Origin: Phaeobacter porticola
Lineage (GTDB): Bacteria; Pseudomonadota; Alphaproteobacteria; Rhodobacterales; Rhodobacteraceae
Reading direction: 5' to 3'
DNA length: 64,000 bases
NCBI RefSeq assembly: GCF_001888185.1
Contig: NZ_CP016364.1
Coordinates: forward strand, 434,001 to 498,000
Shown here: positions 1 to 64,000 of the stretch, piece after piece
How the letters are laid out: each line of letters begins with the position of its first letter
Numbering within the stretch: position 1 is the stretch's first letter
Translations under genes and position numbers: made by a program
Notes under the pieces: model-generated
What the model saw: the letters and a program-made list of their open reading frames with translations, nothing else
The model's database searches: none
Told to the model about the DNA's origin: nothing

Positions 1-820
1 AATCGAAAAGCTTTGGATCCAGTAGATGTGACGGGCGTGCATTCATCAGCGCGCGGAACATAACCTGACGGCGTCCTGGGCTGTTTGATTCCCACCCGTC
101 TAGGATCTGTTTCACCTGCTGGCGCTGTAACCCGTCCTGACTACCGCAAAGGTCACAGGGGATGATCGGATAATTCAATGCCTTGGCGAATTTTTCGCAA
201 TCCACCTCGGCGACATGGGCAAGGGGGCGAAACACAAACAGATCGCCCTCTTCATTGACCAGCTTTGGCGGCATGGTTGCCAGACGACCTCCGTGGAAGA
301 GGTTCATGAAGAAGGTTTCAAGAATATCGTCGCGATGATGACCCAGCACCACAGCAGAGCAGCCCTCCTCGCGGGCGATCCGGTAGAGGTTGCCGCGCCG
401 CAGACGCGAACAGAGCGCGCAAAACGTACGGCCCTGCGGGACCTTATCCATCACGATGCTGTAAGTGTCCTGATATTCGATGCGGTGTGGGACACCCATT
501 TTTTCCAGAAATTCCGGCAGCACAGTTGCCGGAAAGCCGGGCTGGCCCTGATCCAGATTACAGGCGAGAAGATCCACCGGCAACAAGCCGCGCCACTTCA
601 GTTCATAGAGAACCGCGAGCAGGGTATAGCTGTCCTTGCCGCCAGAAAGGCAGACCAGCCATTTCGGTGTGCTGCCGTCCTCGCGCCGTTCCACCATGCC
701 GTATTGGTCAATCGCTTCGCGCGCGTAGCGCACGATTCGTTTGCGGAGCTTCTTGAACTCAGTGGTTGAGGGCGCGCCTGTAAACAGCGGGTGGATATCG
801 TCCAGATCATCATCAAGCAT
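1..820 (-). CDS. ttcA: TtcA, tRNA 2-thiocytidine(32) synthetase (3' end cut by window edge)
   Basis: ATP-dependent enzyme that thiolates cytidine 32 of certain tRNAs in the cytoplasm. Translating the minus strand from the ATG at 818-820 gives a product beginning [13 protein letters not shown] with the PP-loop SGGKDS near residue 60, followed by the two CxxC pairs expected for the [4Fe-4S] cluster (CALC and CDLC) and the segment [12 protein letters not shown]. These are the TtcA-defining features, so the call is strong. The frame stays open to base 1, so the C-terminus lies outside the window. It is transcribed away from the neighbouring DUF3833 gene. Start chosen because it is the first ATG before the conserved N-terminal region. 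Confidence 0.93.
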
Positions 821-984
821 GGGCGCGCCCTAGCCGAGGATCGGCATTTTGCCAAGAAGAAAAGGCCCCGAATGCAGATTCCAACGGCGGCCTGGGGGAC
901 TGCCTCATTTGGCAGAGTCATCCAAAGCCGGGGCCGTTGCGTAGCCAAGGGCAAGAGAAACAAGACAAAGATGAGGTGTGAGAT

Positions 985-1557
985 ATGGCAATTGCGACAC
1001 AAACACCACGCCGGTTTCGGTTTGGCCGCTGGGCAGCTCTTGGCGCGGGGGCGGCAGCTGTTGCGGCGCTGGCATCCTGCGGGCGGCCCAGTCTGAGCGA
1101 TGATAAGCTGAGCGATAAGACCTTCAATCTGGAGGAATATTTCGAAGGTAAAACCGTCGCATATGGCCAGTTCGAAGATCGGTTTGGAACCGTTCGGCGG
1201 CGGTTCAAAGTAGAGATCACTGGCGAGTGGGATGGCCGTGTGCTGACGCTGGCCGAGAGTTTCCGCTATGCCGATGGCAGTACCGAGCAGCGGATCTGGT
1301 CCCTGACGAAAACGGGCGAAAACACCTGGGAAGGCAGTGCTGATGGGGTGCAGGGCATCGCCAAGGGGGAAGAGCGTGGTGATACCTTCAACTGGGGTTA
1401 CACGATTGATCTGCCAGTGCCCGGTGGCGACACCATGCGGGTGACGTTTGATGACTGGATGTGGCTTCTGGAGGACGGCAGGTTGCTGAACAAAGCATAT
1501 ATGAGCCGCTATGGCGTCACGCTGGGCGAAGTTACGATTTTCTTTGAGAAGCTCTGA
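985..1557 (+). CDS. DUF3833 family lipoprotein
   Basis: Protein of 190 residues. A basic start, a hydrophobic alanine-rich stretch (about residues 15-30) and a lipobox ending LASC indicate export and lipid attachment. The rest (FNLEEYFEGK, a DRFG-type turn, and a C-terminal beta-rich part with DWMWLLEDG) matches the DUF3833 family as I know it; its biochemical role is not established. It is divergent from ttcA and convergent with yidD, whose stop lies 5 bases away, so no shared operon is implied. Confidence 0.8.
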   Translation: MAIATQTPRRFRFGRWAALGAGAAAVAALASCGRPSLSDDKLSDKTFNLEEYFEGKTVAYGQFEDRFGTVRRRFKVEITGEWDGRVLTLAESFRYADGSTEQRIWSLTKTGENTWEGSADGVQGIAKGEERGDTFNWGYTIDLPVPGGDTMRVTFDDWMWLLEDGRLLNKAYMSRYGVTLGEVTIFFEKL

Positions 1558-1562
1558 GCGGG

Positions 1563-1835
1563 TTACCTGGGGCCTGCAGTCGGGTCCTGTTTGGCCCGGT
1601 CATGGTCGGGGTCACAGCCGGGAACCGGATCGTAGCCATCCCCACCAAGGGGATGGCAGCGCCCGATTCTGCGCGCGGTGAGCCAAGCGCCCCGAATGGC
1701 GCCGTGTTTCTCCAGTGCCTCCAGCGCATAGGCCGAGCAGGTGGGCTGGTAACGGCAGTTGAAGCCAACCCAGGGGCTGAACAGCAGCCGATAGGCGCGT
1801 ACGGGCAAAGCAAAGAGGTGGGCGAGTGGAGTCAT
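1563..1835 (-). CDS. yidD: YidD, membrane protein insertion efficiency factor
   Basis: Small 90-residue protein that assists YidC-dependent membrane insertion. The sequence shows the family signature: an amphipathic N-terminal helix, then [19 protein letters not shown], the helix [18 protein letters not shown], and [14 protein letters not shown]. The three conserved cysteines are present. It lies downstream of rpmH and rnpA on the same strand, the usual gene order; yidC itself is not seen in the window. Length is normal. Confidence 0.92.
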
Positions 1836-1934
1836 GGCGTCTAGATAGGCGCGCCGGCGCTCTATAGCAATCTGCGGGGGTGTCGCGGCTGCGGAGTGAG
1901 GAGCAACGGAAGGTGTGGGCCTTGCCTGTTGTGA

Positions 1935-2387
1935 TTACTTGCCGTGAATTTTCTTCATCGCGTAGATCAGATCGTTTTTCAGATCGTCGAACGGGCGGTC
2001 AGCGGTTTCGCCTGCACGGCCTATCAGCACGTAGTCCCAGCCGGTGCGGCCGTGGATTGGCAGAATCATCCGAGCTACCTCGCGCAAGCGGCGTTTGGCG
2101 CGGTTGCGGGCCACTGCATTACCGACCTTTTTGGAGCAGGTAAAGCCCATGCGAATGCCATCGCCGACGGGATCCTCCGCATGGCGTTTGCGGCCCTGAA
2201 CCATCATCCCCTTGGTGCCCTGACGACGGGCGCGCGCCGCCGCGAGAAAGTCGCGGCGTTTGGCGATCACATCAGGTTGCGGGCGGGGAAGGGGACAGAC
2301 CAAGGTATCAGATGCGCAAACGGACACCGCCGGAGACCTGGTCCCTTGGGCAGCTGGGCCATCCTTGGGGGTCTCCGGCGGTGTCAT
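1935..2387 (-). CDS. rnpA: RnpA, protein subunit of ribonuclease P
   Basis: Protein cofactor of RNase P for tRNA 5' maturation, 150 residues. The RNR motif region KVGNAVARNRAKRRLREVAR is clear, preceded by GFTCSKK and followed by WDYVLIGRAG. The first 40 or so residues are a proline-rich extension before the conserved core, common in Rhodobacterales, which makes it longer than the E. coli protein. The start at 2387 is 26 bases after the rpmH stop, so the two are probably one transcript. Confidence 0.92.
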   Translation of the reverse strand: MTPPETPKDGPAAQGTRSPAVSVCASDTLVCPLPRPQPDVIAKRRDFLAAARARRQGTKGMMVQGRKRHAEDPVGDGIRMGFTCSKKVGNAVARNRAKRRLREVARMILPIHGRTGWDYVLIGRAGETADRPFDDLKNDLIYAMKKIHGK

Positions 2388-2413
2388 GTCTGTCTGAACA
2401 GAACTGGGCGCGA

Positions 2414-2548
2414 TTACGCGCTCAGCGACTTACGACCGCGTGCGCGGCGTGAGTTCAGAATTTTGCGGCCTGCCTTGGTGGCCATGCGCGCACGGAAGCC
2501 GTGGCGGCGTTTGCGAACCAGGTTCGAAGGCTGATAGGTGCGTTTCAT
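2414..2548 (-). CDS. rpmH: Ribosomal protein L34
   Basis: The 44-residue product begins [18 protein letters not shown] and ends ARGRKSLSA, which is a textbook L34 sequence. The reading frame is open for 16 further codons upstream, but L34 always begins at the MKRTYQPS methionine, so the start is 2548. First gene of the rpmH-rnpA-yidD set. No dnaA is adjacent, so this is not taken as an origin. Confidence 0.97.
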
Positions 2549-2946
2549 CGCTCCGGTCTCCAACTGTTTACATCGGGACGGCGCGGAATCGGCCACCCGG
2601 GGGTCTATCTCGAAGCCCGGTCTCTAGAAGGGAATGACCTGCGAGTCAAACCCCAACGCGGTTGTTTTCTGCGCGAAATGCAACATTTCCATGAAAACCG
2701 GATGCTGGAGGCTCTCTAGCAGAAGAGAATTGTAACAGACAGGGGGCAGATTGGTGTTTGGCTCACTTTTTCGCAGGGGATGATCAAGCGGACGTGAAGA
2801 GGCGGCGTCTATGCTCGTACAGGGCCTATTTACCGGATAGCCAGAGACAAAGGTCTGCGGCGGTGGTGCCCTCCAGCCCCCAACCGCAGCTGCGGAACAG
2901 AATATGACTGGCCAGCTATGGCCCAAGACAGCAGGATTTACAGAAG
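2549..2946. other. Intergenic region, rpmH / TVP38 divergent promoters
   Basis: About 400 bases between two divergent genes. I see no convincing gene, structured RNA or repeat; open frames here lack coding character. It should hold the rpmH promoter (leftward) and the promoter of the TVP38-oxidoreductase pair (rightward). Confidence 0.5.
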
Positions 2947-3750
2947 ATGTCCGATCAGTCCGACCAACCAGATATCGCAAATCGTTCTGAGGGCGTGGCC
3001 CCGGCAGGCGAATCGGGAGAGCGGGGCAAGAAGACTCCTGCGTTGACACGATTCCTGCCACTGGCGCTGGTGCTGGTGGTGGCGGTGATCGGTGCGATGA
3101 CCCTTGGTGATTATCTGACGTTTGAGACGCTGCGCGACAACCGGGTGGCGCTGATGGCGTTTCGCGATGACAATTATTTGGGTCTCGTTGGTCTGTTTGT
3201 GCTGGCCTATGTGGTGATCGTGGTATTTTCGCTGCCCGGTGCGGCTGTGGCGTCGGTCACCGGCGGGTTCCTGTTTGGTTTGGTTGCGGGCACGGTGTTC
3301 AATGTATTGGCGGCCACGATCGGTGCTGTTGGCATCTTTCTAGCGGCGCGCTGGGGGCTTGGGGCGATGCTGACCCACCGGCTGGAAGCTGCGGAGGGGC
3401 GGGTTCGGACCCTGAAGCAGGCGCTGCGGGAAAATGAGATCGAGGTGCTGCTGCTGTTGCGGTTGGTGCCTGCGGTCCCGTTCTTTGTGGCCAATCTGCT
3501 GCCCGCGCTGGTCGGGGTGAAGCTGATCAATTTTCTGTGGACGACGGCAGTGGGCATCATTCCCGGTGCTGTGGTGTTCACCTGGATTGGTGTGGGCCTT
3601 GGCGCGGTGTTTGACCGGGGCGAGACGCCGGATCTGTCGATCCTGTGGGAGCCGTTTGTGATCGGGCCGATCCTTGGCCTGTGTGTGTTGGCGACCCTGC
3701 CCATCCTGCTGAAGAAACGCCGCCCGGCAACCCCCGGAAAGGACCAGTGA
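2947..3750 (+). CDS. TVP38/TMEM64 family membrane protein (VTT domain)
   Basis: Inner-membrane protein of 267 residues. After a hydrophilic N-terminus there is one membrane segment (about residues 37-56), then the VTT/SNARE-associated core: GAAVASVTGGFLFG, a helix GTVFNVLAATIGA, LAARWGLG, and the reentrant region LLLRLVPAVPFFVANLLPAL. Bacterial members of this DedA-related family are thought to act as lipid scramblases or transporters, but no substrate is shown here. Its stop is followed after only 2 bases by the ATG of a flavin oxidoreductase; some bacteria carry these two domains fused in one protein, supporting a shared function. Confidence 0.88.
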   Translation: MSDQSDQPDIANRSEGVAPAGESGERGKKTPALTRFLPLALVLVVAVIGAMTLGDYLTFETLRDNRVALMAFRDDNYLGLVGLFVLAYVVIVVFSLPGAAVASVTGGFLFGLVAGTVFNVLAATIGAVGIFLAARWGLGAMLTHRLEAAEGRVRTLKQALRENEIEVLLLLRLVPAVPFFVANLLPALVGVKLINFLWTTAVGIIPGAVVFTWIGVGLGAVFDRGETPDLSILWEPFVIGPILGLCVLATLPILLKKRRPATPGKDQ

Positions 3751-3752
3751 CC

Positions 3753-5174
3753 ATGCAAGAGCTAACCTGCGATCTTCTCGTGATCGGCGCCGGGTCAGGC
3801 GGTCTGTCCGTTGCCGCTGGAGCCAGCCAGATGGGCGCCGACGTTGTGCTGCTGGAAGGGCACAAGATGGGCGGCGATTGCCTGAACTATGGCTGCGTGC
3901 CGTCCAAATCGCTGCTGGCCAGTGCCAAGGTGGCTTATGGTCAGGCCCATGCCAGCGCCTATGGGGTTGCGGATCAGATGCCGGTGGTGGATTACGCTGC
4001 TGCCAAGGATCACGTGCAGGACGTGATCGCCACCATCGCGCCCGTGGACAGTCAGGAGCGGTTTGAAGGCTTTGGCGTGCGGGTCATTCGCGCATATGGC
4101 CGGTTTGTCGATGATCGCGTGGTCGAGGCCGGAGAGCATCGTATTACCGCCCGGCGCATTGTGATCGCTACGGGGTCCTCGCCCCTGGTGCCACCAATCG
4201 ACGGGCTGGCTGATGTGCCGTATTTCACCAATGAAACGCTATTTGACCTGCGCGAGCGGCCAGAGCATCTGCTGATTATCGGCGGCGGCCCCATCGGTAT
4301 GGAAATGGCGCAGGCCCATATCCGGCTGGGCAGCAAGGTGACCGTCATCGAGGGTGACCGGGCGCTGGGCAAGGATGATCCTGAGCTTGCGTCCATCGTA
4401 TTGGACCAGTTGCGCGGTGAAGGCATTGAGATCGCCGAGGGCGCGCAGGCTGAGACTATTGCCTCCACCGAGGGTGGCGGCATTCGCGTTACAGCAAAGG
4501 ATGGCCGGGTGTTCGACGGCAGCCATCTCCTGATGGCGGTCGGGCGCAAGGCCAATATCGACAAGCTGAACCTGGAGGCCGCAGGCGTTGAGACCAATCG
4601 GGCAGGCGTGGTGGTGGACGACAGTCTGCGCAGCAGCAACCGTCGGGTCTATGCCATTGGTGATGTGGCCGGTGGGATGCAGTTCACCCATGTGGCCGGC
4701 TACCATGCCGGGGTGATCATCCGCTCGATCCTGTTCGGGCTACCGTCCAAGGCCAAAACCAATCATATTCCCTGGGCGACCTACACCGCACCGGAACTGG
4801 CGCAGGTTGGCCTCACGGAGGAGCAAGCACGCGAAAAACACGGCGACCGGCTGGAGGTTGCACGGTTTGACTATCACCACAACGACCGCGCGCTGGCAGA
4901 GCGCAAGAGCAAAGGCCTGATCAAGGTGATGGTGGTCAAGGGGCGTCCCGTTGGGGCCTCTGTTGTGGGGCATCAGGCGGGGGAGCTGGTGGCGCTGTGG
5001 TCCATGGCCATCGCCAATAATCTGAAGATGAGCCAGGTCGCGGGGATGGTGGCCCCCTATCCCACCATATCGGAGGTGAATAAACGCGTCGCAGGGGCCT
5101 ATTTCTCGCCACGGCTTTTTGATAGTCCAATGGTGAAACGAGTGGTGCAATTTGTGCAGCGCTGGCTCCCGTAA
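3753..5174 (+). CDS. FAD-dependent pyridine nucleotide-disulfide oxidoreductase (mercuric reductase/LPD-like)
   Basis: Flavoprotein of 473 residues in the dihydrolipoamide dehydrogenase/mercuric reductase class. Seen: FAD site GAGSGGLS near residue 12, redox-active disulfide GGDCLNYGCVPSK near 42, NAD(P) site GGGPIGME near 175, second FAD motif YAIGDVAGG, and a C-terminal dimerisation domain. The usual C-terminal catalytic HPT of lipoamide dehydrogenases is replaced by PYPTISE, so the acid-base histidine is missing and the substrate is probably not lipoamide. Start 3753 is preferred over earlier in-frame codons because the FAD motif follows directly and it sits just after the TVP38 stop. No merR or mer genes are near, so mercury reduction is not inferred. 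Confidence 0.85.
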   Translation: MQELTCDLLVIGAGSGGLSVAAGASQMGADVVLLEGHKMGGDCLNYGCVPSKSLLASAKVAYGQAHASAYGVADQMPVVDYAAAKDHVQDVIATIAPVDSQERFEGFGVRVIRAYGRFVDDRVVEAGEHRITARRIVIATGSSPLVPPIDGLADVPYFTNETLFDLRERPEHLLIIGGGPIGMEMAQAHIRLGSKVTVIEGDRALGKDDPELASIVLDQLRGEGIEIAEGAQAETIASTEGGGIRVTAKDGRVFDGSHLLMAVGRKANIDKLNLEAAGVETNRAGVVVDDSLRSSNRRVYAIGDVAGGMQFTHVAGYHAGVIIRSILFGLPSKAKTNHIPWATYTAPELAQVGLTEEQAREKHGDRLEVARFDYHHNDRALAERKSKGLIKVMVVKGRPVGASVVGHQAGELVALWSMAIANNLKMSQVAGMVAPYPTISEVNKRVAGAYFSPRLFDSPMVKRVVQFVQRWLP

Positions 5175-5190
5175 CGCCGGAAGGGGCTGA

Positions 5191-6579
5191 ATGCTCAACA
5201 CGCTTTCAGGCAGATTCCTGATCCTGACCACGGTCTTCGTGATGTTGGCCGAGATCCTGATCTTTGTGCCCTCCATCTCTCGGTTCCGGCTCGACTATCT
5301 GGCAGACCGGCTGGAACGCGCGCAGATTGCGTCGCTGGCACTGCTTGCAGATGATATGCTTGAGACTGAGCTGGAGGCAGAGCTCTTGGAAAACGCGGGC
5401 GTTTTCAACGTGGTTCTGCGGCGGGATGAGGTGCGTCAACTGGTGCTGTCCTCGCCGATCCCTTCGCCAATTTCCGGCACCTATGATTTGCGGATGAGCA
5501 GCCCGTTTGCGCTGATCGGCCACGCCATGAAGCGGCTGGTCACCCCGGAAAACCAGATTATCCGAGTGATCGGCGCGCCGGTGCGTGATGCAGGGCTGCT
5601 GATCGAAATCACAATTGAGACCAAAGACCTGCGCGATGCGATGATCGACTATGGGCTGCGCATTCTGCTGCTGTCGGCGGTGATCTCCATCTTTACCGCA
5701 GTGCTGCTTTTTGCGGCGGTGCGCCGGTTCATGGTGAAGCCGATCAAGGGTGTCATCGGTTATATGCAGCGCTATGCCGCCGCACCGGAGGACGCCCGCG
5801 GCATTATTCACCCCAGTGCCGGGGTGCGCGAGCTGCGCGAGGCCGAAGAGGCACTGATGCAGTTGCAGACAGAGCTGACCCAGGCGCTGAAACAGCGCGA
5901 GAGGCTGGCGCAGCTGGGCGGTGCGGTGGCCAAGGTGAGCCATGATCTGCGCAATATTCTGACGTCAGCGCAGCTGTTCACCGACCGTATCGAGATGAGT
6001 GAAGACCCGCTGGTTCGTCGCTTGGCGCCCAAGCTGGTGAATTCGATCACCCGTGCGGTGTCGCTGTGCGAGGGGACGCTGGCGTTTGGCCGGGCAGAGG
6101 AACCGGCGCCGACCTTTGGCCGCGTGTCCCTGTATGGGCAGGTCGAGGATATTCTGGAGAGCGAGAGCCTGGCAGGGGGCACAGAGGGGCGGATCCGTTT
6201 CCTGAATGAGGTGCCTGTGGATCTGAGCCTGCGGGCCGATCCCGAACAGCTGTTTCGGATCGTGATGAACCTGGTCCGCAACGCGCGTCAGGCGATCGAG
6301 GCCACGGGGCAAGAGGGGCAGATCACTCTCTCTGCCCGCGAAGACACCGAAACCTGGTGGATCTCCGTTGCGGATACTGGCCCCGGTCTGCCGCCAAAGG
6401 CACGCGAGAATCTCTTTACCCCGTTTCAGGGCGGTATCCGCAAAGGCGGCACCGGTCTGGGCCTTGCTATCGCCGATGAGCTGGCGCGCGGCCATGGCGG
6501 CATGGTGGTTTTGCGCGAAACTGGACCAGAGGGCACCGTGTTTGATATATGTCTGCCCAAGGGCGACGGGACCCTCTAA
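5191..6579 (+). CDS. Sensor histidine kinase, membrane bound, without adjacent regulator
   Basis: Protein of 462 residues. Two membrane segments (about 8-28 and 155-178) flank a periplasmic sensor domain of roughly 125 residues; a HAMP-like linker follows. The phospho-acceptor box has His251 in VSHDLRNILTSAQ, and the ATPase domain has the N box NLVRNARQAIE, G1 DTGPGLP and G2 GGTGLGLAIADELARGHGG. No response regulator gene lies on either side, so its partner must be encoded elsewhere. It follows the oxidoreductase by 16 bases and may share its transcript. Confidence 0.9.
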   Translation: MLNTLSGRFLILTTVFVMLAEILIFVPSISRFRLDYLADRLERAQIASLALLADDMLETELEAELLENAGVFNVVLRRDEVRQLVLSSPIPSPISGTYDLRMSSPFALIGHAMKRLVTPENQIIRVIGAPVRDAGLLIEITIETKDLRDAMIDYGLRILLLSAVISIFTAVLLFAAVRRFMVKPIKGVIGYMQRYAAAPEDARGIIHPSAGVRELREAEEALMQLQTELTQALKQRERLAQLGGAVAKVSHDLRNILTSAQLFTDRIEMSEDPLVRRLAPKLVNSITRAVSLCEGTLAFGRAEEPAPTFGRVSLYGQVEDILESESLAGGTEGRIRFLNEVPVDLSLRADPEQLFRIVMNLVRNARQAIEATGQEGQITLSAREDTETWWISVADTGPGLPPKARENLFTPFQGGIRKGGTGLGLAIADELARGHGGMVVLRETGPEGTVFDICLPKGDGTL

Positions 6580-6689
6580 GGGTTTGTCGTCTGTAAGGCG
6601 CGCCGGATGCGTAAAAATACGAAAACCTGCGACAGGCTGACATTTTAGGCTTGCACCCATGCGCCACTCCCCTTAAACCCCGCCGCAGT

Positions 6690-6766
6690 GGACCGATAGC
6701 TCAGCTGGATAGAGTACTTGACTACGAATCAAGGGGTCGGGGGTTCGAATCCTCCTCGGTCCGCCA
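6690..6766 (+). tRNA. tRNA-Arg (anticodon ACG)
   Basis: Cloverleaf read directly: acceptor GGACCGA pairs with TCGGTCC, D-arm AGCTCAGCTGGATAGAGT, anticodon stem CTTGA/TCAAG with loop CTACGAA (anticodon ACG), and T-arm GGGGGTTCGAATCC. The 3' CCA is encoded. A34 would be edited to inosine to read CGN codons. Confidence 0.96.
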
Positions 6767-6929
6767 CTAAATTCTTGTTGAATGTCAGATGTTTTTGACT
6801 TTTCCGTCACGACATTGACCCAACAGAGTACCGGCCGAATTCTTTCGCCGCCACAGTGACCCAAAATCAGAAAACTGCTCGCTAACGTTCCGTGTTGTCC
6901 AAAAAATTGCGTTGCGTCATTGTGTCAAC

Positions 6930-7160
6930 ATGCGTCAGCCCACAAAACAACATTTGGATCGACATGAACGCCTCAAGGCCGATCTTCGAGTCCGGGGAAG
7001 CTCTCTCGCAAAGATCGCCCGCGAATTGGGCGTGACTGACTCTGCTGTCACCTTGGTGGGCAAGAGAATGTGCCGGCCTGCAAAGATCGAGCAGGCTTTG
7101 GCGGACGCTTTGCAAACTACGCCAGAGCAGCGTTTCCCTGATCGTTACGAAGAGAGATAG
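6930..7160 (+). CDS. Ner/Nlp-like helix-turn-helix DNA-binding protein
   Basis: Small 76-residue protein beginning MRQPTKQHLDRHERLKADLR; an alternative ATG lies 18 bases upstream. The helix-turn-helix SSLAKIARELGVTDSAVTLV followed by a short arginine/lysine-containing segment and ALQTTPEQRFPDRY resembles the Ner (phage Mu) / Nlp regulator family, in which RFPDRY-type ends are typical. It stands alone immediately 3' of a tRNA-Arg gene with no other phage gene intact, so it is probably a leftover or domesticated prophage regulator. Function beyond DNA binding is not inferred. Confidence 0.65.
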   Translation: MRQPTKQHLDRHERLKADLRVRGSSLAKIARELGVTDSAVTLVGKRMCRPAKIEQALADALQTTPEQRFPDRYEER

Positions 7161-7215
7161 AGCGGCCATTCACGCCTGGCGCGGCAAATGCCCGGTCAGG
7201 GCCCTTCGCAGTCAT

Positions 7216-7365
7216 TCAGGCCTGTCCTGTGTGCTGCGAGTGTTTTGGGCTGCTTTCAACCCTTTCCTGACATTCGTGCAAGGTGCGGCGAGAGACCAAG
7301 CCGGTGATGAGGCTGGTCTTGCCCGCACCGGAGCCACCCGTCACGACGAAGAAATGGTCGCTCAT
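7216..7365 (-). pseudogene. Truncated P-loop ATPase (AAA_28-like N-terminus only)
   Basis: The minus strand encodes 49 residues starting MSDHFFVVTGGSGAGKTSL, an intact Walker A motif preceded by a beta strand, as at the N-terminus of small AAA-type ATP/GTP-binding proteins. After ITGLV the sequence turns into a short tail with no family character and stops at 7216. Members of this family are normally near 180 residues, so the body is missing. It lies between two tRNA genes beside a Ner-like gene, consistent with a deletion scar. A genuine tiny P-loop peptide is unlikely. Confidence 0.6.
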
Positions 7366-7536
7366 GGGCCATCCTCGGTTTTGACAAAGGGGAGGGCCGC
7401 GAAGCGATCAACACGCCGAAAAAGCGCGGATCAAAGCAGCATAGATTTTTGAAGGGAAAACAGCACCTGTCTGCACGACAGAGGTAAATCCTCTAACGAG
7501 AAAGGCAAAACTATCTGGTGCTTTTCAAGAGTGATT

Positions 7537-7612
7537 TGGTGGAGCCTAGGAGGATCGAACTCCTGACCTCCTGCATGCCATGCAGGCGCTCTCCCAGCTG
7601 AGCTAAGGCCCC
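7537..7612 (-). tRNA. tRNA-Ala (anticodon GGC)
   Basis: Minus strand cloverleaf: acceptor GGGGCCT pairs with AGGCTCC (one G-U), D-arm AGCTCAGCTGGGAGAGC, anticodon stem CCTGC/GCAGG with loop ATGGCAT giving anticodon GGC, T-arm with GTTCGATCC. CCA is encoded at 7537-7539. Confidence 0.96.
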
Positions 7613-7737
7613 AAATCATCCGCGTGTCGTTGCCGTCTCGCGGTGTGTGTCGGTGATTTAAGGGAGGCTGGCGCGCGCCGCAAGCGGAAAATGCACCATC
7701 ATCCGAGATTTTTTCGACACCTGAAACATGGGGATCC

Positions 7738-7761
7738 GGGGGAGGTGGCAGCACCTCCCCC
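7738..7761. terminator. Perfect 10-bp inverted repeat after the FYDLN gene
   Basis: GGGGGAGGTG and CACCTCCCCC separated by 4 bases, 16 bases past the stop of the leftward FYDLN gene. There is no clear T-run on either side, so it may be a transcript-stabilising hairpin rather than an intrinsic terminator. Confidence 0.5.
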
Positions 7762-7776
7762 AAGGGCCGTATGGCC

Positions 7777-8103
7777 TTAGGTATCGTCGTCTTCGGCGGC
7801 GACGTCGGCAATCTCGTCAAGCGAGACATTGTCCTCGTCGTCGTCATCATCCAGGACGTCATCGCCCAGATCCAGATCGACGTCTTCATCATCATCAAGC
7901 ACCGCGTCGTCGCCGTCGGTTTTTTCCTTGGCTTTGCGGCTTGCCGCATCTTCGGCGTCGGCTTCGATCATGCGGCTTTTGCCGTTGTTCAGTTCGACAA
8001 CCTCACCGGTGTAGGGGCTGACGATCGGGTTTTTGTTCAGGTCGTAAAAGCGCTTGCCGGTTGTCGGGCAGACGCGCTTTACACCCCATTCTTCATTGGG
8101 CAT
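7777..8103 (-). CDS. FYDLN acid domain protein (TIGR02300 family)
   Basis: Protein of 108 residues. The N-terminal part, MPNEEWGVKRVCPTTGKRFY followed by DLNKNPIVSPYTGE, is the signature of this alphaproteobacterial family and resembles a small metal-binding knuckle with one Cys visible. The second half is strongly acidic, with runs of Asp and Glu (about residues 65-108), which gives the family its name. Role is unknown. It is transcribed towards tRNA-Ala and divergent from the peptidase-like gene at 8204. Confidence 0.9.
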   Translation of the reverse strand: MPNEEWGVKRVCPTTGKRFYDLNKNPIVSPYTGEVVELNNGKSRMIEADAEDAASRKAKEKTDGDDAVLDDDEDVDLDLGDDVLDDDDDEDNVSLDEIADVAAEDDDT

Positions 8104-8203
8104 GTGGATCCCCTTGATTTTCTGCTGAGTCGGTTCGACGATTCAGGTGCCTTGCCATATGCGTGGGGTGCTGTCAAAGCCTTTGCCAAAAAGGGGGGCC
8201 GTA

Positions 8204-8905
8204 ATGGCTGATCATCATCTGCCCGGAAATCCACCGGTGCCGCTGACTCTGCGCCGGTCGGCGCGGGCGCGCCGGATCAGTTTGCGGATCTCAGGTTTGG
8301 ATGGACGGGTGACGCTGACTTTGCCCTCTCGGGTGCCTGATCGCGAGGCGCTGGCCTTCGCCCGAGAGAAGGAAAGCTGGATCCGGGAGCACCTGTCGAA
8401 ACACCCGGACAGCATAGCTGTTGACTATGGCTGCGTGCTGCCAATCGACGGGCGACCACGGCAGGTGGTGGCAGGGCCCGGCCGCCGGGTATTGCTGGAG
8501 GCGCGCAGCCTGATCGTGCCCGGTGCCGAAAAAGGCGCGAACCCAGGGCGGCGTATCCAGCGATACCTACAAGAGCTGGCCCGTGATCGCTTGGCCGGGG
8601 CCTCTGACGGCTACGCGGCGGTGCTGGGACGCAGCTACAGCCGGATCAGCCTGCGCGACACCCGGTCCCGCTGGGGGTCCTGCTCATCCGATGGGGCCCT
8701 GATGTATTCATGGCGCCTGATCTTGGCGCCGCCGGAGGTGTTGCGCTATGTTGCGGCTCATGAGGTGGCCCATCTGGCTGAAATGAATCATTCGCCCGCA
8801 TTCTGGGCGGTCGTGCAGCAGCTCTATGGCAACTACGATGGCGCACGGGACTGGCTGCGCCGCGAAGGCAATCACTTGCATCGCTTTCGGTTCAGCGCAC
8901 CATAA
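8204..8905 (+). CDS. M48-like metallopeptidase of the YgjP/DUF45 family
   Basis: Protein of 233 residues. The zinc motif HEVAHLAEMNHSPAFW near residue 187 (HExxH plus a downstream His) is that of the YgjP/SprT-like DUF45 group; the preceding RWGSCSSDGALMYSWRLILAP is the other conserved block. The N-terminal half, with SARARRISLRI and a helix REALAFAREKESWI, is also typical. Start at 8204 is preferred to a codon 57 bases upstream because MADHH fits the family start and lies behind a purine-rich stretch. Probable cytoplasmic zinc protease; substrate unknown. Confidence 0.87.
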   Translation: MADHHLPGNPPVPLTLRRSARARRISLRISGLDGRVTLTLPSRVPDREALAFAREKESWIREHLSKHPDSIAVDYGCVLPIDGRPRQVVAGPGRRVLLEARSLIVPGAEKGANPGRRIQRYLQELARDRLAGASDGYAAVLGRSYSRISLRDTRSRWGSCSSDGALMYSWRLILAPPEVLRYVAAHEVAHLAEMNHSPAFWAVVQQLYGNYDGARDWLRREGNHLHRFRFSAP

Positions 8906-8972
8906 ATCGGCTCTGGTGACATGATGCACGTTTCGGTTGACGGTGGCTGTATTTGTGATCACAAGATCCGCC

Positions 8973-9629
8973 ATGTCCAATCCCATTCGCCCCACCGCTG
9001 AACCGCCCACGGGATCCGCCCATGACCGTGTTTATCGCGCGTTGCGCACCCGCATTATGCATGGAGAGGTCGCGCCCGGACAGGCGTTGACGCTGCGTGG
9101 CATCGGGCGGGAGTTTGAGGTGTCGATGACACCTGCCCGCGAATCGGTCCGACGTCTGGTGGCTGAAGGGGCCTTGTTCCTGTCCTCTTCAGGGCGGGTC
9201 TCGACGCCCGAGCTGACCAATGAGCGGATCGAGGAACTGGCCGCTCTGCGTGCCTTGATTGAGGTGGAACTGGCAAGCCGCGCCCTGCCACGGGCGCATA
9301 TGGCGCTGATCGACCGGTTGCAGAGCATCAATGCCAATGTGGCCGAGATGATCTCGAAACGCGACGCCTGCGGCTACATCCGTACGAATCTGGAGTTTCA
9401 CCGAACGTTGTATCTGCGTGCGCAGGCACCGGCGATGCTGGCCATGGCAGAGACCGTTTGGTTGCAACTGGGGCCAACCATGCGGGCGCTTTACGGGCGT
9501 CTGCGACGAACCGAGCCGCCGCAGAACCACAAGCTGATTATTGCTGCGCTGAAAGCCGGGGATGAGCCGGGGCTGCGGCTGGCGGTGCGGTCTGATGTGA
9601 CCCAAGGGCTGCGGTTGCTGGCGGGGTAG
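8973..9629 (+). CDS. GntR family transcriptional regulator (FadR/FCD type)
   Basis: Protein of 218 residues. N-terminal winged helix with the typical opening HDRVYRALRTRIMHGEVAPG and LRGIGREFEVSMTPARESVRRLVAEG, then an FCD ligand-binding helical domain (NERIEELAALRALIEVELA, EFHRTLYLRAQ). FCD regulators usually sense small carboxylates. The ATG at 8973 was chosen over a TTG 36 bases upstream. No catabolic operon adjoins it, so its regulon cannot be read from context; the convergent neighbour is a membrane protein. Confidence 0.88.
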   Translation: MSNPIRPTAEPPTGSAHDRVYRALRTRIMHGEVAPGQALTLRGIGREFEVSMTPARESVRRLVAEGALFLSSSGRVSTPELTNERIEELAALRALIEVELASRALPRAHMALIDRLQSINANVAEMISKRDACGYIRTNLEFHRTLYLRAQAPAMLAMAETVWLQLGPTMRALYGRLRRTEPPQNHKLIIAALKAGDEPGLRLAVRSDVTQGLRLLAG

Positions 9630-9638
9630 GTCGCGCAG

Positions 9639-10541
9639 TCAGCTGCCGCTAAGCGCATCGCCCAGCGTTTTTGTCCCGCGATCACTGGCCTTTGGCACGA
9701 CGCGATAGAGTGCGTTGACGCAGCAAAACAAGGCAAAGCCCAAGAGGCCGATACAGAGGGCGGTGACGAGGACTTGCCCAAAGACCTGCCCCCGTAACCA
9801 GTCAAATACGCTGCCGATACCGTCTGGATTGTCGGCAGAGGCCGACATGGCGGCCTTAATGATCAATGCGCCAATAACGCCGATGACCACGCCGTTCGCA
9901 GCGACACCGATTTTCAAGGGTGTATTAAGGCGCCGGGTGGTCGCGTTGGCTTTGAGATGTGTTCGGTAGCCTTCGTTCCATGCCTTGTGAAGGTAGTAAC
10001 CCGCTGCACCCAGCGTCAGCAGGCCAGCCACCCCGAGGAGGATCGCGCCGACCGGCGACGACGCAAGCTGTGCGATCTTATCACCGCCGGTGCCACTACC
10101 GGACTGATGGTCGATCAAAACTGTGACGGCAAGCCCCGCCATGATGAAGTGGACGAGACCCGTCACCACCATCGCCGTGCGGGCGATCAGGCCCTTGATA
10201 CCAGCCCCGTATGCTTCGAGGTCCCAGACGCTGTCGACCACACGCCAGACTGCGTAGGCTGCCAATCCCAGAATGATTGCGAGTAGTACAATTGTACCCC
10301 AGCCACCATCCAGCCATTCCAGCGCTTCCGTGGTGCCTTTTGCACCGCCGCCCTGCCAGATCGACCAGAGCGATGTACCGGAAATCGTCAGATAGACCAG
10401 CGCCCGACCACCGTAGCCTGCACGCATAATGGGTATTGCCCAAGAGAAGTCATCGGGGTTGATCTGGTCAAGGATCTCATTGCGGGTTTGTTGCGAGGGC
10501 AGGGCGCGATTTGCGCGCCCTGATTTCAGGCGGTCTGACAT
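9639..10541 (-). CDS. DUF1206 membrane protein
   Basis: About 300 residues from the ATG at 10539-10541; another ATG lies 30 bases further upstream. The sequence has three repeats, each with two membrane segments and an arginine-rich linker (AYAVWRVVDSVWDLEAYG and similar), for six segments in all, which is the DUF1206 architecture. Role unknown. It stands alone, convergent with the GntR gene with 9 bases between the stops. Confidence 0.85.
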   Translation of the reverse strand: MSDRLKSGRANRALPSQQTRNEILDQINPDDFSWAIPIMRAGYGGRALVYLTISGTSLWSIWQGGGAKGTTEALEWLDGGWGTIVLLAIILGLAAYAVWRVVDSVWDLEAYGAGIKGLIARTAMVVTGLVHFIMAGLAVTVLIDHQSGSGTGGDKIAQLASSPVGAILLGVAGLLTLGAAGYYLHKAWNEGYRTHLKANATTRRLNTPLKIGVAANGVVIGVIGALIIKAAMSASADNPDGIGSVFDWLRGQVFGQVLVTALCIGLLGFALFCCVNALYRVVPKASDRGTKTLGDALSGS

Positions 10542-10639
10542 GATGGCGCTCCTGACCCTGAGAAAGGGCATTTACTGGTTAAATGCGCAACACCGCAGTA
10601 TTGTTCCGAATTTGAGTGTCTCAGGGCAGGCAGGAATAG

Positions 10640-10675
10640 CAAAAAACCCCGGCGCAAAGGCCGGGGTTTCATTTT
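10640..10675 (-). terminator. Intrinsic terminator downstream of accA
   Basis: Stem AACCCCGGC/GCCGGGGTT with a 5-base loop. On the minus strand it is followed by six T residues, so it terminates the leftward accA transcript. Confidence 0.85.
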
Positions 10676-10698
10676 AAATCAGAGCGTTGCAGGTGGCC

Positions 10699-11661
10699 TT
10701 AGGCCGCCAGCCCCTTGGAGCCGATGTCCAGGAACTTTTGGCGGCGGTCCTTGATCAGGGCGGCGGCGTCCTTGCCGTCCAGCTCTGCCAGCATGTCGGA
10801 CAGCGCGCCGCGCACCGCCTCAAAGGCGGCATCAGCATTGCGGTGGGCGCCACCGAGCGGCTCGGGGATGATCTTGTCCACCACGGCCAGTTCCTTGAGG
10901 TTCTGGGCGGTGAGGCGCAGGGCCTCTGCGGCTTCGCGCATCTTCTCGGCATCTTTCCAGAGGATAGACGCGCAGCCTTCGGGGCTGATCACAGAGTATA
11001 CGGAATGTTCCAGCATCGCCACGCGGTTGGCCGTGGCAAAGGCCACAGCACCGCCAGAGCCGCCTTCCCCAATGATGATGGAGATCAGCGGCACGCCGAT
11101 TTTTAGGCACATTTCGGTTGAGCGGGCGATGGCCTCGGACTGGCCGCGCTCTTCGGCCCCTTTGCCGGGGTAGGCACCTGCGGTATCGACCAAGGTCACA
11201 ACGGGCAGACCAAACCGGCCGGCCATTTCCATCAGGCGGATTGCCTTGCGGTACCCTTCGGGGCGGGCCATGCCGAAGTTATGGGCGATACGCGCCTTGG
11301 TGTTGGAGCCTTTCTCATGGCCGATCACCATCACGGGCTGATCGTTGAACCGGGCCAATCCGCCCATCACAGCCAGATCATCGGCAAAGTTCCGGTCGCC
11401 GGCCAGCGGTGTATATTCTGTGAACAGCGCGTCGATATAGTCGCGGCAATGGGGGCGTTCCGGATGACGGGCCACCTGACATTTGCGCCAAGGCGTCAGA
11501 TCCTTGTAGAGATCGATCAGCAATTGCGCCGCCTTCGCATCCAGGGCGGCGGCCTCATCGGTCAGATCAGCCTCTTCATTTGCCCGTGCCAGGGCGCGCA
11601 GTTCTTCCGCTTTGCCTTCGATTTCGGCCAACGGTTTCTCAAAATCCATGTACTGGGTCAT
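10699..11661 (-). CDS. accA: Acetyl-CoA carboxylase carboxyltransferase subunit alpha
   Basis: Transfers carboxyl from biotin to acetyl-CoA with AccD, the first committed step of fatty acid synthesis. The 320-residue product has the AccA landmarks: [18 protein letters not shown] at the start, [61 protein letters not shown] and [16 protein letters not shown]. Full length. Single-gene unit with an intrinsic terminator behind it. Confidence 0.97.
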
Positions 11662-11780
11662 GTCGTCTCACTCGAGCGGTTTGCCCGATATATGGCCCCA
11701 AGGGCCGACGGATGCAACTCAGCAAGATTTGTGAAGTGCTACTATGGCATTCAAATCGGGTCAGAAGAGGGACGTTTTCC

Positions 11781-12617
11781 ATGAGCAACTCCTATGAGGA
11801 CCGCATTCTGCGGGTGCTGGGATATATCTACGACAACCCGGAGGGGGATCTGTCGCTGGATGCGCTGGCGGATGTTGCGGCGATGTCGCGGTTTCACTGG
11901 CACAGGGTATTTCGCGCCCTGACCGGGGAAACCTGCGCGCAGGCGGTGCGCCGGATCCGGCTGCATCTGGCCGCAACAGCGCTGGTGCAGGGCGCAGCCC
12001 CGGTTGAGAGCATCGGCCGCGCCGCAGGGTATCCCAACACGCGATCTTTCGCGCGGGTCTTTGCCGAGAGCTATGGGGCGTCACCCGCGGCCTTTCGCAG
12101 GAAGGGCCGTCTTCTGCCGCCCAATCCCAACCTGATGTCCCAAGGAGACCCTATGTTCCCCACCACCATTCGCGATGAACCCGCCCGCACCCTGGCCGCA
12201 TTGGCCCACAAGGGGGCCTATAGTGAGATCGGCCGCAGCTTTGAGGCGTTCTCAGCGCTGTGCACGGCGCGCAATCTCTGGCCGCAGATGCGCCAGATGA
12301 TCGGCGTCTATCTCGACAGTCCCGATACAGTCCCCGATGCCGAGCTGCGCAGCTATGCCGGGGCAAGCACGGCTGAGGGGGTCGCCCTGCCTGAGGATAT
12401 GGAAGAGGTGGCTCTGCCCGGTGGTAAGACCGCAGTGATGACCTACAAGGGGCCGTATTCCGGCATCCATGCCGCCTATAGCGATCTGTTTGGAGCGTGG
12501 CTGCCACAGTCGGGCGAGGAACCCGCCGATGCGCCCTGCTATGAGATCTATCTCAATGATCCGCATCAGGTCGCACCGGAGGAGTTGTTGACGGAGATCT
12601 GCCTGCCGCTGAAGTGA
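11781..12617 (+). CDS. AraC family regulator with GyrI-like effector domain
   Basis: Protein of 278 residues. The N-terminal 100 residues are an AraC-type double helix-turn-helix (LSLDALADVAAMSRFHWHRVFRA and ESIGRAAGYPNTRSFARVFAE). The C-terminal half from about residue 125 (TTIRDEPARTLAALAHKG, then TAVMTYKGPYSGIHAAY) is a GyrI/SbmC-like domain, which binds small hydrophobic or cationic effectors in related regulators such as Rob and BmrR. The domain order matches the known AraC-GyrI class. No resistance pump is adjacent; the convergent LysE exporter 3 bases away could be coincidence. The ATG at 11781 was chosen because the first helix follows directly. Confidence 0.88.
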   Translation: MSNSYEDRILRVLGYIYDNPEGDLSLDALADVAAMSRFHWHRVFRALTGETCAQAVRRIRLHLAATALVQGAAPVESIGRAAGYPNTRSFARVFAESYGASPAAFRRKGRLLPPNPNLMSQGDPMFPTTIRDEPARTLAALAHKGAYSEIGRSFEAFSALCTARNLWPQMRQMIGVYLDSPDTVPDAELRSYAGASTAEGVALPEDMEEVALPGGKTAVMTYKGPYSGIHAAYSDLFGAWLPQSGEEPADAPCYEIYLNDPHQVAPEELLTEICLPLK

Positions 12618-12620
12618 CGC

Positions 12621-13217
12621 TCAGCGCTGCAGCAGGATCGCGGCCAGCGACGCAAGAAGCAGGGCCGCCATGGTCCAGTTGAAAGCCCGCAGCTGTGCGG
12701 GGCGGGTCAGCAGCCGACGCAGCTGCTGGCCCAGCAATGTCCAGGTCGAGGCCGAGAAACTGCCCACCAGAAGATAGGTGCCGGAGACCCAGAGAATGGC
12801 AGTCACATCGCGGCTGGTCGCATAAAGGGTGATTGCGCCAAGGGCCATCGCCCAGGCCTTGGGGTTGACCCACTGGAAGGCGCAGGCCTGAAGGAAACTC
12901 AGCGGTGTCCCCTGCGCCTCGCCATCGCGCGGCGGGGCCGCATTGGCGACTTTCCACGCCAACCACAGCATATAGGCCACCGACAGTGCCGTCATGATCC
13001 AGGTGAGCGCGGGGAAGGCATCAAACAGCTGCATCACCCCGAGGCCGACCGGTAGAATCATCAACGGAAAACCGACTGCAACGCCGGTGAGATGCGGAAC
13101 TGAGCGACGAAAGCCGAAATTTGCACCGGAGGCCATCAGCATCAGATTGTTGGGTCCGGGCGTGAAGACAGTGCCAAAGACAAAGGCGGCGAGGGCGAGG
13201 AAGAGTTCGTAAGTCAT
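12621..13217 (-). CDS. LysE/RhtB family amino acid exporter
   Basis: Inner-membrane protein of 198 residues with about six membrane segments. The conserved start MTYELFLALAAFVFG then TPGPNNLMLMASGANFG is the LysE signature, and FQWVNPKAWAMALGAI is the second conserved block. It is divergent from an Lrp/AsnC regulator at 13291, a pairing common for amino acid exporters controlled by their substrate. The start at 13217 removes a short non-family extension. Confidence 0.9.
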   Translation of the reverse strand: MTYELFLALAAFVFGTVFTPGPNNLMLMASGANFGFRRSVPHLTGVAVGFPLMILPVGLGVMQLFDAFPALTWIMTALSVAYMLWLAWKVANAAPPRDGEAQGTPLSFLQACAFQWVNPKAWAMALGAITLYATSRDVTAILWVSGTYLLVGSFSASTWTLLGQQLRRLLTRPAQLRAFNWTMAALLLASLAAILLQR

Positions 13218-13290
13218 GGCGATGAAAATGCAGGGCATTTGAGCGAATGAAATTGCGTTCTCTACGAATTATCGTCATGTTTTGCAACAA

Positions 13291-13743
13291 ATGGCGAAGC
13301 TGGATCAAATAAACGACAGGATATTGCAGGAGTTGAACCGCGACGGGCGGATCAGCAATCTTGAGCTGGCGGATCGCGTGGGGCTGTCGCCTTCTGCCTG
13401 TCTGCGTCGGGTGCAGGAGCTGGAGCGCAGCGGAATCATCACCGGATATCGTGCGGTGTTGAACCGGCAGGCGATGGGCGTTGGCTTCGTCACCTACATT
13501 GGGGTGGGTCTGGGCGAGCACACCAAAGAAGCGCAAGAGGCGTTTGAGGTGGCCATGCGGCGGGCGCCGGAGGTCGTGGAGTGCCACAATATCACCGGAA
13601 CCATCGAATATCTGTTGCGGGTCGAATGTGCGGATCTGCCCAGCTACAAGCAGTTTCATACCGACATTCTGGGGACATCTCCCTATGTGACCTCAATCAC
13701 CACCTATGTGGTGATGGGATCGCCCAAGGATATGCGGGCCTGA
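13291..13743 (+). CDS. Lrp/AsnC family regulator, probably of the LysE exporter
   Basis: Protein of 150 residues: N-terminal helix-turn-helix (INDRILQELNRDGRISNLEL then ADRVGLSPSACLRRVQELE) and C-terminal RAM ligand-binding domain (EVVECHNITGTIEYLLRV). ATG at 13291 chosen over a TTG 9 bases upstream. It lies divergent from the lysE-type gene, with 73 bases between the starts, so it most likely senses an amino acid and controls export. Confidence 0.88.
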   Translation: MAKLDQINDRILQELNRDGRISNLELADRVGLSPSACLRRVQELERSGIITGYRAVLNRQAMGVGFVTYIGVGLGEHTKEAQEAFEVAMRRAPEVVECHNITGTIEYLLRVECADLPSYKQFHTDILGTSPYVTSITTYVVMGSPKDMRA

Positions 13744-13763
13744 AAGCCGGGGCGGCGTTTTTT

Positions 13764-13784
13764 GAGTATTTTGGGAAAGGTGAC
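13764..13784 (+). repeat. Dispersed intergenic repeat, copy 1
   Basis: GAGTATTTTGGGAAAGGTGA directly after a GC-rich stretch and 20 bases past the stop of the Lrp gene. Nearly the same sequence occurs at 16815-16835 (19 of 21 positions). I recall this motif as frequent after genes in Rhodobacterales. Confidence 0.5.
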
Positions 13785-13794
13785 GGGGCTGACG

Positions 13795-14400
13795 TCAGTC
13801 CGCGCCTGTGAGGTTCTGCATGGCGATGGCGGGGGATGTCAGCACCGGAATCTCTGTTTCAATCAAGGCGGCAGCTCCGGCCATGGAGGCCTGCGCCAGC
13901 ACCACGCAGGAGGTATCGGCCACCAAGGCGAGGCTGGTGCTGACCCAGGTGGCGATCTGTTTGTGGAACAGATCGGTATCGCCTGCGGTGAAATGTGGCC
14001 AGAGACCGGTCAGAGGCAGGGTGCGGATTTCTGTTGATTTGCCGAGGTCGCGGAAGGCGCGCTCCAACAGGGCCGTAGAGGGCGCGCGCGTGCTTTCCAG
14101 ACAATAAGCAATCAGCACCGGTCCGCCGATCTGCGCCGCAGCCTGCATCATCGGCCAGTCGAGCCGGGTGGCGCCGGCGCTTTCGGCCAACTCTCCCAAT
14201 GTGGTGCAAGTGCAGAGGACAGGGCCGGTCAGGCGCTGGATTTCGGCGGTGATTTCCCGGCGAAGCGCGTCGTCGATGCCGTCTTGTGCCCGCTCCAGCC
14301 AGCCGGGACGGACGATATGATGCAGCTTTGCTGCGCCCGCCAGCGCATCGAAGCTGGCGACATGGACCTCGGCAGTATGAATCAGGGTGAGATCGACCAT
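13795..14400 (-). CDS. Asp/Glu/hydantoin racemase-like protein
   Basis: Protein of 201 residues. A cysteine-rich loop CTCTTLGELAE near residue 80 matches the first catalytic cysteine region of the Asp/Glu racemase superfamily; the second half has VLAQASMAGAA, where a second catalytic Cys is usual, but here the position reads Ala-Gln-Ala. A missing second cysteine would argue against a normal two-base racemase, so it may be a decarboxylase- or isomerase-like variant. It lies upstream of mcl1 on the same strand, 81 bases apart, and across from the dgc operon. Start at 14400 removes a non-family extension. Confidence 0.6.
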   Translation of the reverse strand: MVDLTLIHTAEVHVASFDALAGAAKLHHIVRPGWLERAQDGIDDALRREITAEIQRLTGPVLCTCTTLGELAESAGATRLDWPMMQAAAQIGGPVLIAYCLESTRAPSTALLERAFRDLGKSTEIRTLPLTGLWPHFTAGDTDLFHKQIATWVSTSLALVADTSCVVLAQASMAGAAALIETEIPVLTSPAIAMQNLTGAD

Positions 14401-14445
14401 GTGCTTCGCCTGCCTTTGCCTACATCTTGACGGATTACTGTTCTT

Positions 14446-14469
14446 CCGGGGGCACTGTCGCACCCCCGG
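14446..14469. terminator. GC-rich hairpin between the racemase-like gene and mcl1
   Basis: CCGGGGG and CCCCCGG with a 10-base loop, lying upstream of the racemase-like start and downstream of the mcl1 stop region. A run of four T follows only on the plus strand, which does not match the leftward genes, so its role is uncertain. Confidence 0.35.
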
Positions 14470-14481
14470 TTTTACAAATCA

Positions 14482-15444
14482 TTAGCCGTTCTGGGCGATC
14501 AGCTCCGATTGGGCCACGATCACCTCAGCCTGTTTGATGGAGGCTATATCGACCAGACGGCCCTTGTAGACAGTGGCACCTTCGCCATTGGCCTTGGCTT
14601 GCTCCATGGCGGCGAGGATTTCGCGCGCCTCACCTACGGCCTCATCCGAGGGGGTGAAAACCTGATTGGCCAGCGCGATCTGTTTGGGGTGGATGGCCCA
14701 TTTGCCCACCATGCCGAGCGTGGCGGAGCGTTTGGCCTGAGCGATGTAGCCATCGTCGTCGGAGAAATCCCCAAATGGGCCATCAACCGGCAGAATGCCA
14801 TGTGTGCGGCAGGCGGCGACAATGGCGGCCTGCGCCCAGTGCCAGGGGTCGGACCAGTGTTTTTCGCCCGCGCGCAGCATATAGTAGTTCTCCTGCGTGC
14901 CGCCGATGCCGGTGGTCTGCATGCCCATGGAGGCGGCGAAGTCTGCAGCCCCGAGGCTCATGGCCTGCAGGCGGGGGCTGGCGGCGGCGATGGCCTCAAC
15001 ATGTGCAATGCCGGCGGCCGATTCGATGATCACCTCGAAGGATATCGGTTTGGTTCGGCCCTTGGCGCGTTCAATCGCCGTGACCAGTGCGTCAACGGCA
15101 TAGACATCTTCGGCGCAGCCCACTTTGGGGATCATGATCTGGTCCAGCCGGTCACCAGCCTGCTCCAGAAGATCGACCACATCGCGGTACCAATAAGGCG
15201 TATCCAGCCCATTGATCCGCACGGAGATGTATTTGTTGCCCCAGTCGACGGTGTTCAGGGCCTCAATCACATTGGCGCGGGCCACGTCCTTGTCCAAGGG
15301 CGCGACCGAATCCTCAAGGTCGAGGTTGATCACATCTGCTGCGGAGGCCGCCATTTTGGGAAACAGCTTGGTGTTGGAGCCGGGGCCAAACAGTTGACAG
15401 CGGTTCGGGCGGGCCGGGGCGGCAGGTTGGATGCGAAAGCTCAT
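14482..15444 (-). CDS. mcl1: L-malyl-CoA/beta-methylmalyl-CoA lyase
   Basis: Mg-dependent lyase that splits malyl-CoA to acetyl-CoA and glyoxylate and beta-methylmalyl-CoA to propionyl-CoA and glyoxylate, in the ethylmalonyl-CoA pathway of acetate assimilation. The 320-residue product starts MSFRIQPAAPARPNRCQLFG and carries DVINLDLEDSVAP (metal-binding Asp), FEVIIESAAGIAHVE, SLGAADFAASMGM and GKWAIHPKQIALAN. It agrees with the Rhodobacter sphaeroides enzyme, as I remember it, over its whole length. A typical HpcH/HpaI aldolase fold. It is transcribed towards the racemase-like gene. Confidence 0.93.
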   Translation of the reverse strand: MSFRIQPAAPARPNRCQLFGPGSNTKLFPKMAASAADVINLDLEDSVAPLDKDVARANVIEALNTVDWGNKYISVRINGLDTPYWYRDVVDLLEQAGDRLDQIMIPKVGCAEDVYAVDALVTAIERAKGRTKPISFEVIIESAAGIAHVEAIAAASPRLQAMSLGAADFAASMGMQTTGIGGTQENYYMLRAGEKHWSDPWHWAQAAIVAACRTHGILPVDGPFGDFSDDDGYIAQAKRSATLGMVGKWAIHPKQIALANQVFTPSDEAVGEAREILAAMEQAKANGEGATVYKGRLVDIASIKQAEVIVAQSELIAQNG

Positions 15445-15759
15445 GTTGTCGACCTCTGGGTAATGATGTGTCGTAATTTCTTGTTGTTTTGGTATTAAGT
15501 TTCAAGGAGAGCTGCAAGCGTTTTGTGCAGCCGCAGCATTGCGCGTGCAGAAACAGATGCTGTGGGGATCGATCCGGGTGAGGGTGTAAGCAAGGAACGG
15601 GCGTATATCATCCTTGATAGGGAGGATCTTCTGGTATTTCTCATTCAGTTCGAAGATTCATGCGTCAATTTTCAAATGTTGCGCAGAATTCGGGATCCTC
15701 TCGCGGGCGCGCTCTCCTACACTCGCGCGGAACTCGACTATTCCTGAGGAGGCCCCGCC
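15445..15759. other. Divergent promoter region mcl1 / dgcN
   Basis: About 315 bases between mcl1 and dgcN. No convincing gene is seen; short open frames lack family features. A strong ribosome binding site GAGGAGG stands just before dgcN. Both promoters must lie here. Confidence 0.5.
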
Positions 15760-16761
15760 ATGATCGAGACCCCATATCTGCTGTTTCTGGGTGATGCGCC
15801 CGATATGCTGGCCGCCAAGGTGGCCATCGGTATTCGCGACTGGCGCCCTGACCACGCCGTGGGTCAGATCCGCCTGCCTGGCTGTGGCGCGGATCTTGGT
15901 CTGACCGATATGTCGCTGGTCGAGGCCAAGGCGGCGGGTGCCAAAACGCTGGTGATCGGCGTTGCCAATCGTGGCGGCGTGATCTCTCCGGCATGGAAAG
16001 AGGTGCTGATTGCAGCCTTGGAGATGGGCTATGATCTAGCGTCCGGTCTGCACAATCTGTTGCGGGACGAGGGGGATCTGGTCGCGGCCGCCCAGACCCA
16101 TGGTGGTACGCTGCATGATGTGCGCGTGCCGACCGTTGGCTATCCGATCGCCAATGGCGTTAAGCGCAGCGGCAAACGCTGCCTCGCTGTTGGCACCGAT
16201 TGTTCAGCGGGCAAAATGTATACCGCGCTGGCGATGGATGCCGAGATGCAGAAGCGGGGCATGAAGTCGACCTTCCGCGCGACGGGTCAGACAGGTATCC
16301 TGATCACCGGCCACGGTGTGCCTCTGGATGCGGTGATTGCCGATTTCATGGCCGGTGCCATCGAGTATCTGACCCCGGACAATGAGGACGATCACTGGGA
16401 TCTGATCGAGGGGCAGGGCTCATTGTTTCACGTGTCCTATTCCGGTGTGACCATGGCGCTGGTGCATGGTGGCCAGCCGGATGCGCTGATCCTGTGTCAT
16501 GAGCCGACCCGTGAGCATATGCGGGGTTTGCCGGGCTACAAGCTGCCGAGCCTTGAACAGCTGCGCGATACGGCGCTGCCGCTGGCGCAGGTGTCCAATC
16601 CAGACTGCAAAGTTGTGGGTATCTCGGTCAACACCCAGCACCTGAGCGAAGACGAAGCGAAATCCTATCTCGCCGAAGTTGAGGCCCGTATGGGGCTGCC
16701 GGCTGTGGATCCCTATCGCCATGGCGCGGGCCGTCTGGTGGACGCGCTGGACGCTGTGTGA
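15760..16761 (+). CDS. dgcN: DgcN, D-glutamate N-acetyltransferase (DUF1611 family)
   Basis: Protein of 333 residues of the DUF1611 type. Visible are an N-terminal Rossmann-like half (LLFLGDAPDMLAAKVA, LVIGVANRGG) and a P-loop-like motif GTDCSAGKMYTALAM near residue 147, followed by FRATGQTGI and ALVHGGQPDALILCHEP. In marine bacteria the DgcN/DgcA pair converts D-glutamate to N-acetyl-D-glutamate and then to the L form; that assignment comes from published family knowledge, while the adjacency to dgcA is seen here. First gene of a three-gene unit. Good Shine-Dalgarno GAGGAGG. Confidence 0.85.
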   Translation: MIETPYLLFLGDAPDMLAAKVAIGIRDWRPDHAVGQIRLPGCGADLGLTDMSLVEAKAAGAKTLVIGVANRGGVISPAWKEVLIAALEMGYDLASGLHNLLRDEGDLVAAAQTHGGTLHDVRVPTVGYPIANGVKRSGKRCLAVGTDCSAGKMYTALAMDAEMQKRGMKSTFRATGQTGILITGHGVPLDAVIADFMAGAIEYLTPDNEDDHWDLIEGQGSLFHVSYSGVTMALVHGGQPDALILCHEPTREHMRGLPGYKLPSLEQLRDTALPLAQVSNPDCKVVGISVNTQHLSEDEAKSYLAEVEARMGLPAVDPYRHGAGRLVDALDAV

Positions 16762-16781
16762 TCTAACCCCTGCTGCCGCCG

Positions 16782-16835
16782 GGGGTGGGCCGAAGGGGCC
16801 GGAGCCTCCGGCGGGAGTATTTTTGGAAAGATGAC
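16782..16835 (+). repeat. Dispersed intergenic repeat with GC-rich palindrome, copy 2
   Basis: A GC-rich part containing CCGGAGCCTCCGG is followed by GAGTATTTTTGGAAAGATG. The tail matches the copy at 13764-13784. It lies between dgcN and dgcA. Hairpin plus T-run could attenuate transcription into dgcA. Confidence 0.5.
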
Positions 16836-16920
16836 ATTGGGGTGCCCGGCCGTGCGGGTGTCCTTTGGGCCTTTTCCGGTTCTTTAGACAAAGAAAACAA
16901 CCGTAGTTATGGAGAGACAA

Positions 16921-17886
16921 ATGCAGATCAGCGTGACACCCGATATTTTCAAGCTGGCGCAGGTCTTTACCATTTCCCGAGGATCACGCACCGAGGCCAA
17001 GGTGCTGACCGTGCGTATCAAGCAGGACGGTGTGACCGGTCGTGGTGAATGCGTACCCTATGCGCGCTATGGTGAGACGCTAGAGAGTGTGACCGCCGAG
17101 ATTGAAAGTCTGCCAGAGCGTTTCAGCCGCGAAGAGCTGCAATCGCTCTTGCCTGCGGGTGCTGCGCGTAATGCGGTTGATTGTGCGCTCTGGGATCTGG
17201 AGGCGAAGCAGGCAGGCAAGCGGGTCTGGGAGTTGGCAGGTTTGCCGGAGCCAAAGCCCGAGATCACCGCCTATACGCTGTCGCTGGACAGCCCTGAAAA
17301 CATGAGGGCGCAGGCCGCCAAGAATGCCCATCGCCCGTTGTTGAAGATCAAGCTGGGCACTGCCGACGATATGGCCCGCCTGGAAGCTGTGCGCGCTGGA
17401 GCCCCGGAGGCGCGCATCATTGTCGATGCCAACGAGGGCTGGAGCGCCGAGGTCTACGCTGACCTTGCCCCGCATCTGGTGCGACTGGGGGTGGCGCTGG
17501 TGGAACAGCCGCTGCCTGCGGGGGAGGATGCTGCCCTTCTTGGGATGGAGCGTCCAGTGCCAGTCTGTGCAGATGAAAGCTGTCATGACCGTGAGAGCCT
17601 GGCCGCGCTGGAGGGGAAGTACGACGTCATCAACATCAAGCTGGACAAGACCGGCGGTCTGACCGAAGCGCTGAAATTGCGCGATGCGGCGCTGGCGCGG
17701 GGCTTTGAGGTGATGGTGGGCTGTATGGTCGGATCTTCGCTGGCCATGGCACCTGCGACACTGGTGGCACAGGGGGCGGTGGTCACCGATCTTGACGGGC
17801 CGCTTCTGTTGGCCGAAGACCGTGCGGAACCGTTGAAATTTGACGCAGACGGCGTGCACCCGCCGGAAGCGGCCTTGTGGGGCTAA
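16921..17886 (+). CDS. dgcA: DgcA, N-acetyl-D-glutamate racemase (enolase superfamily)
   Basis: Protein of 321 residues in the muconate-lactonizing/dipeptide epimerase branch of the enolase superfamily. The two catalytic lysines are in LLKIKLG and INIKLDKTGG, and the metal ligands in VDANEGW, VEQPLP and CADES, in the expected order. Such enzymes epimerise N-acylated or dipeptide substrates by 1,1-proton transfer. Because it follows dgcN, N-acetyl-D-glutamate racemase is the best call; a dipeptide epimerase would look the same by motif alone. Start at 16921 chosen over a codon 12 bases upstream. Confidence 0.83.
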   Translation: MQISVTPDIFKLAQVFTISRGSRTEAKVLTVRIKQDGVTGRGECVPYARYGETLESVTAEIESLPERFSREELQSLLPAGAARNAVDCALWDLEAKQAGKRVWELAGLPEPKPEITAYTLSLDSPENMRAQAAKNAHRPLLKIKLGTADDMARLEAVRAGAPEARIIVDANEGWSAEVYADLAPHLVRLGVALVEQPLPAGEDAALLGMERPVPVCADESCHDRESLAALEGKYDVINIKLDKTGGLTEALKLRDAALARGFEVMVGCMVGSSLAMAPATLVAQGAVVTDLDGPLLLAEDRAEPLKFDADGVHPPEAALWG

Positions 17887-17896
17887 GGAGAGCACT

Positions 17897-18757
17897 ATGA
17901 CCCGTACCGTATATGTAAATGGCGACTACTTGCCGGAGGATGAGGCCAAGGTCTCGGTTTTTGACCGCGGTTTTCTGATGGCAGATGCTGTCTATGAGGT
18001 GACCTCGGTACTGGGCGGAAAGCTGATTGATTTTGAAGGCCATGCCGTGCGTTTGAAACGGTCGCTGGATGAGCTGGAGATGGCGGAGCCCTGCAGCAAG
18101 GAAGAGCTGCTGGAAATCCACCGTAAGCTGGTGGAGCTGAACGGTATCGACGAGGGGCTGGTCTATCTGCAGGTCAGCCGTGGCTCTGATGGGGATCGTG
18201 ATTTTGTCTTCCCCTCGGCGGACACCACGCCGACCATCGTGTTGTTCACGCAGAACAAGCCCGGCCTGGCGGACAGCCCGGCGTCGCGCAAGGGCGCTAA
18301 GATCATCTCGATCGAGGATATTCGCTGGGGCCGTCGCGACATTAAGACCGTGCAGCTGCTTTACCCGTCCATGGGCAAGATGATGGCCAAGAAGGCCGGG
18401 GCCGATGATGCCTGGATGATTGAAGATGGTCACGTGACCGAAGGGACCTCCAACAACGCATATTTCGTGAAGGATGGCGTGATTGTTACCCGCCCGCTGT
18501 CCAATGACATCCTGCACGGCATTACCCGCAAGGCGGTGTTGCGCATGGCAGCGGAGGCCCAGCTGAAGATCGAAGAGCGCCTGTTCACAATTGAGGAAGC
18601 GAAAGAGGCGGATGAGGCCTTTACCACATCGGCTTCCGCCTTTGTGATGCCGGTGGTTGAGATCGACGGCGTAGCGCTGGGCGATGGCACACCGGGTCCG
18701 ATCGCCAAGCGCCTGCGCGAGATCTATCTGGAAGAGAGCATGAACGCGGCGATCTGA
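17897..18757 (+). CDS. D-amino acid aminotransferase (class IV, PLP-dependent)
   Basis: Protein of 286 residues. The fold-type IV pattern is clear: VYVNGDYLPEDEAKVSVFDRGFLMADAVYE at the start, KTVQLLYPSMGKMMAKK (catalytic Lys region), MIEDGHVTEGTSNNAYFVKDG and DILHGITRKAVL. D-amino acid aminotransferases of this kind move amino groups between D-alanine, D-glutamate and keto acids. Placed 10 bases behind dgcA, it probably completes a D-amino acid utilisation operon. A branched-chain aminotransferase is less likely given length and the D-specific opening. Confidence 0.87.
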   Translation: MTRTVYVNGDYLPEDEAKVSVFDRGFLMADAVYEVTSVLGGKLIDFEGHAVRLKRSLDELEMAEPCSKEELLEIHRKLVELNGIDEGLVYLQVSRGSDGDRDFVFPSADTTPTIVLFTQNKPGLADSPASRKGAKIISIEDIRWGRRDIKTVQLLYPSMGKMMAKKAGADDAWMIEDGHVTEGTSNNAYFVKDGVIVTRPLSNDILHGITRKAVLRMAAEAQLKIEERLFTIEEAKEADEAFTTSASAFVMPVVEIDGVALGDGTPGPIAKRLREIYLEESMNAAI

Positions 18758-18782
18758 TCACGCTGTTACGAAAGACATAGAT

Positions 18783-18812
18783 AAGGCCGCCCCGGTTTCC
18801 GAGGGCGGCCTT
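18783..18812. terminator. Bidirectional terminator between the aminotransferase and DJ-1 genes
   Basis: Inverted repeat AAGGCCGCCC/GGGCGGCCTT with a 10-base loop in a convergent gap; T-rich on the plus side. Confidence 0.75.
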
Positions 18813-18837
18813 GTTGTTGGCGAGATCTCAGCGGCCG

Positions 18838-19512
18838 TTACAGCAGCGACATCAGTTTTTTCGCTGCGTCCTCTGACGAGGCCGGATTTTGGCCGGTGAC
18901 CAGCTTGCCGTCGATGATGGCAAATTCAGCCCAATCATTCTGTTTTTCGTAAAGGCCGCCGTTGGCTTTTAACATGTCCTCGACCAAGAAGGGCACCACA
19001 TCGGTGAGGCCGACGGCCTCTTCCTCGGTGTTGGTGAAGCCGGTGACGCGCTTGCCCGCGACCAGCGGTTTGCCGTCCGTACCCTGCGTGTGCCGGAAAA
19101 TCGCGGGGGCATGGCAGACGGCTCCAACCGGACGGCCGCTCTGGGCAAAGCCTTCGATCAGACGGCGGCTGTCGGCGTCTTCGGCCAGGTCCCACAGCGG
19201 GCCGTGACCACCCGGGTAGAAGACCGCGTCGAAACCTGCGTCCTGCACGTCGGCCAGCACCTTGGTGTTTGCGAGAGCGGACTGGGCGGTGTCGTCGGAT
19301 TTGAAGCGGTTGGTTGCCTCTGTTTGGGCGCTTTCATCGTCGCTTTTGGGATCGAGCGGTGGCTGGCCGCCCTTGGGCGACGCCAGGATGATCTCGGCCC
19401 CTGCATCCTTGAACACGTAGTAGGGGGCAGCGAATTCTTCCAGCCAGAAGCCGGTTTTTTCGCCTGTGTCCCCGAGCGTGTCATGCGAGGTGAGTACCAT
19501 GAGAATTTTCAT
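18838..19512 (-). CDS. DJ-1/PfpI family protein (type 1 glutamine amidotransferase-like)
   Basis: Protein of 224 residues. The nucleophile elbow GAVCHAPAIF carries the conserved cysteine near residue 130, and FYPGGHGPLWDLAED is the other family block. Members include Hsp31-like glyoxalase III/deglycase enzymes acting on methylglyoxal-type damage. It follows the CurA-type reductase on the same strand with 30 bases between, and may belong to the same NemR-like regulated electrophile response. Exact reaction not shown. Confidence 0.85.
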   Translation of the reverse strand: MKILMVLTSHDTLGDTGEKTGFWLEEFAAPYYVFKDAGAEIILASPKGGQPPLDPKSDDESAQTEATNRFKSDDTAQSALANTKVLADVQDAGFDAVFYPGGHGPLWDLAEDADSRRLIEGFAQSGRPVGAVCHAPAIFRHTQGTDGKPLVAGKRVTGFTNTEEEAVGLTDVVPFLVEDMLKANGGLYEKQNDWAEFAIIDGKLVTGQNPASSEDAAKKLMSLL

Positions 19513-19542
19513 CGGTCGTTTCCTTTGCTTATCAGTCTGGGA

Positions 19543-20574
19543 TCAATCAGCGAGGTGGATGACGCGCTTACCAAACGCCTCACCTCTCAAGAGACCAACG
19601 AATGCTGCGGGCGCTTGTTCCAGGCCTTCGATCATTTCTTCGCGGTATTTCACTTTGCCTTCCTGCACCCAGCCGGTCATCTGCTTGGCAAATTCCGGGT
19701 AGAGATGGCCGAAATCGTCAAAGACGATGAAGCCGCGCATGGTGATGCGTTTGCGCAGCAGCTGGCCCATCAGATAGTTCATCCGGTCGGGACCTTCGGG
19801 CAGGGCAGTGGCGTTGTACTGCGAAATCAGGCCGCAGAGCGGGATGCGGGCAGAGGGGTTGAGGAGTGGCATCACGGCGTCAAAGACAGCGCCGCCGACG
19901 TTTTCGAAATAGATGTCGATGCCATCCGGAACCGCCTTGGCGAGGTCGTCAGCAAAGCCGTCTGCCTTGTAGTCAATGCAGGCGTCAAAGCCCAAAGTGT
20001 CGATGACGTGCTGGCATTTCTCAGCCCCACCGGCGATGCCGACCACGCGCAGGCCGAGGATTTTTCCAATCTGGCCGACGGTTGCGCCAACCGGGCCGCT
20101 GGCGCCTGCGACAACCAGTGTTTCGCCTTCTTTGGGTTGGCCGATCTGGGTGAGACCCGCCCAAGCGGTGAGGCCCGGCATGCCCAGAACACCAAGCGCC
20201 CAGGAGGGGTTCTGCGGGGTCTTGCCCATGTTGATCACGCCGGTGCCGTCCGACAGCGTGTAGTCCTGCCAGCCGCCGAATGCGACGACCCAGTCGCCTT
20301 TTTCATATCCCTTGACGTTGGAGGTGACGACCTCGGCCACGGTGCCGCCAACCATGACTGCGTCGATTTCGACAGGGGCGGCATAAGAGGGCGCGCTGCT
20401 CATCCGGCCGCGCATATATGGGTCCAGTGACAGATACTCGTTGCGCAGCAGCATCTGGCCTTCGCCTGGGGTGGGCACTTCGGTGGTGTCTAGGCGCAGA
20501 GTGCTGTCTGTCGGCTCGCCCTTGGGGCGTTCGGCGAGGACGAACTGGCGGTTGGTGGTGGATGTCTGTGTCAT
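19543..20574 (-). CDS. NADP-dependent oxidoreductase, CurA/leukotriene B4 dehydrogenase-like MDR
   Basis: Protein of 343 residues of the zinc-independent medium-chain reductase class. The opening FVLAERPKGEPTDSTLRLDT, then EYLSLDPYMRGRMS, the nucleotide motif VAGASGPVGATVGQIGK and FENVGGAVFDAVMPLLN are those of the YncB/CurA group, which reduces alpha,beta-unsaturated ketones and aldehydes. An operator-like sequence TAGACCGATCGTCTA sits 25 bases before the start, and the same sequence lies before the TetR gene, so it is probably repressed by that regulator. Confidence 0.9.
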   Translation of the reverse strand: MTQTSTTNRQFVLAERPKGEPTDSTLRLDTTEVPTPGEGQMLLRNEYLSLDPYMRGRMSSAPSYAAPVEIDAVMVGGTVAEVVTSNVKGYEKGDWVVAFGGWQDYTLSDGTGVINMGKTPQNPSWALGVLGMPGLTAWAGLTQIGQPKEGETLVVAGASGPVGATVGQIGKILGLRVVGIAGGAEKCQHVIDTLGFDACIDYKADGFADDLAKAVPDGIDIYFENVGGAVFDAVMPLLNPSARIPLCGLISQYNATALPEGPDRMNYLMGQLLRKRITMRGFIVFDDFGHLYPEFAKQMTGWVQEGKVKYREEMIEGLEQAPAAFVGLLRGEAFGKRVIHLAD

Positions 20575-20598
20575 GTTTGGATCCTTTTCTGAAGGAAT

Positions 20599-20613
20599 TA
20601 GACCGATCGTCTA
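20599..20613. promoter_or_regulatory. TetR/NemR-type operator before the CurA-like reductase
   Basis: TAGACCGATCGTCTA, an imperfect palindrome (TAGAC/GTCTA arms) 25 bases upstream of the reductase start. It differs by one base from the site before the TetR gene. E. coli NemR is known to bind TAGACC-type boxes. Confidence 0.75.
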
Positions 20614-20667
20614 GTGATCGGCAAATTTATTGACGGCAAGCATTTGCGCCAGAACGGCTCTGACTGG

Positions 20668-21255
20668 CTAGGTTTGCCGGGGCGGGGGAAGCATGGTCCG
20701 GGTCTGGACCATGGCGGTGTCAAACGGGGTGCTGTCCTGTGACAGATGGGCCATCAGGCTGGCCCCAAGCCAGATCTGATAGAGGGATGTTGCAGTCTGG
20801 ACAGGGTCGACGTCCGGGCTGAGAGAGCCGTCCTGCTGACCTTTACGCAGGCAGTCGGCGAGCCGGGCAGTAATGCCTTCAACGGCCCGTTGCAGGATGC
20901 CGCGCATCGCCGGGGAGAGATCCGCGATTTCAGCGGCCAGTTTGACGATGAGGCATTTTTGACCGGCCATGTCCGAGCTCTGCCGCTCTTGCCAGGCGGT
21001 GACATAGGACAGCACCTGATCGCTCCCTGTCAGCGACGGGTTGTTCAGCGTGGGCGTCAACTCAATCCGGTACTGGTCGACGTAGTGACGCAGCAGGGCG
21101 CAGCCGTAGTCCTCTTTGGAAGAGAAGTAGTGATAGAAAGACCCCTTGGGTACCTGTGCCGTCGCAAGCAGCTCCGTCAGGCCGACGGAGGTATAGCCGC
21201 GCTGCGCCGTCAGTGCGCGTCCAGTGTCCAGAATATGCAGTCGGGTGTCACTCAT
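20668..21255 (-). CDS. TetR family repressor, NemR-like
   Basis: Protein of 195 residues (a start 12 bases upstream is equally possible). The helix-turn-helix YTSVGLTELLATAQVPKGSFYHYFSSKE is followed by the block KCLIVKLAAEIADLSPAMRG, which resembles E. coli NemR around its redox-sensing Cys106; here the matching cysteine is Cys101. NemR Lys175, its partner in sensing, appears as His170. It likely represses itself and the adjacent reductase through the two identical-pattern operators, responding to quinones, aldehydes or hypochlorite. Similarity to NemR is from memory, not alignment. Confidence 0.82.
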   Translation of the reverse strand: MSDTRLHILDTGRALTAQRGYTSVGLTELLATAQVPKGSFYHYFSSKEDYGCALLRHYVDQYRIELTPTLNNPSLTGSDQVLSYVTAWQERQSSDMAGQKCLIVKLAAEIADLSPAMRGILQRAVEGITARLADCLRKGQQDGSLSPDVDPVQTATSLYQIWLGASLMAHLSQDSTPFDTAMVQTRTMLPPPRQT

Positions 21256-21275
21256 GCGAGTAGACATAAGATCAC

Positions 21276-21290
21276 TAGACCGATTGTCTA
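21276..21290. promoter_or_regulatory. TetR/NemR-type operator before the repressor gene
   Basis: TAGACCGATTGTCTA, flanked by C and G (CTAGAC...GTCTAG), centred about 28 bases upstream of the TetR start. Pairs with 20599-20613 and implies autoregulation. Confidence 0.75.
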
Positions 21291-21323
21291 GTGGAGGTCG
21301 CAGTTTTTTTCCCATCCCCCAAA

Positions 21324-21357
21324 AATGAGACAAGGCCCCGCGTCTGCGAGGCCTTGC
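21324..21357 (-). terminator. Intrinsic terminator downstream of ald
   Basis: On the minus strand CAAGGCCtCGC/GCGgGGCCTTG forms a stem followed by TCTCATTTTT, 30 bases past the ald stop. Confidence 0.75.
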
Positions 21358-21386
21358 GCTGGCTGATACCAAGTGATCGGGAGGTG

Positions 21387-22502
21387 TTACTTGATCATCA
21401 GCTGAGGGGAGACAACGTCGATGCCCAGAGCCTTGCCGACCGCGAAATAGGTCAGCTTACCAGCATGGACGTTCAGGCCGTTCAGCAGATGCGGATCGTC
21501 AGCGCAGGCTTGTTTCCAGCCTTTGTTTGCCAAATTCAGCAAGAATGGCAGGGTGGCGTTGCCCAAGGCCTGGGTCGAGGTGCGGGCAACAGCACCCGGC
21601 ATGTTGGCCACACAGTAGTGCATGATGCCGTCGACCTCATAGATTGGGTCGGCGTGGGTGGTGGCCTTCGATGTTTCAAAGCAGCCGCCCTGGTCGATGG
21701 CGACATCCACCAGCACTGCACCGGGCTTCATCTCGCTGAGTTGTGCGCGAGACACCAGTTTGGGGGCCGCGGCACCGGGGATCAGAACCGCGCCGATCAC
21801 CATGTCTGCATCACGCACCAGCTCAGCGGTGGCCCCTGCGGTGGAGTATTGGTTCTTGAAGTCACGACCAAAGATATCGTCGAGATATTTCAGGCGGGTC
21901 AGGGACCGGTCGAGAATGGTGACATCTGCGCCCATGCCAGCGGCGATCTTGGCTGCGTGGGTGCCAACGACACCGCCGCCGATCACCACAACCTTGGCCG
22001 GGGCCACGCCGGGGACGCCGCCCATCAGGACGCCACGACCGCCATTGGCCTTTTGCAGGGTATAGGCACCAACTTGCGGAGCCAAACGGCCGGCAACTTC
22101 GGACATTGGAGCCAGCAGAGGCAGGCCGCCACGGTCGTCGGTCACGGTTTCATAGGCAATCGCGGTGCAACCGGAGTCCAATAGATCACGGGTCTGGTCT
22201 GGATCGGGGGCGAGGTGCAGATAGGTGAACAGCAGCTGGCCTTCGCGCAGCATCTTGCGCTCAACCGCCTGCGGTTCTTTCACCTTCACGATCATATCGG
22301 CGGTGGCAAAGATCTCTTCTGCGGTGTCGATGATTGCGGCGCCTGCGGTGGTATAGTCTTCGTCGGTGAAGCCTGCGCCCATCCCGGCACCGGCCTGAAT
22401 CAGGACGGTATGACCATGGTTTACGGCTTCACGAGCGGCGTCCGGCGTCATGCCGACGCGGAATTCCTGGGGCTTGATCTCTGTGGGGCATCCGATTTTC
22501 AT
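21387..22502 (-). CDS. ald: Alanine dehydrogenase
   Basis: NAD-dependent interconversion of L-alanine with pyruvate and ammonia. The 371-residue product starts [20 protein letters not shown] and carries VKVKEPQ, the nucleotide site [18 protein letters not shown] near residue 175, and [14 protein letters not shown]. Length and motifs are standard for Ald. It is divergent from an Lrp-type regulator at 22640, a pairing known for alanine-responsive control. Confidence 0.96.
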
Positions 22503-22589
22503 GTAATCACTCCTCCTACATGCTTGCGTTATTGTGCCGCAGTAAGGGGGAGATTTGCTGCTTTTTTAGGCGAAATAAAAAGGTGCATA

Positions 22590-22604
22590 TCGAAGGTTCT
22601 TCGA
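22590..22604. promoter_or_regulatory. Palindrome in the ald/Lrp divergent promoter
   Basis: TCGAAG-GTT-CTTCGA, a perfect 6-bp-arm inverted repeat. A related half-site TCGAAGGATCTTT lies at 22621-22633, 31 bases downstream, about three helical turns. Likely binding sites of the adjacent Lrp-type regulator. Confidence 0.6.
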
Positions 22605-22639
22605 ATAAGTTCACCCCTCATCGAAGGATCTTTCACTAT

Positions 22640-23098
22640 ATGTCACTTGATCACACGGATCGTCGCATCTTGCAGGTGTTGCAGAAGCAGGGCCGGATAT
22701 CCAACGCCGAGCTGAGCGAGCAGGTGAACCTGTCGGCATCGGCCTGTCACCGGCGCGTGCAGCGGCTGGAGACGGACGGGTATATCCGTAATTACGTCGC
22801 TCTCTTGGATGCGCGCAAGATGAACCTGCCGGCGACCGTCTTTGTGGAGATCACGTTGCAAAGTCAGGCGGATGAGTTGCTGGACGCCTTTGAAAAGGCA
22901 GTGGCGCGTATCCCGGATGTGTTGGAGTGTCATCTGATGGCAGGCACTGCGGACTACATTCTGAAGGTGGTGGCTGAAAACACCGATGATTTTGCCCGCA
23001 TCCATCGCCAGCACCTGACGCGACTGCCTGGTGTGGCCCAGATGCAAAGTTCCTTTGCGCTACGCACGGTGTTCAAAACCACGGCGCTGCCGGTCTGA
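22640..23098 (+). CDS. Lrp/AsnC family regulator, probable alanine dehydrogenase regulator
   Basis: Protein of 152 residues with the helix-turn-helix DHTDRRILQVLQKQGRISNA then ELSEQVNLSASACHRRVQRLE and a RAM domain (DVLECHLMAGTADYILKVVAE). It is divergent from ald, with 137 bases between the starts, and palindromic sites lie in the gap. By analogy with AldR/PutR-type regulators it probably activates ald in the presence of alanine. Start at 22640 is the ATG directly before the first helix. Confidence 0.88.
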   Translation: MSLDHTDRRILQVLQKQGRISNAELSEQVNLSASACHRRVQRLETDGYIRNYVALLDARKMNLPATVFVEITLQSQADELLDAFEKAVARIPDVLECHLMAGTADYILKVVAENTDDFARIHRQHLTRLPGVAQMQSSFALRTVFKTTALPV

Positions 23099-23201
23099 TA
23101 CACGTGCCCGCGCGGGTCTTCGCGTGGCTTGTCAGGCGAGGGGATCTGGGAAAGACTGCCCCGGCAGAACAAGACGGCAGGATTGTCGCGGGCGGGGGCG
23201 T

Positions 23202-24791
23202 ATGGACTGGGATTATATCATTGTCGGGGCAGGCAGCGCGGGTTGCGTACTGGCCAACCGGTTGAGCGCGGCAGGTCAGCGGGTGCTGCTGCTAGAAGCG
23301 GGTGGCAAAGACAATTACCACTGGGTGCATATCCCGATGGGATATCTTTATTGCATCAACAACCCGCGCACCGATTGGATGTATCGGACAGAGGCGGAGG
23401 CCGGTCTGAATGGGCGCGCGCTGATCTATCCGCGCGGCAAGGTTCTGGGCGGTTGTTCGTCCATCAACGGAATGCTCTACCTGCGCGGACAGGCGGCGGA
23501 TTATGATGGCTGGCGCCAGCGCGGCCTTATTGGCTGGGGCTGGGATGATGTCCTGCCCTATTTCAAGAAGTCCGAGGATTACGTCGACGGCCCCTCTGAC
23601 ATGCACGGGGTCGGCGGCGAGTGGCGGGTGGAGAATCAACGTCTGCACTGGGAAGTACTGGATGATTGGATGCAGGCCGCCGCCGAATGGGGCCTGCCGA
23701 AAGTTACGGATTTCAATACCGGCAACAATGAGGGCGTTGGCTATTTCCGGGTGAACCAGCGGAGCGGCTGGCGGATGAACACCGCGAAGGCGTTTTTGCG
23801 CACGGCGACTGGTGAAAACCTGAAGGTAGAGACCGGCGCCCACACCCGGCGCATCCTGATCGAGAATGGCCGTGCCGTGGGGGTGGAATATAGTCAGGGT
23901 GGCGCGGTGAAAACAGCGCGGACCGGTGGTGAGGTGCTGCTGTCGGCCGGGGCCATCAACAGCCCGCAGATCCTTCAGCTGTCTGGTCTGGGTCCGGCAG
24001 ACCTGCTGCGCGACCACGGGATTGCGGTGCAGCGTGACATGCCTGAGGTCGGTCAGAACCTGCAGGATCATCTGCAATTACGCTGCGCCTGGCGGCTGAA
24101 AGGGGCAAAAACACTCAATACGCTGGCGAATTCTTTGATCGGCAAGGCAAAAATTGTAGCTGAATATGCCATGCGCCGGTCCGGTCCGATGTCGATGGCC
24201 CCCAGTCAGTTAGGGGCGTTTTCCCGCTCGCGCCCGGATCTGGCGACGCCGGATCTGGAATACCATGTCCAGCCTCTGACGCTGGAGGCTTTTGGTCAGC
24301 CGCTGCATGATTTTCCGGGGTTGACGGCAAGCGTCTGTAACCTGCGCCCTGAAAGCCGGGGCGAGGTTGCGATAACCAGCGCGGATCCAATGCAGGCGCC
24401 GCGCATCGCGCCGAATTACCTATCGACCGAAGGCGACCGTCAGGTCGCGGTTGCGGCGATTCGACAGGCACGGGCGATCATGGGGCAGGGGGCCATGCAG
24501 CGTTATGCACCGCAGGAGCTGAAACCCGGCGGCGGTTCGGATGATGAGGCGGATCTGATGCAGGCGGCAGGCGCGATCGGGACAACCATCTTTCATCCGA
24601 CCTGCACGGTCCGGATGGGCGCGGAGGAGGCGGCCCCGTTGGACGACGCGCTGCGTTTGCGCGGGGTTGGCGGCCTGCGGGTGGTTGATGCCAGCGTGAT
24701 GCCGATGATTCCCAGTGGCAACACCAATGCGCCGACGATCATGATTGCGGAAAAGGCAGCTGACATGATTTTGAGCGATCATCGCGGGTAA
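23202..24791 (+). CDS. GMC family FAD-dependent oxidoreductase (choline dehydrogenase-like)
   Basis: Flavoprotein of 529 residues. The N-terminal dinucleotide site is IIVGAGSAGCVLANRLS, followed by LLLEAGG, the GMC signature 1 region PRGKVLGGCSSINGMLYLRG and signature 2 GAINSPQILQLSGLGP, and the C-terminal active-site part FHPTCTVRMG with DASVMPMIPSGNTNAP. This matches choline/alcohol dehydrogenases. No betB or betI is near, so the substrate may be another primary alcohol. Start set at the ATG right before the FAD motif. Confidence 0.88.
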   Translation: MDWDYIIVGAGSAGCVLANRLSAAGQRVLLLEAGGKDNYHWVHIPMGYLYCINNPRTDWMYRTEAEAGLNGRALIYPRGKVLGGCSSINGMLYLRGQAADYDGWRQRGLIGWGWDDVLPYFKKSEDYVDGPSDMHGVGGEWRVENQRLHWEVLDDWMQAAAEWGLPKVTDFNTGNNEGVGYFRVNQRSGWRMNTAKAFLRTATGENLKVETGAHTRRILIENGRAVGVEYSQGGAVKTARTGGEVLLSAGAINSPQILQLSGLGPADLLRDHGIAVQRDMPEVGQNLQDHLQLRCAWRLKGAKTLNTLANSLIGKAKIVAEYAMRRSGPMSMAPSQLGAFSRSRPDLATPDLEYHVQPLTLEAFGQPLHDFPGLTASVCNLRPESRGEVAITSADPMQAPRIAPNYLSTEGDRQVAVAAIRQARAIMGQGAMQRYAPQELKPGGGSDDEADLMQAAGAIGTTIFHPTCTVRMGAEEAAPLDDALRLRGVGGLRVVDASVMPMIPSGNTNAPTIMIAEKAADMILSDHRG

Positions 24792-25004
24792 TTGGCCGCG
24801 CGGGCAGCATGCCCCCTTGCGTCTGCCGCCAATATTCGATTCCCTGTTCCGATCCGGCTGGCGCGTGGCGTGCGGGATGCGTTGGCCCTTTCAGGGGCCG
24901 GTGGGGCTAGCAGCACTTATCGCTTGCCTGACTGTGACACGAAACGATCACATCCGCCTGCTACAGCCGCGTGACTGACCACAGATCGACCAAGGAGCTT
25001 TAGT

Positions 25005-25922
25005 GTGACCAGCGACCATGACCCTGATTCCTTTGACTGGCTGGACGCCGAACTTCAGGACACGCTGGACGAGGATTTCGAGATCGAATTCGCCGAGCCT
25101 ATGCTGTCGATGGAATTGCGCAAGATCTATCGCTCGCAGCATCCGGAGATGCTGGATCGCAAGGTCTATTTTCGCAACTTGCTGCGGTTGCAGGCTGAGC
25201 TGATCAAGGTTCAGGATTGGGTCCAGCATACCGGTGCCAAGGTCTGTATCCTGTTTGAAGGCCGCGACAGTGCCGGCAAGGGCGGCGTGATCAAGCGGAT
25301 CACCCAGCGTCTGAACCCGAGGGTGGCGCGGGTCGTGGCGCTGCCTGCGCCCAGCCGCCGTGAGCAGAGCCAGTGGTATTTCCAGCGCTATGTGCCCTAT
25401 CTGCCTGCCGCGGGTGAGATCGTCCTGTTTGACCGGTCGTGGTACAATCGGGCGGGGGTCGAACGGGTGATGGGCTTTGCCAGCGACGACCAGGTCGAAC
25501 AATTCTTTCAGGACGTTCCCGAATTTGAGCGGATGTTGGTGCGCTCCGGGATTATTCTATTGAAATACTGGTTTTCCATCACGGATGAGGAGCAGCAGCT
25601 GCGTTTTATGATGCGTATCCACGATCCGATGAAGCAGTGGAAGCTGTCGCCGATGGATCTAGAAAGCCGCATTCGTTGGGAGCAATACACGAAGGCCAAG
25701 GAAGATATGTTCGAGCGAACCAATATCGCCGAGGCACCTTGGTATATTGTTGAAGGCAACGACAAAAAGCGTGAGCGTTTGAACTGTATCGAGCATCTTC
25801 TGACGAAGATCCCCTATCGTGACGTTCCAAGCGAGCGCGTCTCTCTTCCGGACCGAGAGTATAAGCCCGACTACGAACGTCAGGTGCTGCCAGATGATCT
25901 CTATGTGCCAAAAATCTATTGA
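25005..25922 (+). CDS. ppk2: Polyphosphate kinase 2
   Basis: Uses polyphosphate to phosphorylate nucleotides, typically GDP or ADP. The 305-residue single-domain product has the Walker A-type motif FEGRDSAGKGGVIKRI near residue 80, ALPAPSRREQSQWYFQRYV and the Walker B/lid region FDRSWYNRAGVERVMGF, all diagnostic of PPK2. The start is a GTG preceded by GGAGC. The C-terminus ends LPDDLYVPKIY as usual. Monocistronic as far as can be seen. Confidence 0.94.
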   Translation: MTSDHDPDSFDWLDAELQDTLDEDFEIEFAEPMLSMELRKIYRSQHPEMLDRKVYFRNLLRLQAELIKVQDWVQHTGAKVCILFEGRDSAGKGGVIKRITQRLNPRVARVVALPAPSRREQSQWYFQRYVPYLPAAGEIVLFDRSWYNRAGVERVMGFASDDQVEQFFQDVPEFERMLVRSGIILLKYWFSITDEEQQLRFMMRIHDPMKQWKLSPMDLESRIRWEQYTKAKEDMFERTNIAEAPWYIVEGNDKKRERLNCIEHLLTKIPYRDVPSERVSLPDREYKPDYERQVLPDDLYVPKIY

Positions 25923-26329
25923 CCGCTGAGCTCAGGTTAAATGGGTGCCTGTCCCGCGTGCTGATATGGTTAACACCTGAAGGCGTGGCGCCCGTGCGGT
26001 GATGACCCTGGCTTGCACGCTATGGCCCGATATTGCACGAGAGGTCTAAGTTCTGAAAAGAAGGAACCCGGAGCGGCAAATGCCTTGGTTTTATGGGGGT
26101 AAGGCAAGCGCCTGATGGGGGGGAGACGCTGCCTGCTCCGGGTTAGACCATCGGGTGTTCCAGATCCGATGGAACGGGCAGCTACTGGGGAAACGCTTCA
26201 GACTGGCCCGTACATTAACCAGAGTAGCGCAGTATTATCGAAACGAACACACGCTTTACGTGTATTTTTTGATAAAATACTAATTTTATAGGTGGCGGAT
26301 TGTCGCACTCGCCATTTGTGGGGAGGCCG
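25923..26329. other. Gap between convergent ppk2 and rpsU, with structured element
   Basis: About 400 bases with no credible protein gene. It contains the long-range inverted repeat listed at 26067-26143, a second hairpin (CCATCGG/CCGATGG at about 26148-26172) and a small stem ACACG/CGTGT at 26249-26263 followed by six T on the plus strand. Read together they may mark a non-coding RNA on the plus strand, or several terminators. Confidence 0.45.
26067..26143. ncRNA. Candidate structured RNA closed by a 10-bp helix
   Basis: AACCCGGAGC and GCTCCGGGTT pair across 57 bases; inside, GCCTT pairs with AAGGC. G-rich loops (ATGGGGG and GATGGGGGGG) would be C-rich if the minus strand is transcribed. 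I do not recognise an Rfam family; strand is undecided. Confidence 0.35.
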
Positions 26330-26368
26330 AAAACGACAAACCCCCGCGGCTAAGCCTCGGGGGTCGTC
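26330..26368 (-). terminator. Terminator downstream of rpsU
   Basis: Stem GACccCCGAGG/CCgCGGGggTTTGTC-like inverted repeat (CGACAAACCCCCG with CGGGGGTCGTC) 30 bases past the leftward rpsU stop. Stem is good, T-run is weak. Confidence 0.6.
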
Positions 26369-26398
26369 AATTGCGTCCAGAACTGCGGACCGAAGAGC

Positions 26399-26605
26399 TC
26401 AGAGGAGGCCTTCGCGCTGTGCTTTCTTACGTGCCAGTTTACGGGCACGTCGAATCGCTTCAGCTTTCTCGCGCGCTTTTTTCTCGGACGGCTTCTCGAA
26501 ATGTTGCTTGAGCTTCATTTCGCGGAAGACGCCTTCACGCTGCAGCTTTTTCTTCAGGGCACGAAGCGCCTGATCGACGTTGTTGTCGCGAACACTAACC
26601 TGCAT
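26399..26605 (-). CDS. rpsU: Ribosomal protein S21
   Basis: The 68-residue basic product starts [20 protein letters not shown] and has [17 protein letters not shown], a plain S21 sequence with the usual lysine/arginine-rich tail. Divergent from the COQ9 gene with about 210 bases between, which must hold both promoters. Confidence 0.97.
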
Positions 26606-26815
26606 GTGGTTTTCACCACCTTTCTAAGTTGAGTTGCAAGGATTTGCAGGAAGTGGCCATATAGCAAGGTCGCACTAGCTTGTCCAGTGTTCGGCACATG
26701 ACTTCGCACTGTGACAGTCAGCGGTGGTTGGGCGGTGAAACAGGGGCCTGAGGCGTTTGGCCCGGTTTCATTCTGGCATATAACAGATACTAAGTAAGAA
26801 AAATCGGAAGGCTTT

Positions 26816-27529
26816 ATGATGACCACTGAGCACAACACTGCCCCTGTCGCTGAAGATGTCATTGATCAGCTTCTGGATGCCGCGCTGATGCATGTGCCGT
26901 TTGATGGCTGGAGCGCTGCGAGCTTTGCCGCAGCGGTCGCAGATGCCGGAGTCGATTCGACACTGGCCGAAGTGCTTTGTCCACGCGGCGCGGTGGATCT
27001 GGCCGTGGCCTTTCACAAGCGCGGCGATGTGTTGATGCTGGAGCGCTTGGCGGATGAGGATATGACCGGCCTGCGGTTTCGCGACAAAATCGCGCGGGCC
27101 GTCCGGCTGCGGCTTGAAGTGGTGGACGACAAGGAAGCGGTGCGACGCGGCACCACGCTGTTTTCCCTACCGCAATACGCAGGTGACGGGGTTCGGCTGA
27201 TCTGGGGCACGGTCGATGAAATCTGGACCGCGCTGGGCGACGCGTCGGAAGATATAAACTGGTACACCAAGCGCGGATCGCTGGCGGGGGTGTATTCCTC
27301 CACTGTTCTTTATTGGCTGGGTGACGACAGCCTGGATCATCAGGCCAGTTGGGAGTTTTTGAATCGACGTATCGACAATGTGATGCAATTTGAAAAGCTT
27401 AAGGCTCAGGTGCAATCCAATCCGTTGCTCAAGCCGCTGCTCGCCGGGCCAAATTGGCTGGCACAGAAGATCAAGGCACCAACGGCGCGCGATGACCTGC
27501 CGGGTCGCTGGACCACGCCGCGCAGCTGA
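26816..27529 (+). CDS. COQ9 family protein (ubiquinone biosynthesis)
   Basis: Protein of 237 residues. Its C-terminal part contains the COQ9 core: WGTVDEIWTALGDASEDINW, YTKRGSLAGVYSSTVLYWLGD and FLNRRIDNVMQFEK. The N-terminus has a TetR-like helical fold (FDGWSAASFAAAVADAGVD). COQ9 proteins bind lipids and assist the demethoxy-ubiquinone hydroxylase. GGAAGG stands right before the ATG. No other ubi gene adjoins it. Confidence 0.9.
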   Translation: MMTTEHNTAPVAEDVIDQLLDAALMHVPFDGWSAASFAAAVADAGVDSTLAEVLCPRGAVDLAVAFHKRGDVLMLERLADEDMTGLRFRDKIARAVRLRLEVVDDKEAVRRGTTLFSLPQYAGDGVRLIWGTVDEIWTALGDASEDINWYTKRGSLAGVYSSTVLYWLGDDSLDHQASWEFLNRRIDNVMQFEKLKAQVQSNPLLKPLLAGPNWLAQKIKAPTARDDLPGRWTTPRS

Positions 27530-27620
27530 ACCGCGCAACGTTTTGCGGCCTGCGAAGCCTAAGCGTCTTTGACTGGCAGCTTTCCTTTGCTAGGCATTTA
27601 CAACAGCAGAGGGAATGTCA

Positions 27621-28613
27621 ATGAGCGAAATGATGCGTGCGATTGAGATCCGGGAGTCGGGCGGCCCTGATGTCTTGCGGGAATGCGAACGCCCTGTGCC
27701 CTTGCCGGACCACGGCCAGGTGGTGCTGAAGGTTGCCTATGCAGGCGTCAATCGCCCTGATGCGTTGCAACGTGCCGGAAAATATGCGCCACCACCTACG
27801 GCCAGTGATCTGCCGGGTCTTGAAGCCTCGGGCGAGGTGGTGGCCGTTGGGGCCGGTGTCAGCAATCTTGCGCTTGGAGATCTGGTCTGTGCGCTGCTGC
27901 CGGGCGGTGGCTATGCCGAATATGTCGCGACTCCGGCGGTGCATTGTCTGCCCGTGCCTGCGGGCCTGTCGATGAAACAGGCCGCATGTTTGCCCGAGAC
28001 CTGCTTCACTGTCTGGTCGAACGTTTTTTCGCGTGGTGGCTTGCAGGCAGGCGAGCGATTCTTGGTGCATGGCGGCTCATCCGGGATTGGTACAACGGCG
28101 ATCCAGCTGGCGTCCCAACTGGGCGCGCGGGTGTTCACCACGGCTGGATCTGATGAAAAATGCGCGGCGTGCCTGACGCTCGGCGCAGAGCGCGCGATCA
28201 ACTACCGCGATGAGGACTTTGTCGAAGTCATGAAGGCTGAGGGTGGTGCGAATCTGATTCTCGACATGGTGGGCGGTGACTATATCCCGCGCAATGTTCG
28301 TGCCTTGGCGGATGATGGTCGGATGGTTCACATCGCGTTCCTGTCTGGTCCAAAGGTAGAGCTGAACTTTGCCCAGATCATGGCGCGACGGCTGACGCTG
28401 ACCGGGTCGACCCTGCGTCCGCAGAGTGATCTGGCCAAGGCACAGATTGCCCAAGATCTGCGCGAAGTGGTCTGGCCCCTGATCGAGGCGGGCAAAATGG
28501 CACCGGTGATGGATCAGACCTTTGCACTGGCTGACGCGGCAGTGGCCCATGCCCGGATGGAGAGCTCGACCCATATCGGCAAGATCGTCCTGGAGGTTGG
28601 TGACGCAGTCTAA
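27621..28613 (+). CDS. NAD(P)H quinone oxidoreductase, zeta-crystallin/PIG3 type
   Basis: Zinc-independent medium-chain reductase of 330 residues. Visible: MRAIEIRESGGPDVLRE, AGVNRPDALQRAGKYAPPP, GLEASGEVVAVG, and the nucleotide site VHGGSSGIGTTAIQLASQLGA near residue 150, followed by INYRDEDF. The PIG3-type quinone reductase match is strong. ATG at 27621 is chosen over one 6 bases earlier because GAGGGA gives proper spacing only to it. Follows the COQ9 gene after about 90 bases; a quinone link is plausible but not proven. Confidence 0.9.
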   Translation: MSEMMRAIEIRESGGPDVLRECERPVPLPDHGQVVLKVAYAGVNRPDALQRAGKYAPPPTASDLPGLEASGEVVAVGAGVSNLALGDLVCALLPGGGYAEYVATPAVHCLPVPAGLSMKQAACLPETCFTVWSNVFSRGGLQAGERFLVHGGSSGIGTTAIQLASQLGARVFTTAGSDEKCAACLTLGAERAINYRDEDFVEVMKAEGGANLILDMVGGDYIPRNVRALADDGRMVHIAFLSGPKVELNFAQIMARRLTLTGSTLRPQSDLAKAQIAQDLREVVWPLIEAGKMAPVMDQTFALADAAVAHARMESSTHIGKIVLEVGDAV

Positions 28614-28724
28614 TCTAGCGCTTTGGAATTCGTCATCCGATACGACAAGATAGGGGCAGAGTGATCTGCCTCTATTACATCGGCATCAGGTTTCATTGGC
28701 TACAGACGCATCGGTTTGGCCATC

Positions 28725-29582
28725 TTAAGCCACTGCACGGCGGTAGAGATGCCAGGTGGCGTGTCCCAGTACCGGGACCACAATAATCATGCCCGCAAAC
28801 ATCGGGATGGCAGCCAGTAGCAATGACAGGGCCACTATGGCCCCCCAGGTCAGTGTGACAACCGTGTTTTGCCGCACGACCCGCAGCGACGTGGCGACCG
28901 CAATGGGCAGCCCGACGTGACGGTCCAGCAGCAGCGGAAAAGACACCAGGCTGACCGCAAGCGCGACAAAGGCAAACAATCCACCGACGGCGCCGCCAAT
29001 CAGAAGCATTGCCCATCCCGGCGCGGTCATGAAGATATCCTGTGCAAAAACCGCAAACGACTGTGGTGCCTCAGGGCCAAGGGTACGGTTGTAGATCGCC
29101 GCTGCAATCATCAGCCATAAGACGGCCAATGCCGCAAGATAGATCCCCAGTGCCAGAATCGATAAAAACGCGGGCGAGCGCAGCACGGAGAATGCATCCA
29201 TCCAACTGGGGGTAAACCCGGCTTCGCGGCGGGCCGACATCTCATAGAGACCGACGGCAGCAACCGGACCGATCAGGGAAAATCCCAAAATCAGCGGAAA
29301 AATCAGCGGCAACAGGTTCATTGACAGACTGAGAACAACCAGCGCAATGCCGATCAGCGGGTAGAGAAACACCAGCGCGATGGCGTCGCTGCGGCAGGCA
29401 CCAAAATCATGCCATCCGGCCCGCAAGGCAGCCCGCAGGTCCGCAAAATCAAGCTGCAGTACCTTTGGCATTGAGGCAATCTTGTCGCTGCCTAGGTGAT
29501 CAACCGAAGCTGAGACATGCGCGCCGGTCAGTCCAAGTGATTTGGCAAGCCAACTAATAGGGTTTCCGATAGTGCGTTCCAT
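28725..29582 (-). CDS. DUF2189 membrane protein
   Basis: Protein of 285 residues with about six membrane segments. The first part, with LDFADLRAALRAGWHDFGAC and PLIGIALVVLSLSMNLLPLI, and the block GPVAAVGLYEMSARREAG are those of the DUF2189 family. The function is unknown. ATG at 29582 is chosen over a TTG 18 bases upstream. Transcribed towards the quinone reductase gene and tandem with the RNase T2 gene upstream. Confidence 0.85.
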   Translation of the reverse strand: MERTIGNPISWLAKSLGLTGAHVSASVDHLGSDKIASMPKVLQLDFADLRAALRAGWHDFGACRSDAIALVFLYPLIGIALVVLSLSMNLLPLIFPLILGFSLIGPVAAVGLYEMSARREAGFTPSWMDAFSVLRSPAFLSILALGIYLAALAVLWLMIAAAIYNRTLGPEAPQSFAVFAQDIFMTAPGWAMLLIGGAVGGLFAFVALAVSLVSFPLLLDRHVGLPIAVATSLRVVRQNTVVTLTWGAIVALSLLLAAIPMFAGMIIVVPVLGHATWHLYRRAVA

Positions 29583-29777
29583 GATCCTTCCTCTCAGCAA
29601 ATGCTGTGCGCACCGCAGGGGTGGGTCGGGCGGAACAGGTCCGGATCTGTGGCGACCGAAGGCGGTGCGTAGGATAAGAGTAGCATAAAACTAACGCAAA
29701 TCTGATCACTAAGGTGAGAGGGTGGAATGTGACCGCCGGTTGGCGGGCCGGGGTGGTCTGGTCTCAGTCCAGTAGTG

Positions 29778-30449
29778 CTAGCGGATCGGTTCAAATATGG
29801 CGTTTTTGCGGGTGCAATCCTTGATCACGTCGCGGCCGCAGGGCACCGGGGTCAGATCTCGGGAGAGGCAAACGCGCGCCTCTTGGATGTGACCGTCGCG
29901 ACAGGTGATGGTGAGTGTATCTGGTCGGAGATCGGGGTTGACCTGCAAAAATGCCTGTTCAACGAGACTGGCCGGAAGGGTCACCTGCTGTTGCAGCTTG
30001 CGAAAGGCGGCAGGGCGGTTGATCTGCTCATAAGCGCGACGAGACAGGGTGAAATAGTCACGGGGCGATAGACCGGAACAGGTGCCGTGTTTCTTCCATT
30101 GATGCCAGGCAAGCCCCTGTGTTCCCATGATATCGGCCATCGCGCGGGTCTGCTGGCGTGATGGCGGGGCTTCGGAGGTGCGGCAGTAGCTGGGCCAGCC
30201 ACGATGAAACTGGGGCCACAAACCATGCAGGGTCCAGCCGTGATCTACGCGCGGGTTGCATTGTTCTGATCTTTTGGCGTCTCCTTCCAGTGCGCACCAA
30301 TTTGGTGACCAGCTGAGGCTCAGCACATAGTAGTCAAACTGACCGGCTATCTCGCCTTCCCCCTGTGCGGTGGTCGCGGTCAGGGTGCCCAGCCCGATCC
30401 CGCCGGTTGCAATAACCAGCGCCATGAGAGCCTGTTTGATCCTGCGCAT
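29778..30449 (-). CDS. Secreted ribonuclease T2
   Basis: Endoribonuclease of 223 residues including a signal peptide (MRRIKQALMALVIATGGIGL..., cleavage near residue 30). Both active-site blocks are present: CAS I WTLHGLWPQ and CAS II WKKHGTC, each with its catalytic histidine, plus eight or more cysteines for disulfides. Acts in the periplasm or outside, releasing nucleotides via 2',3'-cyclic phosphates. The 2',3'-cyclic nucleotidase gene at 37107 could process its products, although the two are about 7 kb apart. Confidence 0.93.
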   Translation of the reverse strand: MRRIKQALMALVIATGGIGLGTLTATTAQGEGEIAGQFDYYVLSLSWSPNWCALEGDAKRSEQCNPRVDHGWTLHGLWPQFHRGWPSYCRTSEAPPSRQQTRAMADIMGTQGLAWHQWKKHGTCSGLSPRDYFTLSRRAYEQINRPAAFRKLQQQVTLPASLVEQAFLQVNPDLRPDTLTITCRDGHIQEARVCLSRDLTPVPCGRDVIKDCTRKNAIFEPIR

Positions 30450-30590
30450 TCGCCTCTTTCCTTATAGAAACAACGCGACTATATAGAAGTGAAGTTCCCC
30501 GACAACGGAAACCGCCCCAAATCGGGGAAGCCTCTTTCAGGCGACGGGAAAGATGTATCTGGGGATAACGTGTTTTAAGGAGATGAGCGC

Positions 30591-31361
30591 ATGGCAAAAC
30601 CGTTGATGGCTAGGGCGACCGCCGTGTGGCTGGTGGACAATACGACGATCAGCTTTAAACAGATCGCCGATTTTGTTGGTATGCACGAGCTGGAAATCCA
30701 AGGCATTGCCGATGGCGACGTTGCCACAGGCGTGAAGGGATTTGACCCGGTTGCCAACAATCAGTTGCTGCAGGAAGAGGTCGACAAGGCTGAGAAAAAC
30801 CCGCTGCACAAGCTGAAGTTGAAGTTTAACCCTGCTGCTGCTGGCGAAGAGAAGCGCCGCGGCCCGCGTTACACGCCTTTGTCCAAACGTCAGGATCGCC
30901 CGGCCTCGATCTACTGGCTGGTCAAATTTCATCCTGAGCTGTCGGACAGTCAGGTATCGAAATTGGTTGGCACCACCAAGCCGACCATTCAGGCGATCCG
31001 CGAGCGGACCCATTGGAACATTGCCAATATTCAGCCGATCGACCCGGTTGCGCTGGGCCTGTGTAAGCAGTCCGAACTGGACGCTGCGGTCCAAAAGGCC
31101 GCTGCCAAGAAAGCTGCCGAAGGCGGCGTGATGAGCGATGACGAACGTCGCAAGCTGGTATCGACCGAGCAATCTCTGGAGATGGACGCCGAATCCCGGA
31201 TGCCCACTGCGATCGAAGGTCTGGAGACCTTTACCTTGGGTGGCAACAATCGGTCTGAGAGCGAGGAAGAAGAAAAGATCGTCGATGCTGATAGTTTCTT
31301 CAACCTGCCTGCAGGTGGCGACGATGATGAAGACGAGGACGACGCAGATCCGCGCTTCTGA
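30591..31361 (+). CDS. trcR: TrcR/DUF1013 cell cycle transcriptional regulator
   Basis: Protein of 256 residues. The start MAKPLMARATAVWLVDNTTI, the helix-turn-helix-like ISFKQIADFVGMHELEIQGI, and RPASIYWLVKFHPELSDSQV then SKLVGTTKPTIQAIRERTHW are conserved in alphaproteobacterial DUF1013 proteins, which are annotated as the cell cycle regulator TrcR. The tail is highly acidic. Followed by a strong intrinsic terminator, so monocistronic. Confidence 0.87.
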   Translation: MAKPLMARATAVWLVDNTTISFKQIADFVGMHELEIQGIADGDVATGVKGFDPVANNQLLQEEVDKAEKNPLHKLKLKFNPAAAGEEKRRGPRYTPLSKRQDRPASIYWLVKFHPELSDSQVSKLVGTTKPTIQAIRERTHWNIANIQPIDPVALGLCKQSELDAAVQKAAAKKAAEGGVMSDDERRKLVSTEQSLEMDAESRMPTAIEGLETFTLGGNNRSESEEEEKIVDADSFFNLPAGGDDDEDEDDADPRF

Positions 31362-31397
31362 TATGTTCACACCGTAAACCGGTGTGGAAAACTAAAT

Positions 31398-31440
31398 AAA
31401 GGCCACAGAGCGTGTCGCGCTCTGTGGTTTTTTTCTTTTT
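31398..31440 (+). terminator. Intrinsic terminator of trcR
   Basis: CCACAGAGCG and CGCTCTGTGG flank a short loop and are followed by seven T residues. Confidence 0.9.
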
Positions 31441-31611
31441 AAGTTCCTGCCCTTGGGGCAGGTGTTGGCGCAAATTTGTCAGGCGCAAGGCACATTCTGA
31501 TGTGCAATATTCTCCCATATCGAAAAAATCGCATTCCAACGCGGATCACTGCATTTTTATGACATTTCTGCCTTGACGCGCGCGCGTGGCTGGCGTACCT
31601 CGCACCCCGAC

Positions 31612-31688
<77 letters not shown>

Positions 31689-31831
31689 TTCATCTCTTGC
31701 AATATCAGGCTCGGTCCACAGGCATACGGCTGTTGCAATGCCGAGATTTTTGATGGGTTTCGGGCCTGAAACAACCTGATGTACTGAGCCACAGTGAGTT
31801 GTTGGCTGGCAGTTGTGAGCGCGCGAGCTGA

Positions 31832-32431
31832 TCAGATGTCCTTGCGGGCGCGCAGGGCAGCGGTGATGGTGCCTTCGTCAAGATAGTCCAGTTCTCCACC
31901 GATTGGCACACCCTGTGCCAGCGACGTCAGGCGCGCTTGACCGTGCAGCTGATCGGCGATGTAGTGGGCGGTGGTCTGACCGTCGATGGTCGCGTTGAGT
32001 GCCAGGATCACCTCGCGGATTGCTTCGCTCTGTACGCGGTCGACCAGACGCGGGATGCGCAGATCCTCGGGGCCGATGGCATCCAGCGCTGACAGCGTCC
32101 CACCCAGCACGTGATAGCGCCCCTTGAAGACGCCTGCGCGCTCAATTGCCCAAAGATCCGAGACCTCCTCCACCACGCAGAGCTCGCCGTTGGCGCGGGT
32201 CAGGTCTTCACAAATTGTGCAGAGATCGCTGGTGCCGACATTGCCACAGTTGAGGCACTCACGGGCGGTGGCTGCGACCTCGCTCATGGTCTCGGCCAAT
32301 GGGGTCAGCAGCAGGGCGCGTTTGCGGATCAGGTGCAGCACCGCCCGACGGGCAGAACGCGGCCCCAACCCTGGCAGCTTGGCCATCAAGGCAATCAGGT
32401 CTTCGATATCAGTGGTGGAGTTCTTGATCAT
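31832..32431 (-). CDS. recR: RecR, recombination mediator protein
   Basis: Loads RecA at gaps with RecO and RecF. The 199-residue product has the HhH region [20 protein letters not shown], the zinc finger [16 protein letters not shown] near residue 55, the Toprim motif [14 protein letters not shown] and [16 protein letters not shown] at the end. The start at 32431 is family-typical; the frame is open 18 codons upstream. A terminator separates it from the dnaX-ybaB unit, so it has its own promoter. Confidence 0.96.
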
Positions 32432-32532
32432 GCTGATACTCTTGTTTGCACAGGTATATAGGCTGATTGCCGCGGCGGAATGCAAGGGCGGGCGACAAAA
32501 TGTTCGGGGTTTGTTTTGAAATGGCGACCCGC

Positions 32533-32559
32533 CAAAAGAAAAGGCGGCCGAAGCCGCCT
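32533..32559 (-). terminator. Intrinsic terminator after ybaB
   Basis: On the minus strand AGGCGGC-TTCG-GCCGCCT forms a UUCG-capped stem followed by TTTCTTTT. Confidence 0.88.
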
Positions 32560-32585
32560 GATGCTGAGGGTATAAGGATTCCGTC

Positions 32586-32930
32586 TTAGAACGGCAGTTT
32601 GATATCCTTGGGCAAGCCCATGCTTTCGGTCAGGCTCGCCATTTCTTCCTGCGCTTTTTCGGCGGCTTTGGCCTGGGCATCCTTGATCGCGGCAAGGATC
32701 AGGTCTTCGACCACTTCCTTGTCGTCGCCGTTGAAGATCGACGGATCGATATCCAATGCCTTAAGGTCACCCTTGGCCGATGCGGTTGCCTTCACAAGGC
32801 CAGCGCCTGCTTCGCCGGTGACCATGACATTGTGCAGATCTTCCTGCATCTGCGCCATCTTGCCTTGCAGTTCCTGTGCCGATTTCATCATCTTGGCCAT
32901 GTCGCCAAGACCGCCGAGGCCTTTGAGCAT
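32586..32930 (-). CDS. YbaB/EbfC nucleoid-associated protein
   Basis: DNA-binding protein of 114 residues. [40 protein letters not shown] and [18 protein letters not shown] are the three conserved blocks of the family. Lies 10 bases behind the small membrane protein and belongs to the dnaX transcript; the dnaX-ybaB-recR order is conserved widely. Confidence 0.94.
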
Positions 32931-32940
32931 CTGTTTTCTC

Positions 32941-33336
32941 CTAAGTGCGAGGGCGCAGCGCGCCGTAAGTCATCACCGCACATATCGCAATTGCGAGGCC
33001 GATGAACAAGTGGGGGGAGCCTAAGCACCCTTCAACAATGGCGTAGTATTGCACATCATCAAGCGCGTTTTCGTACCGGTCGATAGCAATTACAAATGCC
33101 ATACTCGCCCAGAGCAGGGCTGAGATTACAAAGGAGGCACGGTTACGTGTGGCCAGAGCGATGCCTGTCAATGCAAACAGAGCCAAAGTGATGGGCAAGC
33201 TGGACAGCGCCAGTAGTTCATCCCAAGCTGTGGCCGGGTCGTCAGTGCGGACCCAGGCGGGGCGCGTTTTGTCACAGACTTCGGCCAGTGCGGAGCCGGG
33301 CAAACCTGTCAGCAGCGCGCCTGCCGTCGATGTCAC
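32941..33336 (-). CDS. Small membrane protein of unknown function, coupled to dnaX
   Basis: Protein of 131 residues from a GTG start whose GTGA overlaps the TGA of dnaX, which points to translational coupling. It has a short signal-like N-terminus (ending SALA before EVCDK), and then three hydrophobic stretches (about residues 45-65, 70-90 and 108-125). A pair of cysteines lies outside these. I do not recognise a family. The insertion between dnaX and ybaB is not the usual arrangement. Confidence 0.65.
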   Translation of the reverse strand: MTSTAGALLTGLPGSALAEVCDKTRPAWVRTDDPATAWDELLALSSLPITLALFALTGIALATRNRASFVISALLWASMAFVIAIDRYENALDDVQYYAIVEGCLGSPHLFIGLAIAICAVMTYGALRPRT

Positions 33337-35156
33337 TCTTCCTCGAAGGGGTCCCATTCGTCCTCGACCTCGGGCAGGGCCTCTGCCTCGACTTCTGCGG
33401 TCAGCTCTTCGGCGGTGCGGATGCGTTTGATCTTGGCCTTGGGGAAACTCTCCAGCACGGCCTGCACCATCGGGTGGGTGCTGGCCTCGGCGCGCAGGGC
33501 GTTCTCTGCGGCGTTGTCGCGTTCGGTGATGGTCTCGCCGCCGCCCTCATTGGCGAGGGAAATGACCCAGCGCGCCTGGGTCCAGGTTTGCAGCTGTTGG
33601 CCAAGGCGCTGTGCGAGGTCTTTGGGCGCGTCATCGGTGGGCTGAATAGTGATCCGGCCGGGCTGATAGGACACCAACCGCAGGTATGTTTTCACATATT
33701 CCAGCAAAAGGCCGTCTCGGCGGACACGAATTAGCTCCACGATATGTTCAAAGCTGGGGTAACGGGCCAATGCCTGATCCATCTGCGGCGCGAGAGCCAC
33801 GGCCTGACCATTGCCGTTCGACATGGTCGCGCCTCCGCTGGGGCCAACAGGGAAGCTGCCCTGCTGCGCGCCTTGCGGGGCATTGTACTGGCCGCCTTGC
33901 TGGTGGCCACCGCCTTGTGGCATCGCCATACCGTTTCCCGGGCCGCCGGGGCCCGTGGGCGGCGGTGGGGGCGTGTCCTGCAATGTGCGCATCAACTGTT
34001 CTGGTGTTGGCAGGTCAGCCACATGGGTCAGCCGGATCACCGCCATCTCTGCTGCCATCATCGCATTGGGCGCGGCGGCGACCTCTTCCAGCGCCTTGAG
34101 CAGCATTTGCCACATCCGGGTCAGAACGCGCATCGGCAGCGCTTCGGCCATTTGGCTGCCACGGGCGCGTTCATCCGGACTGACGGTGGGATCTTCGGCG
34201 GCATCGGGTGTGATTTTCACCACCGACACCCAATGGGTGATCTCGGCTAGGTCGCGCAGCACTGCCAGCGGATCGGCACCTTCGGCATATTGCGCGCTCA
34301 GCTCAGTCAGGGCCGAAGCCGCGTCGCCACGCATAATCATGTCGATGAGATCAAGGACCCGCCCGCGATCCGCCAGTCCCAACATGGCGCGGACCTGATC
34401 AGCTGTTGTTTCGCCTGCGCCATGAGAAATCGCCTGATCCAGCAGCGAGGTGGCATCACGGGCCGACCCCTCGGCGGCGCGGGTGATGAGGGCCAGCGCA
34501 TCCTCGGCGATTTGGGCATTCTCAGCGCCTGCGATCTTTTGCAACAGGGTGATCATTACCTCAGGTTCAATGCGGCGCAAATCGAACCGCTGGCAGCGCG
34601 ACAGCACCGTCACTGGTACCTTGCGGATCTCCGTGGTGGCAAAGATGAATTTCACATGTGCGGGCGGTTCTTCCAGCGTCTTCAACAGCGCGTTGAAGGC
34701 GCTGGTCGACAGCATGTGGACCTCATCAATGATGTAGATCTTGTAGCGGGCGGAGGCGGCACGGTACTGCACCGAATCGATGATTTCGCGGATGTCACCA
34801 ACACCGGTGCGGCTGGCGGCGTCCATTTCCATAACATCGACATGGCGGCCTTCCATGATGGCGGTGCAATGTTCGCATTTGCCACAGGGTTCGGTTGTCG
34901 GACCGCCGTTGCCATCCTCACCAATGCAGTTCATGCCCTTGGCAATGATGCGGGCCGTGGTGGTTTTACCGGTGCCCCGGATGCCGGTCATGATAAAGGC
35001 CTGGGCGATGCGGTCCGCTGCAAAGGCGTTTTTTAGCGTGCGCACCATGGCGTCCTGGCCGACCAGATCGGCAAAGGTTTCGGGCCGGTATTTGCGGGCC
35101 AGAACCTGATATTGACCGGTTGATTGGCCTGCTGTGTCGCCTGCTGTGTCGCTCAT
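33333..35156 (-). CDS. dnaX: DNA polymerase III subunits gamma/tau
   Basis: Clamp-loader ATPase of 607 residues. The start MSDTAGDTAGQSTGQYQVLA leads to RKYRPETFADLVGQ, then Walker A GIRGTGKTTTARI, a zinc module with CGKCEHC, Walker B IIDEVHMLS and sensor FIFATTEIRKVPVTVLSRCQ. A proline/glycine/glutamine-rich linker (about residues 415-470) joins the tau-specific C-terminus, which ends in an acidic DEWDPFEEE. An in-frame extension of 44 codons upstream lacks conservation and is excluded. No frameshift site for gamma is evident. Confidence 0.95.
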   Translation of the reverse strand: MSDTAGDTAGQSTGQYQVLARKYRPETFADLVGQDAMVRTLKNAFAADRIAQAFIMTGIRGTGKTTTARIIAKGMNCIGEDGNGGPTTEPCGKCEHCTAIMEGRHVDVMEMDAASRTGVGDIREIIDSVQYRAASARYKIYIIDEVHMLSTSAFNALLKTLEEPPAHVKFIFATTEIRKVPVTVLSRCQRFDLRRIEPEVMITLLQKIAGAENAQIAEDALALITRAAEGSARDATSLLDQAISHGAGETTADQVRAMLGLADRGRVLDLIDMIMRGDAASALTELSAQYAEGADPLAVLRDLAEITHWVSVVKITPDAAEDPTVSPDERARGSQMAEALPMRVLTRMWQMLLKALEEVAAAPNAMMAAEMAVIRLTHVADLPTPEQLMRTLQDTPPPPPTGPGGPGNGMAMPQGGGHQQGGQYNAPQGAQQGSFPVGPSGGATMSNGNGQAVALAPQMDQALARYPSFEHIVELIRVRRDGLLLEYVKTYLRLVSYQPGRITIQPTDDAPKDLAQRLGQQLQTWTQARWVISLANEGGGETITERDNAAENALRAEASTHPMVQAVLESFPKAKIKRIRTAEELTAEVEAEALPEVEDEWDPFEEE

Positions 35157-35375
35157 GATGTCTCGTGCAAGATTCGGGGGTAGGTCATTGATCTGCCCGT
35201 AAAGTAGGGAAGCCCAAGCGTGGCGTCCACCGCTGATGGTAATCCATAAGGGATGAACAGCAGTGGCAGCAGTGGTTTCAGAAACCATTAGGTGCAGAGC
35301 GGGCAGGCGGATACATTGATGGCTGTAATCGTCCGGGGGGATTGTTGGTGGTGTAACTGGCAGTGGGGGCTGACC

Positions 35376-35942
35376 ATGGAGGATGGATCGTTATCTGAAA
35401 ATAGAAGCGGCGTTGGACCCGATGCGTCAGCGGCGCAGAGCGCCATGCCGCTGACGCTGCATGCGCTGTCGGTAGCGGATGGAATCTTGGCGCTTTGCCA
35501 GTTGCCCGGTGCAGGCGGTAATTACGACGCTGACATACAGCATATACGGGAATGGCAGCCGGGATTGGTCATATCCATGACCGCGGACGATGAGCATATG
35601 GCAGTTGGCGCGGACAATATTGGCGCTGACCTGCAGAGCATAGGCTGCCGTTGGATCCACCTGCCGATTCCAGACTTCTGCGCCCCACCGCCGGATATCC
35701 TGAGCCGATGGCCAGACGCGAGCCACCTGGCGCGCAAGGCGTTGGTTGGTGGCGGTCGAGTGCTGATCCATTGCCGTGGAGGCTGCGGACGCTCTGGAAT
35801 GGCGGTGTTGCGGCTGATGACGGAATGCGGTGAACGGCCGGATGTGGCACTGGCACGGCTGCGGGCAGTCAGGCCATGTGCCATCGAGACAGAGGCGCAA
35901 ATGGCCTGGGCCTATGGACCGAGGCGGATTCCCGGAAATTGA
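35376..35942 (+). CDS. Protein tyrosine/dual-specificity phosphatase-like protein
   Basis: Protein of about 188 residues. The P-loop HCRGGCGRSGMAVLRLM fits the CX5R active site of cysteine phosphatases, with a general-acid Asp candidate in HLPIPDFCAPP about 50 residues before it. The C-terminal RAVRPCAIETEAQMAWA also matches this group. Upstream in-frame starts to 35292 exist. The natural substrate is unknown. Convergent with the DUF1636 gene. Confidence 0.8.
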   Translation: MEDGSLSENRSGVGPDASAAQSAMPLTLHALSVADGILALCQLPGAGGNYDADIQHIREWQPGLVISMTADDEHMAVGADNIGADLQSIGCRWIHLPIPDFCAPPPDILSRWPDASHLARKALVGGGRVLIHCRGGCGRSGMAVLRLMTECGERPDVALARLRAVRPCAIETEAQMAWAYGPRRIPGN

Positions 35943-35993
35943 ACGCTGCAACGGCGGACGTAGCGCCGCGCGAGGCGCGACGCTGGTCCGTCA

Positions 35994-36407
35994 CTAGGCG
36001 GAAAGAGACTGCTGCGAGGCGGCAGTTCGGCTCGTCTGGGGATGCAGAGGAACCGCTTGGGCAAGAGCATAGGGGTATTCGGGCCGTTTGGCGATAAATC
36101 CCCTGTCTCTGGTTCCCTCAAAAAGCGCATCCGCAAATCGGTCAAGACCGCTCTGCTCGGCCTCAGGCGAAACCCCACAGTAAATACGGATACGTTCATG
36201 ATTGGCGGTGAAACGTGCTTGGCAGGGATGATCGCAGGCGGTCAGCTCGCAATTGCCCGCGACTTCAAAATCATCCGCAGTAACTGTACGGGCCTGTCCC
36301 AAGGCAGCTGCAAGTCGGGAGAGCATGTGTTCCGCAGCGGGGCAGGGGCGCCCTAGGTGCTTGCAGGTGCTCAGTGTGTAGCTATGTGTTGTATCGGTCC
36401 AGTGCAT
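35994..36407 (-). CDS. DUF1636 family protein under a cobalamin riboswitch
   Basis: Protein of 137 residues starting MHWTDTTHSYTLSTCKH. Cysteines are spaced as in DUF1636 (TCKHLGRPC, then GNCELTACDHPC about 45 residues later), suggesting metal or iron-sulfur binding in a thioredoxin-like fold; IRIYCGVSPE follows. The family is linked by context to vitamin B12 genes. Here a complete cobalamin riboswitch lies upstream on the same strand, so expression should fall when B12 is plentiful. The frame is open upstream through the riboswitch but that part is not coding. Confidence 0.78.
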   Translation of the reverse strand: MHWTDTTHSYTLSTCKHLGRPCPAAEHMLSRLAAALGQARTVTADDFEVAGNCELTACDHPCQARFTANHERIRIYCGVSPEAEQSGLDRFADALFEGTRDRGFIAKRPEYPYALAQAVPLHPQTSRTAASQQSLSA

Positions 36408-36513
36408 GGCGCCCTCCGCGCGTGGAAGGGAATGAACCGGAGGAGCTGGCAGGCCAAAAGGTGGACGTGCAGACCCTGCCAGGACACCCCGCCCGGTTTT
36501 GAGTTTCTCGTCA

Positions 36514-36735
36514 GATGGCAGGTCTCCTGACTTGCGGCTCATCACAATCCCAGGCCTTCCCAATGCTCGCGAACCCGTCAGGATTTTTAGCATCAGTGGC
36601 GTTTTCCGAGGTTGCTCACCGCTTACAGTTGCGGGGGCAGTCGCGGCATTGGTCAGGCATGCGCCGTTCCTCACCGTGTTCCCTTTTCATCCTGCCCGCA
36701 TTGCTGCGGCACAAGAACCATCTGCCCAACGGCTA
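36514..36735 (-). ncRNA. Cobalamin (B12) riboswitch
   Basis: Minus strand reads in order GAAAAGGGAACACGGTGAG, ACTGCCCCCGCAACTGTAAG, the B12 box GCCACTG, GGGAAGGCCTGGGA, and GATGAGCCGCAAGTCAGGAG followed by ACCTGCC. These are the conserved elements of the class, in the right order and spacing. It ends about 110 bases before the DUF1636 start. A probable promoter (TTGTTA, 16 bases, TACTAC) lies near 36800-36835 on the minus strand. Confidence 0.94.
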
Positions 36736-36929
36736 GCGGTAGTGGAGCCGAGTCGTCAAGTGTTTCGTTGAGCTGGTTTCGGACCCCATTCCGAAGTTTC
36801 GCCCAAATGTAGTATTTGACGCTTAGGGAATAACAACATGCTGGAGTTCGCCCGGCCGTAGTAGCATCATGGATCACAGCGCTACCGCAAGGGGCAACGC
36901 AAGCACGCAGATAAAAATGGAAAGGTTAG

Positions 36930-37027
36930 GTGAGAGGTTGGACATCGACCCAAGCGGGGCTCGTTGTGGCTGCTTCCTTCCGGATCTGACCAGGTTGGCG
37001 AGGCGCTCGCCCGCGCCAACCTCTCAC
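36930..37027 (-). ncRNA. ffs: SRP RNA (4.5S, ffs)
   Basis: Minus strand, 98 nt. The ends GTGAGAGGTTGG and CCAACCTCTCAC close a 12-bp helix, and the apical part holds the invariant TCCGGAAGGAAGCAGCC with GGTCAGA before it. This RNA binds Ffh for co-translational membrane targeting. Confidence 0.94.
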
Positions 37028-37032
37028 TGCAC

Positions 37033-37061
37033 GATATAGGCAGGCGCGCAGAGAATGGCAA
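37033..37061 (-). promoter_or_regulatory. Promoter of the SRP RNA gene
   Basis: On the minus strand TTGCCA (37056-37061), 17 bases, then TATATC (37033-37038), with the RNA start about 6 bases later. Near-consensus sigma-70 spacing. Confidence 0.75.
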
Positions 37062-37106
37062 GCCCGTCGCGCCTTCAATCTGGAGCGGGGTCGGTGTCGG
37101 TTGGTC

Positions 37107-38978
37107 TTAGAGCTTGAAACCGATCTGCAAGAAACCATCCTGTGTGGTTCCATGTAGGCTGTAGCGCGCAGGATCGAGTTCGGACAGATATGCACGTGCG
37201 CCCGGGCCGGTAAAAATCTCCGCCTCGGTGAAGGGATGGTTGAATAGCTGCCAGGGAGAGGGGGACTGTTCGAGTGGGTCGCGGGGCAATCGCCCCGATA
37301 TATAGTCACAAATCGTGTCTCGAACCCGCATTGGAGGTATTGGCAATCGGGTGGCGGCCTGGGCCATGGTGAAATTGCCTCCGCCACCGATGCGGTAGCT
37401 ATTCACTGCCATGGCGAAATGCTGGCTGTCTCGTACCGGCCCGCCCTTCCATCTCAGATTGCGCACCCGGTGGCTGTCAGGATGTGCGAGCTCTCCATCA
37501 CTGCCAAATCGCGCTGGTGTAGAGATATCAATGTCGTATTGCAGTCCAAATATTACATCGAAATTGTGACCGGCTCGATCTTCGTCTAATAGGTGCCCGC
37601 CAGAGGTGCCGGGAGCGATTTGATTGAACAGCCCAGCAGACATTTCCAGCCATTCGCGCAGCTGGGCGCCATTCAATACGACGGCCCGTAGTTCATTCGG
37701 AAAGGGCTGGATATCCACGATATGCCGCATATGCATCTGCCCCATAGGCACATCGGTGTAATTTGAAGGGCCGGAACGGGCACCGAATTTTCCGGGGGCA
37801 GCGGCCGAGAGCAGTGGCAGATTTCCGGCCACTGTGTTCTGAAGCGCGGGACGCACGGCAGCGGCCTGCGACGTCGCGACTAGTGCGAGAGCTTGGTCGT
37901 GGCCGAGGAACGTAAAATAGGAATGCAGAGGCCGACTGGTACTGCCGACTGGTTGGGCCATTCTGACCCGCGTTTCGGCGTGATCTGCGGCCAGTGCTTC
38001 GACGATCGCGGGATGTTCTTCGGCGAGCGAATTCAGCCCGCCGTAAGATCCACCTATGTTGCGTCGTCTGGCAATCGGGCGCAGGGTGCTGGTTGCACCT
38101 GTCACGCTCCAGCCTGTGTCGCTTCGGGCGACGCGCAAGTCGATAACTCCAAGATGTGACCCATAAGCGCCGGGCATCACCACCGGAGCGGAGACAGGAT
38201 GGCGTGAATCCGGCAATGTCAGGTGGGTGTGCCCGCCAATAAGGGCATCAAACACGCCCAAATCTGCGAGCGGATGTAAGGCGTTTTCAATACCGTAGGC
38301 GGCCTTTTGGGGGCCGATCCCGGTATGCGCCAGCGCAATGACGATGTCGCACCCCTCGGCCCGCAACGTGGCGGTCTGCTGGACTGCGGTTTGCACCATA
38401 TCCTCGATGGCGACTTTGCCTTTTAGAAGATGCGCTGCCCATTTCAGGGTCTGTACTGGTAGAACCGAAAGTAATCCGATCCGCAGGGGGGGGGCATCGC
38501 CAGAATCGGGCAGCTCACGCGTCAGTACAGTGGTTTTGCAGAAGGGCAGAGAAACCTGCGGGTCTATTGAGCGCATATTGGAGCAAAGAACCGGGCAGGA
38601 GATCTGCATCAACGTCTGTTGTAACTGATCAAGGCCAAAATCAAAGTCATGATTGCCCAATCCGATGGCGTCGTAGCCCATCATTGAAAACGCTCTTGGA
38701 ACCGGTGCGGGCTGCGTATCGCCAAGCTGCATCGGCCGCTCTGCAATCGGGGTGCCGTAGAGGCTATCGCCATTATCAATAAGCAGAGTTGCGGCCCCCG
38801 CGGCTGCGGCCTCCTTGCGTGCCTGAACAATGAGTGTGGCGACCCGTGACAGTCCTAAGGCCGGATCAGGCTGATCTGAATAATAGTCATGACTCAACAA
38901 GTTGGCATGCAGATCCGTCGTCGCCAGAATGCGCAGAGACCTAACCTTGCTGTCCGTGGTTTGATCAGCTCCTGTCAT
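37107..38978 (-). CDS. 2',3'-cyclic-nucleotide 2'-phosphodiesterase/3'-nucleotidase (CpdB-like)
   Basis: Metallophosphoesterase of 623 residues. Metal-binding blocks are TTDLHANL, LLIDNGDSLYG, IGLGNHDFDFG and IGGHTHLTL in the N-terminal half; a 5'-nucleotidase C-terminal domain follows (MGQMHMRHIVDIQPFPN, VNSYRIGGGGNF). This is the CpdB/YfkN class that turns 2',3'-cyclic nucleotides into nucleosides. Unlike E. coli CpdB, no signal peptide is visible: the protein starts MTGADQTTDSKVRSLRI and reaches the first catalytic strand at about residue 15. It may be cytoplasmic or use another route. Neighbours give no further hint. Confidence 0.88.
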   Translation of the reverse strand: MTGADQTTDSKVRSLRILATTDLHANLLSHDYYSDQPDPALGLSRVATLIVQARKEAAAAGAATLLIDNGDSLYGTPIAERPMQLGDTQPAPVPRAFSMMGYDAIGLGNHDFDFGLDQLQQTLMQISCPVLCSNMRSIDPQVSLPFCKTTVLTRELPDSGDAPPLRIGLLSVLPVQTLKWAAHLLKGKVAIEDMVQTAVQQTATLRAEGCDIVIALAHTGIGPQKAAYGIENALHPLADLGVFDALIGGHTHLTLPDSRHPVSAPVVMPGAYGSHLGVIDLRVARSDTGWSVTGATSTLRPIARRRNIGGSYGGLNSLAEEHPAIVEALAADHAETRVRMAQPVGSTSRPLHSYFTFLGHDQALALVATSQAAAVRPALQNTVAGNLPLLSAAAPGKFGARSGPSNYTDVPMGQMHMRHIVDIQPFPNELRAVVLNGAQLREWLEMSAGLFNQIAPGTSGGHLLDEDRAGHNFDVIFGLQYDIDISTPARFGSDGELAHPDSHRVRNLRWKGGPVRDSQHFAMAVNSYRIGGGGNFTMAQAATRLPIPPMRVRDTICDYISGRLPRDPLEQSPSPWQLFNHPFTEAEIFTGPGARAYLSELDPARYSLHGTTQDGFLQIGFKL

Positions 38979-39290
38979 ATTCGTTTCTTAAAGATCTCAC
39001 GGTGAATCCCGGCTTGGCGTTGGTTGCGAATTTATTAACAAGCCTGTCGGGCTCTTTGAAGCAATCAAATGTGACACTAGAAAGTCGCTTTTTGCTAAGA
39101 ATTCTATTTAAATGCGCGAATTTCCTCTTGAGATATGCCGGAATTCCGGTTTTCAAGTTTGAACCAGCAATTTGATTTTCTTGGCGACTGTGGTGCGCGG
39201 GAAACATTAATGCAGCTTTGAGGTGTATCAGGCCGGTGACTTCGGTCAGGTCGAGCCGATCATACCAGCGGACAACAATGGACTGAAACG
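38979..39290. other. AT-rich gap between cpdB-like and nudC genes
   Basis: About 310 bases, markedly richer in A+T than the surroundings. No credible gene or RNA is seen. Both divergent promoters must lie here. Confidence 0.5.
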
Positions 39291-40286
39291 ATGCGGCAGG
39301 CAGAACAGGTAACATTTGGTGGCAGCGGTCTGGATCGCGCAGCGCAACTACGGGATGATGCTGCGGGTTTGGCGGACTTATGGCAAGGCATGGACAGCCG
39401 TATATTGTTGATTTGGCGCGGAAAGCCGCTGTGCCGCATTCCGGGCGAAGATGAGGGCACTTTGTCCGTTCCAGCCGCCCTCGCGTGGGTTATGTCTGGC
39501 CACCCGTTGGTCAGTAACTTAGCAGCTGATGCCGTGTTTCTCGGGCGCTGCGAGTCGGGTCTGGCGCGGTTCGCCGTGGATATCAGCGCATGGCAACCCG
39601 ACAATCTGGACGATACTGCGCTGGGCGGTTTTGTGGATGTCAGCGAGCAACAGCACCCTGATCTGCCGTCTGACACCGGCTTTGCCGAGTTGCGGCGCAT
39701 CATGGCACATCTCAGCCGCGAAGAGGCAGAGTTGGCGGCGACAGCGCGTGCGGTGTTCGGCTGGCATCAGAGCCATGGTTACTGTGCCAAGTGTGGAGCC
39801 AAGAGCGATATGGCGCAAGCGGGGTGGCAGCGGATTTGTCCCAGCTGCGGAGCCGCGCATTTTCCGCGCACCGATCCGGTGGTGATCATGCTGATCACCC
39901 ATGGGGATGCCGTTCTGGTGGGGCGATCACCGGGCTGGCCTGAGGGGATGTATTCGCTGTTGGCGGGCTTTGTTGAGCCTGGAGAGACGCTGGAGGCCGC
40001 GGTGCGACGCGAAACGGATGAGGAGACCGGCATTAAGGTTGGTGCAGTCAGCTATCTGTCCAGCCAACCCTGGCCGTTCCCGATGTCATTGATGTTTGGC
40101 TGCGCGGGTGAGGCGTTGACACGCGACATTGATATCGATCCCAATGAAATTGAGGATGCGATTTGGGTCTCGCGGCAGGACATGATGACTGTGTTCGAAG
40201 GTGTGCACCCAGAGATTAGAAAGCCGCGCAATGGGGCAATTGCCCATTTTTTGCTGCAAAACTGGCTTGCAGATACGCTGGATTGA
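39291..40286 (+). CDS. nudC: NAD+ diphosphatase / RNA decapping hydrolase NudC
   Basis: Protein of 331 residues. Zinc ribbon CAKCGAKSDM...CPSCGAAHFPRTDPVVI near residue 165-190 followed by the Nudix box GFVEPGETLEAAVRRETDEE (completed by TGI) and SQPWPFPMSLMFG, the motif that marks NudC rather than other Nudix enzymes. It splits NADH/NAD and removes NAD caps from RNA. Length is typical for the long alphaproteobacterial form with an N-terminal domain. Confidence 0.93.
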   Translation: MRQAEQVTFGGSGLDRAAQLRDDAAGLADLWQGMDSRILLIWRGKPLCRIPGEDEGTLSVPAALAWVMSGHPLVSNLAADAVFLGRCESGLARFAVDISAWQPDNLDDTALGGFVDVSEQQHPDLPSDTGFAELRRIMAHLSREEAELAATARAVFGWHQSHGYCAKCGAKSDMAQAGWQRICPSCGAAHFPRTDPVVIMLITHGDAVLVGRSPGWPEGMYSLLAGFVEPGETLEAAVRRETDEETGIKVGAVSYLSSQPWPFPMSLMFGCAGEALTRDIDIDPNEIEDAIWVSRQDMMTVFEGVHPEIRKPRNGAIAHFLLQNWLADTLD

Positions 40287-40355
40287 GACGAATAGTGGCT
40301 ACCAACCTTAAGACCTTCACGGCTGAAACCTGCCGGGCGCAATGACAGGACGCAA

Positions 40356-40823
40356 ATGGATTTTTCCAGCAAAGAAGATATAGAAGCGCCGATTGCTGAG
40401 GTCTTTCAAGCAATTACTGATTTTGAGAGCATGGAACGCATGGCGCTGCGCCGGGGTGTTGATGTGCAGTGTTTGGGGGATGTGCAGCGTCCCGACAAAG
40501 GGCTGGCCTGGGATGTCTGGTTTCAGTTTCGTGGCAAACAGCGCAATCTGCATCTGTCGCTGGAGGGATATGAGCCTGTCACCCAGATGATCATCAGCGG
40601 CGCAGGAAGCGGTCTGGACGGAGCGATGGAGGTCGAGTTGGTGGCTCTTTCGCCGCAGCGGACCCGACTGTCGGTGGCGTTGTCTTTGGCGCCTAAAACC
40701 CTGGCGGGGCGCTTGCTGGTGCAATCGCTGAAATTGGCGAAGACACGGCTCAATCGCGGATTCAAAAAGCGGGTGGCAGAATTTGCACGCCAGACCGAGG
40801 AACGGATGAGCCGTTTGACGTAA
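40356..40823 (+). CDS. SRPBCC family protein
   Basis: Protein of 155 residues. The opening MDFSSKEDIEAPIAEVFQAI and a long C-terminal helix following a beta-rich middle part suggest the START/Bet v1-like (SRPBCC) fold with a hydrophobic pocket. No catalytic residues can be named. Follows nudC after 69 bases on the same strand. Confidence 0.72.
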   Translation: MDFSSKEDIEAPIAEVFQAITDFESMERMALRRGVDVQCLGDVQRPDKGLAWDVWFQFRGKQRNLHLSLEGYEPVTQMIISGAGSGLDGAMEVELVALSPQRTRLSVALSLAPKTLAGRLLVQSLKLAKTRLNRGFKKRVAEFARQTEERMSRLT

Positions 40824-40871
40824 CGGCTTTCACGCCAGACGACCGGTGATCAGCACTTGTTGTGCTGCCGT

Positions 40872-41705
40872 TCAGAACCGGTCGTCGTTGGCGGGGTAGA
40901 CACCCAGAATTTCGATATTGGTGGTAAAATAGGCCAGTTCGTCCATAGCCAGCCGCACGTTGGCGTCATCTGGGTGGCCGTCGATGTCGGCGTAAAACTG
41001 GGTCGCGGTGAAAGACCCGTCGACCATGTAACTCTCCAGTTTGGTCATGTTGATTCCATTGGTGGCAAAGCCGCCCATAGCCTTGTAAAGCGCGGCAGGA
41101 ATGTTGCGGACCTGGAATACGAAACTGGTGATCATGCCGTGGTTGCCACGACGTTCCAGATTCGGCTCGCGCGACATTGTCACAAACCGCGTGGTGTTGT
41201 TGCCGTGATCTTCGATGTGACGGGCGAGCACCTCTAATCCATAAATCTCACCAGCCAATTCGCTTGCGAGGGCCGCGTGGGTCTTGTCGCCCTGTTCGGC
41301 CACGTCACGCGCCGCGCGGGCGTTGTCAGGGCTGACGCGGCCGCGAATCTTGTTTTCGGTTAGGAAACGCGCGCACTGCGGCAGCAAGACCAGATGTGAA
41401 TGGGCTTCCTTGATATCTTCAAGACGCGCGCCGGGCACGCCCAATAGGTTGATGTGGACCCGCACAAAGGCTTCGTCGATAATATGCAGGCCGCTATGTG
41501 GCAACAGCCGGTGAATGTCCGCCACGCGCCCATAAGTAGAATTCTCGACAGGCAGCATTGCCAGCTCTGCGTCTCCGCTGCGGACGGCGTCGATTGCGTC
41601 TTCAAAGTTGCGGCAAGGCAGCACGTCCATATCGGGACGTTCGTTGCGGCAAGCTTCGTGACTGTAGGAGCCAAGCTCCCCTTGAATGGCAATTCTCTGG
41701 GTCAT
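40872..41705 (-). CDS. pheA: Prephenate dehydratase
   Basis: Converts prephenate to phenylpyruvate for phenylalanine synthesis. The 277-residue product begins MTQRIAIQGELGSYSHEA, with VENSTYGRVADIHRLL and the catalytic-region NTTRFVTMSREP (TRF motif), then an ACT domain (GALYKAMGGFATNGINMTKLES type) for feedback by phenylalanine. It is a stand-alone dehydratase without chorismate mutase. Start at 41705 removes a 9-codon non-family extension. Divergent from the cytochrome gene. Confidence 0.95.
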   Translation of the reverse strand: MTQRIAIQGELGSYSHEACRNERPDMDVLPCRNFEDAIDAVRSGDAELAMLPVENSTYGRVADIHRLLPHSGLHIIDEAFVRVHINLLGVPGARLEDIKEAHSHLVLLPQCARFLTENKIRGRVSPDNARAARDVAEQGDKTHAALASELAGEIYGLEVLARHIEDHGNNTTRFVTMSREPNLERRGNHGMITSFVFQVRNIPAALYKAMGGFATNGINMTKLESYMVDGSFTATQFYADIDGHPDDANVRLAMDELAYFTTNIEILGVYPANDDRF

Positions 41706-41824
41706 AACTGCGACATCCGTGCAAAACTTCAAAAAACGGGCGTTTCGTCGCGCTGTCTATACCTTGCCACTTGAGAGGGGAAGCCTTAGACACCCTCCCA
41801 GATAGCTGAAATGGACTCGCGATC

Positions 41825-42328
41825 ATGTTTGACACGATGACCCTTACCAAAGCGACCGCAGGCGTTTGCGGCGCGCTCCTCGTGTTCCTCCTTGGCAAAT
41901 GGGCCGCAGAGGAACTCTATCACACGGATACCCACGGCGAGGCGTCCTATGTGATTGAAGTGGAAGAGGCAGGTGCGGAAGAAGTTGCTGAAGTCGTAGA
42001 CTTTGGTGAACTGATGGCCGCGGCAGACGTTGGCAAAGGTGCCAAGGTCTTCAAGAAATGCTCCTCCTGCCACAAACTCGAAGCCGGTGAAAACGCCACC
42101 GGTCCCTATCTCTATGGGGTGGTTGATCGTCCGATCGCTGCTGCGGATGGCTTTGGCTACTCTGCGACGCTGGCCGGTCTTGGCGGCGAATGGACCGCAG
42201 AAGAGCTGGATGCCTTCCTGACCAAACCGTCGCAATACGCGCCGGGCACCACCATGAGCTTCAGCGGGCTAAAGAAGCAGAAAGATCGGGTTAACCTGAT
42301 CGCCTACCTCGATAGCCTCGACGACTGA
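41825..42328 (+). CDS. Membrane-anchored cytochrome c (c552/CycM type)
   Basis: Protein of 167 residues with an uncleaved N-terminal anchor (about residues 8-25), an acidic linker and a class I cytochrome c domain: heme site CSSCHK near residue 79 and axial Met in GTTMSFSGLKK. Matches Paracoccus CycM and the Rhodobacter cy-type carriers, which pass electrons from the bc1 complex to terminal oxidases. The cbb3 oxidase at 50472 is a possible partner. Followed by an intrinsic terminator. Confidence 0.9.
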   Translation: MFDTMTLTKATAGVCGALLVFLLGKWAAEELYHTDTHGEASYVIEVEEAGAEEVAEVVDFGELMAAADVGKGAKVFKKCSSCHKLEAGENATGPYLYGVVDRPIAAADGFGYSATLAGLGGEWTAEELDAFLTKPSQYAPGTTMSFSGLKKQKDRVNLIAYLDSLDD

Positions 42329-42352
42329 TTTAGGTCGCCATACGCGATCATC

Positions 42353-42383
42353 AAAAGGCCGCGCCACCTGGTGCGGCTTTTTG
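42353..42383 (+). terminator. Intrinsic terminator after the cytochrome c gene
   Basis: AAAGGCCGCgCC/GGtGCGGCTTTTT stem with T-run, 26 bases past the stop. Confidence 0.82.
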
Positions 42384-42560
42384 CATTTACAGCCCTTTTG
42401 TCGCAGTTGTGATGCTTGGCTCGGCGTGTTGATGCCTTGCCAAAGGTTGACACACGGGAAATTCAGCCAATCTGAACTTGAATGTTAGGGGGGCAGCCGC
42501 TTAGCTTTGGTTCTTAGAATGATCCTGGCATCAAACGCCGGACAATGGAGGTTTTGGCAG

Positions 42561-44483
42561 ATGACGACTCTCACCACGCCACGCCGTGCCGTTTCGGCCC
42601 GAGTGATTGATCCGCAACCGCTTTTTCAGGCTTTCCTTGCCGGTTTGGCAGCGCTGACCATGCTGGCGCTTGCCGCCACAACGGTGCACGCCGAAGAAAC
42701 GGTGATCAAGAGCCATGGTTTTGCTGAATTCGGAGAGTTGAAATATCCCGACGGCTTTGGTCATTTTGAGTATGTGAACCCTGACGCCCCAAAGGGCGGA
42801 GAGCTGTCCCTGTCCGCAGTCGGCACGTTTGACAGTATGAACCCCTACACCCGTAAAGGTCGAGGTGGGGCGATGTCGGCGGATCATTTTGAATCGCTGA
42901 TGATTGGCTCATATGATGAGCCGGGATCCTATTATGGTCTGCTGGCTGAGAGCCTAGAGTACCCCGAAAGCCAGGATTGGGTGATCTTCAACATGCGCCC
43001 CGAAGCGCGATTTTCCGATGGCACGCCTGTCACCGCCGAGGATGTTGTCTTTTCCCATAATCTGCTACTGGAGCAGGGCTTGAAATCCTATGCAGAGGCC
43101 GTGAAAAAACGCATTCCGAAGGCCGAAGTGCTGGGGCCGCATCGAGTGAAATTCTATTTCTCGCCGGATTTTCCGCGCCGAGCCATGATCACGCAGGTGG
43201 CGGGTACGTCGGTGTTTTCCAAGGCCTGGTTCGAGGCTGATCCTGAAAACCGCCGATTGGATGAACCTCGGTTGGATCCCGGCATCGGGTCGGGGCCTTA
43301 TGTGCTGGAAACGGCGGATGTTAATCAGCGCATTGTTTATAAACGTAATCCCGATTATTGGGGTAACGATGTGAATGTGAATGTTGGCCGCCACAACTAT
43401 GACCGCATCCGTATCGAGTATTTCGGTGACACCGTTGCCGCGATGGAGGGGTTCAAGGCGGGGATCTATACCATGCGCCCCGAGAACAGTTCTAAGAGCT
43501 GGGCAACAGCGTATGAGTTTGATGCGGTAAAAGCGGGAAATGTCATCAAAGGCGAGTTTGCCGATGGGAACGTGCCTGCGGCCAGCGGATTCGTGATGAA
43601 TTTGTTGCGCCCCAAATTCCAGGACCCTCGCGTGCGTGAGGCGATCCAACTTGGTTATAATTTCGAATGGACAAATGACAGCCTGCAATACGGATTGTTC
43701 GCACAGCGGCAATCGTTCTGGCAGGATACAGCGCTAGAGGCCAAGGGCCTGCCAGAAGGGCGCGAATTGGAAGTGCTTGAGGGATTGGGGGATCTGATTG
43801 ACCCGGCACTGCTGACCAACGAGCCGGTGATGGCACATGGCTCTAAGCCAGATCGTCCCGCAGATCGGCGAAACCTGCGCCGCGCCATGAAACTGCTGGA
43901 CGACGCCGGTTGGCGTGTCGGAGGAGATGGTCTGCGCCGCAACGACGCGGGGCAATTGCTAACGCTGGAGTTTCTGATCGATTCTCCGACCATTGAACGT
44001 ATCGTGCAGCCCTATGTGACGAACCTGCGCCAGATGGGCGTGGACGCAAAATCCAGCCGTGTCGACTATGCGCAATACACCAGCCGTCGCCGGGAAAAAG
44101 ACTTTGATATGATCACGTATGCCTATCCAAAGTACCTGCAGCCCTCCACCGGACTGTATCAGCAGTTTGGGTCTGATGCGCATGAATTTTCGGTTTTCAA
44201 CCCAGCTGGCATGGCCGATCCGGCGGTGGACAAGCTGATTGAAGCCATCGTCAAGGCAGAAGATCAGGAAGAGCTTTATGCCAATGTGCGCGCGCTGGAT
44301 CGCGTTTTGCGGGCCAAGCGGTTCATGGTGCCGACCTGGTATCTGGGCGTGAACTGGGTGGCCTATTGGAATTTTTATGAGCAACCAGAAACGTTGCCTC
44401 TATTCGATCTGGGGTTGCGCGATGTCTGGTGGGTCGACACCAAGAAAGAAGCGGCATTGAAATCCTCTGGCGCATTGCGGTAA
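42561..44483 (+). CDS. yejA: YejA-like extracellular solute-binding protein
   Basis: Periplasmic peptide-binding protein of 640 residues for the yejABEF importer. A signal peptide (hydrophobic stretch near 28-46, ending TTVHA) precedes HGFAEFGELKYPDGFGHFEY, a family-typical opening, and the SBP family 5 core (SDGTPVTAEDVVFS, NPDYWG). YejA systems take up microcin C-like and other oligopeptides. Start 42561 chosen because GGAGG sits 14 bases upstream; an earlier in-frame ATG is less likely. Confidence 0.9.
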   Translation: MTTLTTPRRAVSARVIDPQPLFQAFLAGLAALTMLALAATTVHAEETVIKSHGFAEFGELKYPDGFGHFEYVNPDAPKGGELSLSAVGTFDSMNPYTRKGRGGAMSADHFESLMIGSYDEPGSYYGLLAESLEYPESQDWVIFNMRPEARFSDGTPVTAEDVVFSHNLLLEQGLKSYAEAVKKRIPKAEVLGPHRVKFYFSPDFPRRAMITQVAGTSVFSKAWFEADPENRRLDEPRLDPGIGSGPYVLETADVNQRIVYKRNPDYWGNDVNVNVGRHNYDRIRIEYFGDTVAAMEGFKAGIYTMRPENSSKSWATAYEFDAVKAGNVIKGEFADGNVPAASGFVMNLLRPKFQDPRVREAIQLGYNFEWTNDSLQYGLFAQRQSFWQDTALEAKGLPEGRELEVLEGLGDLIDPALLTNEPVMAHGSKPDRPADRRNLRRAMKLLDDAGWRVGGDGLRRNDAGQLLTLEFLIDSPTIERIVQPYVTNLRQMGVDAKSSRVDYAQYTSRRREKDFDMITYAYPKYLQPSTGLYQQFGSDAHEFSVFNPAGMADPAVDKLIEAIVKAEDQEELYANVRALDRVLRAKRFMVPTWYLGVNWVAYWNFYEQPETLPLFDLGLRDVWWVDTKKEAALKSSGALR

Positions 44484-44492
44484 GCGCCTGAC

Positions 44493-45578
44493 ATGGCAGC
44501 CTATATCCTCAGACGTTTTCTATTGGTGATTCCGACCTTATTCGGAATCTTGGTGATTAACTTCGCGCTGGTGCAGTTCGTGCCGGGTGGCCCTGTAGAA
44601 CAGATGATAGCGCAACTAGAAGGCGGCGGCGACGTGTTCGAAGGCTTCGCTGGCGGCGGCGGTGACGCAGGCGGCGAAGCCATAGCCGCCAACGACAGCT
44701 ATGCAGGCCGTCAGGGCCTGCCGCCAGAGCTGATCGCGGAACTGGAACAGCAATACGGTTTGGATAAACCGCCGCTAGAGCGGTTCTTTCTGATGCTGGG
44801 CAACTATATGCGGTTTGATTTTGGCGAGAGCTATTTTCGCAAGATCGACGTGATGAGCCTGGTTCTGGAAAAAATGCCTGTATCGATTTCATTGGGCCTG
44901 TGGTCGACGTTGATCGCCTATATGATTTCAATACCACTGGGTATCCGTAAGGCGCTTCGCGATGGCAGCCGGTTCGACACCTGGACCAGCGGCGTGATCA
45001 TTGCGGCCTATGCTATTCCCGGATTTCTGTTTGCGATTTTGCTGCTGGTTTTGTTCGCTGGTGGGTCTTATTGGCAGGTCTTTCCACTGCGGGGACTAAC
45101 CTCTGACAACTGGGACAACCTCGGCCTGTTTGGCAAAATCACCGATTATTTCTGGCACATTACTCTGCCGGTGGTGGCCTCGACCATCTCGGCCTTTGCA
45201 ACGCTGACACTGCTGACCAAGAATTCGTTCCTGGATGAGATTAAAAAGCAGTATGTGATGACGGCCCGTGCGAAAGGGCTAAGCGAGAGCCGCGTGCTCT
45301 ATGGTCATGTGTTCCGCAACGCAATGCTGATTGTTATTGCCGGATTTCCGGCAGTGTTTATCGGTGTGTTCTTCTCAGGAAGCCTGATCATCGAGACAAT
45401 TTTCTCGCTCGATGGTCTGGGGCGGCTGGGTTTTGAGGCGGCCGTGGCGCGCGACTATCCTGTGATCTTTGGCACGCTATTCATCTTTGGCCTGATGAGC
45501 CTCGTTGTGGGGATCATCTCGGACATCATGTATGTGATCGTTGATCCGCGTATCGACTTTGAAAAGAGAGAGGGCTGA
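44493..45578 (+). CDS. yejB: YejB-like ABC transporter permease
   Basis: Inner-membrane permease of 361 residues, with [20 protein letters not shown] at the start, [12 protein letters not shown], and the binding-protein-dependent transport motif [20 protein letters not shown] (EAA loop) near residue 255. Six or so membrane segments. A glycine-rich soluble insertion near residues 45-75 follows the first helix, as in other YejB proteins. Starts 9 bases after yejA. Confidence 0.92.
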
Positions 45579-45581
45579 CCG

Positions 45582-46688
45582 ATGGCTTTGTCTCCGCTCA
45601 ACCGGCGTCGCTGGAATAACTTCTGCCGCAATCGCCGGGCCTTTTGGTCTTTGTGGATTTTCTCAATTCTGTTTGGAATTTCGCTGTTTGCGGAGTTTGT
45701 GGCCAACGACAAGCCGATGTTGGTGAACTACCGCGGTGAATATTTCACGCCGGTGTTTAACTTCTATCCGGAGACGGCCTTTGGCGGAGACTTTCAGACA
45801 GAGGCGGCCTACCGAGATCCGGAAGTGAAATGCCTGATTGCCTCTGGCGGTGTCGAGGACTGTTTTGATGATCCTGAGGGTATTCTGCAACAAATCGAGA
45901 CGGGTGTATTTGCGGCGAAAGGGTTTGTAGAAGGCTGGGCGATCTGGCCGCCGATTCCCTATTCATTCAACACCACAGTGGATCGGCCTGGTGCAGCGCC
46001 TCTGCCGCCCAATGGGCAGAACCTTTTGGGCACCGATGACACCAAACGTGACGTGCTGGCACGGGTGATCCATGGGTTCCGTCTGTCGATCCTGTTCACG
46101 TTGATGGTCACCGGCGCTGCAACGCTGGTAGGTATTGCGGCGGGTGCGGTTCAGGGTTTCTTTGGCGGCTGGCTCGACTTGATCTTTCAGCGTGTGATAG
46201 AGATCTGGGGATCTATCCCGCAGCTCTATGTCATTATTATCATGTTCGCCATCCTGGGCCGCAGTTTCTGGCTATTGGTGATCCTGATGATCCTGTTCAG
46301 TTGGACCGCGCTGGTCAGCGTGGTTCGTGCCGAATTCCTGCGGGCCCGCAATCTGGAATATGTCCGCGCCGCCAAGGCGCTGGGGGTCGGGAACCTAACC
46401 ATTATGTTCCGTCATATGTTGCCCAATGCGATGGTTGCGACGCTGACTTTCCTGCCGTTTATCGTTACTGGTACCATCGGCACATTGGCGGGGCTGGATT
46501 TTCTCGGCTTTGGTCTGCCGTCCTCAGCCCCATCGCTGGGGGAACTTACATTGCAGGCCAAACAAAACCTTGAAGCGCCCTGGCTGGCTTTTACCGCGTT
46601 CTTCACCTTTGCCATCATGTTGTCGCTTCTGGTTTTCATCTTTGAAGGCGTGCGCGATGCGTTTGATCCGAGAAAGACGTTTTCATGA
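45582..46688 (+). CDS. yejE: YejE-like ABC transporter permease
   Basis: Second permease, 368 residues. An N-terminal segment with RRRWNNFCRNRRAFWSLWIF and FAEFVANDKP is typical of YejE; the EAA loop is EYVRAAKALGVGNLTIMFRH. Long periplasmic loop after the first helix (about residues 40-155). The start lies 3 bases after yejB, and the stop overlaps the yejF start as ATGA. Confidence 0.92.
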   Translation: MALSPLNRRRWNNFCRNRRAFWSLWIFSILFGISLFAEFVANDKPMLVNYRGEYFTPVFNFYPETAFGGDFQTEAAYRDPEVKCLIASGGVEDCFDDPEGILQQIETGVFAAKGFVEGWAIWPPIPYSFNTTVDRPGAAPLPPNGQNLLGTDDTKRDVLARVIHGFRLSILFTLMVTGAATLVGIAAGAVQGFFGGWLDLIFQRVIEIWGSIPQLYVIIIMFAILGRSFWLLVILMILFSWTALVSVVRAEFLRARNLEYVRAAKALGVGNLTIMFRHMLPNAMVATLTFLPFIVTGTIGTLAGLDFLGFGLPSSAPSLGELTLQAKQNLEAPWLAFTAFFTFAIMLSLLVFIFEGVRDAFDPRKTFS

Positions 46689-48265
46689 GCCCGTTGCTCC
46701 AAGTTAGAGACCTGCGCGTATCATTCCGTCAGGATGGTAAAGTGACCGAGGCCGTGCGCGGTGTTTCCTTCTCTGTTGGCCAGGGTGAGACTGTCGCGTT
46801 AGTGGGGGAATCCGGGTCGGGCAAGTCGGTGACGGCGCTGTCTACCGTCTCTCTTCTCGGCGATAGTGCCACTGTCAGCGGTTCTGTCACCTATGACGGG
46901 CAAGAGATGGTGGGCGCAAATGACCGACGTCTTCGTCAGGTCCGGGGCAATGACATCAGCTTTATCTTTCAAGAGCCGATGACCTCACTCAACCCGCTGC
47001 ACACAATCGAAAAACAGTTAGCTGAATCGTTGGCCTTACATCAGGGACTGGATGGGGTCGCAGCCCGTGCCCGTATCATCGAGTTGTTGAACCGTGTGGG
47101 TATTAGAGACGCCGAAACCCGGCTGGGTGCTTATCCACATCAGCTTTCGGGTGGGCAACGTCAGCGGGTTATGATTGCGATGGCGCTAGCGAACAAGCCG
47201 GACATTCTGATCGCAGATGAGCCGACCACCGCTCTGGATGTCACAATTCAACAACAAATCCTTGAGCTGCTGGCCGACCTGAAGGCAAGCGAAGGCATGG
47301 GGCTGTTGTTTATTACCCACGACCTGAGCATTGTGCGCCGCATTGCGGACCGCGTCTGCGTAATGAAGGGGGGAGAAATCGTCGAGGAGGGGCCGACGTC
47401 TGAGATTTTTGCCAATCCCCAGCACCCATACACGCAAAAACTGCTTGATGCAGAGCCAACTGGGCAGCCGTCACCGGTGCCCGTCGCAGCGCAGGAGCTG
47501 GTCAGGACCGAAGATCTGAAGGTCTGGTTTCCCATTCAAAAGGGGCTGCTAAAACGCACCGTGGGTCACGTCAAGGCGGTCAACCCGACCTCGCTGAGCG
47601 TGTGTGCTGGTGAGACGCTGGGAATCGTTGGCGAAAGTGGTAGCGGGAAAACCACCCTGGCACTGGCGATCATGCGATTGATAGCATCAGAAGGCAGCGT
47701 GCAGTTCCAAGGGCAAGATTTGCGCCAGTGGTCGACACGCGATCTGCGTCGGCTGCGTGCGGACATGCAGATCGTGTTCCAGGATCCATTTGGGTCGCTA
47801 AGTCCGCGTATGACCTGTGCCCAGATCATCGCCGAGGGTCTGGCGATACATAAGCTGGACCAGGGCCGCGACCCCCGTGATCTGGTTGCTGAGGTGATGA
47901 CCGAAGTCGGGCTGGATCCGGCATTCATGGACCGTTATCCGCATGAGTTTTCGGGCGGTCAACGCCAGCGTATAGCCATAGCGCGGGCCATGGTTCTGCG
48001 ACCCAAACTGGTTGTCCTAGACGAGCCGACCTCGGCGTTGGATATGACTGTGCAGGTGCAGATCGTCAATTTGCTGCGCGATCTGCAGGACCGTTACGGG
48101 CTGGCCTATCTGTTCATTTCACATGATCTGAACGTAGTGCGTGCCATGTCGCACAAGATGATCGTAATGAAACAGGGCGATGTTGTAGAGGTCGGGCCCA
48201 CAGCGGAACTGTTTGCCAATCCCAAAGACCCATATACGCGGCAGTTGCTTGCTGCGGCGGGCTAA
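46685..48265 (+). CDS. yejF: YejF-like ABC transporter ATPase with two nucleotide-binding domains
   Basis: Protein of 526 residues with two ATPase domains. Walker A motifs are [12 protein letters not shown] near residue 40 and [12 protein letters not shown] near 315; each domain has its signature LSGGQRQRV or FSGGQRQRI and an oligopeptide-type C-terminal tail ([20 protein letters not shown]). Powers import by YejB/YejE. The 4-base ATGA overlap with yejE supports coupled translation and stoichiometry. Confidence 0.94.
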
Positions 48266-48606
48266 ACGTTAGCCATAATGCACTCGGTTGAAAATATTAC
48301 CCGGATCTATCGGGCACCGGCCTTCGCCAGACTAAAAGATGTGGCGGTGAACCCACATGATGTTTCGCGACAGTTTGGCACATGTCGGATTTGGTTATGA
48401 TGCGTGATGAGCCGCCTGGCAGATATTTGAAATTATGGATAAAAATAGATGTCTTTATTCGCCACGCAGGCCGAAATTCGGGTCAGATCAGAGCCCGCCG
48501 ACATCGAATAATCCCCGCGTCGCCAATTGTGATTTACGGCCCTTCGGTTTAGTCTGGTGCCCGCAGGTTGGCATTCGCCTCAGCGCAAATCAAATCGGAC
48601 ATCTCC
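48266..48606. other. Gap upstream of fnrL
   Basis: About 340 bases with no gene recognised. Somewhat AT-rich near 48420-48470. Must hold the fnrL promoter. I see no perfect FNR box, so autoregulation is not supported by sequence. Confidence 0.5.
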
Positions 48607-49347
48607 ATGAACGCTCCTACCATTCAGAACGTCAATTGCGGTGATTGCCCCATTCGTCACCGTGCCGTTTGTGCGCGCTGTGATGCGGATGAATTGGACG
48701 TTCTGGATTCGATCAAATACTACCGCACGTATGAGGCAGGTCAGCCGATTACCTGGTCCGGTGATCGGATGGATTTCGTGGGTTCGGTTGTGTCGGGCAT
48801 CGCGACCCTGACGCAGACGATGGAGGATGGCCGCACTCAGATGGTTGGCCTGTTGTTGCCCAGCGATTTTGTTGGCCGCCCAGGGCGCGACACTGCGGCC
48901 TATAACGTGGTGGCGACGTCGACTGTAGTCATGTGTTGTTTTCGCAAGAAACCATTTGAAGAAATGATGTCCCAGACACCGCATGTTGCGCATCGTCTGC
49001 TGGAGATGACGCTAGACGAATTGGACGCGGCGCGAGAGTGGATGCTGGTTCTGGGGCGTAAGACTGCGCGTGAGAAGATTGCCAGCCTGCTGTCGATCCT
49101 GGCGCGGCGTGATGCATCGTTGCAGCTCCATAAGGACAGCAATCGTCGGGTGTTCGATTTACCACTGACCCGCGAAGCGATGGCAGATTACCTGGGGCTG
49201 ACGTTGGAAACTGTCAGCCGTCAGGTCTCCGCCTTGCGTAAGGACGGTGTGATCGAATTGGAGGGTAAGCGCCATGTGACCGTGCCTGACATGGGCCGCC
49301 TGATGGACGAGGCTGGGGATGACAGCGACGGCGGCTATCTGATTTGA
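48607..49347 (+). CDS. fnrL: FnrL, oxygen-sensing Crp/Fnr regulator
   Basis: Regulator of 246 residues that binds DNA as a [4Fe-4S] dimer when oxygen is low. An N-terminal cluster motif NCGDCPIRHRAVCARC (Cys11, 14, 22, 25) plus Cys110/111 supplies the ligands. A cyclic-nucleotide-like fold precedes the helix-turn-helix REAMADYLGLTLETVSRQVS; its ExxSR recognition triad fits TTGAT-N4-ATCAA sites, exactly those seen near ccoN and ccoG. Start 48607 drops a 13-codon extension without family character. Confidence 0.94.
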   Translation: MNAPTIQNVNCGDCPIRHRAVCARCDADELDVLDSIKYYRTYEAGQPITWSGDRMDFVGSVVSGIATLTQTMEDGRTQMVGLLLPSDFVGRPGRDTAAYNVVATSTVVMCCFRKKPFEEMMSQTPHVAHRLLEMTLDELDAAREWMLVLGRKTAREKIASLLSILARRDASLQLHKDSNRRVFDLPLTREAMADYLGLTLETVSRQVSALRKDGVIELEGKRHVTVPDMGRLMDEAGDDSDGGYLI

Positions 49348-49368
49348 TCTGATCATAAGTGGCCACAG

Positions 49369-49402
49369 CAATTGTCCGGGGCCACTTGCGTGGCCCCAAT
49401 TG
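49369..49402. terminator. Bidirectional hairpin between fnrL and the universal stress gene
   Basis: GGGGCCAC-TTGC-GTGGCCCC with outer CAATTG-type arms in a convergent gap. T-run weak on both sides. Confidence 0.7.
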
Positions 49403-49425
49403 GTTACGCAACTGATTTGATGCGC

Positions 49426-50265
49426 TTAATGCGCCATCAGAACCGGAACCTTGGCCCGTTCTAGCATATTTCGGGTCGCGCCACCCAAGATAGCTTCGCG
49501 AAAGCGGGAATGCCCATAGGCCCCCATCACGATCAGATCTGCCGCTGTATCGACCGCATGTCGGTTCAACACGTCGGAGACGCGGGTCATGGTCTTGCTG
49601 AGCACATCAATCTCACATTTGACTCCTTGACGCGACAGCATTTGGCACAACAGCCCACCGGGATCTGATCGCTCTGGCCCGTGTTGTGGCGGATCAATCA
49701 CCACCACGCGCACCACATCGGCAGCCCGCAGTATTGGCAGGGCTTTGCGAATAGCGGTCATGGCTTCAATGCTCTCGTTCCAGGCGACCAGCACAGTTTT
49801 TGGTTGGTCGGGCAGGGGGCAATCATCAGGCACCACAAGTACAGGCGCGCGCCCTTCGAATAACGCGGCCTCGACGATGGCCTCCGCCTCGGCGGGGCGA
49901 TCCTTGCCGTAAGGCTGACCCAACACCACGAGATCCGAAAAGCGCGCCAGACGGGCGACATGGCGCCCAATATCGGCCATTTGCGCAACGCCTGTTTCGA
50001 CGTTGAAGCTGACGCCGGACCGCTCCATACGTCTGGTGACGGTCTGCTCTATCGTGGCAACCTCTTCCTTTGCGCGTGCGAGCGTTTCCTGCAGCACCAT
50101 CGCATTGGCACCTGCGTAATAATATCCGGTTTGTGTGCGATCCACACCCAAGCACAGCGCGTCTGCGTGACCATTTTCCAAACGGGTCAGTGCGATGGTT
50201 TGCTCTAGCTGTGCCTCGGTGTTCGCTGGGGTCGTTAGAACAGTCAGCAGTGTCTTGTAGGACAT
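49426..50265 (-). CDS. Universal stress protein with two UspA domains
   Basis: Protein of 279 residues. The first domain begins MSYKTLLTVLTTPANTEAQL and the second near residue 150 (KTVLVAWNESIEAMTAIRKA); the second ends with the ATP-binding motif GAYGHSRFREAILGGATRNM. In Rhodobacterales such genes lie beside ccoN and respond to low oxygen. An FNR box lies in the shared upstream region, about 100 bases before this start. Start 50265 is chosen since MSYK opens the first Usp strand. Confidence 0.9.
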   Translation of the reverse strand: MSYKTLLTVLTTPANTEAQLEQTIALTRLENGHADALCLGVDRTQTGYYYAGANAMVLQETLARAKEEVATIEQTVTRRMERSGVSFNVETGVAQMADIGRHVARLARFSDLVVLGQPYGKDRPAEAEAIVEAALFEGRAPVLVVPDDCPLPDQPKTVLVAWNESIEAMTAIRKALPILRAADVVRVVVIDPPQHGPERSDPGGLLCQMLSRQGVKCEIDVLSKTMTRVSDVLNRHAVDTAADLIVMGAYGHSRFREAILGGATRNMLERAKVPVLMAH

Positions 50266-50364
50266 ATTAACCTCGCATGTGTATGGGCGACTGCAACGAA
50301 CTTGTGGTTGTGCCGCGAGTTGCGTCATTATGAAAGTGCATCTCATATTCTGCGGCAAACTGTC

Positions 50365-50378
50365 TTGATACAGATCAA
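50365..50378. promoter_or_regulatory. FNR box in the usp/ccoN divergent region
   Basis: TTGAT-ACAG-ATCAA, a perfect palindrome, 94 bases before the ccoN start. With the box at -41.5, transcription would start near 50413, with CATTTA as a -10 candidate at 50401-50406. Confidence 0.9.
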
Positions 50379-50471
50379 GGCGTTGTTCTGCGCAGTTTTG
50401 CATTTAAGGCTCAGAAAAAACTGTCTGACGCGGGCCAGAGAATCGCGGCGGGCAAGGAAAAGGGACGCAAG

Positions 50472-52082
50472 ATGTCTAATTATATCAAGCTAATTGCGCT
50501 TGGTTTGGTCACGCTCTTTGCGATGATCGCGACCAACTACGCGCGGGACGTGGCCTACCAGGTCCATGCGATCATCATCATGGTCGTAGCGGCCGGGCTG
50601 TTTCTCCATACTCTTCGGCGCACGGATGAACCAGTGCTCGCTGCGGGGTCGCTGCAGGGAGAGTACTTCGATAGTGTGGTGCGCGCCGGTGTGGTGGCAA
50701 CCGCGTTCTGGGGCGTGGTCGGGTTTCTGGTGGGTGTCTTCATCGCCTTCCAGCTTGCCTTTCCGGTCCTGAACTTTGAGTGGGCGCAGGGGCTGGCCAA
50801 CTTCGGGCGGCTGCGGCCTCTGCATACTTCGGCGGTGATTTTTGCCTTTGGTGGCAATGCGCTGATTGCGACCTCATTTTACGTGGTGCAGCGCACCTCG
50901 GCCGCCCGTCTCTGGGGCGGTAACTTGGCGTGGTTTGTGTTCTGGGGCTATCAGCTGTTCATCGTGCTGGCGGCGACCGGCTATCTGTTCGGGTCGACCC
51001 AGTCCAAGGAATACGCGGAACCGGAATGGCATGTTGATCTATGGTTGACCATTGTCTGGGTGGCTTATCTGGCTGTGTTCCTGGGCACCGTCATCAAGCG
51101 CAAAGAACCGCATATCTATGTAGCCAACTGGTTCTACCTCGCGTTCATCGTGACCGTGGCGATGCTGCATCTGGTCAACAACATGACGATCCCTGTCAGC
51201 ATCTGGGGCTCCAAATCGGTGATCATGTGGTCGGGCGTGCAGGATGCAATGGTGCAGTGGTGGTACGGCCACAACGCTGTGGGCTTCTTCCTGACTGCGG
51301 GGTTCCTTGGCATGATGTACTACTTCGTGCCGAAGCAAGCAGAACGCCCCGTGTTCAGTTACAAGCTGTCGATCATCCACTTCTGGGCACTGATCTTTCT
51401 GTACATCTGGGCTGGCCCGCACCACCTGCACTACACCGCGCTGCCGGATTGGGCCTCGACCCTTGGCATGGTGTTCTCAATCGTGCTGTGGATGCCTAGC
51501 TGGGGCGGTATGATCAACGGTCTGATGACCCTGTCGGGTGCCTGGGACAAGCTGCGCACCGACCCGGTGATCCGAATGATGGTAATCTCTATCGGCTTCT
51601 ACGGCATGTCCACCTTTGAAGGTCCGATGATGTCGATCCGCGCCGTGAACTCGCTGTCGCATTATACCGACTGGACCATTGGTCACGTTCACTCCGGCGC
51701 GCTTGGCTGGAACGGCATGATCACCTTTGGTGCGCTCTACTTCCTGGTGCCGGTCCTGTGGAAACGTGAGCGTCTCTACAGCCTGAGCCTGGTGTCCTGG
51801 CATTTCTGGTTGGCCACCATTGGCATCATTCTCTACGCGGCATCCATGTGGGTGACCGGCATCATGGAAGGCCTGATGTGGCGCGAAGTGGATGCCAACG
51901 GGTTCCTGGTGAACTCCTTTGCCGACACGGTGGCTGCGAAATTCCCGATGTACGTGGTGCGCGCTCTGGGTGGGGTCATGTTCCTCGCTGGTGCTCTCGT
52001 CATGTGTTACAACCTGTGGATGACTGTACGGCGCGCGCCGGCCAAAGAGGCCAGCCTGACCGTCGCAGTTCCCGCTGAATAA
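50472..52082 (+). CDS. ccoN: cbb3-type cytochrome c oxidase subunit I
   Basis: Catalytic subunit with heme b, heme b3 and CuB, 536 residues and about twelve membrane segments. Conserved parts include [20 protein letters not shown] (low-spin heme ligand region), [20 protein letters not shown] (CuB His), the Tyr/His crosslink region and [20 protein letters not shown] (heme ligands). High-affinity oxygen reduction under microaerobic conditions. First gene of ccoNOQP, preceded by an FNR box. Confidence 0.97.
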
Positions 52083-52096
52083 GGAGGGCCCGAGCA

Positions 52097-52825
52097 ATGG
52101 GAATTCTCGACAAGCACAAAATCCTCGAGACCAACGCGACCCTCCTTCTGGTGTGCAGCTTCCTGGTTGTCACCATCGGTGGTCTTGTCCAAATCGCGCC
52201 GCTGTTCTGGCTGGAAAACACCATCGAAGAGGTGGAGGGCATGCGTCCCTACACCCCGCTGGAGCTGGCCGGGCGTGATATCTACATCCGTGAAGGCTGC
52301 TATGTCTGTCACAGCCAGATGATCCGCCCAATGCGGGACGAGGTCGAACGGTATGGACCATATTCGCTGGCGGCAGAGTCGATGTATGACCACCCGTTCC
52401 AGTGGGGGTCCAAGCGAACCGGTCCGGATCTGGCCCGTGTGGGTGGTCGCTATTCAGATGAATGGCATGTGGATCACCTGCGCAATCCGCAGTCAGTGGT
52501 GCCGGAGTCGGTAATGCCAAAATATGGCTTCCTTGAGGGCAACCGGATCGATGGAAAATACATCGGCGATGTGATGACGGCAAATGCCTTTGTTGGGGTG
52601 CCCTATTCCGATCAGATGCTGGAAAACGCGCAGGCAGACTTCCGAGCGCAGAGCGATCCAGATGCCGACTACGACGGCCTGCTGGAGCGCTACGGAGAAA
52701 AGGTCAGTGTGCGCAATTTCGACGGCCAACCGGGGATCTCCGAGGCCGATGCGCTGATCGCCTATTTGCAAATGCTGGGGACATTGGTTGATTTCTCGAC
52801 CTTTACCCCCGTTGCCAACCGCTGA
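52097..52825 (+). CDS. ccoO: cbb3-type cytochrome c oxidase subunit II (mono-heme)
   Basis: Membrane-anchored cytochrome c subunit, 242 residues. One N-terminal membrane segment, then [20 protein letters not shown] (heme c site CYVCH) and a distal Met region ([14 protein letters not shown]). Passes electrons from CcoP to CcoN. Starts 14 bases after ccoN with AAGGAGGG ahead of it. Confidence 0.97.
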
Positions 52826-52837
52826 TTGGAGGCAGAC

Positions 52838-53035
52838 ATGGACATTTATACTCTGCTTCGGGAATTCGCCGACAGCTGGATGCTGCTCTTCCTGTTTGTG
52901 TTCTTTCTGGCCGTGGTGGTCTGGGCGTTTCGCCCCGGCAGCACCAAGGTTTACAAGGATACCGCTAACATCCCCTTCCGGCATGAAGACAAACCCGCCC
53001 CAGAAATGGGTAAAGCCAAGGAGGCGCGGTCATGA
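52838..53035 (+). CDS. ccoQ: cbb3-type cytochrome c oxidase subunit CcoQ
   Basis: Small single-pass membrane protein, 65 residues: [20 protein letters not shown], then a membrane helix ending [10 protein letters not shown] and a short soluble tail. Stabilises the complex. The start is the ATG preceded by GGAGG, 12 bases after ccoO; its stop overlaps the ccoP start as ATGA. Confidence 0.92.
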
Positions 53036-53901
53036 GCAAGAAAGTGAAGAAGTTCGAGGACGATCCGAACACCACCGGCCACAGTTGGGATGGGATCGAA
53101 GAATTCGACAATCCGATGCCGCGTTGGTGGCTCTGGACTTTCTATGCCACCATTATCTGGGCCATCGGTTATACTGTTGCCTATCCAGCCTGGCCGGGGA
53201 TTCAATCGGCGACGGCTGGTGTGCTGGGCTGGAATTCCCGAGCGCTGGTCGCAGAAGAAATCGCAGCCGTGAATGAGGCCAACGCCCCGATCAACAGCCG
53301 TCTGGAGGAGATTGAGCTGGCGTCTATTACCACCGATCCCGAGTTGAACGGCTATGCGGTCTCGGCTGGTTCTGCGGTGTTCAAGACCTGGTGTGCGCAG
53401 TGTCACGGTGCCGGTGCCGCCGGTGCCAAGGGCTATCCTAATCTCTTGGATGATGACTGGCTTTGGGGCGGATCAATGGAAGACATCCATACAACGATTG
53501 CCCATGGTATCCGCAATGAGGAAAGCGATGACGCGCGCTACTCTGAAATGCCTGCCTTCGGTCGTGATGAGCTGCTGGAGAAGGACGAGATCAGCCAGGT
53601 CGTCAACTACGTGATGTCGCTGTCCGGCGAGGCGCAGGATGCCTCTCAGGTTGCGGCCGGGTCGGTTATTTTTGCAGATAACTGCGCCTCTTGCCATGCT
53701 GAGGACGGCACAGGAGACCGCGAACAAGGCGCGCCAAACTTGGCGGATGCGATTTGGCTTTATGGCGGTGATTACGCCACTTTGACCGAGACCGTGCATA
53801 ATTCGCGCTACGGTGTGATGCCGAACTGGAATACCCGCCTCACAGAGGCGCAGGTTCGCGCCGTGACCGCCTATGTCCACCAACTGGGTGGCGGCGAATA
53901 A
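53032..53901 (+). CDS. ccoP: cbb3-type cytochrome c oxidase subunit III (di-heme)
   Basis: Diheme cytochrome c of 289 residues. N-terminal [20 protein letters not shown] with a membrane segment, then two heme sites, CAQCHG near residue 123 and CASCHA near 220, each with a distal Met (EMPAF, GVMPNW). Accepts electrons from soluble or membrane cytochromes. Last gene of ccoNOQP, followed by a hairpin. Confidence 0.97.
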
Positions 53902-53927
53902 TCAAGCTGCCCGTTTTTTCACAGTAA

Positions 53928-53956
53928 ATGGGGCTGCCTTTGGGCGGCCCCATTCT
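53928..53956 (+). terminator. Terminator of the ccoNOQP operon
   Basis: ATGGGGC and GCCCCAT arms with an inner GCC/GGC, followed by TCTT, 27 bases past the ccoP stop. Confidence 0.7.
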
Positions 53957-54052
53957 TAATTGTGTACGGCGATTGAAGATGGGGGATTTCCTTCTTGAAG
54001 CTACAGTTACTATAGGGTGTAGCCGTGTCGGGCATTGGAAAAAGGATACACC

Positions 54053-54826
54053 ATGTCTGACGTCGCACACCTCACGCCATCCACCATGCTGGACTTTCGC
54101 AGCCCTGCTATCGTGAGGCTGATTAGTCAAAGAGGCTGGCTGGGGCTGCGTCCTTCTGAACGGATCGGCGCGGCTTATGATTTTGTCAGCAACGAGATCC
54201 TGTTCGGCTACAATATGTCCGACACCCGCAGGGCGTCTCAGGTGCTGGCGGATGGCTACGGTCAGTGCAACACCAAGGCAACGCTGCTAATGGCACTGCT
54301 GCGGGGCTTGGGTATTCCCTGCCGACTGCACGGTTTCACCATCGATAAGAGCCTACAACGCGGCGTAGTGCCTGAACTGGTTTACTGGATGGCGCCGCAG
54401 AATATTCTTCACTCCTGGGTTGAAGTAAGGCTGGACGGGCGGTGGATCAATCTTGAGGGGTTCATTCTCGATAACGGCGTATTGGTGGCGCTTCAGGCGG
54501 CTTTCCCAGGACGGAACTCGCTTTGTGCCTATGGCGCTGGGACGGATTGCCTACAGAGCCCGCAAACTGTTTGGCACGGCCAGGACACGTATATTCAAAA
54601 GACTGGCATCAACGCCGATCTTGGCTTGTTTGAGAGCCCGGATGCGTTCTACGCCCACCACCAACAGGCACTGACGGGGCTACGCAGATGGCTATATCGA
54701 AACGGCATCCGGCATTGGATGAACAGGCGGGTCGCCCTGATCCGACGCGGGTTGGTGCCAAAGTTGCCAGGCGGGGAGGCTACGTTGAACCCAAGCATTC
54801 GTAAGCGGGTCTTTGGGGTGGAATAA
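54053..54826 (+). CDS. Transglutaminase-like domain protein
   Basis: Protein of 257 residues. The catalytic-cysteine region DGYGQCNTKATLLMALLRGLG near residue 76 and the histidine block ILHSWVEVRLDGRWINLEGF near 120 fit the transglutaminase-like (papain-like) superfamily; the Asp of the triad is probably in the following strand. Bacterial members are often peptidases. It has no signal peptide. It sits between ccoNOQP and ccoGHIS, two operons that are usually adjacent, and was not obviously part of either. Role unknown. Start 54053 preferred to one 18 bases upstream. Confidence 0.78.
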   Translation: MSDVAHLTPSTMLDFRSPAIVRLISQRGWLGLRPSERIGAAYDFVSNEILFGYNMSDTRRASQVLADGYGQCNTKATLLMALLRGLGIPCRLHGFTIDKSLQRGVVPELVYWMAPQNILHSWVEVRLDGRWINLEGFILDNGVLVALQAAFPGRNSLCAYGAGTDCLQSPQTVWHGQDTYIQKTGINADLGLFESPDAFYAHHQQALTGLRRWLYRNGIRHWMNRRVALIRRGLVPKLPGGEATLNPSIRKRVFGVE

Positions 54827-54854
54827 CTGGCGCGTATCAGAATTTGGCAGGGGT

Positions 54855-54868
54855 TTGATCCGTATCAA
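54855..54868 (+). promoter_or_regulatory. Perfect FNR box with matched -10, orphan promoter
   Basis: TTGAT-CCGT-ATCAA centred at 54861.5. A -10 hexamer TAATCT lies at 54891-54896, exactly -12 to -7 if transcription starts at 54903 with the box at -41.5. This is a class II FNR promoter layout. The next rightward gene, ccoG, is 520 bases away and has its own box, so this promoter must drive something within the gap. Confidence 0.8.
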
Positions 54869-54902
54869 ATACATCTGATCCGCAGCACTCTAATCTGAGA
54901 AA

Positions 54903-55031
54903 ACTAGACAATGCCGCTGGTTTGCCTTCTTGCGCTTCGGTGGCCACCTATCCCCAGACCCACTTATGGGCTTGGGGCAAGCGTCGGCTTTTGATCTGTT
55001 CGCGCGTTTCCTGAAAGCCGACGCTTTTTTT
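54903..55031 (+). ncRNA. Predicted FnrL-activated small RNA (about 129 nt)
   Basis: Predicted from an FNR-type promoter at 54855-54896 and an intrinsic terminator ending at 55031. The body holds a hairpin (CCCCA at 54952-54956 with TGGGG at 54973-54977, inner CCCA/TGGG) and the terminator stem. The reading frames in it are short, without ribosome binding sites. E. coli FnrS is a known FNR-activated small RNA of similar size; no sequence kinship to it is claimed. Orientation is supported because the T-run exists only on the plus strand. Confidence 0.6.
54979..55031 (+). terminator. Strong intrinsic terminator in the usp-cco intergenic gap
   Basis: GCGTCGGCTTT (54981-54991) pairs perfectly with AAAGCCGACGC (55014-55024), extended by A-T pairs, then seven T at 55025-55031. 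The loop is 22 bases. No protein gene ends just before it. Confidence 0.82.
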
Positions 55032-55314
55032 CCTTTCCCTCTCTTGTGTTGCCGCGGTGAAGCTCTCTTTGATCACGGACAGCCTATCGCGCGCGGCGCT
55101 GGCATCGTAGACTGATTGCAGAGCAGAAACTGTGTGCAATTTTGACCTGCGCTTTGGTGTCACATCTGCGACTTGGCGACGCGGAGTAATAGATGAGATC
55201 CAATCTATCCGTATGTTTTTAAACAACTAAATGTGAATATAGGCGATGTGGGCAGAATGCCACGCCCCGTTGACGGCACCCGCGCAAAGGCAAAGATGCT
55301 TTCATGATATGCGT
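55032..55314. other. Rest of the gap before ccoG
   Basis: About 280 bases without a convincing gene. A minus-strand frame (54948-55226) runs across the terminator and is not supported. Confidence 0.45.
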
Positions 55315-55328
55315 TTGATCCACGTCAA
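55315..55328 (+). promoter_or_regulatory. FNR box before ccoG
   Basis: TTGAT-CCAC-GTCAA, one base off the perfect palindrome, 60 bases before the ccoG start. Gives FnrL control of ccoGHIS. Confidence 0.83.
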
Positions 55329-55387
55329 GGTTCGCCAGTCGCGTATCTGGGACAACCGCAGCACAATGCAAGATTTGGAGTGAGTCC

Positions 55388-56827
55388 GTGAGCGATTCCG
55401 ACCCCGCCCCCAGCCTATATGCCGCCAGAGAACCGATTTTCCCGCGGCGTGTGTCCGGGCCGTTTCGAAACTTGAAATGGTATATCATGGCGGTGACGCT
55501 GGGGATCTACTACCTGACGCCCTGGATCCGCTGGGACCGGGGTCCGGCACTTCCGGATCAGGCGGTTTTGCTGGATCTGGCCAACCGGCGCTTTTATTTC
55601 TTCTGGATCGAAATCTGGCCACATGAATTCTACTTCGTCGCCGGCCTGCTGATCATGGCCGGGCTGGGGTTGTTTCTGTTTACGTCGGCGCTTGGCCGTG
55701 TCTGGTGTGGCTACACCTGTCCGCAAACTGTCTGGACCGACCTTTTCATTCTGGTGGAACGCTGGATCGAAGGGGATCGAAACGCGCGACTGCGCCTGCA
55801 CCGCCAGAAAAATCTGGATTTCAGAAAGGCGCGGCTGAGGGTGACCAAATGGGTGGCGTGGCTGTTGATTGGCCTGGCGACCGGCGGGGCTTGGGTGTTT
55901 TACTTTGCCGATGCGCCGACTTTGCTTTGGGATCTTGTCACGGGCAACGCCCATCCCGTTGCCTATACCACAATGGCAATCTTGACCGGCACCACCTTTC
56001 TCTTCGGGGGCTTTGCCCGAGAGCAAATCTGCATCTATGCCTGTCCCTGGCCGCGTATTCAGGCGGCGATGATGGATGAGGATACCTTGACCGTAGGCTA
56101 CCGCGAATGGCGTGGAGAGCCGCGTGGCAAGCCTCGCAAGACCGATGAGCCCGGTCTGGTGCATGGCGACTGCATTGATTGCATGGCCTGCGTGAATGTC
56201 TGCCCGATGGGGATCGACATTCGCGACGGTCAGCAGATGGAGTGCATTACCTGTGCGCTGTGTATTGATGCCTGTGACGATGTCATGGAGCGGATCGGTA
56301 AACCACGTGGCCTGATCGACTATATGGCATTGAGCGACGAGGCAAATGAACGCGCTGGACAGCCACCAAAGAACATCTGGAAACATATCCTGCGCCCGCG
56401 CACGATCATGTATACAACGCTCTGGGGGGCTGTCGGCCTTGCCCTGATATTTGCGTTGTTCATCCGCTCCGATATAGAGTTGACGGTTGCCCCTGTCCGC
56501 AACCCAACTTTTGTCACGCTTTCTGATGGCTCAATCCGCAATACCTATGATGTCCGCCTGCGCAACAAATCGGGCGAGCCGCGTCCGTTTGAGCTGTCGA
56601 TCAAGGGGACGCCTGATATGCGGCTGACCTTGGAAGGTGTGGATGATACTATTGTCACTGTGCCCGCCGACACCAGCTTTCTTCAGCGGGTTTACATCGT
56701 GGCGCCTAAAACGGCAGACGCAGCGGCGGCGCGTAGCACACCGGTGCGGATCTGGGTGACAGATATCGACAATGGCGAGCGCGCGCACAAGGATAGCAGC
56801 TTTAACGGAAGCGGGAGCGGACAATGA
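55388..56827 (+). CDS. ccoG: CcoG/FixG, cbb3 oxidase assembly iron-sulfur protein
   Basis: Membrane protein of 479 residues with several membrane segments and two [4Fe-4S] motifs: CIDCMACVNVCPMGIDIRDG and CITCALCIDACDDVMERIG near residues 262-300. Reduces copper in cbb3 oxidase assembly; the R. capsulatus and R. sphaeroides homologue is RdxA/CcoG. The C-terminal periplasmic Ig-like part contains VTLSDGSIRNTYDVRLRNKS. First gene of ccoGHIS, GTG or ATG choices upstream are not better. Confidence 0.95.
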   Translation: MSDSDPAPSLYAAREPIFPRRVSGPFRNLKWYIMAVTLGIYYLTPWIRWDRGPALPDQAVLLDLANRRFYFFWIEIWPHEFYFVAGLLIMAGLGLFLFTSALGRVWCGYTCPQTVWTDLFILVERWIEGDRNARLRLHRQKNLDFRKARLRVTKWVAWLLIGLATGGAWVFYFADAPTLLWDLVTGNAHPVAYTTMAILTGTTFLFGGFAREQICIYACPWPRIQAAMMDEDTLTVGYREWRGEPRGKPRKTDEPGLVHGDCIDCMACVNVCPMGIDIRDGQQMECITCALCIDACDDVMERIGKPRGLIDYMALSDEANERAGQPPKNIWKHILRPRTIMYTTLWGAVGLALIFALFIRSDIELTVAPVRNPTFVTLSDGSIRNTYDVRLRNKSGEPRPFELSIKGTPDMRLTLEGVDDTIVTVPADTSFLQRVYIVAPKTADAAAARSTPVRIWVTDIDNGERAHKDSSFNGSGSGQ

Positions 56828-57294
56828 CCGAGGACAAGCCAACACGCCAATTCACCGGCTGGCATATGTTGATGGTTTTTGGCGGTGCCTTCAGCGTGAT
56901 CATCGGCGTCAATATTGCGCTGGCGGTCAATGCGGTTCGCACCTTTCCGGGGCTTGAAGTGAAGAACAGCTATGTCGCCAGCCAGAGCTTTGATGCCCGC
57001 CGCGATGCGCAGCAGGCACTGGGCTGGTCGGTCTATGCCTCGGCTGTCGGCGATCAAGTGAAACTGGAAGTCACCGATGCCGATGGTGCCCCGGTTGAGG
57101 TCGCCGCGTTGCGCGCGACCCTTGGCCGTGCGACCCATGTGAAGGACGACCAGACACCTGATTTTCGGTTCGACGGCACGGCTTATGTCGCCCCTGCAGA
57201 GTTGAGCGCTGGAAACTGGAACATCCGAATGGTCGCGCGGGCGGAGGACGGTACGGAGTTTACGCAGCGTGTCATCCTGCATGTGGCGCGGTAA
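56824..57294 (+). CDS. fixH: CcoH/FixH family protein
   Basis: Protein of 156 residues with an N-terminal membrane anchor (about 15-36, FTGWHMLMVFGGAFSVIIGV) and a periplasmic beta-rich domain containing DARRDAQQALGW. Assists cbb3 maturation. The start overlaps the ccoG stop as ATGA. Confidence 0.92.
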   Translation: MTEDKPTRQFTGWHMLMVFGGAFSVIIGVNIALAVNAVRTFPGLEVKNSYVASQSFDARRDAQQALGWSVYASAVGDQVKLEVTDADGAPVEVAALRATLGRATHVKDDQTPDFRFDGTAYVAPAELSAGNWNIRMVARAEDGTEFTQRVILHVAR

Positions 57295-57297
57295 ACG

Positions 57298-59478
57298 ATG
57301 AGCACCGCCGTCCGCCCCCAGCTTGCTGCCTGTCCGGGCTGCGTTGCTGCACCAAATGGTACAATAGAGCAGGCGCCAACGGAGGCGCGTCTGGCGCTGT
57401 CACTGCCTAGCATCCACTGTCAGGCCTGTATCTCAACCGTTGAGCGCGGACTGAACGCGGTGCCGGGCGTGCGGAGCGCGCGGGTGAATCTCACACTGAA
57501 ACGCGCGCTGATTGAGGCGGACCCCGAGGTGCGCGCCTTGGATCTGGTGCCGGTGCTGGAGCGCCTGGGGTTCGAGGCGCATGAGTTGAACCTCGCCGCG
57601 CTGAATGCAACCCAGACAGATCAGGCCGGTCGTGAGCTATTGATGCGGTTGGCTGTTGCCTTCTTTGCCTCCATGAACGTGATGCTGCTGTCGATTTCGG
57701 TCTGGTCCGGGGCGAGCGACGCAACCCGCGATATGTTCCATTGGATCTCTGCGGCGATCACCTTCCCGGCAATCCTGTTCGCTGGGCAGCCGTTCTTCCG
57801 CAATGCCTGGCAGGCCCTGCGGGTGGGGCGGTTGAATATGGACGTGCCGATTGTTCTGGCAATTGTTCTGGCCCTGCTGACTTCCCTGTGGGAGACGTCC
57901 CTTTCCGGAGAGCATGCGTATTTCGATGCAGCGCTGACGTTGACCTTCTTCCTGCTGGCCGGGCGGTATCTGGATCATCGCACCCGCGCGGTCGCTCGGT
58001 CCGCTGCGGAGGAACTGGCCGCCTTGGAGGTGCCGCGTGCACTGCGTCTGGATTCGGCGGGACAACCGGTGGAAGTGGCGGTCGCAGATCTGGTCATTGA
58101 TGATCATATTCTTGTGCGTCCCGGTGGGCGAATGCCCGTGGATGGCGTCGTGCTGGAGGGGCAGTCTGAACTGGACCGATCCCTGCTGACTGGCGAAACG
58201 CTGCCGGTTTTTGCAGAGGCAGGCAGTCTGATTTCGGCAGGTGAAGTCAATCTGACCGGTCCGCTCGTCGTGGGTGCCACAGCTGTTGGAACACAAAGCT
58301 CGCTGCATCAATTGGCCGATCTGGTTGCTATCGCTGAATCTGGCCGTTCGCGTTACACCTCGCTCGCGGATCGCGCGGCCAAACTGTATGCGCCAGGGGT
58401 GCACATCCTTTCGGCCTTGGCCTTCCTGGGCTGGTATCTCTTTACCTTTGATCTGCGCGTGGCGCTGAATATTGCCGCAGCCGTATTGATTATTACCTGT
58501 CCATGTGCGTTGGGTCTGGCGGTTCCGGCGGTGACCACCGCTGCCTCAGGTCGGTTGTTCAAAAAAGGCATGCTGATCAAACATTCCACCGCGCTCGAGC
58601 GGCTGGCAGAAGTCGATACGGTGGTTTTTGATAAGACTGGAACGCTGACCAATGGCACGCCGCAGTGTGACGATTTCGCCCTGCTGTCACCTCAGGATCA
58701 ACAGCTTGCCTATGCATTGGCACTGGGATCAGATCATCCGCTGTCGGCAGCTATCTGCCGCGCAGCAGAGCAGGCGGGGGTTCGGCCCGCTGTCGTTACC
58801 GGATTGCAAGAGGTAACGGGTTTTGGCACCGAAGCATCATACCATGATCGGCAGGTGCGTCTGGGGCGTGCTGCGTGGGTCGGTGCGGAACCAGGGGCCA
58901 AAACGGCGGCTTATCTGGACAGCGGCGCGGGGCGGGCACAGGCGTTGACGTTCTCTGATAGCTTGCGCCCTGGTGCGGCTGAGGCTGTCGAGGCCTTGCA
59001 GAAGGCGAACAAGAACGTCTGGCTGATCTCTGGTGACACTGAAGGCGCAGTTCGCGATCTGGCAGAACGCTTGAAAATCCAGCATTGGATTGCATCGGCG
59101 TTGCCACAGGACAAATCCGATTGTGTGGCTGAATTGTCAGAGCAGGGGCAGCGGGTGTTGATGGTCGGTGATGGCTTGAACGATACCGCCGCACTGGCAG
59201 CTGCACATGTGTCGATCTCACCTGCATCGGCGTTGGATGCTGCGCGCGTGGCCTCGGATATCGTGTTGTTGGGGCAGGATCTGGCCCCCATTGCCGAGGC
59301 CTGTGTTGTTGCGCAAAAAGCAACCTACCGCATCCGCGAGAACTTCCGTATCGCCACGCTCTACAACGTGATTGCGGTCCCTCTGGCAGTGGCCGGGTTG
59401 GCAACGCCATTGGTCGCAGCCTTGGCGATGTCGACCTCCTCCATTACTGTATCTCTAAATGCGTTGCGTCTGCGCTAA
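57298..59478 (+). CDS. ccoI: CcoI/FixI copper-transporting P1B ATPase
   Basis: Copper export ATPase of 726 residues that supplies CuB to the oxidase. An N-terminal CPGC pair and a heavy-metal domain with CQACISTVERGL precede the transmembrane region with the metal site CPCALGLAVP, the phosphorylation site DKTGTLTNG, and the hinge VGDGLNDTAALAAAHVSIS. This is the CopA2/FixI subtype tied to cbb3 assembly. It starts 3 bases after fixH. Confidence 0.95.
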   Translation: MSTAVRPQLAACPGCVAAPNGTIEQAPTEARLALSLPSIHCQACISTVERGLNAVPGVRSARVNLTLKRALIEADPEVRALDLVPVLERLGFEAHELNLAALNATQTDQAGRELLMRLAVAFFASMNVMLLSISVWSGASDATRDMFHWISAAITFPAILFAGQPFFRNAWQALRVGRLNMDVPIVLAIVLALLTSLWETSLSGEHAYFDAALTLTFFLLAGRYLDHRTRAVARSAAEELAALEVPRALRLDSAGQPVEVAVADLVIDDHILVRPGGRMPVDGVVLEGQSELDRSLLTGETLPVFAEAGSLISAGEVNLTGPLVVGATAVGTQSSLHQLADLVAIAESGRSRYTSLADRAAKLYAPGVHILSALAFLGWYLFTFDLRVALNIAAAVLIITCPCALGLAVPAVTTAASGRLFKKGMLIKHSTALERLAEVDTVVFDKTGTLTNGTPQCDDFALLSPQDQQLAYALALGSDHPLSAAICRAAEQAGVRPAVVTGLQEVTGFGTEASYHDRQVRLGRAAWVGAEPGAKTAAYLDSGAGRAQALTFSDSLRPGAAEAVEALQKANKNVWLISGDTEGAVRDLAERLKIQHWIASALPQDKSDCVAELSEQGQRVLMVGDGLNDTAALAAAHVSISPASALDAARVASDIVLLGQDLAPIAEACVVAQKATYRIRENFRIATLYNVIAVPLAVAGLATPLVAALAMSTSSITVSLNALRLR

Positions 59479-59513
59479 GGGCGCAGTGAGCCGTCCAGCC
59501 CGAAAGACCTGTT

Positions 59514-59672
59514 ATGAGCGTTCTGTCCTATTTGATACCGATTTCGCTGTTCCTGGGGGGCATTGGCCTTGTTGGGTTTCTCTATACCGTGCGGTCAAAT
59601 CAATATGACGACCCAGAAGGGGACGCGCGCCGAATCCTGAATGATGAGTGGGATGATCACCCAAAGCCTTGA
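59514..59672 (+). CDS. ccoS: CcoS, cbb3 oxidase maturation protein
   Basis: Only 52 residues: MSVLSYLIPISLFLGGIGLV, FLYTVRSNQYDDPEGDA and RRILNDEWDD. One membrane helix and the conserved QYDDPEGDARRIL tail make CcoS clear. Needed for cofactor insertion into CcoN. It follows ccoI after 35 bases and ends the ccoGHIS set; too short to be seen in a long-frame scan. Confidence 0.93.
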   Translation: MSVLSYLIPISLFLGGIGLVGFLYTVRSNQYDDPEGDARRILNDEWDDHPKP

Positions 59673-59701
59673 AATCGGTAAGACAGATTCATGCCGCATA
59701 C

Positions 59702-59731
59702 AAAAAAGGCGCCCCCGGGGCGCCTTTTTTA
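59702..59731. terminator. Bidirectional terminator after ccoS
   Basis: AAAAAAGGCGCC/GGCGCCTTTTTT-like perfect palindrome (core GGCGCCCCCGGGGCGCC) with T-runs both ways, between the convergent ccoS and carboxypeptidase genes. Confidence 0.9.
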
Positions 59732-59750
59732 TTGGCTTTGTGACCCTCTG

Positions 59751-61340
59751 TCAGGATGGCCCGACCGTGTCGCAGGTGATGTTGCGGGCAGAGAGGCGGC
59801 GGCAGGCGAGGGCCGCGCTCTCTTTGGTCATGCCAAGAAAATTGGCATCAAAGCCACGAGGTGTTTTCACAACTTTACGAAGACTGCCGTCCAGTGTTGC
59901 CATCTCCGCAAGGGCGGTTCGTAGCAACACTTTTTCGGCCTGATAACGGCTGCCGTAGCGTCCTACGTTGATGCCCCAGTAGCGCCCGCCTGAGGTCGAA
60001 AGCCGGGTGACAACCACCGGTTCAGGCGCGCTGTTCACTTGGCTTTCGGCCAGTTTTGCGGGGCGTGCCATGGGGCGCAGGCCGACAAAGGGGCGGGGCT
60101 TCGCAGTGGGGGGGCTGCTCTGCTCGGCAACGGCAGCGATCACTTCTGCTTCGGCAATGGCGGCGGTGATGCTGGCCTGTAGGATGTCGCGGTCCAGCTT
60201 GGGGGCGGCCTCTACGGCTGATGCCGTGGTATCGGGTGTTGCGTCGTCTGTTGCAGGTGCAGCTGTCTGGACCTCGGCTAGCACGGTTGCGGGTTCTGGT
60301 GTTACGGCGGCTGGACGTCTTTTGGGGCGTAGACTGGTTTTTACCAATCCTGTTACGCGAATGGTCTTACCTGCGCCCTGGCTTGGGGCCTCTTCGCCAG
60401 AGCTTGCCAGCTGCGCGCCAAGACCCTTGTTACCCTGATAAGCTGGACGGGCGGGGCGGCGCAGCTTGGCGCGAGTGGGTGCGCGGCGAAAACCGAGGTC
60501 CAGGAGTTCGGCCACTTTGGCATTGCGCGACGTTGAGGATTTGCCACCAAATACCGTGGCGATCACCCGTTCATTGCCGCGTTGCGCCGATGCAACCAGG
60601 TTGAAGCCGGCAGCGCGTGTATAACCGGTCTTGATCCCATCTGCCCCCCGGTATGCCGCCAGCAGACGGCGGTTTGTGTTGGGGACCTGACGCACGCCTG
60701 CGTCTGTCGATTTGCGGGAAAACAAGTTGTAGTATTCTGGATAATCGTACAGCAGATGCCGCCCTAGTGTGGTCATGTCGCGGGCCGAGGACATATGCCC
60801 CTTTTGGGTCAGGCCATGCGCATTTTTGAACGTAGTGCGCGACATGCCCAATGCCTTGGCCGTACGGGTCATACGACGGGCAAAGGCGGCTTCGGATCCT
60901 GCAAGTGTCTCACCGATGGCTGTTGCGGCGTCATTGGCGGATTTTACGGCGGCGGCGCGAATCAGATATCGAAATGCAATGCGTTGACCGGTCCTCAGCC
61001 CCAGTTTGGAGGGTTGTTCGGAGGCGGCGTTGCGGCTGATCTTGACCTTGGTATCAAGGCTGATCTCGCCATTGCGAACCGCCTCAAACGCAATGTATAG
61101 CGTCATCATCTTGGTCAGAGAGGCGGGGTGCAGCCGGGTGTCTGCGTTGCGCGAATGCAGGACTTCGCCGGTGCGCGCGTCGATAACCATAGCCGCATAA
61201 GGTGCGGCCATCGCACCGGGCGGCGCGGTTGCGGCCATCGATAGGAGAATAACCAGTCCCAAGACCCAACGCCCCAGCCGGCAATACGCCCGCTGTGCGC
61301 GGGTCAGCGGAGTCCGCCTGACCTGCACGATATCTGCCAT
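59751..61340 (-). CDS. D-alanyl-D-alanine carboxypeptidase (S11) with C-terminal SPOR domain
   Basis: Penicillin-binding protein of 529 residues acting on peptidoglycan in the periplasm. A signal peptide (about 1-45) precedes the three active-site motifs: S74-LTK, S134-AN and K237-TG. A long linker rich in Ala/Pro/Thr (about 300-440) leads to a C-terminal SPOR domain (RYWGINVGRYGSRYQAEKVL), which binds denuded glycan at the septum. The combination is common in Rhodobacterales. Confidence 0.92.
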   Translation of the reverse strand: MADIVQVRRTPLTRAQRAYCRLGRWVLGLVILLSMAATAPPGAMAAPYAAMVIDARTGEVLHSRNADTRLHPASLTKMMTLYIAFEAVRNGEISLDTKVKISRNAASEQPSKLGLRTGQRIAFRYLIRAAAVKSANDAATAIGETLAGSEAAFARRMTRTAKALGMSRTTFKNAHGLTQKGHMSSARDMTTLGRHLLYDYPEYYNLFSRKSTDAGVRQVPNTNRRLLAAYRGADGIKTGYTRAAGFNLVASAQRGNERVIATVFGGKSSTSRNAKVAELLDLGFRRAPTRAKLRRPARPAYQGNKGLGAQLASSGEEAPSQGAGKTIRVTGLVKTSLRPKRRPAAVTPEPATVLAEVQTAAPATDDATPDTTASAVEAAPKLDRDILQASITAAIAEAEVIAAVAEQSSPPTAKPRPFVGLRPMARPAKLAESQVNSAPEPVVVTRLSTSGGRYWGINVGRYGSRYQAEKVLLRTALAEMATLDGSLRKVVKTPRGFDANFLGMTKESAALACRRLSARNITCDTVGPS

Positions 61341-61661
61341 GTTTGCCTCTTGCCGCCGGTTTTCCGACTGACGTTTTTGCCTGTATTAAAAAATCGTAAC
61401 ACAGGGTCGGCACGGAATAAACCGCGAGGTTTTTAAGGGAAAATCTTGTTTGGGATGCGATGTCCGACATCTAGTGGGTCACCATTAAGGCGCCTACTAG
61501 ATCGGCGGTTGGTTAAGGAAGTGTTAGCGAAAAAACTTGCGTAAGGCACAGCCGTTGGCGGATGTGCGCTTGGGTTTGGTGCTCTGCTGCAACAGCGTGG
61601 AGGGTCGCGTCGGCACGACTGGCGACATTGCAGGCGGTAATGGTCCCTCATCGGGCATTGA
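61341..61661. other. Gap between the carboxypeptidase and CHMI-like genes
   Basis: About 320 bases. No gene or structured RNA recognised. The promoter of the leftward carboxypeptidase should lie at its left end. Confidence 0.45.
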
Positions 61662-61988
61662 TCAGGGCTGGTGTTGGCCTGTTGTGTAGAATGGCCCAAA
61701 ATAGTCCAGCTCAATTGAGAACGCACACGCCACGGGGATTCGCGCTGTGATCGCTGCCTTGAGGGACTGCAGCAACATATTTGAGAATGCGGCATCGCGG
61801 TGCGGCTTCACCAATGCGGAAACTTTCACAGCAACATGGGTGTGGTGGTAGACATCCGTCGGATAGCCTCGTCCCTTGCAATCCCCTGCGCCGTCATCGT
61901 GTGAAAGAATGACCTGTTCGATCTCGGCAAGGATTGCAGGGATATCGAGCTCCAGATCATTGGAATATTTGATTTCGGCGTGAGGCAT
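61662..61988 (-). CDS. 5-carboxymethyl-2-hydroxymuconate isomerase-like protein
   Basis: Tautomerase superfamily protein of 108 residues with the required N-terminal proline after Met (MPHAEIKYSNDLELD). The block GRGYPTDVYHHTHVAVKVS resembles CHMI of the homoprotocatechuate pathway, which isomerises 5-carboxymethyl-2-hydroxymuconate. No other gene of that pathway is nearby, so the physiological role is open. Confidence 0.75.
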   Translation of the reverse strand: MPHAEIKYSNDLELDIPAILAEIEQVILSHDDGAGDCKGRGYPTDVYHHTHVAVKVSALVKPHRDAAFSNMLLQSLKAAITARIPVACAFSIELDYFGPFYTTGQHQP

Positions 61989-62031
61989 CTATGAGTCCGT
62001 ATTTGATAAGATGAAAGAATACATGCAGATC

Positions 62032-62745
62032 CTAGCCGATCTCGGCGACCAAACTGGCGAGTGCGCTTAGGTCAGTGATCTCGGAATATCGCGGGCTGTG
62101 GTTCGGGGCAGGGGCATATTCGACTTCCCAGACCAGCCCATGTGGCACATAGGTGCCCCAGCCACCGGCCTCAATGATGGGGACCACGTCGGAGCGCATT
62201 GAATTGCCCACCATCATTGCGTGTTCAGGGCCGTCGCCATGGTGGGCGAAAATATCGACATATATCTCGGGTGTCTTTTCCGACACGACTTCCACCCCGT
62301 GAAACAGATCCCCGAGGCCCGATTGCGCCAGTTTGCGTTCCTGATCCAGTAGGTCGCCCTTAGTCACCAACACCACCCGGTGGCTGTCGGCCATTGCTTC
62401 AACCGCTGCCCGTGCGCTTGGCAGCAGCTCAATCGGGTAGGACAACATCATCTGGCCCGCTGTAATCAGCTCTTGGATGACGCTGGCAGGCACACGGGCT
62501 TCGGTCACCTCGATCGCGGTTTCGATCATCGACAGGGTAAAGCCCTTTACGCCGTAGCCATAGCGCCCCAAATTCTGTTTTTCCGCTGCCAGCAACCGCT
62601 TACCCAAGGTGTGAGAATCAAGCGCATCAGGAACGTGATCCATCAACAGCTCAGCAAAGCGATCCTGCGTGATGCGAAAGAATCGTTCATTGTGCCAGAG
62701 GGTATCGTCGGCATCGAAGCCAATTGTTGTCAATTTTCGGGTCAA
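62032..62745 (-). CDS. HAD family hydrolase
   Basis: Phosphatase-like protein of 237 residues. Motif I is [14 protein letters not shown] with the nucleophile Asp near residue 10, motif [15 protein letters not shown], and motif [22 protein letters not shown]. Haloacid dehalogenase superfamily; substrate unknown. The start is a TTG, because no ATG or GTG lies in frame between the upstream region and motif I. Divergent from clpS with only about 90 bases between. Confidence 0.83.
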
Positions 62746-62832
62746 TCGGACACGCTCAATCCCTTTTCCTATCCACAGGAAAGGCTATATAAGCGGGACA
62801 CCAAAATCCATCCACGATCGGAACTCTGTGTA

Positions 62833-63174
62833 ATGCTGCTTACGCCAGTCATGATGTCGGACAATTCAGATGATGACACCGACTTCGGTGTCATGACCAA
62901 AACACGGCCCAAAACGCAGCGTCCGCCGCGGTACAAGGTGCTGTTGCTGAACGACGACTACACGCCGATGGAATTTGTGGTGATGGTGTTGGAGCGTTTC
63001 TTCAACATGACCCATGCCGAGGCGTTTGAAGTAATGCTGGTCGTGCATAAAAAAGGCGTCGCGGTAGTTGGTGTCTTTAGTCATGAAATTGCGGAAACCA
63101 AGGTCGGGCAAGTCATGGATTTTGCTCACCGCCATCAGCACCCATTGCAGTGTACGATGGAAAAAGAAGAATAA
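62833..63174 (+). CDS. clpS: ClpS, adaptor of the Clp protease
   Basis: Delivers N-end-rule substrates to ClpAP. The 113-residue product has [42 protein letters not shown] and [20 protein letters not shown], the full ClpS core with the N-degron pocket. The N-terminus is uncertain: ATGs at 62833, 62851 and 62854 are all in frame. Confidence 0.95.
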
Positions 63175-63188
63175 TAAGAGGCTATTAG

Positions 63189-64000
63189 ATGTCTGTTCGC
63201 CTGTCCCTGGCGGTCGAGACGGGCGGGTTCTCCGTGCCCGACGTCGGTCGTATTGTGGTGTTCCACCCCTCATCAGACCTGGATTTGTCTGCCCTTCCAA
63301 AAGAACGCATGCTGATCGTCCAGCCCTTCGCCCCAGATCATTCAGCGTTTACCGCACAAGGCTATGACTGTGTCGCCGAACTGCCCTCGGATGAACGCTT
63401 TGCCGCCGGGCTTGTTCTTCTGCCGCGGGCCAAGGCGCTGATGCGCGGTCTCTTTGCCAATGCGGCGGCTGTCTGCGATGGGCCTGTGCTGGTGGATGGT
63501 GGCAAGACCGAAGGGATCGATTCGGCGCTGAAAGCGCTGCGCGCCCGAACTGAGGTCTCAACGCCGATTTCAAAGGCGCATGGTAAGGCCTTTTGGTTCA
63601 ATGGGGCGACCGCTGATCTCAGTGATTGGCAGATGGAGCCATCACAGATCAACGGCGGATTTCAGACCGCGCCGGGTGTATTTTCTGCTGATGGCATTGA
63701 TCCCGCCTCTGCCCTGCTCGCAGCAGCGCTACCCGAGAAACTGGGTCGTACTGTGGTCGACCTTGGTGCTGGATGGGGGTATCTCGCGGCTGAGATCCTG
63801 AGATGTGAGACAGTGCGCACGCTTCATCTAGTGGAGGCGGATCACAATGCTCTCAATTGTGCGCGCCATAACGTCAGCGATCCGCGGGCACAGTTCCATT
63901 GGAGCGATGCGCGCGCCTGGCAGGCGCCGGAGCGGGTAGACTGCGTTGTGTCCAACCCGCCGTTTCACACCGCGCGCGCCGCCGAGCCGTCGCTGGGACA
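63189..64000 (+). CDS. RsmC/RlmG-like 16S rRNA guanine-N2 methyltransferase (cut by window edge)
   Basis: Partial product of about 270 residues. The N-terminal half carries PRAKALMRGLFANAAAV, and the second half is a class I methyltransferase with the SAM motif VVDLGAGWGYLAAEILR near residue 192 and the catalytic NPPFHTARAAEPS near 258, the NPPF motif of N2-guanine rRNA methyltransferases. The frame runs off the right edge, so the C-terminus is not seen. Starts 14 bases after clpS. Confidence 0.87.
   Translation, partial: MSVRLSLAVETGGFSVPDVGRIVVFHPSSDLDLSALPKERMLIVQPFAPDHSAFTAQGYDCVAELPSDERFAAGLVLLPRAKALMRGLFANAAAVCDGPVLVDGGKTEGIDSALKALRARTEVSTPISKAHGKAFWFNGATADLSDWQMEPSQINGGFQTAPGVFSADGIDPASALLAAALPEKLGRTVVDLGAGWGYLAAEILRCETVRTLHLVEADHNALNCARHNVSDPRAQFHWSDARAWQAPERVDCVVSNPPFHTARAAEPSLG

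Follow-up and report, generated by a model that had tools for sequence, protein, structure and literature searches.

A conserved hairpin beside the cbb3 oxidase genes of Rhodobacteraceae as a candidate FnrL-dependent small RNA with two genomic architectures

Introduction

The HRC-8-4 motif has been described as an orphan RNA candidate with 160 representatives in Rhodobacterales, where it is found between ccoNOQP and ccoGHIS (Brewer et al. 2021, PMC8632094). Its discoverers suggest a terminator-embedded switch, perhaps involving HvrB (PMC8632094). As described in the accessible sections of that paper, the motif shares with the hairpin discussed in the following the order of bacteria, the place, a terminator-like stem with a conserved loop and, sometimes, other genes in between; these sections do not mention FNR promoters, on 3′-end versus stand-alone forms or on complementarity to the ccoG and ccoN leaders.

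Other described systems resemble the present one in part. In Escherichia coli, the small RNA FnrS is directly regulated by FNR (as given in the accessible part of PMC4263372), and the RNA considered here is likewise predicted to be FNR-activated and made without oxygen; it differs in its position, in that its pairing surface would be the loop of a terminator-like hairpin, and in that no Rfam match to FnrS was obtained with the RNA of the window. OppZ and CarZ of Vibrio cholerae and PcrX and SorX of Rhodobacter sphaeroides are small RNAs that derive from operon or gene 3′ ends, and OppZ and PcrX act on the mRNA of their own operon (PMC9438474, in the sections available); in the present case, by contrast, the ccoG or ccoN mRNA would carry the putative site at its predicted 5′ end, and some lineages have a separate FNR promoter. 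In the same family, RSs0019 (Pos19) and RSs2461 of R. sphaeroides are small RNAs with FnrL-bound promoters, but the former is encoded on chromosome 2 and the latter is co-transcribed with RSP_0847, so that, according to the accessible text, neither lies at ccoP-rdxB (PMC4263372).

The starting point was a sequence-only reading of the window, i.e. the whole 64-kb stretch of Phaeobacter porticola DNA that was analysed, which had proposed an FnrL-activated stand-alone small RNA next to the oxidase genes, parallel to FnrS in function and apparently unrelated to it in sequence, with no described counterpart known to it at this position. The last statement has to be withdrawn, the hairpin having already been published as HRC-8-4, to judge from the accessible sections of PMC8632094; the name itself occurs in that paper alone within the open-access literature. 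As for FnrS, the functional parallel holds by prediction only. No account of an FNR promoter, a 3′-end origin or a pairing function of the hairpin was recognised in the titles and abstract openings of open-access papers, and the main texts of the small RNA papers on P. denitrificans and R. pomeroyi, in their accessible parts, name neither cco nor cbb3 (PMC5107571, PMC4809877); their supplements may contain such an account.

The predicted promoter and RNA in the window

All features of the locus lie on the forward strand. The pattern TTGA-N6-TCAA occurs three times in the window, namely as the FNR box of ccoNOQP ahead of ccoN (50365–50378), as the perfect box TTGATCCGTATCAA ahead of the RNA (54855–54868) and as a separate box ahead of ccoG (55315–55328), the last of which had been anticipated. 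The first is followed by ccoN (50472–52082, COX1 family), ccoO (52097–52825, FixO) and ccoP (53032–53901, FixP_N and cytochrome c domains), the third by ccoG (55388–56827, FixG_C), with which ccoGHIS starts. A transglutaminase-like gene (54035–54826) lies between ccoP and the RNA and has the same position in L003–L006; it is absent from that place in L002, and homologues are found farther upstream of the hairpin in L050 and L073.

The box of the RNA and a −10 element, TAATCT (54891–54896), stand at class II spacing, as the sequence-only reading had it, and the predicted start at about 54903 follows from setting the centre of the box at −41.5. The box recurs in five further genomes of the genus (L002–L006), with TAnnnT at equal spacing in L003–L006 and TAAACA, one base earlier, in L002. 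A perfect box and a −10 element at class II spacing are combined and conserved, and activation by FNR is predicted.

With this start the RNA would be about 129 nt long (54903–55031). Folding of the segment 54904–55031 gives −51.6 kcal/mol (z −4.57; none of 200 shuffled sequences folds as well). Of the three hairpins in this structure the first two are the weaker; the third is strong, has a large loop and is followed by a run of seven T (55025–55031). Across six sequences of the genus, stem-loop 1 (54913–54944), with some pair changes, and stem-loop 2 (54952–54977), in which the C-rich hairpin reported earlier ahead of the terminator is recovered, both persist, some of the substitutions being compensatory. 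Hairpin 3 (54979–55026), which is conserved, HRC-8-4-like and, in the window's genome, terminator-like, carries the 18-nt loop CTGTTCGCGCGTTTCCTG (54996–55013), the proposed pairing site, on a stem of 13 contiguous complementary bases (54979–54991 with 55014–55026); the strong terminator stem with its seven T had been seen correctly, its length having been given as 11 bp instead of 13.

The claim that no convincing protein gene lies in the segment is borne out: a conserved frame was not found, the loop is fixed in 15 BLAST-found relatives, third codon positions included, and stem bases change in pairs, so that a protein gene was rejected. Within the RNA segment no Rfam family reached its gathering score; CcsR1 (RF02791), which appeared under a lax threshold with 19.2 bits and an E value of 0.037, requires 65.3 bits and was discarded, as was a LexA-like site in the loop, which does not fit the alphaproteobacterial LexA box. 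Elsewhere in the window, Rfam matches above the gathering score mark a cobalamin riboswitch (36500–36737) and a small SRP RNA (36928–37026), both on the minus strand.

Hairpin 3 across Rhodobacteraceae

A DNA search matched 17 of 101 genomes, the window's own included; hairpin 3 is present with its 18-nt loop unchanged in 15 of the 16 others, the remaining one (L014) being a chance match of the promoter part only. Scanning for the exact loop returned at least 119 stretches. Pooled with the first set these make at least 138 instances, 126 of which (119 unique) have the stem; the other 12, with weaker stems and no ccoP or ccoG context, look like chance and were left out. Loop identity among the scanned copies is by construction, as the scan asked for the exact loop, and for the same reason carries no weight against a coding function. 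The stem covaries, 12 of its 13 pairs being changed on both sides (91 sequences, among the matches listed).

A covariance search across relatives, which had been suggested as a check, was run with a model built on the exact-loop set, and matches were obtained under strict filters in at least 112 of 248 genomes of the family and in none of the 20 listed genomes lacking FixO (22 such genomes in all). Outside the family, two weak matches were found in 289 genomes of the class, with no ccoP or ccoG within 1.5 kb. Across Rhodobacteraceae the hairpin usually lies between ccoP and ccoG. It thus shares with HRC-8-4 the confinement to Rhodobacterales, apart from the two weak matches, the prevailing place between ccoNOQP and ccoGHIS and, in the window, the terminator-like stem with loop and U run. 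Hairpin 3 of the window matches that motif by place and shape, as judged by the description in the accessible part of PMC8632094. A U run is present in 54 of the 119 unique hairpins, among the matches listed, so that many of them may not terminate transcription and termination would not be a conserved property.

Tandem copies, about 91 or 286 nt apart, occur at L041, L101, L045 and G231:C42, with three copies in L101 and G231.

Two genomic architectures

The majority form, with 74 of the 119 hairpins among the matches listed, is found at the 3′ end of ccoNOQP and lacks an FNR box of its own. When boxes were scored in the interval 40–230 nt before the loop (background 0.046 per interval), none was found for the 74 unique copies that are no more than 110 nt away from the ccoP end, as against 32 of the 35 copies farther than 110 nt from ccoP, among the matches listed (Fisher 1.7e-24, kinship between the genomes overstating independence). 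Ten of the copies listed have no ccoP in view, and a box precedes nine of them. The exceptions are of two kinds: the three boxless distant copies are second or third copies in tandem (L041, L101), and the boxless tenth copy (L070) has only 128 nt of upstream sequence, its twin L002 having the box. In the 41 detached promoters that carry a box, the class II −10 columns stand out as T-A...T when aligned on it (T in 21, A in 29 and the last T in 20). The ccoG gene, on its part, has a perfect FNR box of its own after the hairpin in 50 of the 53 listed loci with the ccoG start within 700 nt.

Since a box is absent near ccoP and present in detached copies, the RNA appears to come under FNR by two routes, following the regulator either via ccoNOQP or by itself. 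The copy of the window, having its own box, is unlike the 3′-UTR-type relatives, as far as FNR boxes alone were scored. FNR control together with a short stand-alone transcript is strongly supported for it by the comparison of genomes. For the earlier proposal of an FnrL-activated stand-alone small RNA this means that it is supported for the detached copies, in nearly all of which FNR box and terminator hairpin are indeed conserved together, and does not extend to most copies of the family, which are boxless and lie behind ccoNOQP. The pattern of boxes confined to copies detached from ccoP appears to be new.

Complementarity between loop and leaders in short-loop relatives

To look beyond the exact loop, 78 regions were fetched, 18 from genomes with a weak match to the model and 60 from genomes without a match. 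Among the regions from weak-match genomes, 15 show ccoP, and in 13 of these the word CTGTTC follows it within 130 nt; so it does in 16 of the 60 model-negative regions. The core of this shorter loop is CUGUUCGC or near it. Its complement is found at the predicted 5′ end of the ccoG mRNA, mostly as GCGAACAG, in these relatives, which match the exact-loop model weakly or not at all, and GAACAG begins 12 to 34 nt ahead of the ccoG start.

The two words go together. In the 60 regions counted (18 of the 78 were left out, not having both ccoP and ccoG in view), CTGTTC after ccoP and GAACAG before ccoG are both present in 17, the loop word only in five, the leader word only in one and neither in 37; the leader word thus accompanies the loop word in 17 of 22 genomes and stands without it in one of 38 (odds ratio 126, p 1e-9, the genomes being related and independence overstated). 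In the five loop-only regions the loop is long or of intermediate length, GCGCGTTT or GCGCATAT. Pairing between a genome's own loop and own leader spans 7 to 13 bases and is longer than that with the leaders of others (mean 9.6 versus 8.9, permutation p 0.002, or 0.008 when G-U pairs are allowed), and in L218 a 13-base exact match is retained with one base changed on both sides. Thus, short-loop relatives have a complementarity to the ccoG leader that covaries, and this appears to be new as well.

The ccoN leader may be a further partner: GAACAG stands behind its FNR box in 6 of the 16 genomes that have the loop together with the ccoG site and in none of the 24 others, of which four show no perfect FNR box (p 0.002); kinship between genomes makes all these p-values overstate independence. 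More generally, the positions of CGAACAG downstream of FNR boxes are concentrated at about +1 to +4: of 150 lengths among the matches listed, 48 take four of the 31 spacings.

Candidate targets in the window's own clade

The situation is different in the clade with the exact loop. In the window's genome, neither the ccoG nor the ccoN leader has a complement to the loop. Where the ccoG start is visible, CGAACAG precedes it at 5 of 97 exact-loop loci (L055, L076, L097, L116 and L124); ccoN is preceded by it at 3 of 57, both among the matches listed, and with all loops pooled the ccoG site belongs to a minority. As judged from these leaders, it has probably been mostly lost in this clade. At the ccoG start (window 55370–55395) many exact-loop loci read close to CGGAGTGATTCCGTG, the window having TGGAGTGAGTCCGTG; the two ends of a CGGAGTGATTCCGTG-like start could fold over the ribosome site, perhaps in replacement of the lost pairing site.

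Searches for other partners gave leads only. Eight other near-complementary sites in the window's genome (G000) yielded no clear target among leaders, five being inside long frames and three having no frame that starts just behind. At some of the loci CGCGCGAACAG recurs inside ccoG, about 640 nt from its start; it appears to consist of codons of a conserved stretch (FAREQ) and was taken as codon usage. The second half of the loop, searched for as GGAAACG behind FNR boxes, gave matches with no recurring gene, and complement words just before ATG yielded no clear target in seven genomes. One pattern scan gave 212 matches, against 107 for the reversed pattern, in 14 genomes (14 hairpins included), and 9 against 11 in the window's genome; ratios of this kind were not used as evidence, as reversal is an unfair control, by which the FNR box or the ATG is lost or the codon bias altered.

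The leader of ydcH (DUF465) has an FNR box and then CGAACAG, reading AAGGAGCGAACAG at the start codon, in 10 loci, among them that of the window's genome (L289, G000:C1:2186709-2187018, minus strand), where the box is followed by the leader AAGGAGCGAACAG-ATG. As a general target ydcH was rejected, the box being present in 66 of 70 leaders and the word in 11 of 70, confined, by reading, to one part of the family; near relatives have CGAGCAG, CGAACGG or CGAACAC in its place, and even the same-genus G004 has a changed base. In the window's clade, ydcH is a weak candidate. Single genomes have the FNR box and CGAACAG ahead of genes with Pfam matches to Response_reg (L300), Globin (L303) and Ribosomal_S30AE (L308); we take the first to be RegA/PrrA-like and the last to be a ribosome hibernation factor. 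These leaders, as well as that of ydcH, are leads only.

Alternative explanations

The hairpin might do no more than stabilise or terminate the ccoNOQP transcript at its 3′ end, with a protein (an RNA chaperone, for instance) bound to its loop, and the stand-alone FNR form would then serve as a sponge for that protein. That 74 of the 119 unique copies directly follow ccoP and that the long loop is invariant in the 15 BLAST-found relatives would fit; such an element, however, needs neither the stand-alone promoter of nearly all detached copies nor complementarity to the ccoG and ccoN leaders, and we consider it unlikely. Quite unlikely, too, is a terminator-embedded switch (a riboswitch or a protein-sensing element) that would govern read-through into a downstream ccoG or hvrB, in line with the terminator-like stem, the conserved loop and the speculation of the motif's discoverers, but at odds with the perfect FNR box that ccoG has for itself beyond the hairpin at 50 of the 53 loci where it starts within 700 nt and with the U run in only 54 of 119 hairpins; nor would a switch need the complementarity between the loop of short-loop relatives and their ccoG leader.

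That loop and leader words are DNA sites for a regulator, their complementarity being that of an inverted operator pair, is suggested by the occurrence of CGAACAG near +1 of FNR promoters, a usual place for a repressor site. With the orientation fixed (CTGTTC in loops, GAACAG in leaders), the loop copy embedded in a covarying hairpin and pairing longer within than between genomes, this is very improbable. A short conserved peptide, one frame of the loop being readable as sense codons (L-F-A-R-F-L), can be practically discounted: no synonymous loop change is seen in the 15 BLAST-found relatives, stem changes are compensatory, stem lengths vary and short-loop relatives keep just CTGTTC.

Proposed mechanism and implications

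The best reading, to which we assign a probability of roughly two in three, is that of an FnrL-dependent small RNA, made from the 3′ end of ccoNOQP or transcribed separately, whose loop pairs with mRNA leaders. The comparison of genomes shows the hairpin itself, its covariation and position, the FNR boxes and the loop–leader complementarity of the relatives. From these patterns we infer transcription, pairing, the direction of the effect and a target in the window's genome.

At low oxygen, FnrL would turn on ccoNOQP, ccoGHIS and the small RNA, the functional core of which would be hairpin 3. In most copies the hairpin would be the tail of the ccoNOQP mRNA, whereas a class II FNR promoter of its own would drive it in those lineages, Phaeobacter among them, in which it is detached from ccoP. 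Its large loop would act as the pairing surface, the short-loop CCUGUUCGC pairing with GCGAACAGG at the very 5′ end of the ccoG mRNA and, in some genomes, also with the 5′ end of the ccoN mRNA. Pairing would tune the oxidase assembly factors against the oxidase, most likely via blocked ribosome binding on short leaders, and repression would be expected, since pairing over GAACAGG presumably covers or crowds the ribosome site there; with the opposite sign, pairing at the very 5′ end could protect the mRNA. In the window's clade, with its longer loop (CUGUUCGCGCGUUUCCUG) and the ccoG site mostly gone, the RNA probably acts on other mRNAs.

A wider idea, which we put forward tentatively and hold to be doubtful, is that GCGAACAG at +1 of FNR-driven mRNAs may form a post-transcriptional code of the FNR regulon of Rhodobacteraceae, read by one hairpin, itself produced with the mRNA of the cbb3 oxidase or from a separate FNR promoter, on ccoG and ccoN and, in some lineages, on the mRNAs of a RegA/PrrA-like regulator, a globin, a hibernation factor and ydcH. 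A feedback among oxidase, assembly and oxygen response would be closed in this way, and a longer loop together with the loss of the ccoG site would be the way in which lineages rewire it.

With the proposed pairing, a motif published in 2021 without a function gains a concrete and testable role. If it is true, the cbb3 oxidase and its assembly factors would be balanced by an RNA from the oxidase operon, under a regulator that they share. The switch between a 3′-end form and a stand-alone FNR form within one family would offer a natural experiment in the origin of small RNA genes.
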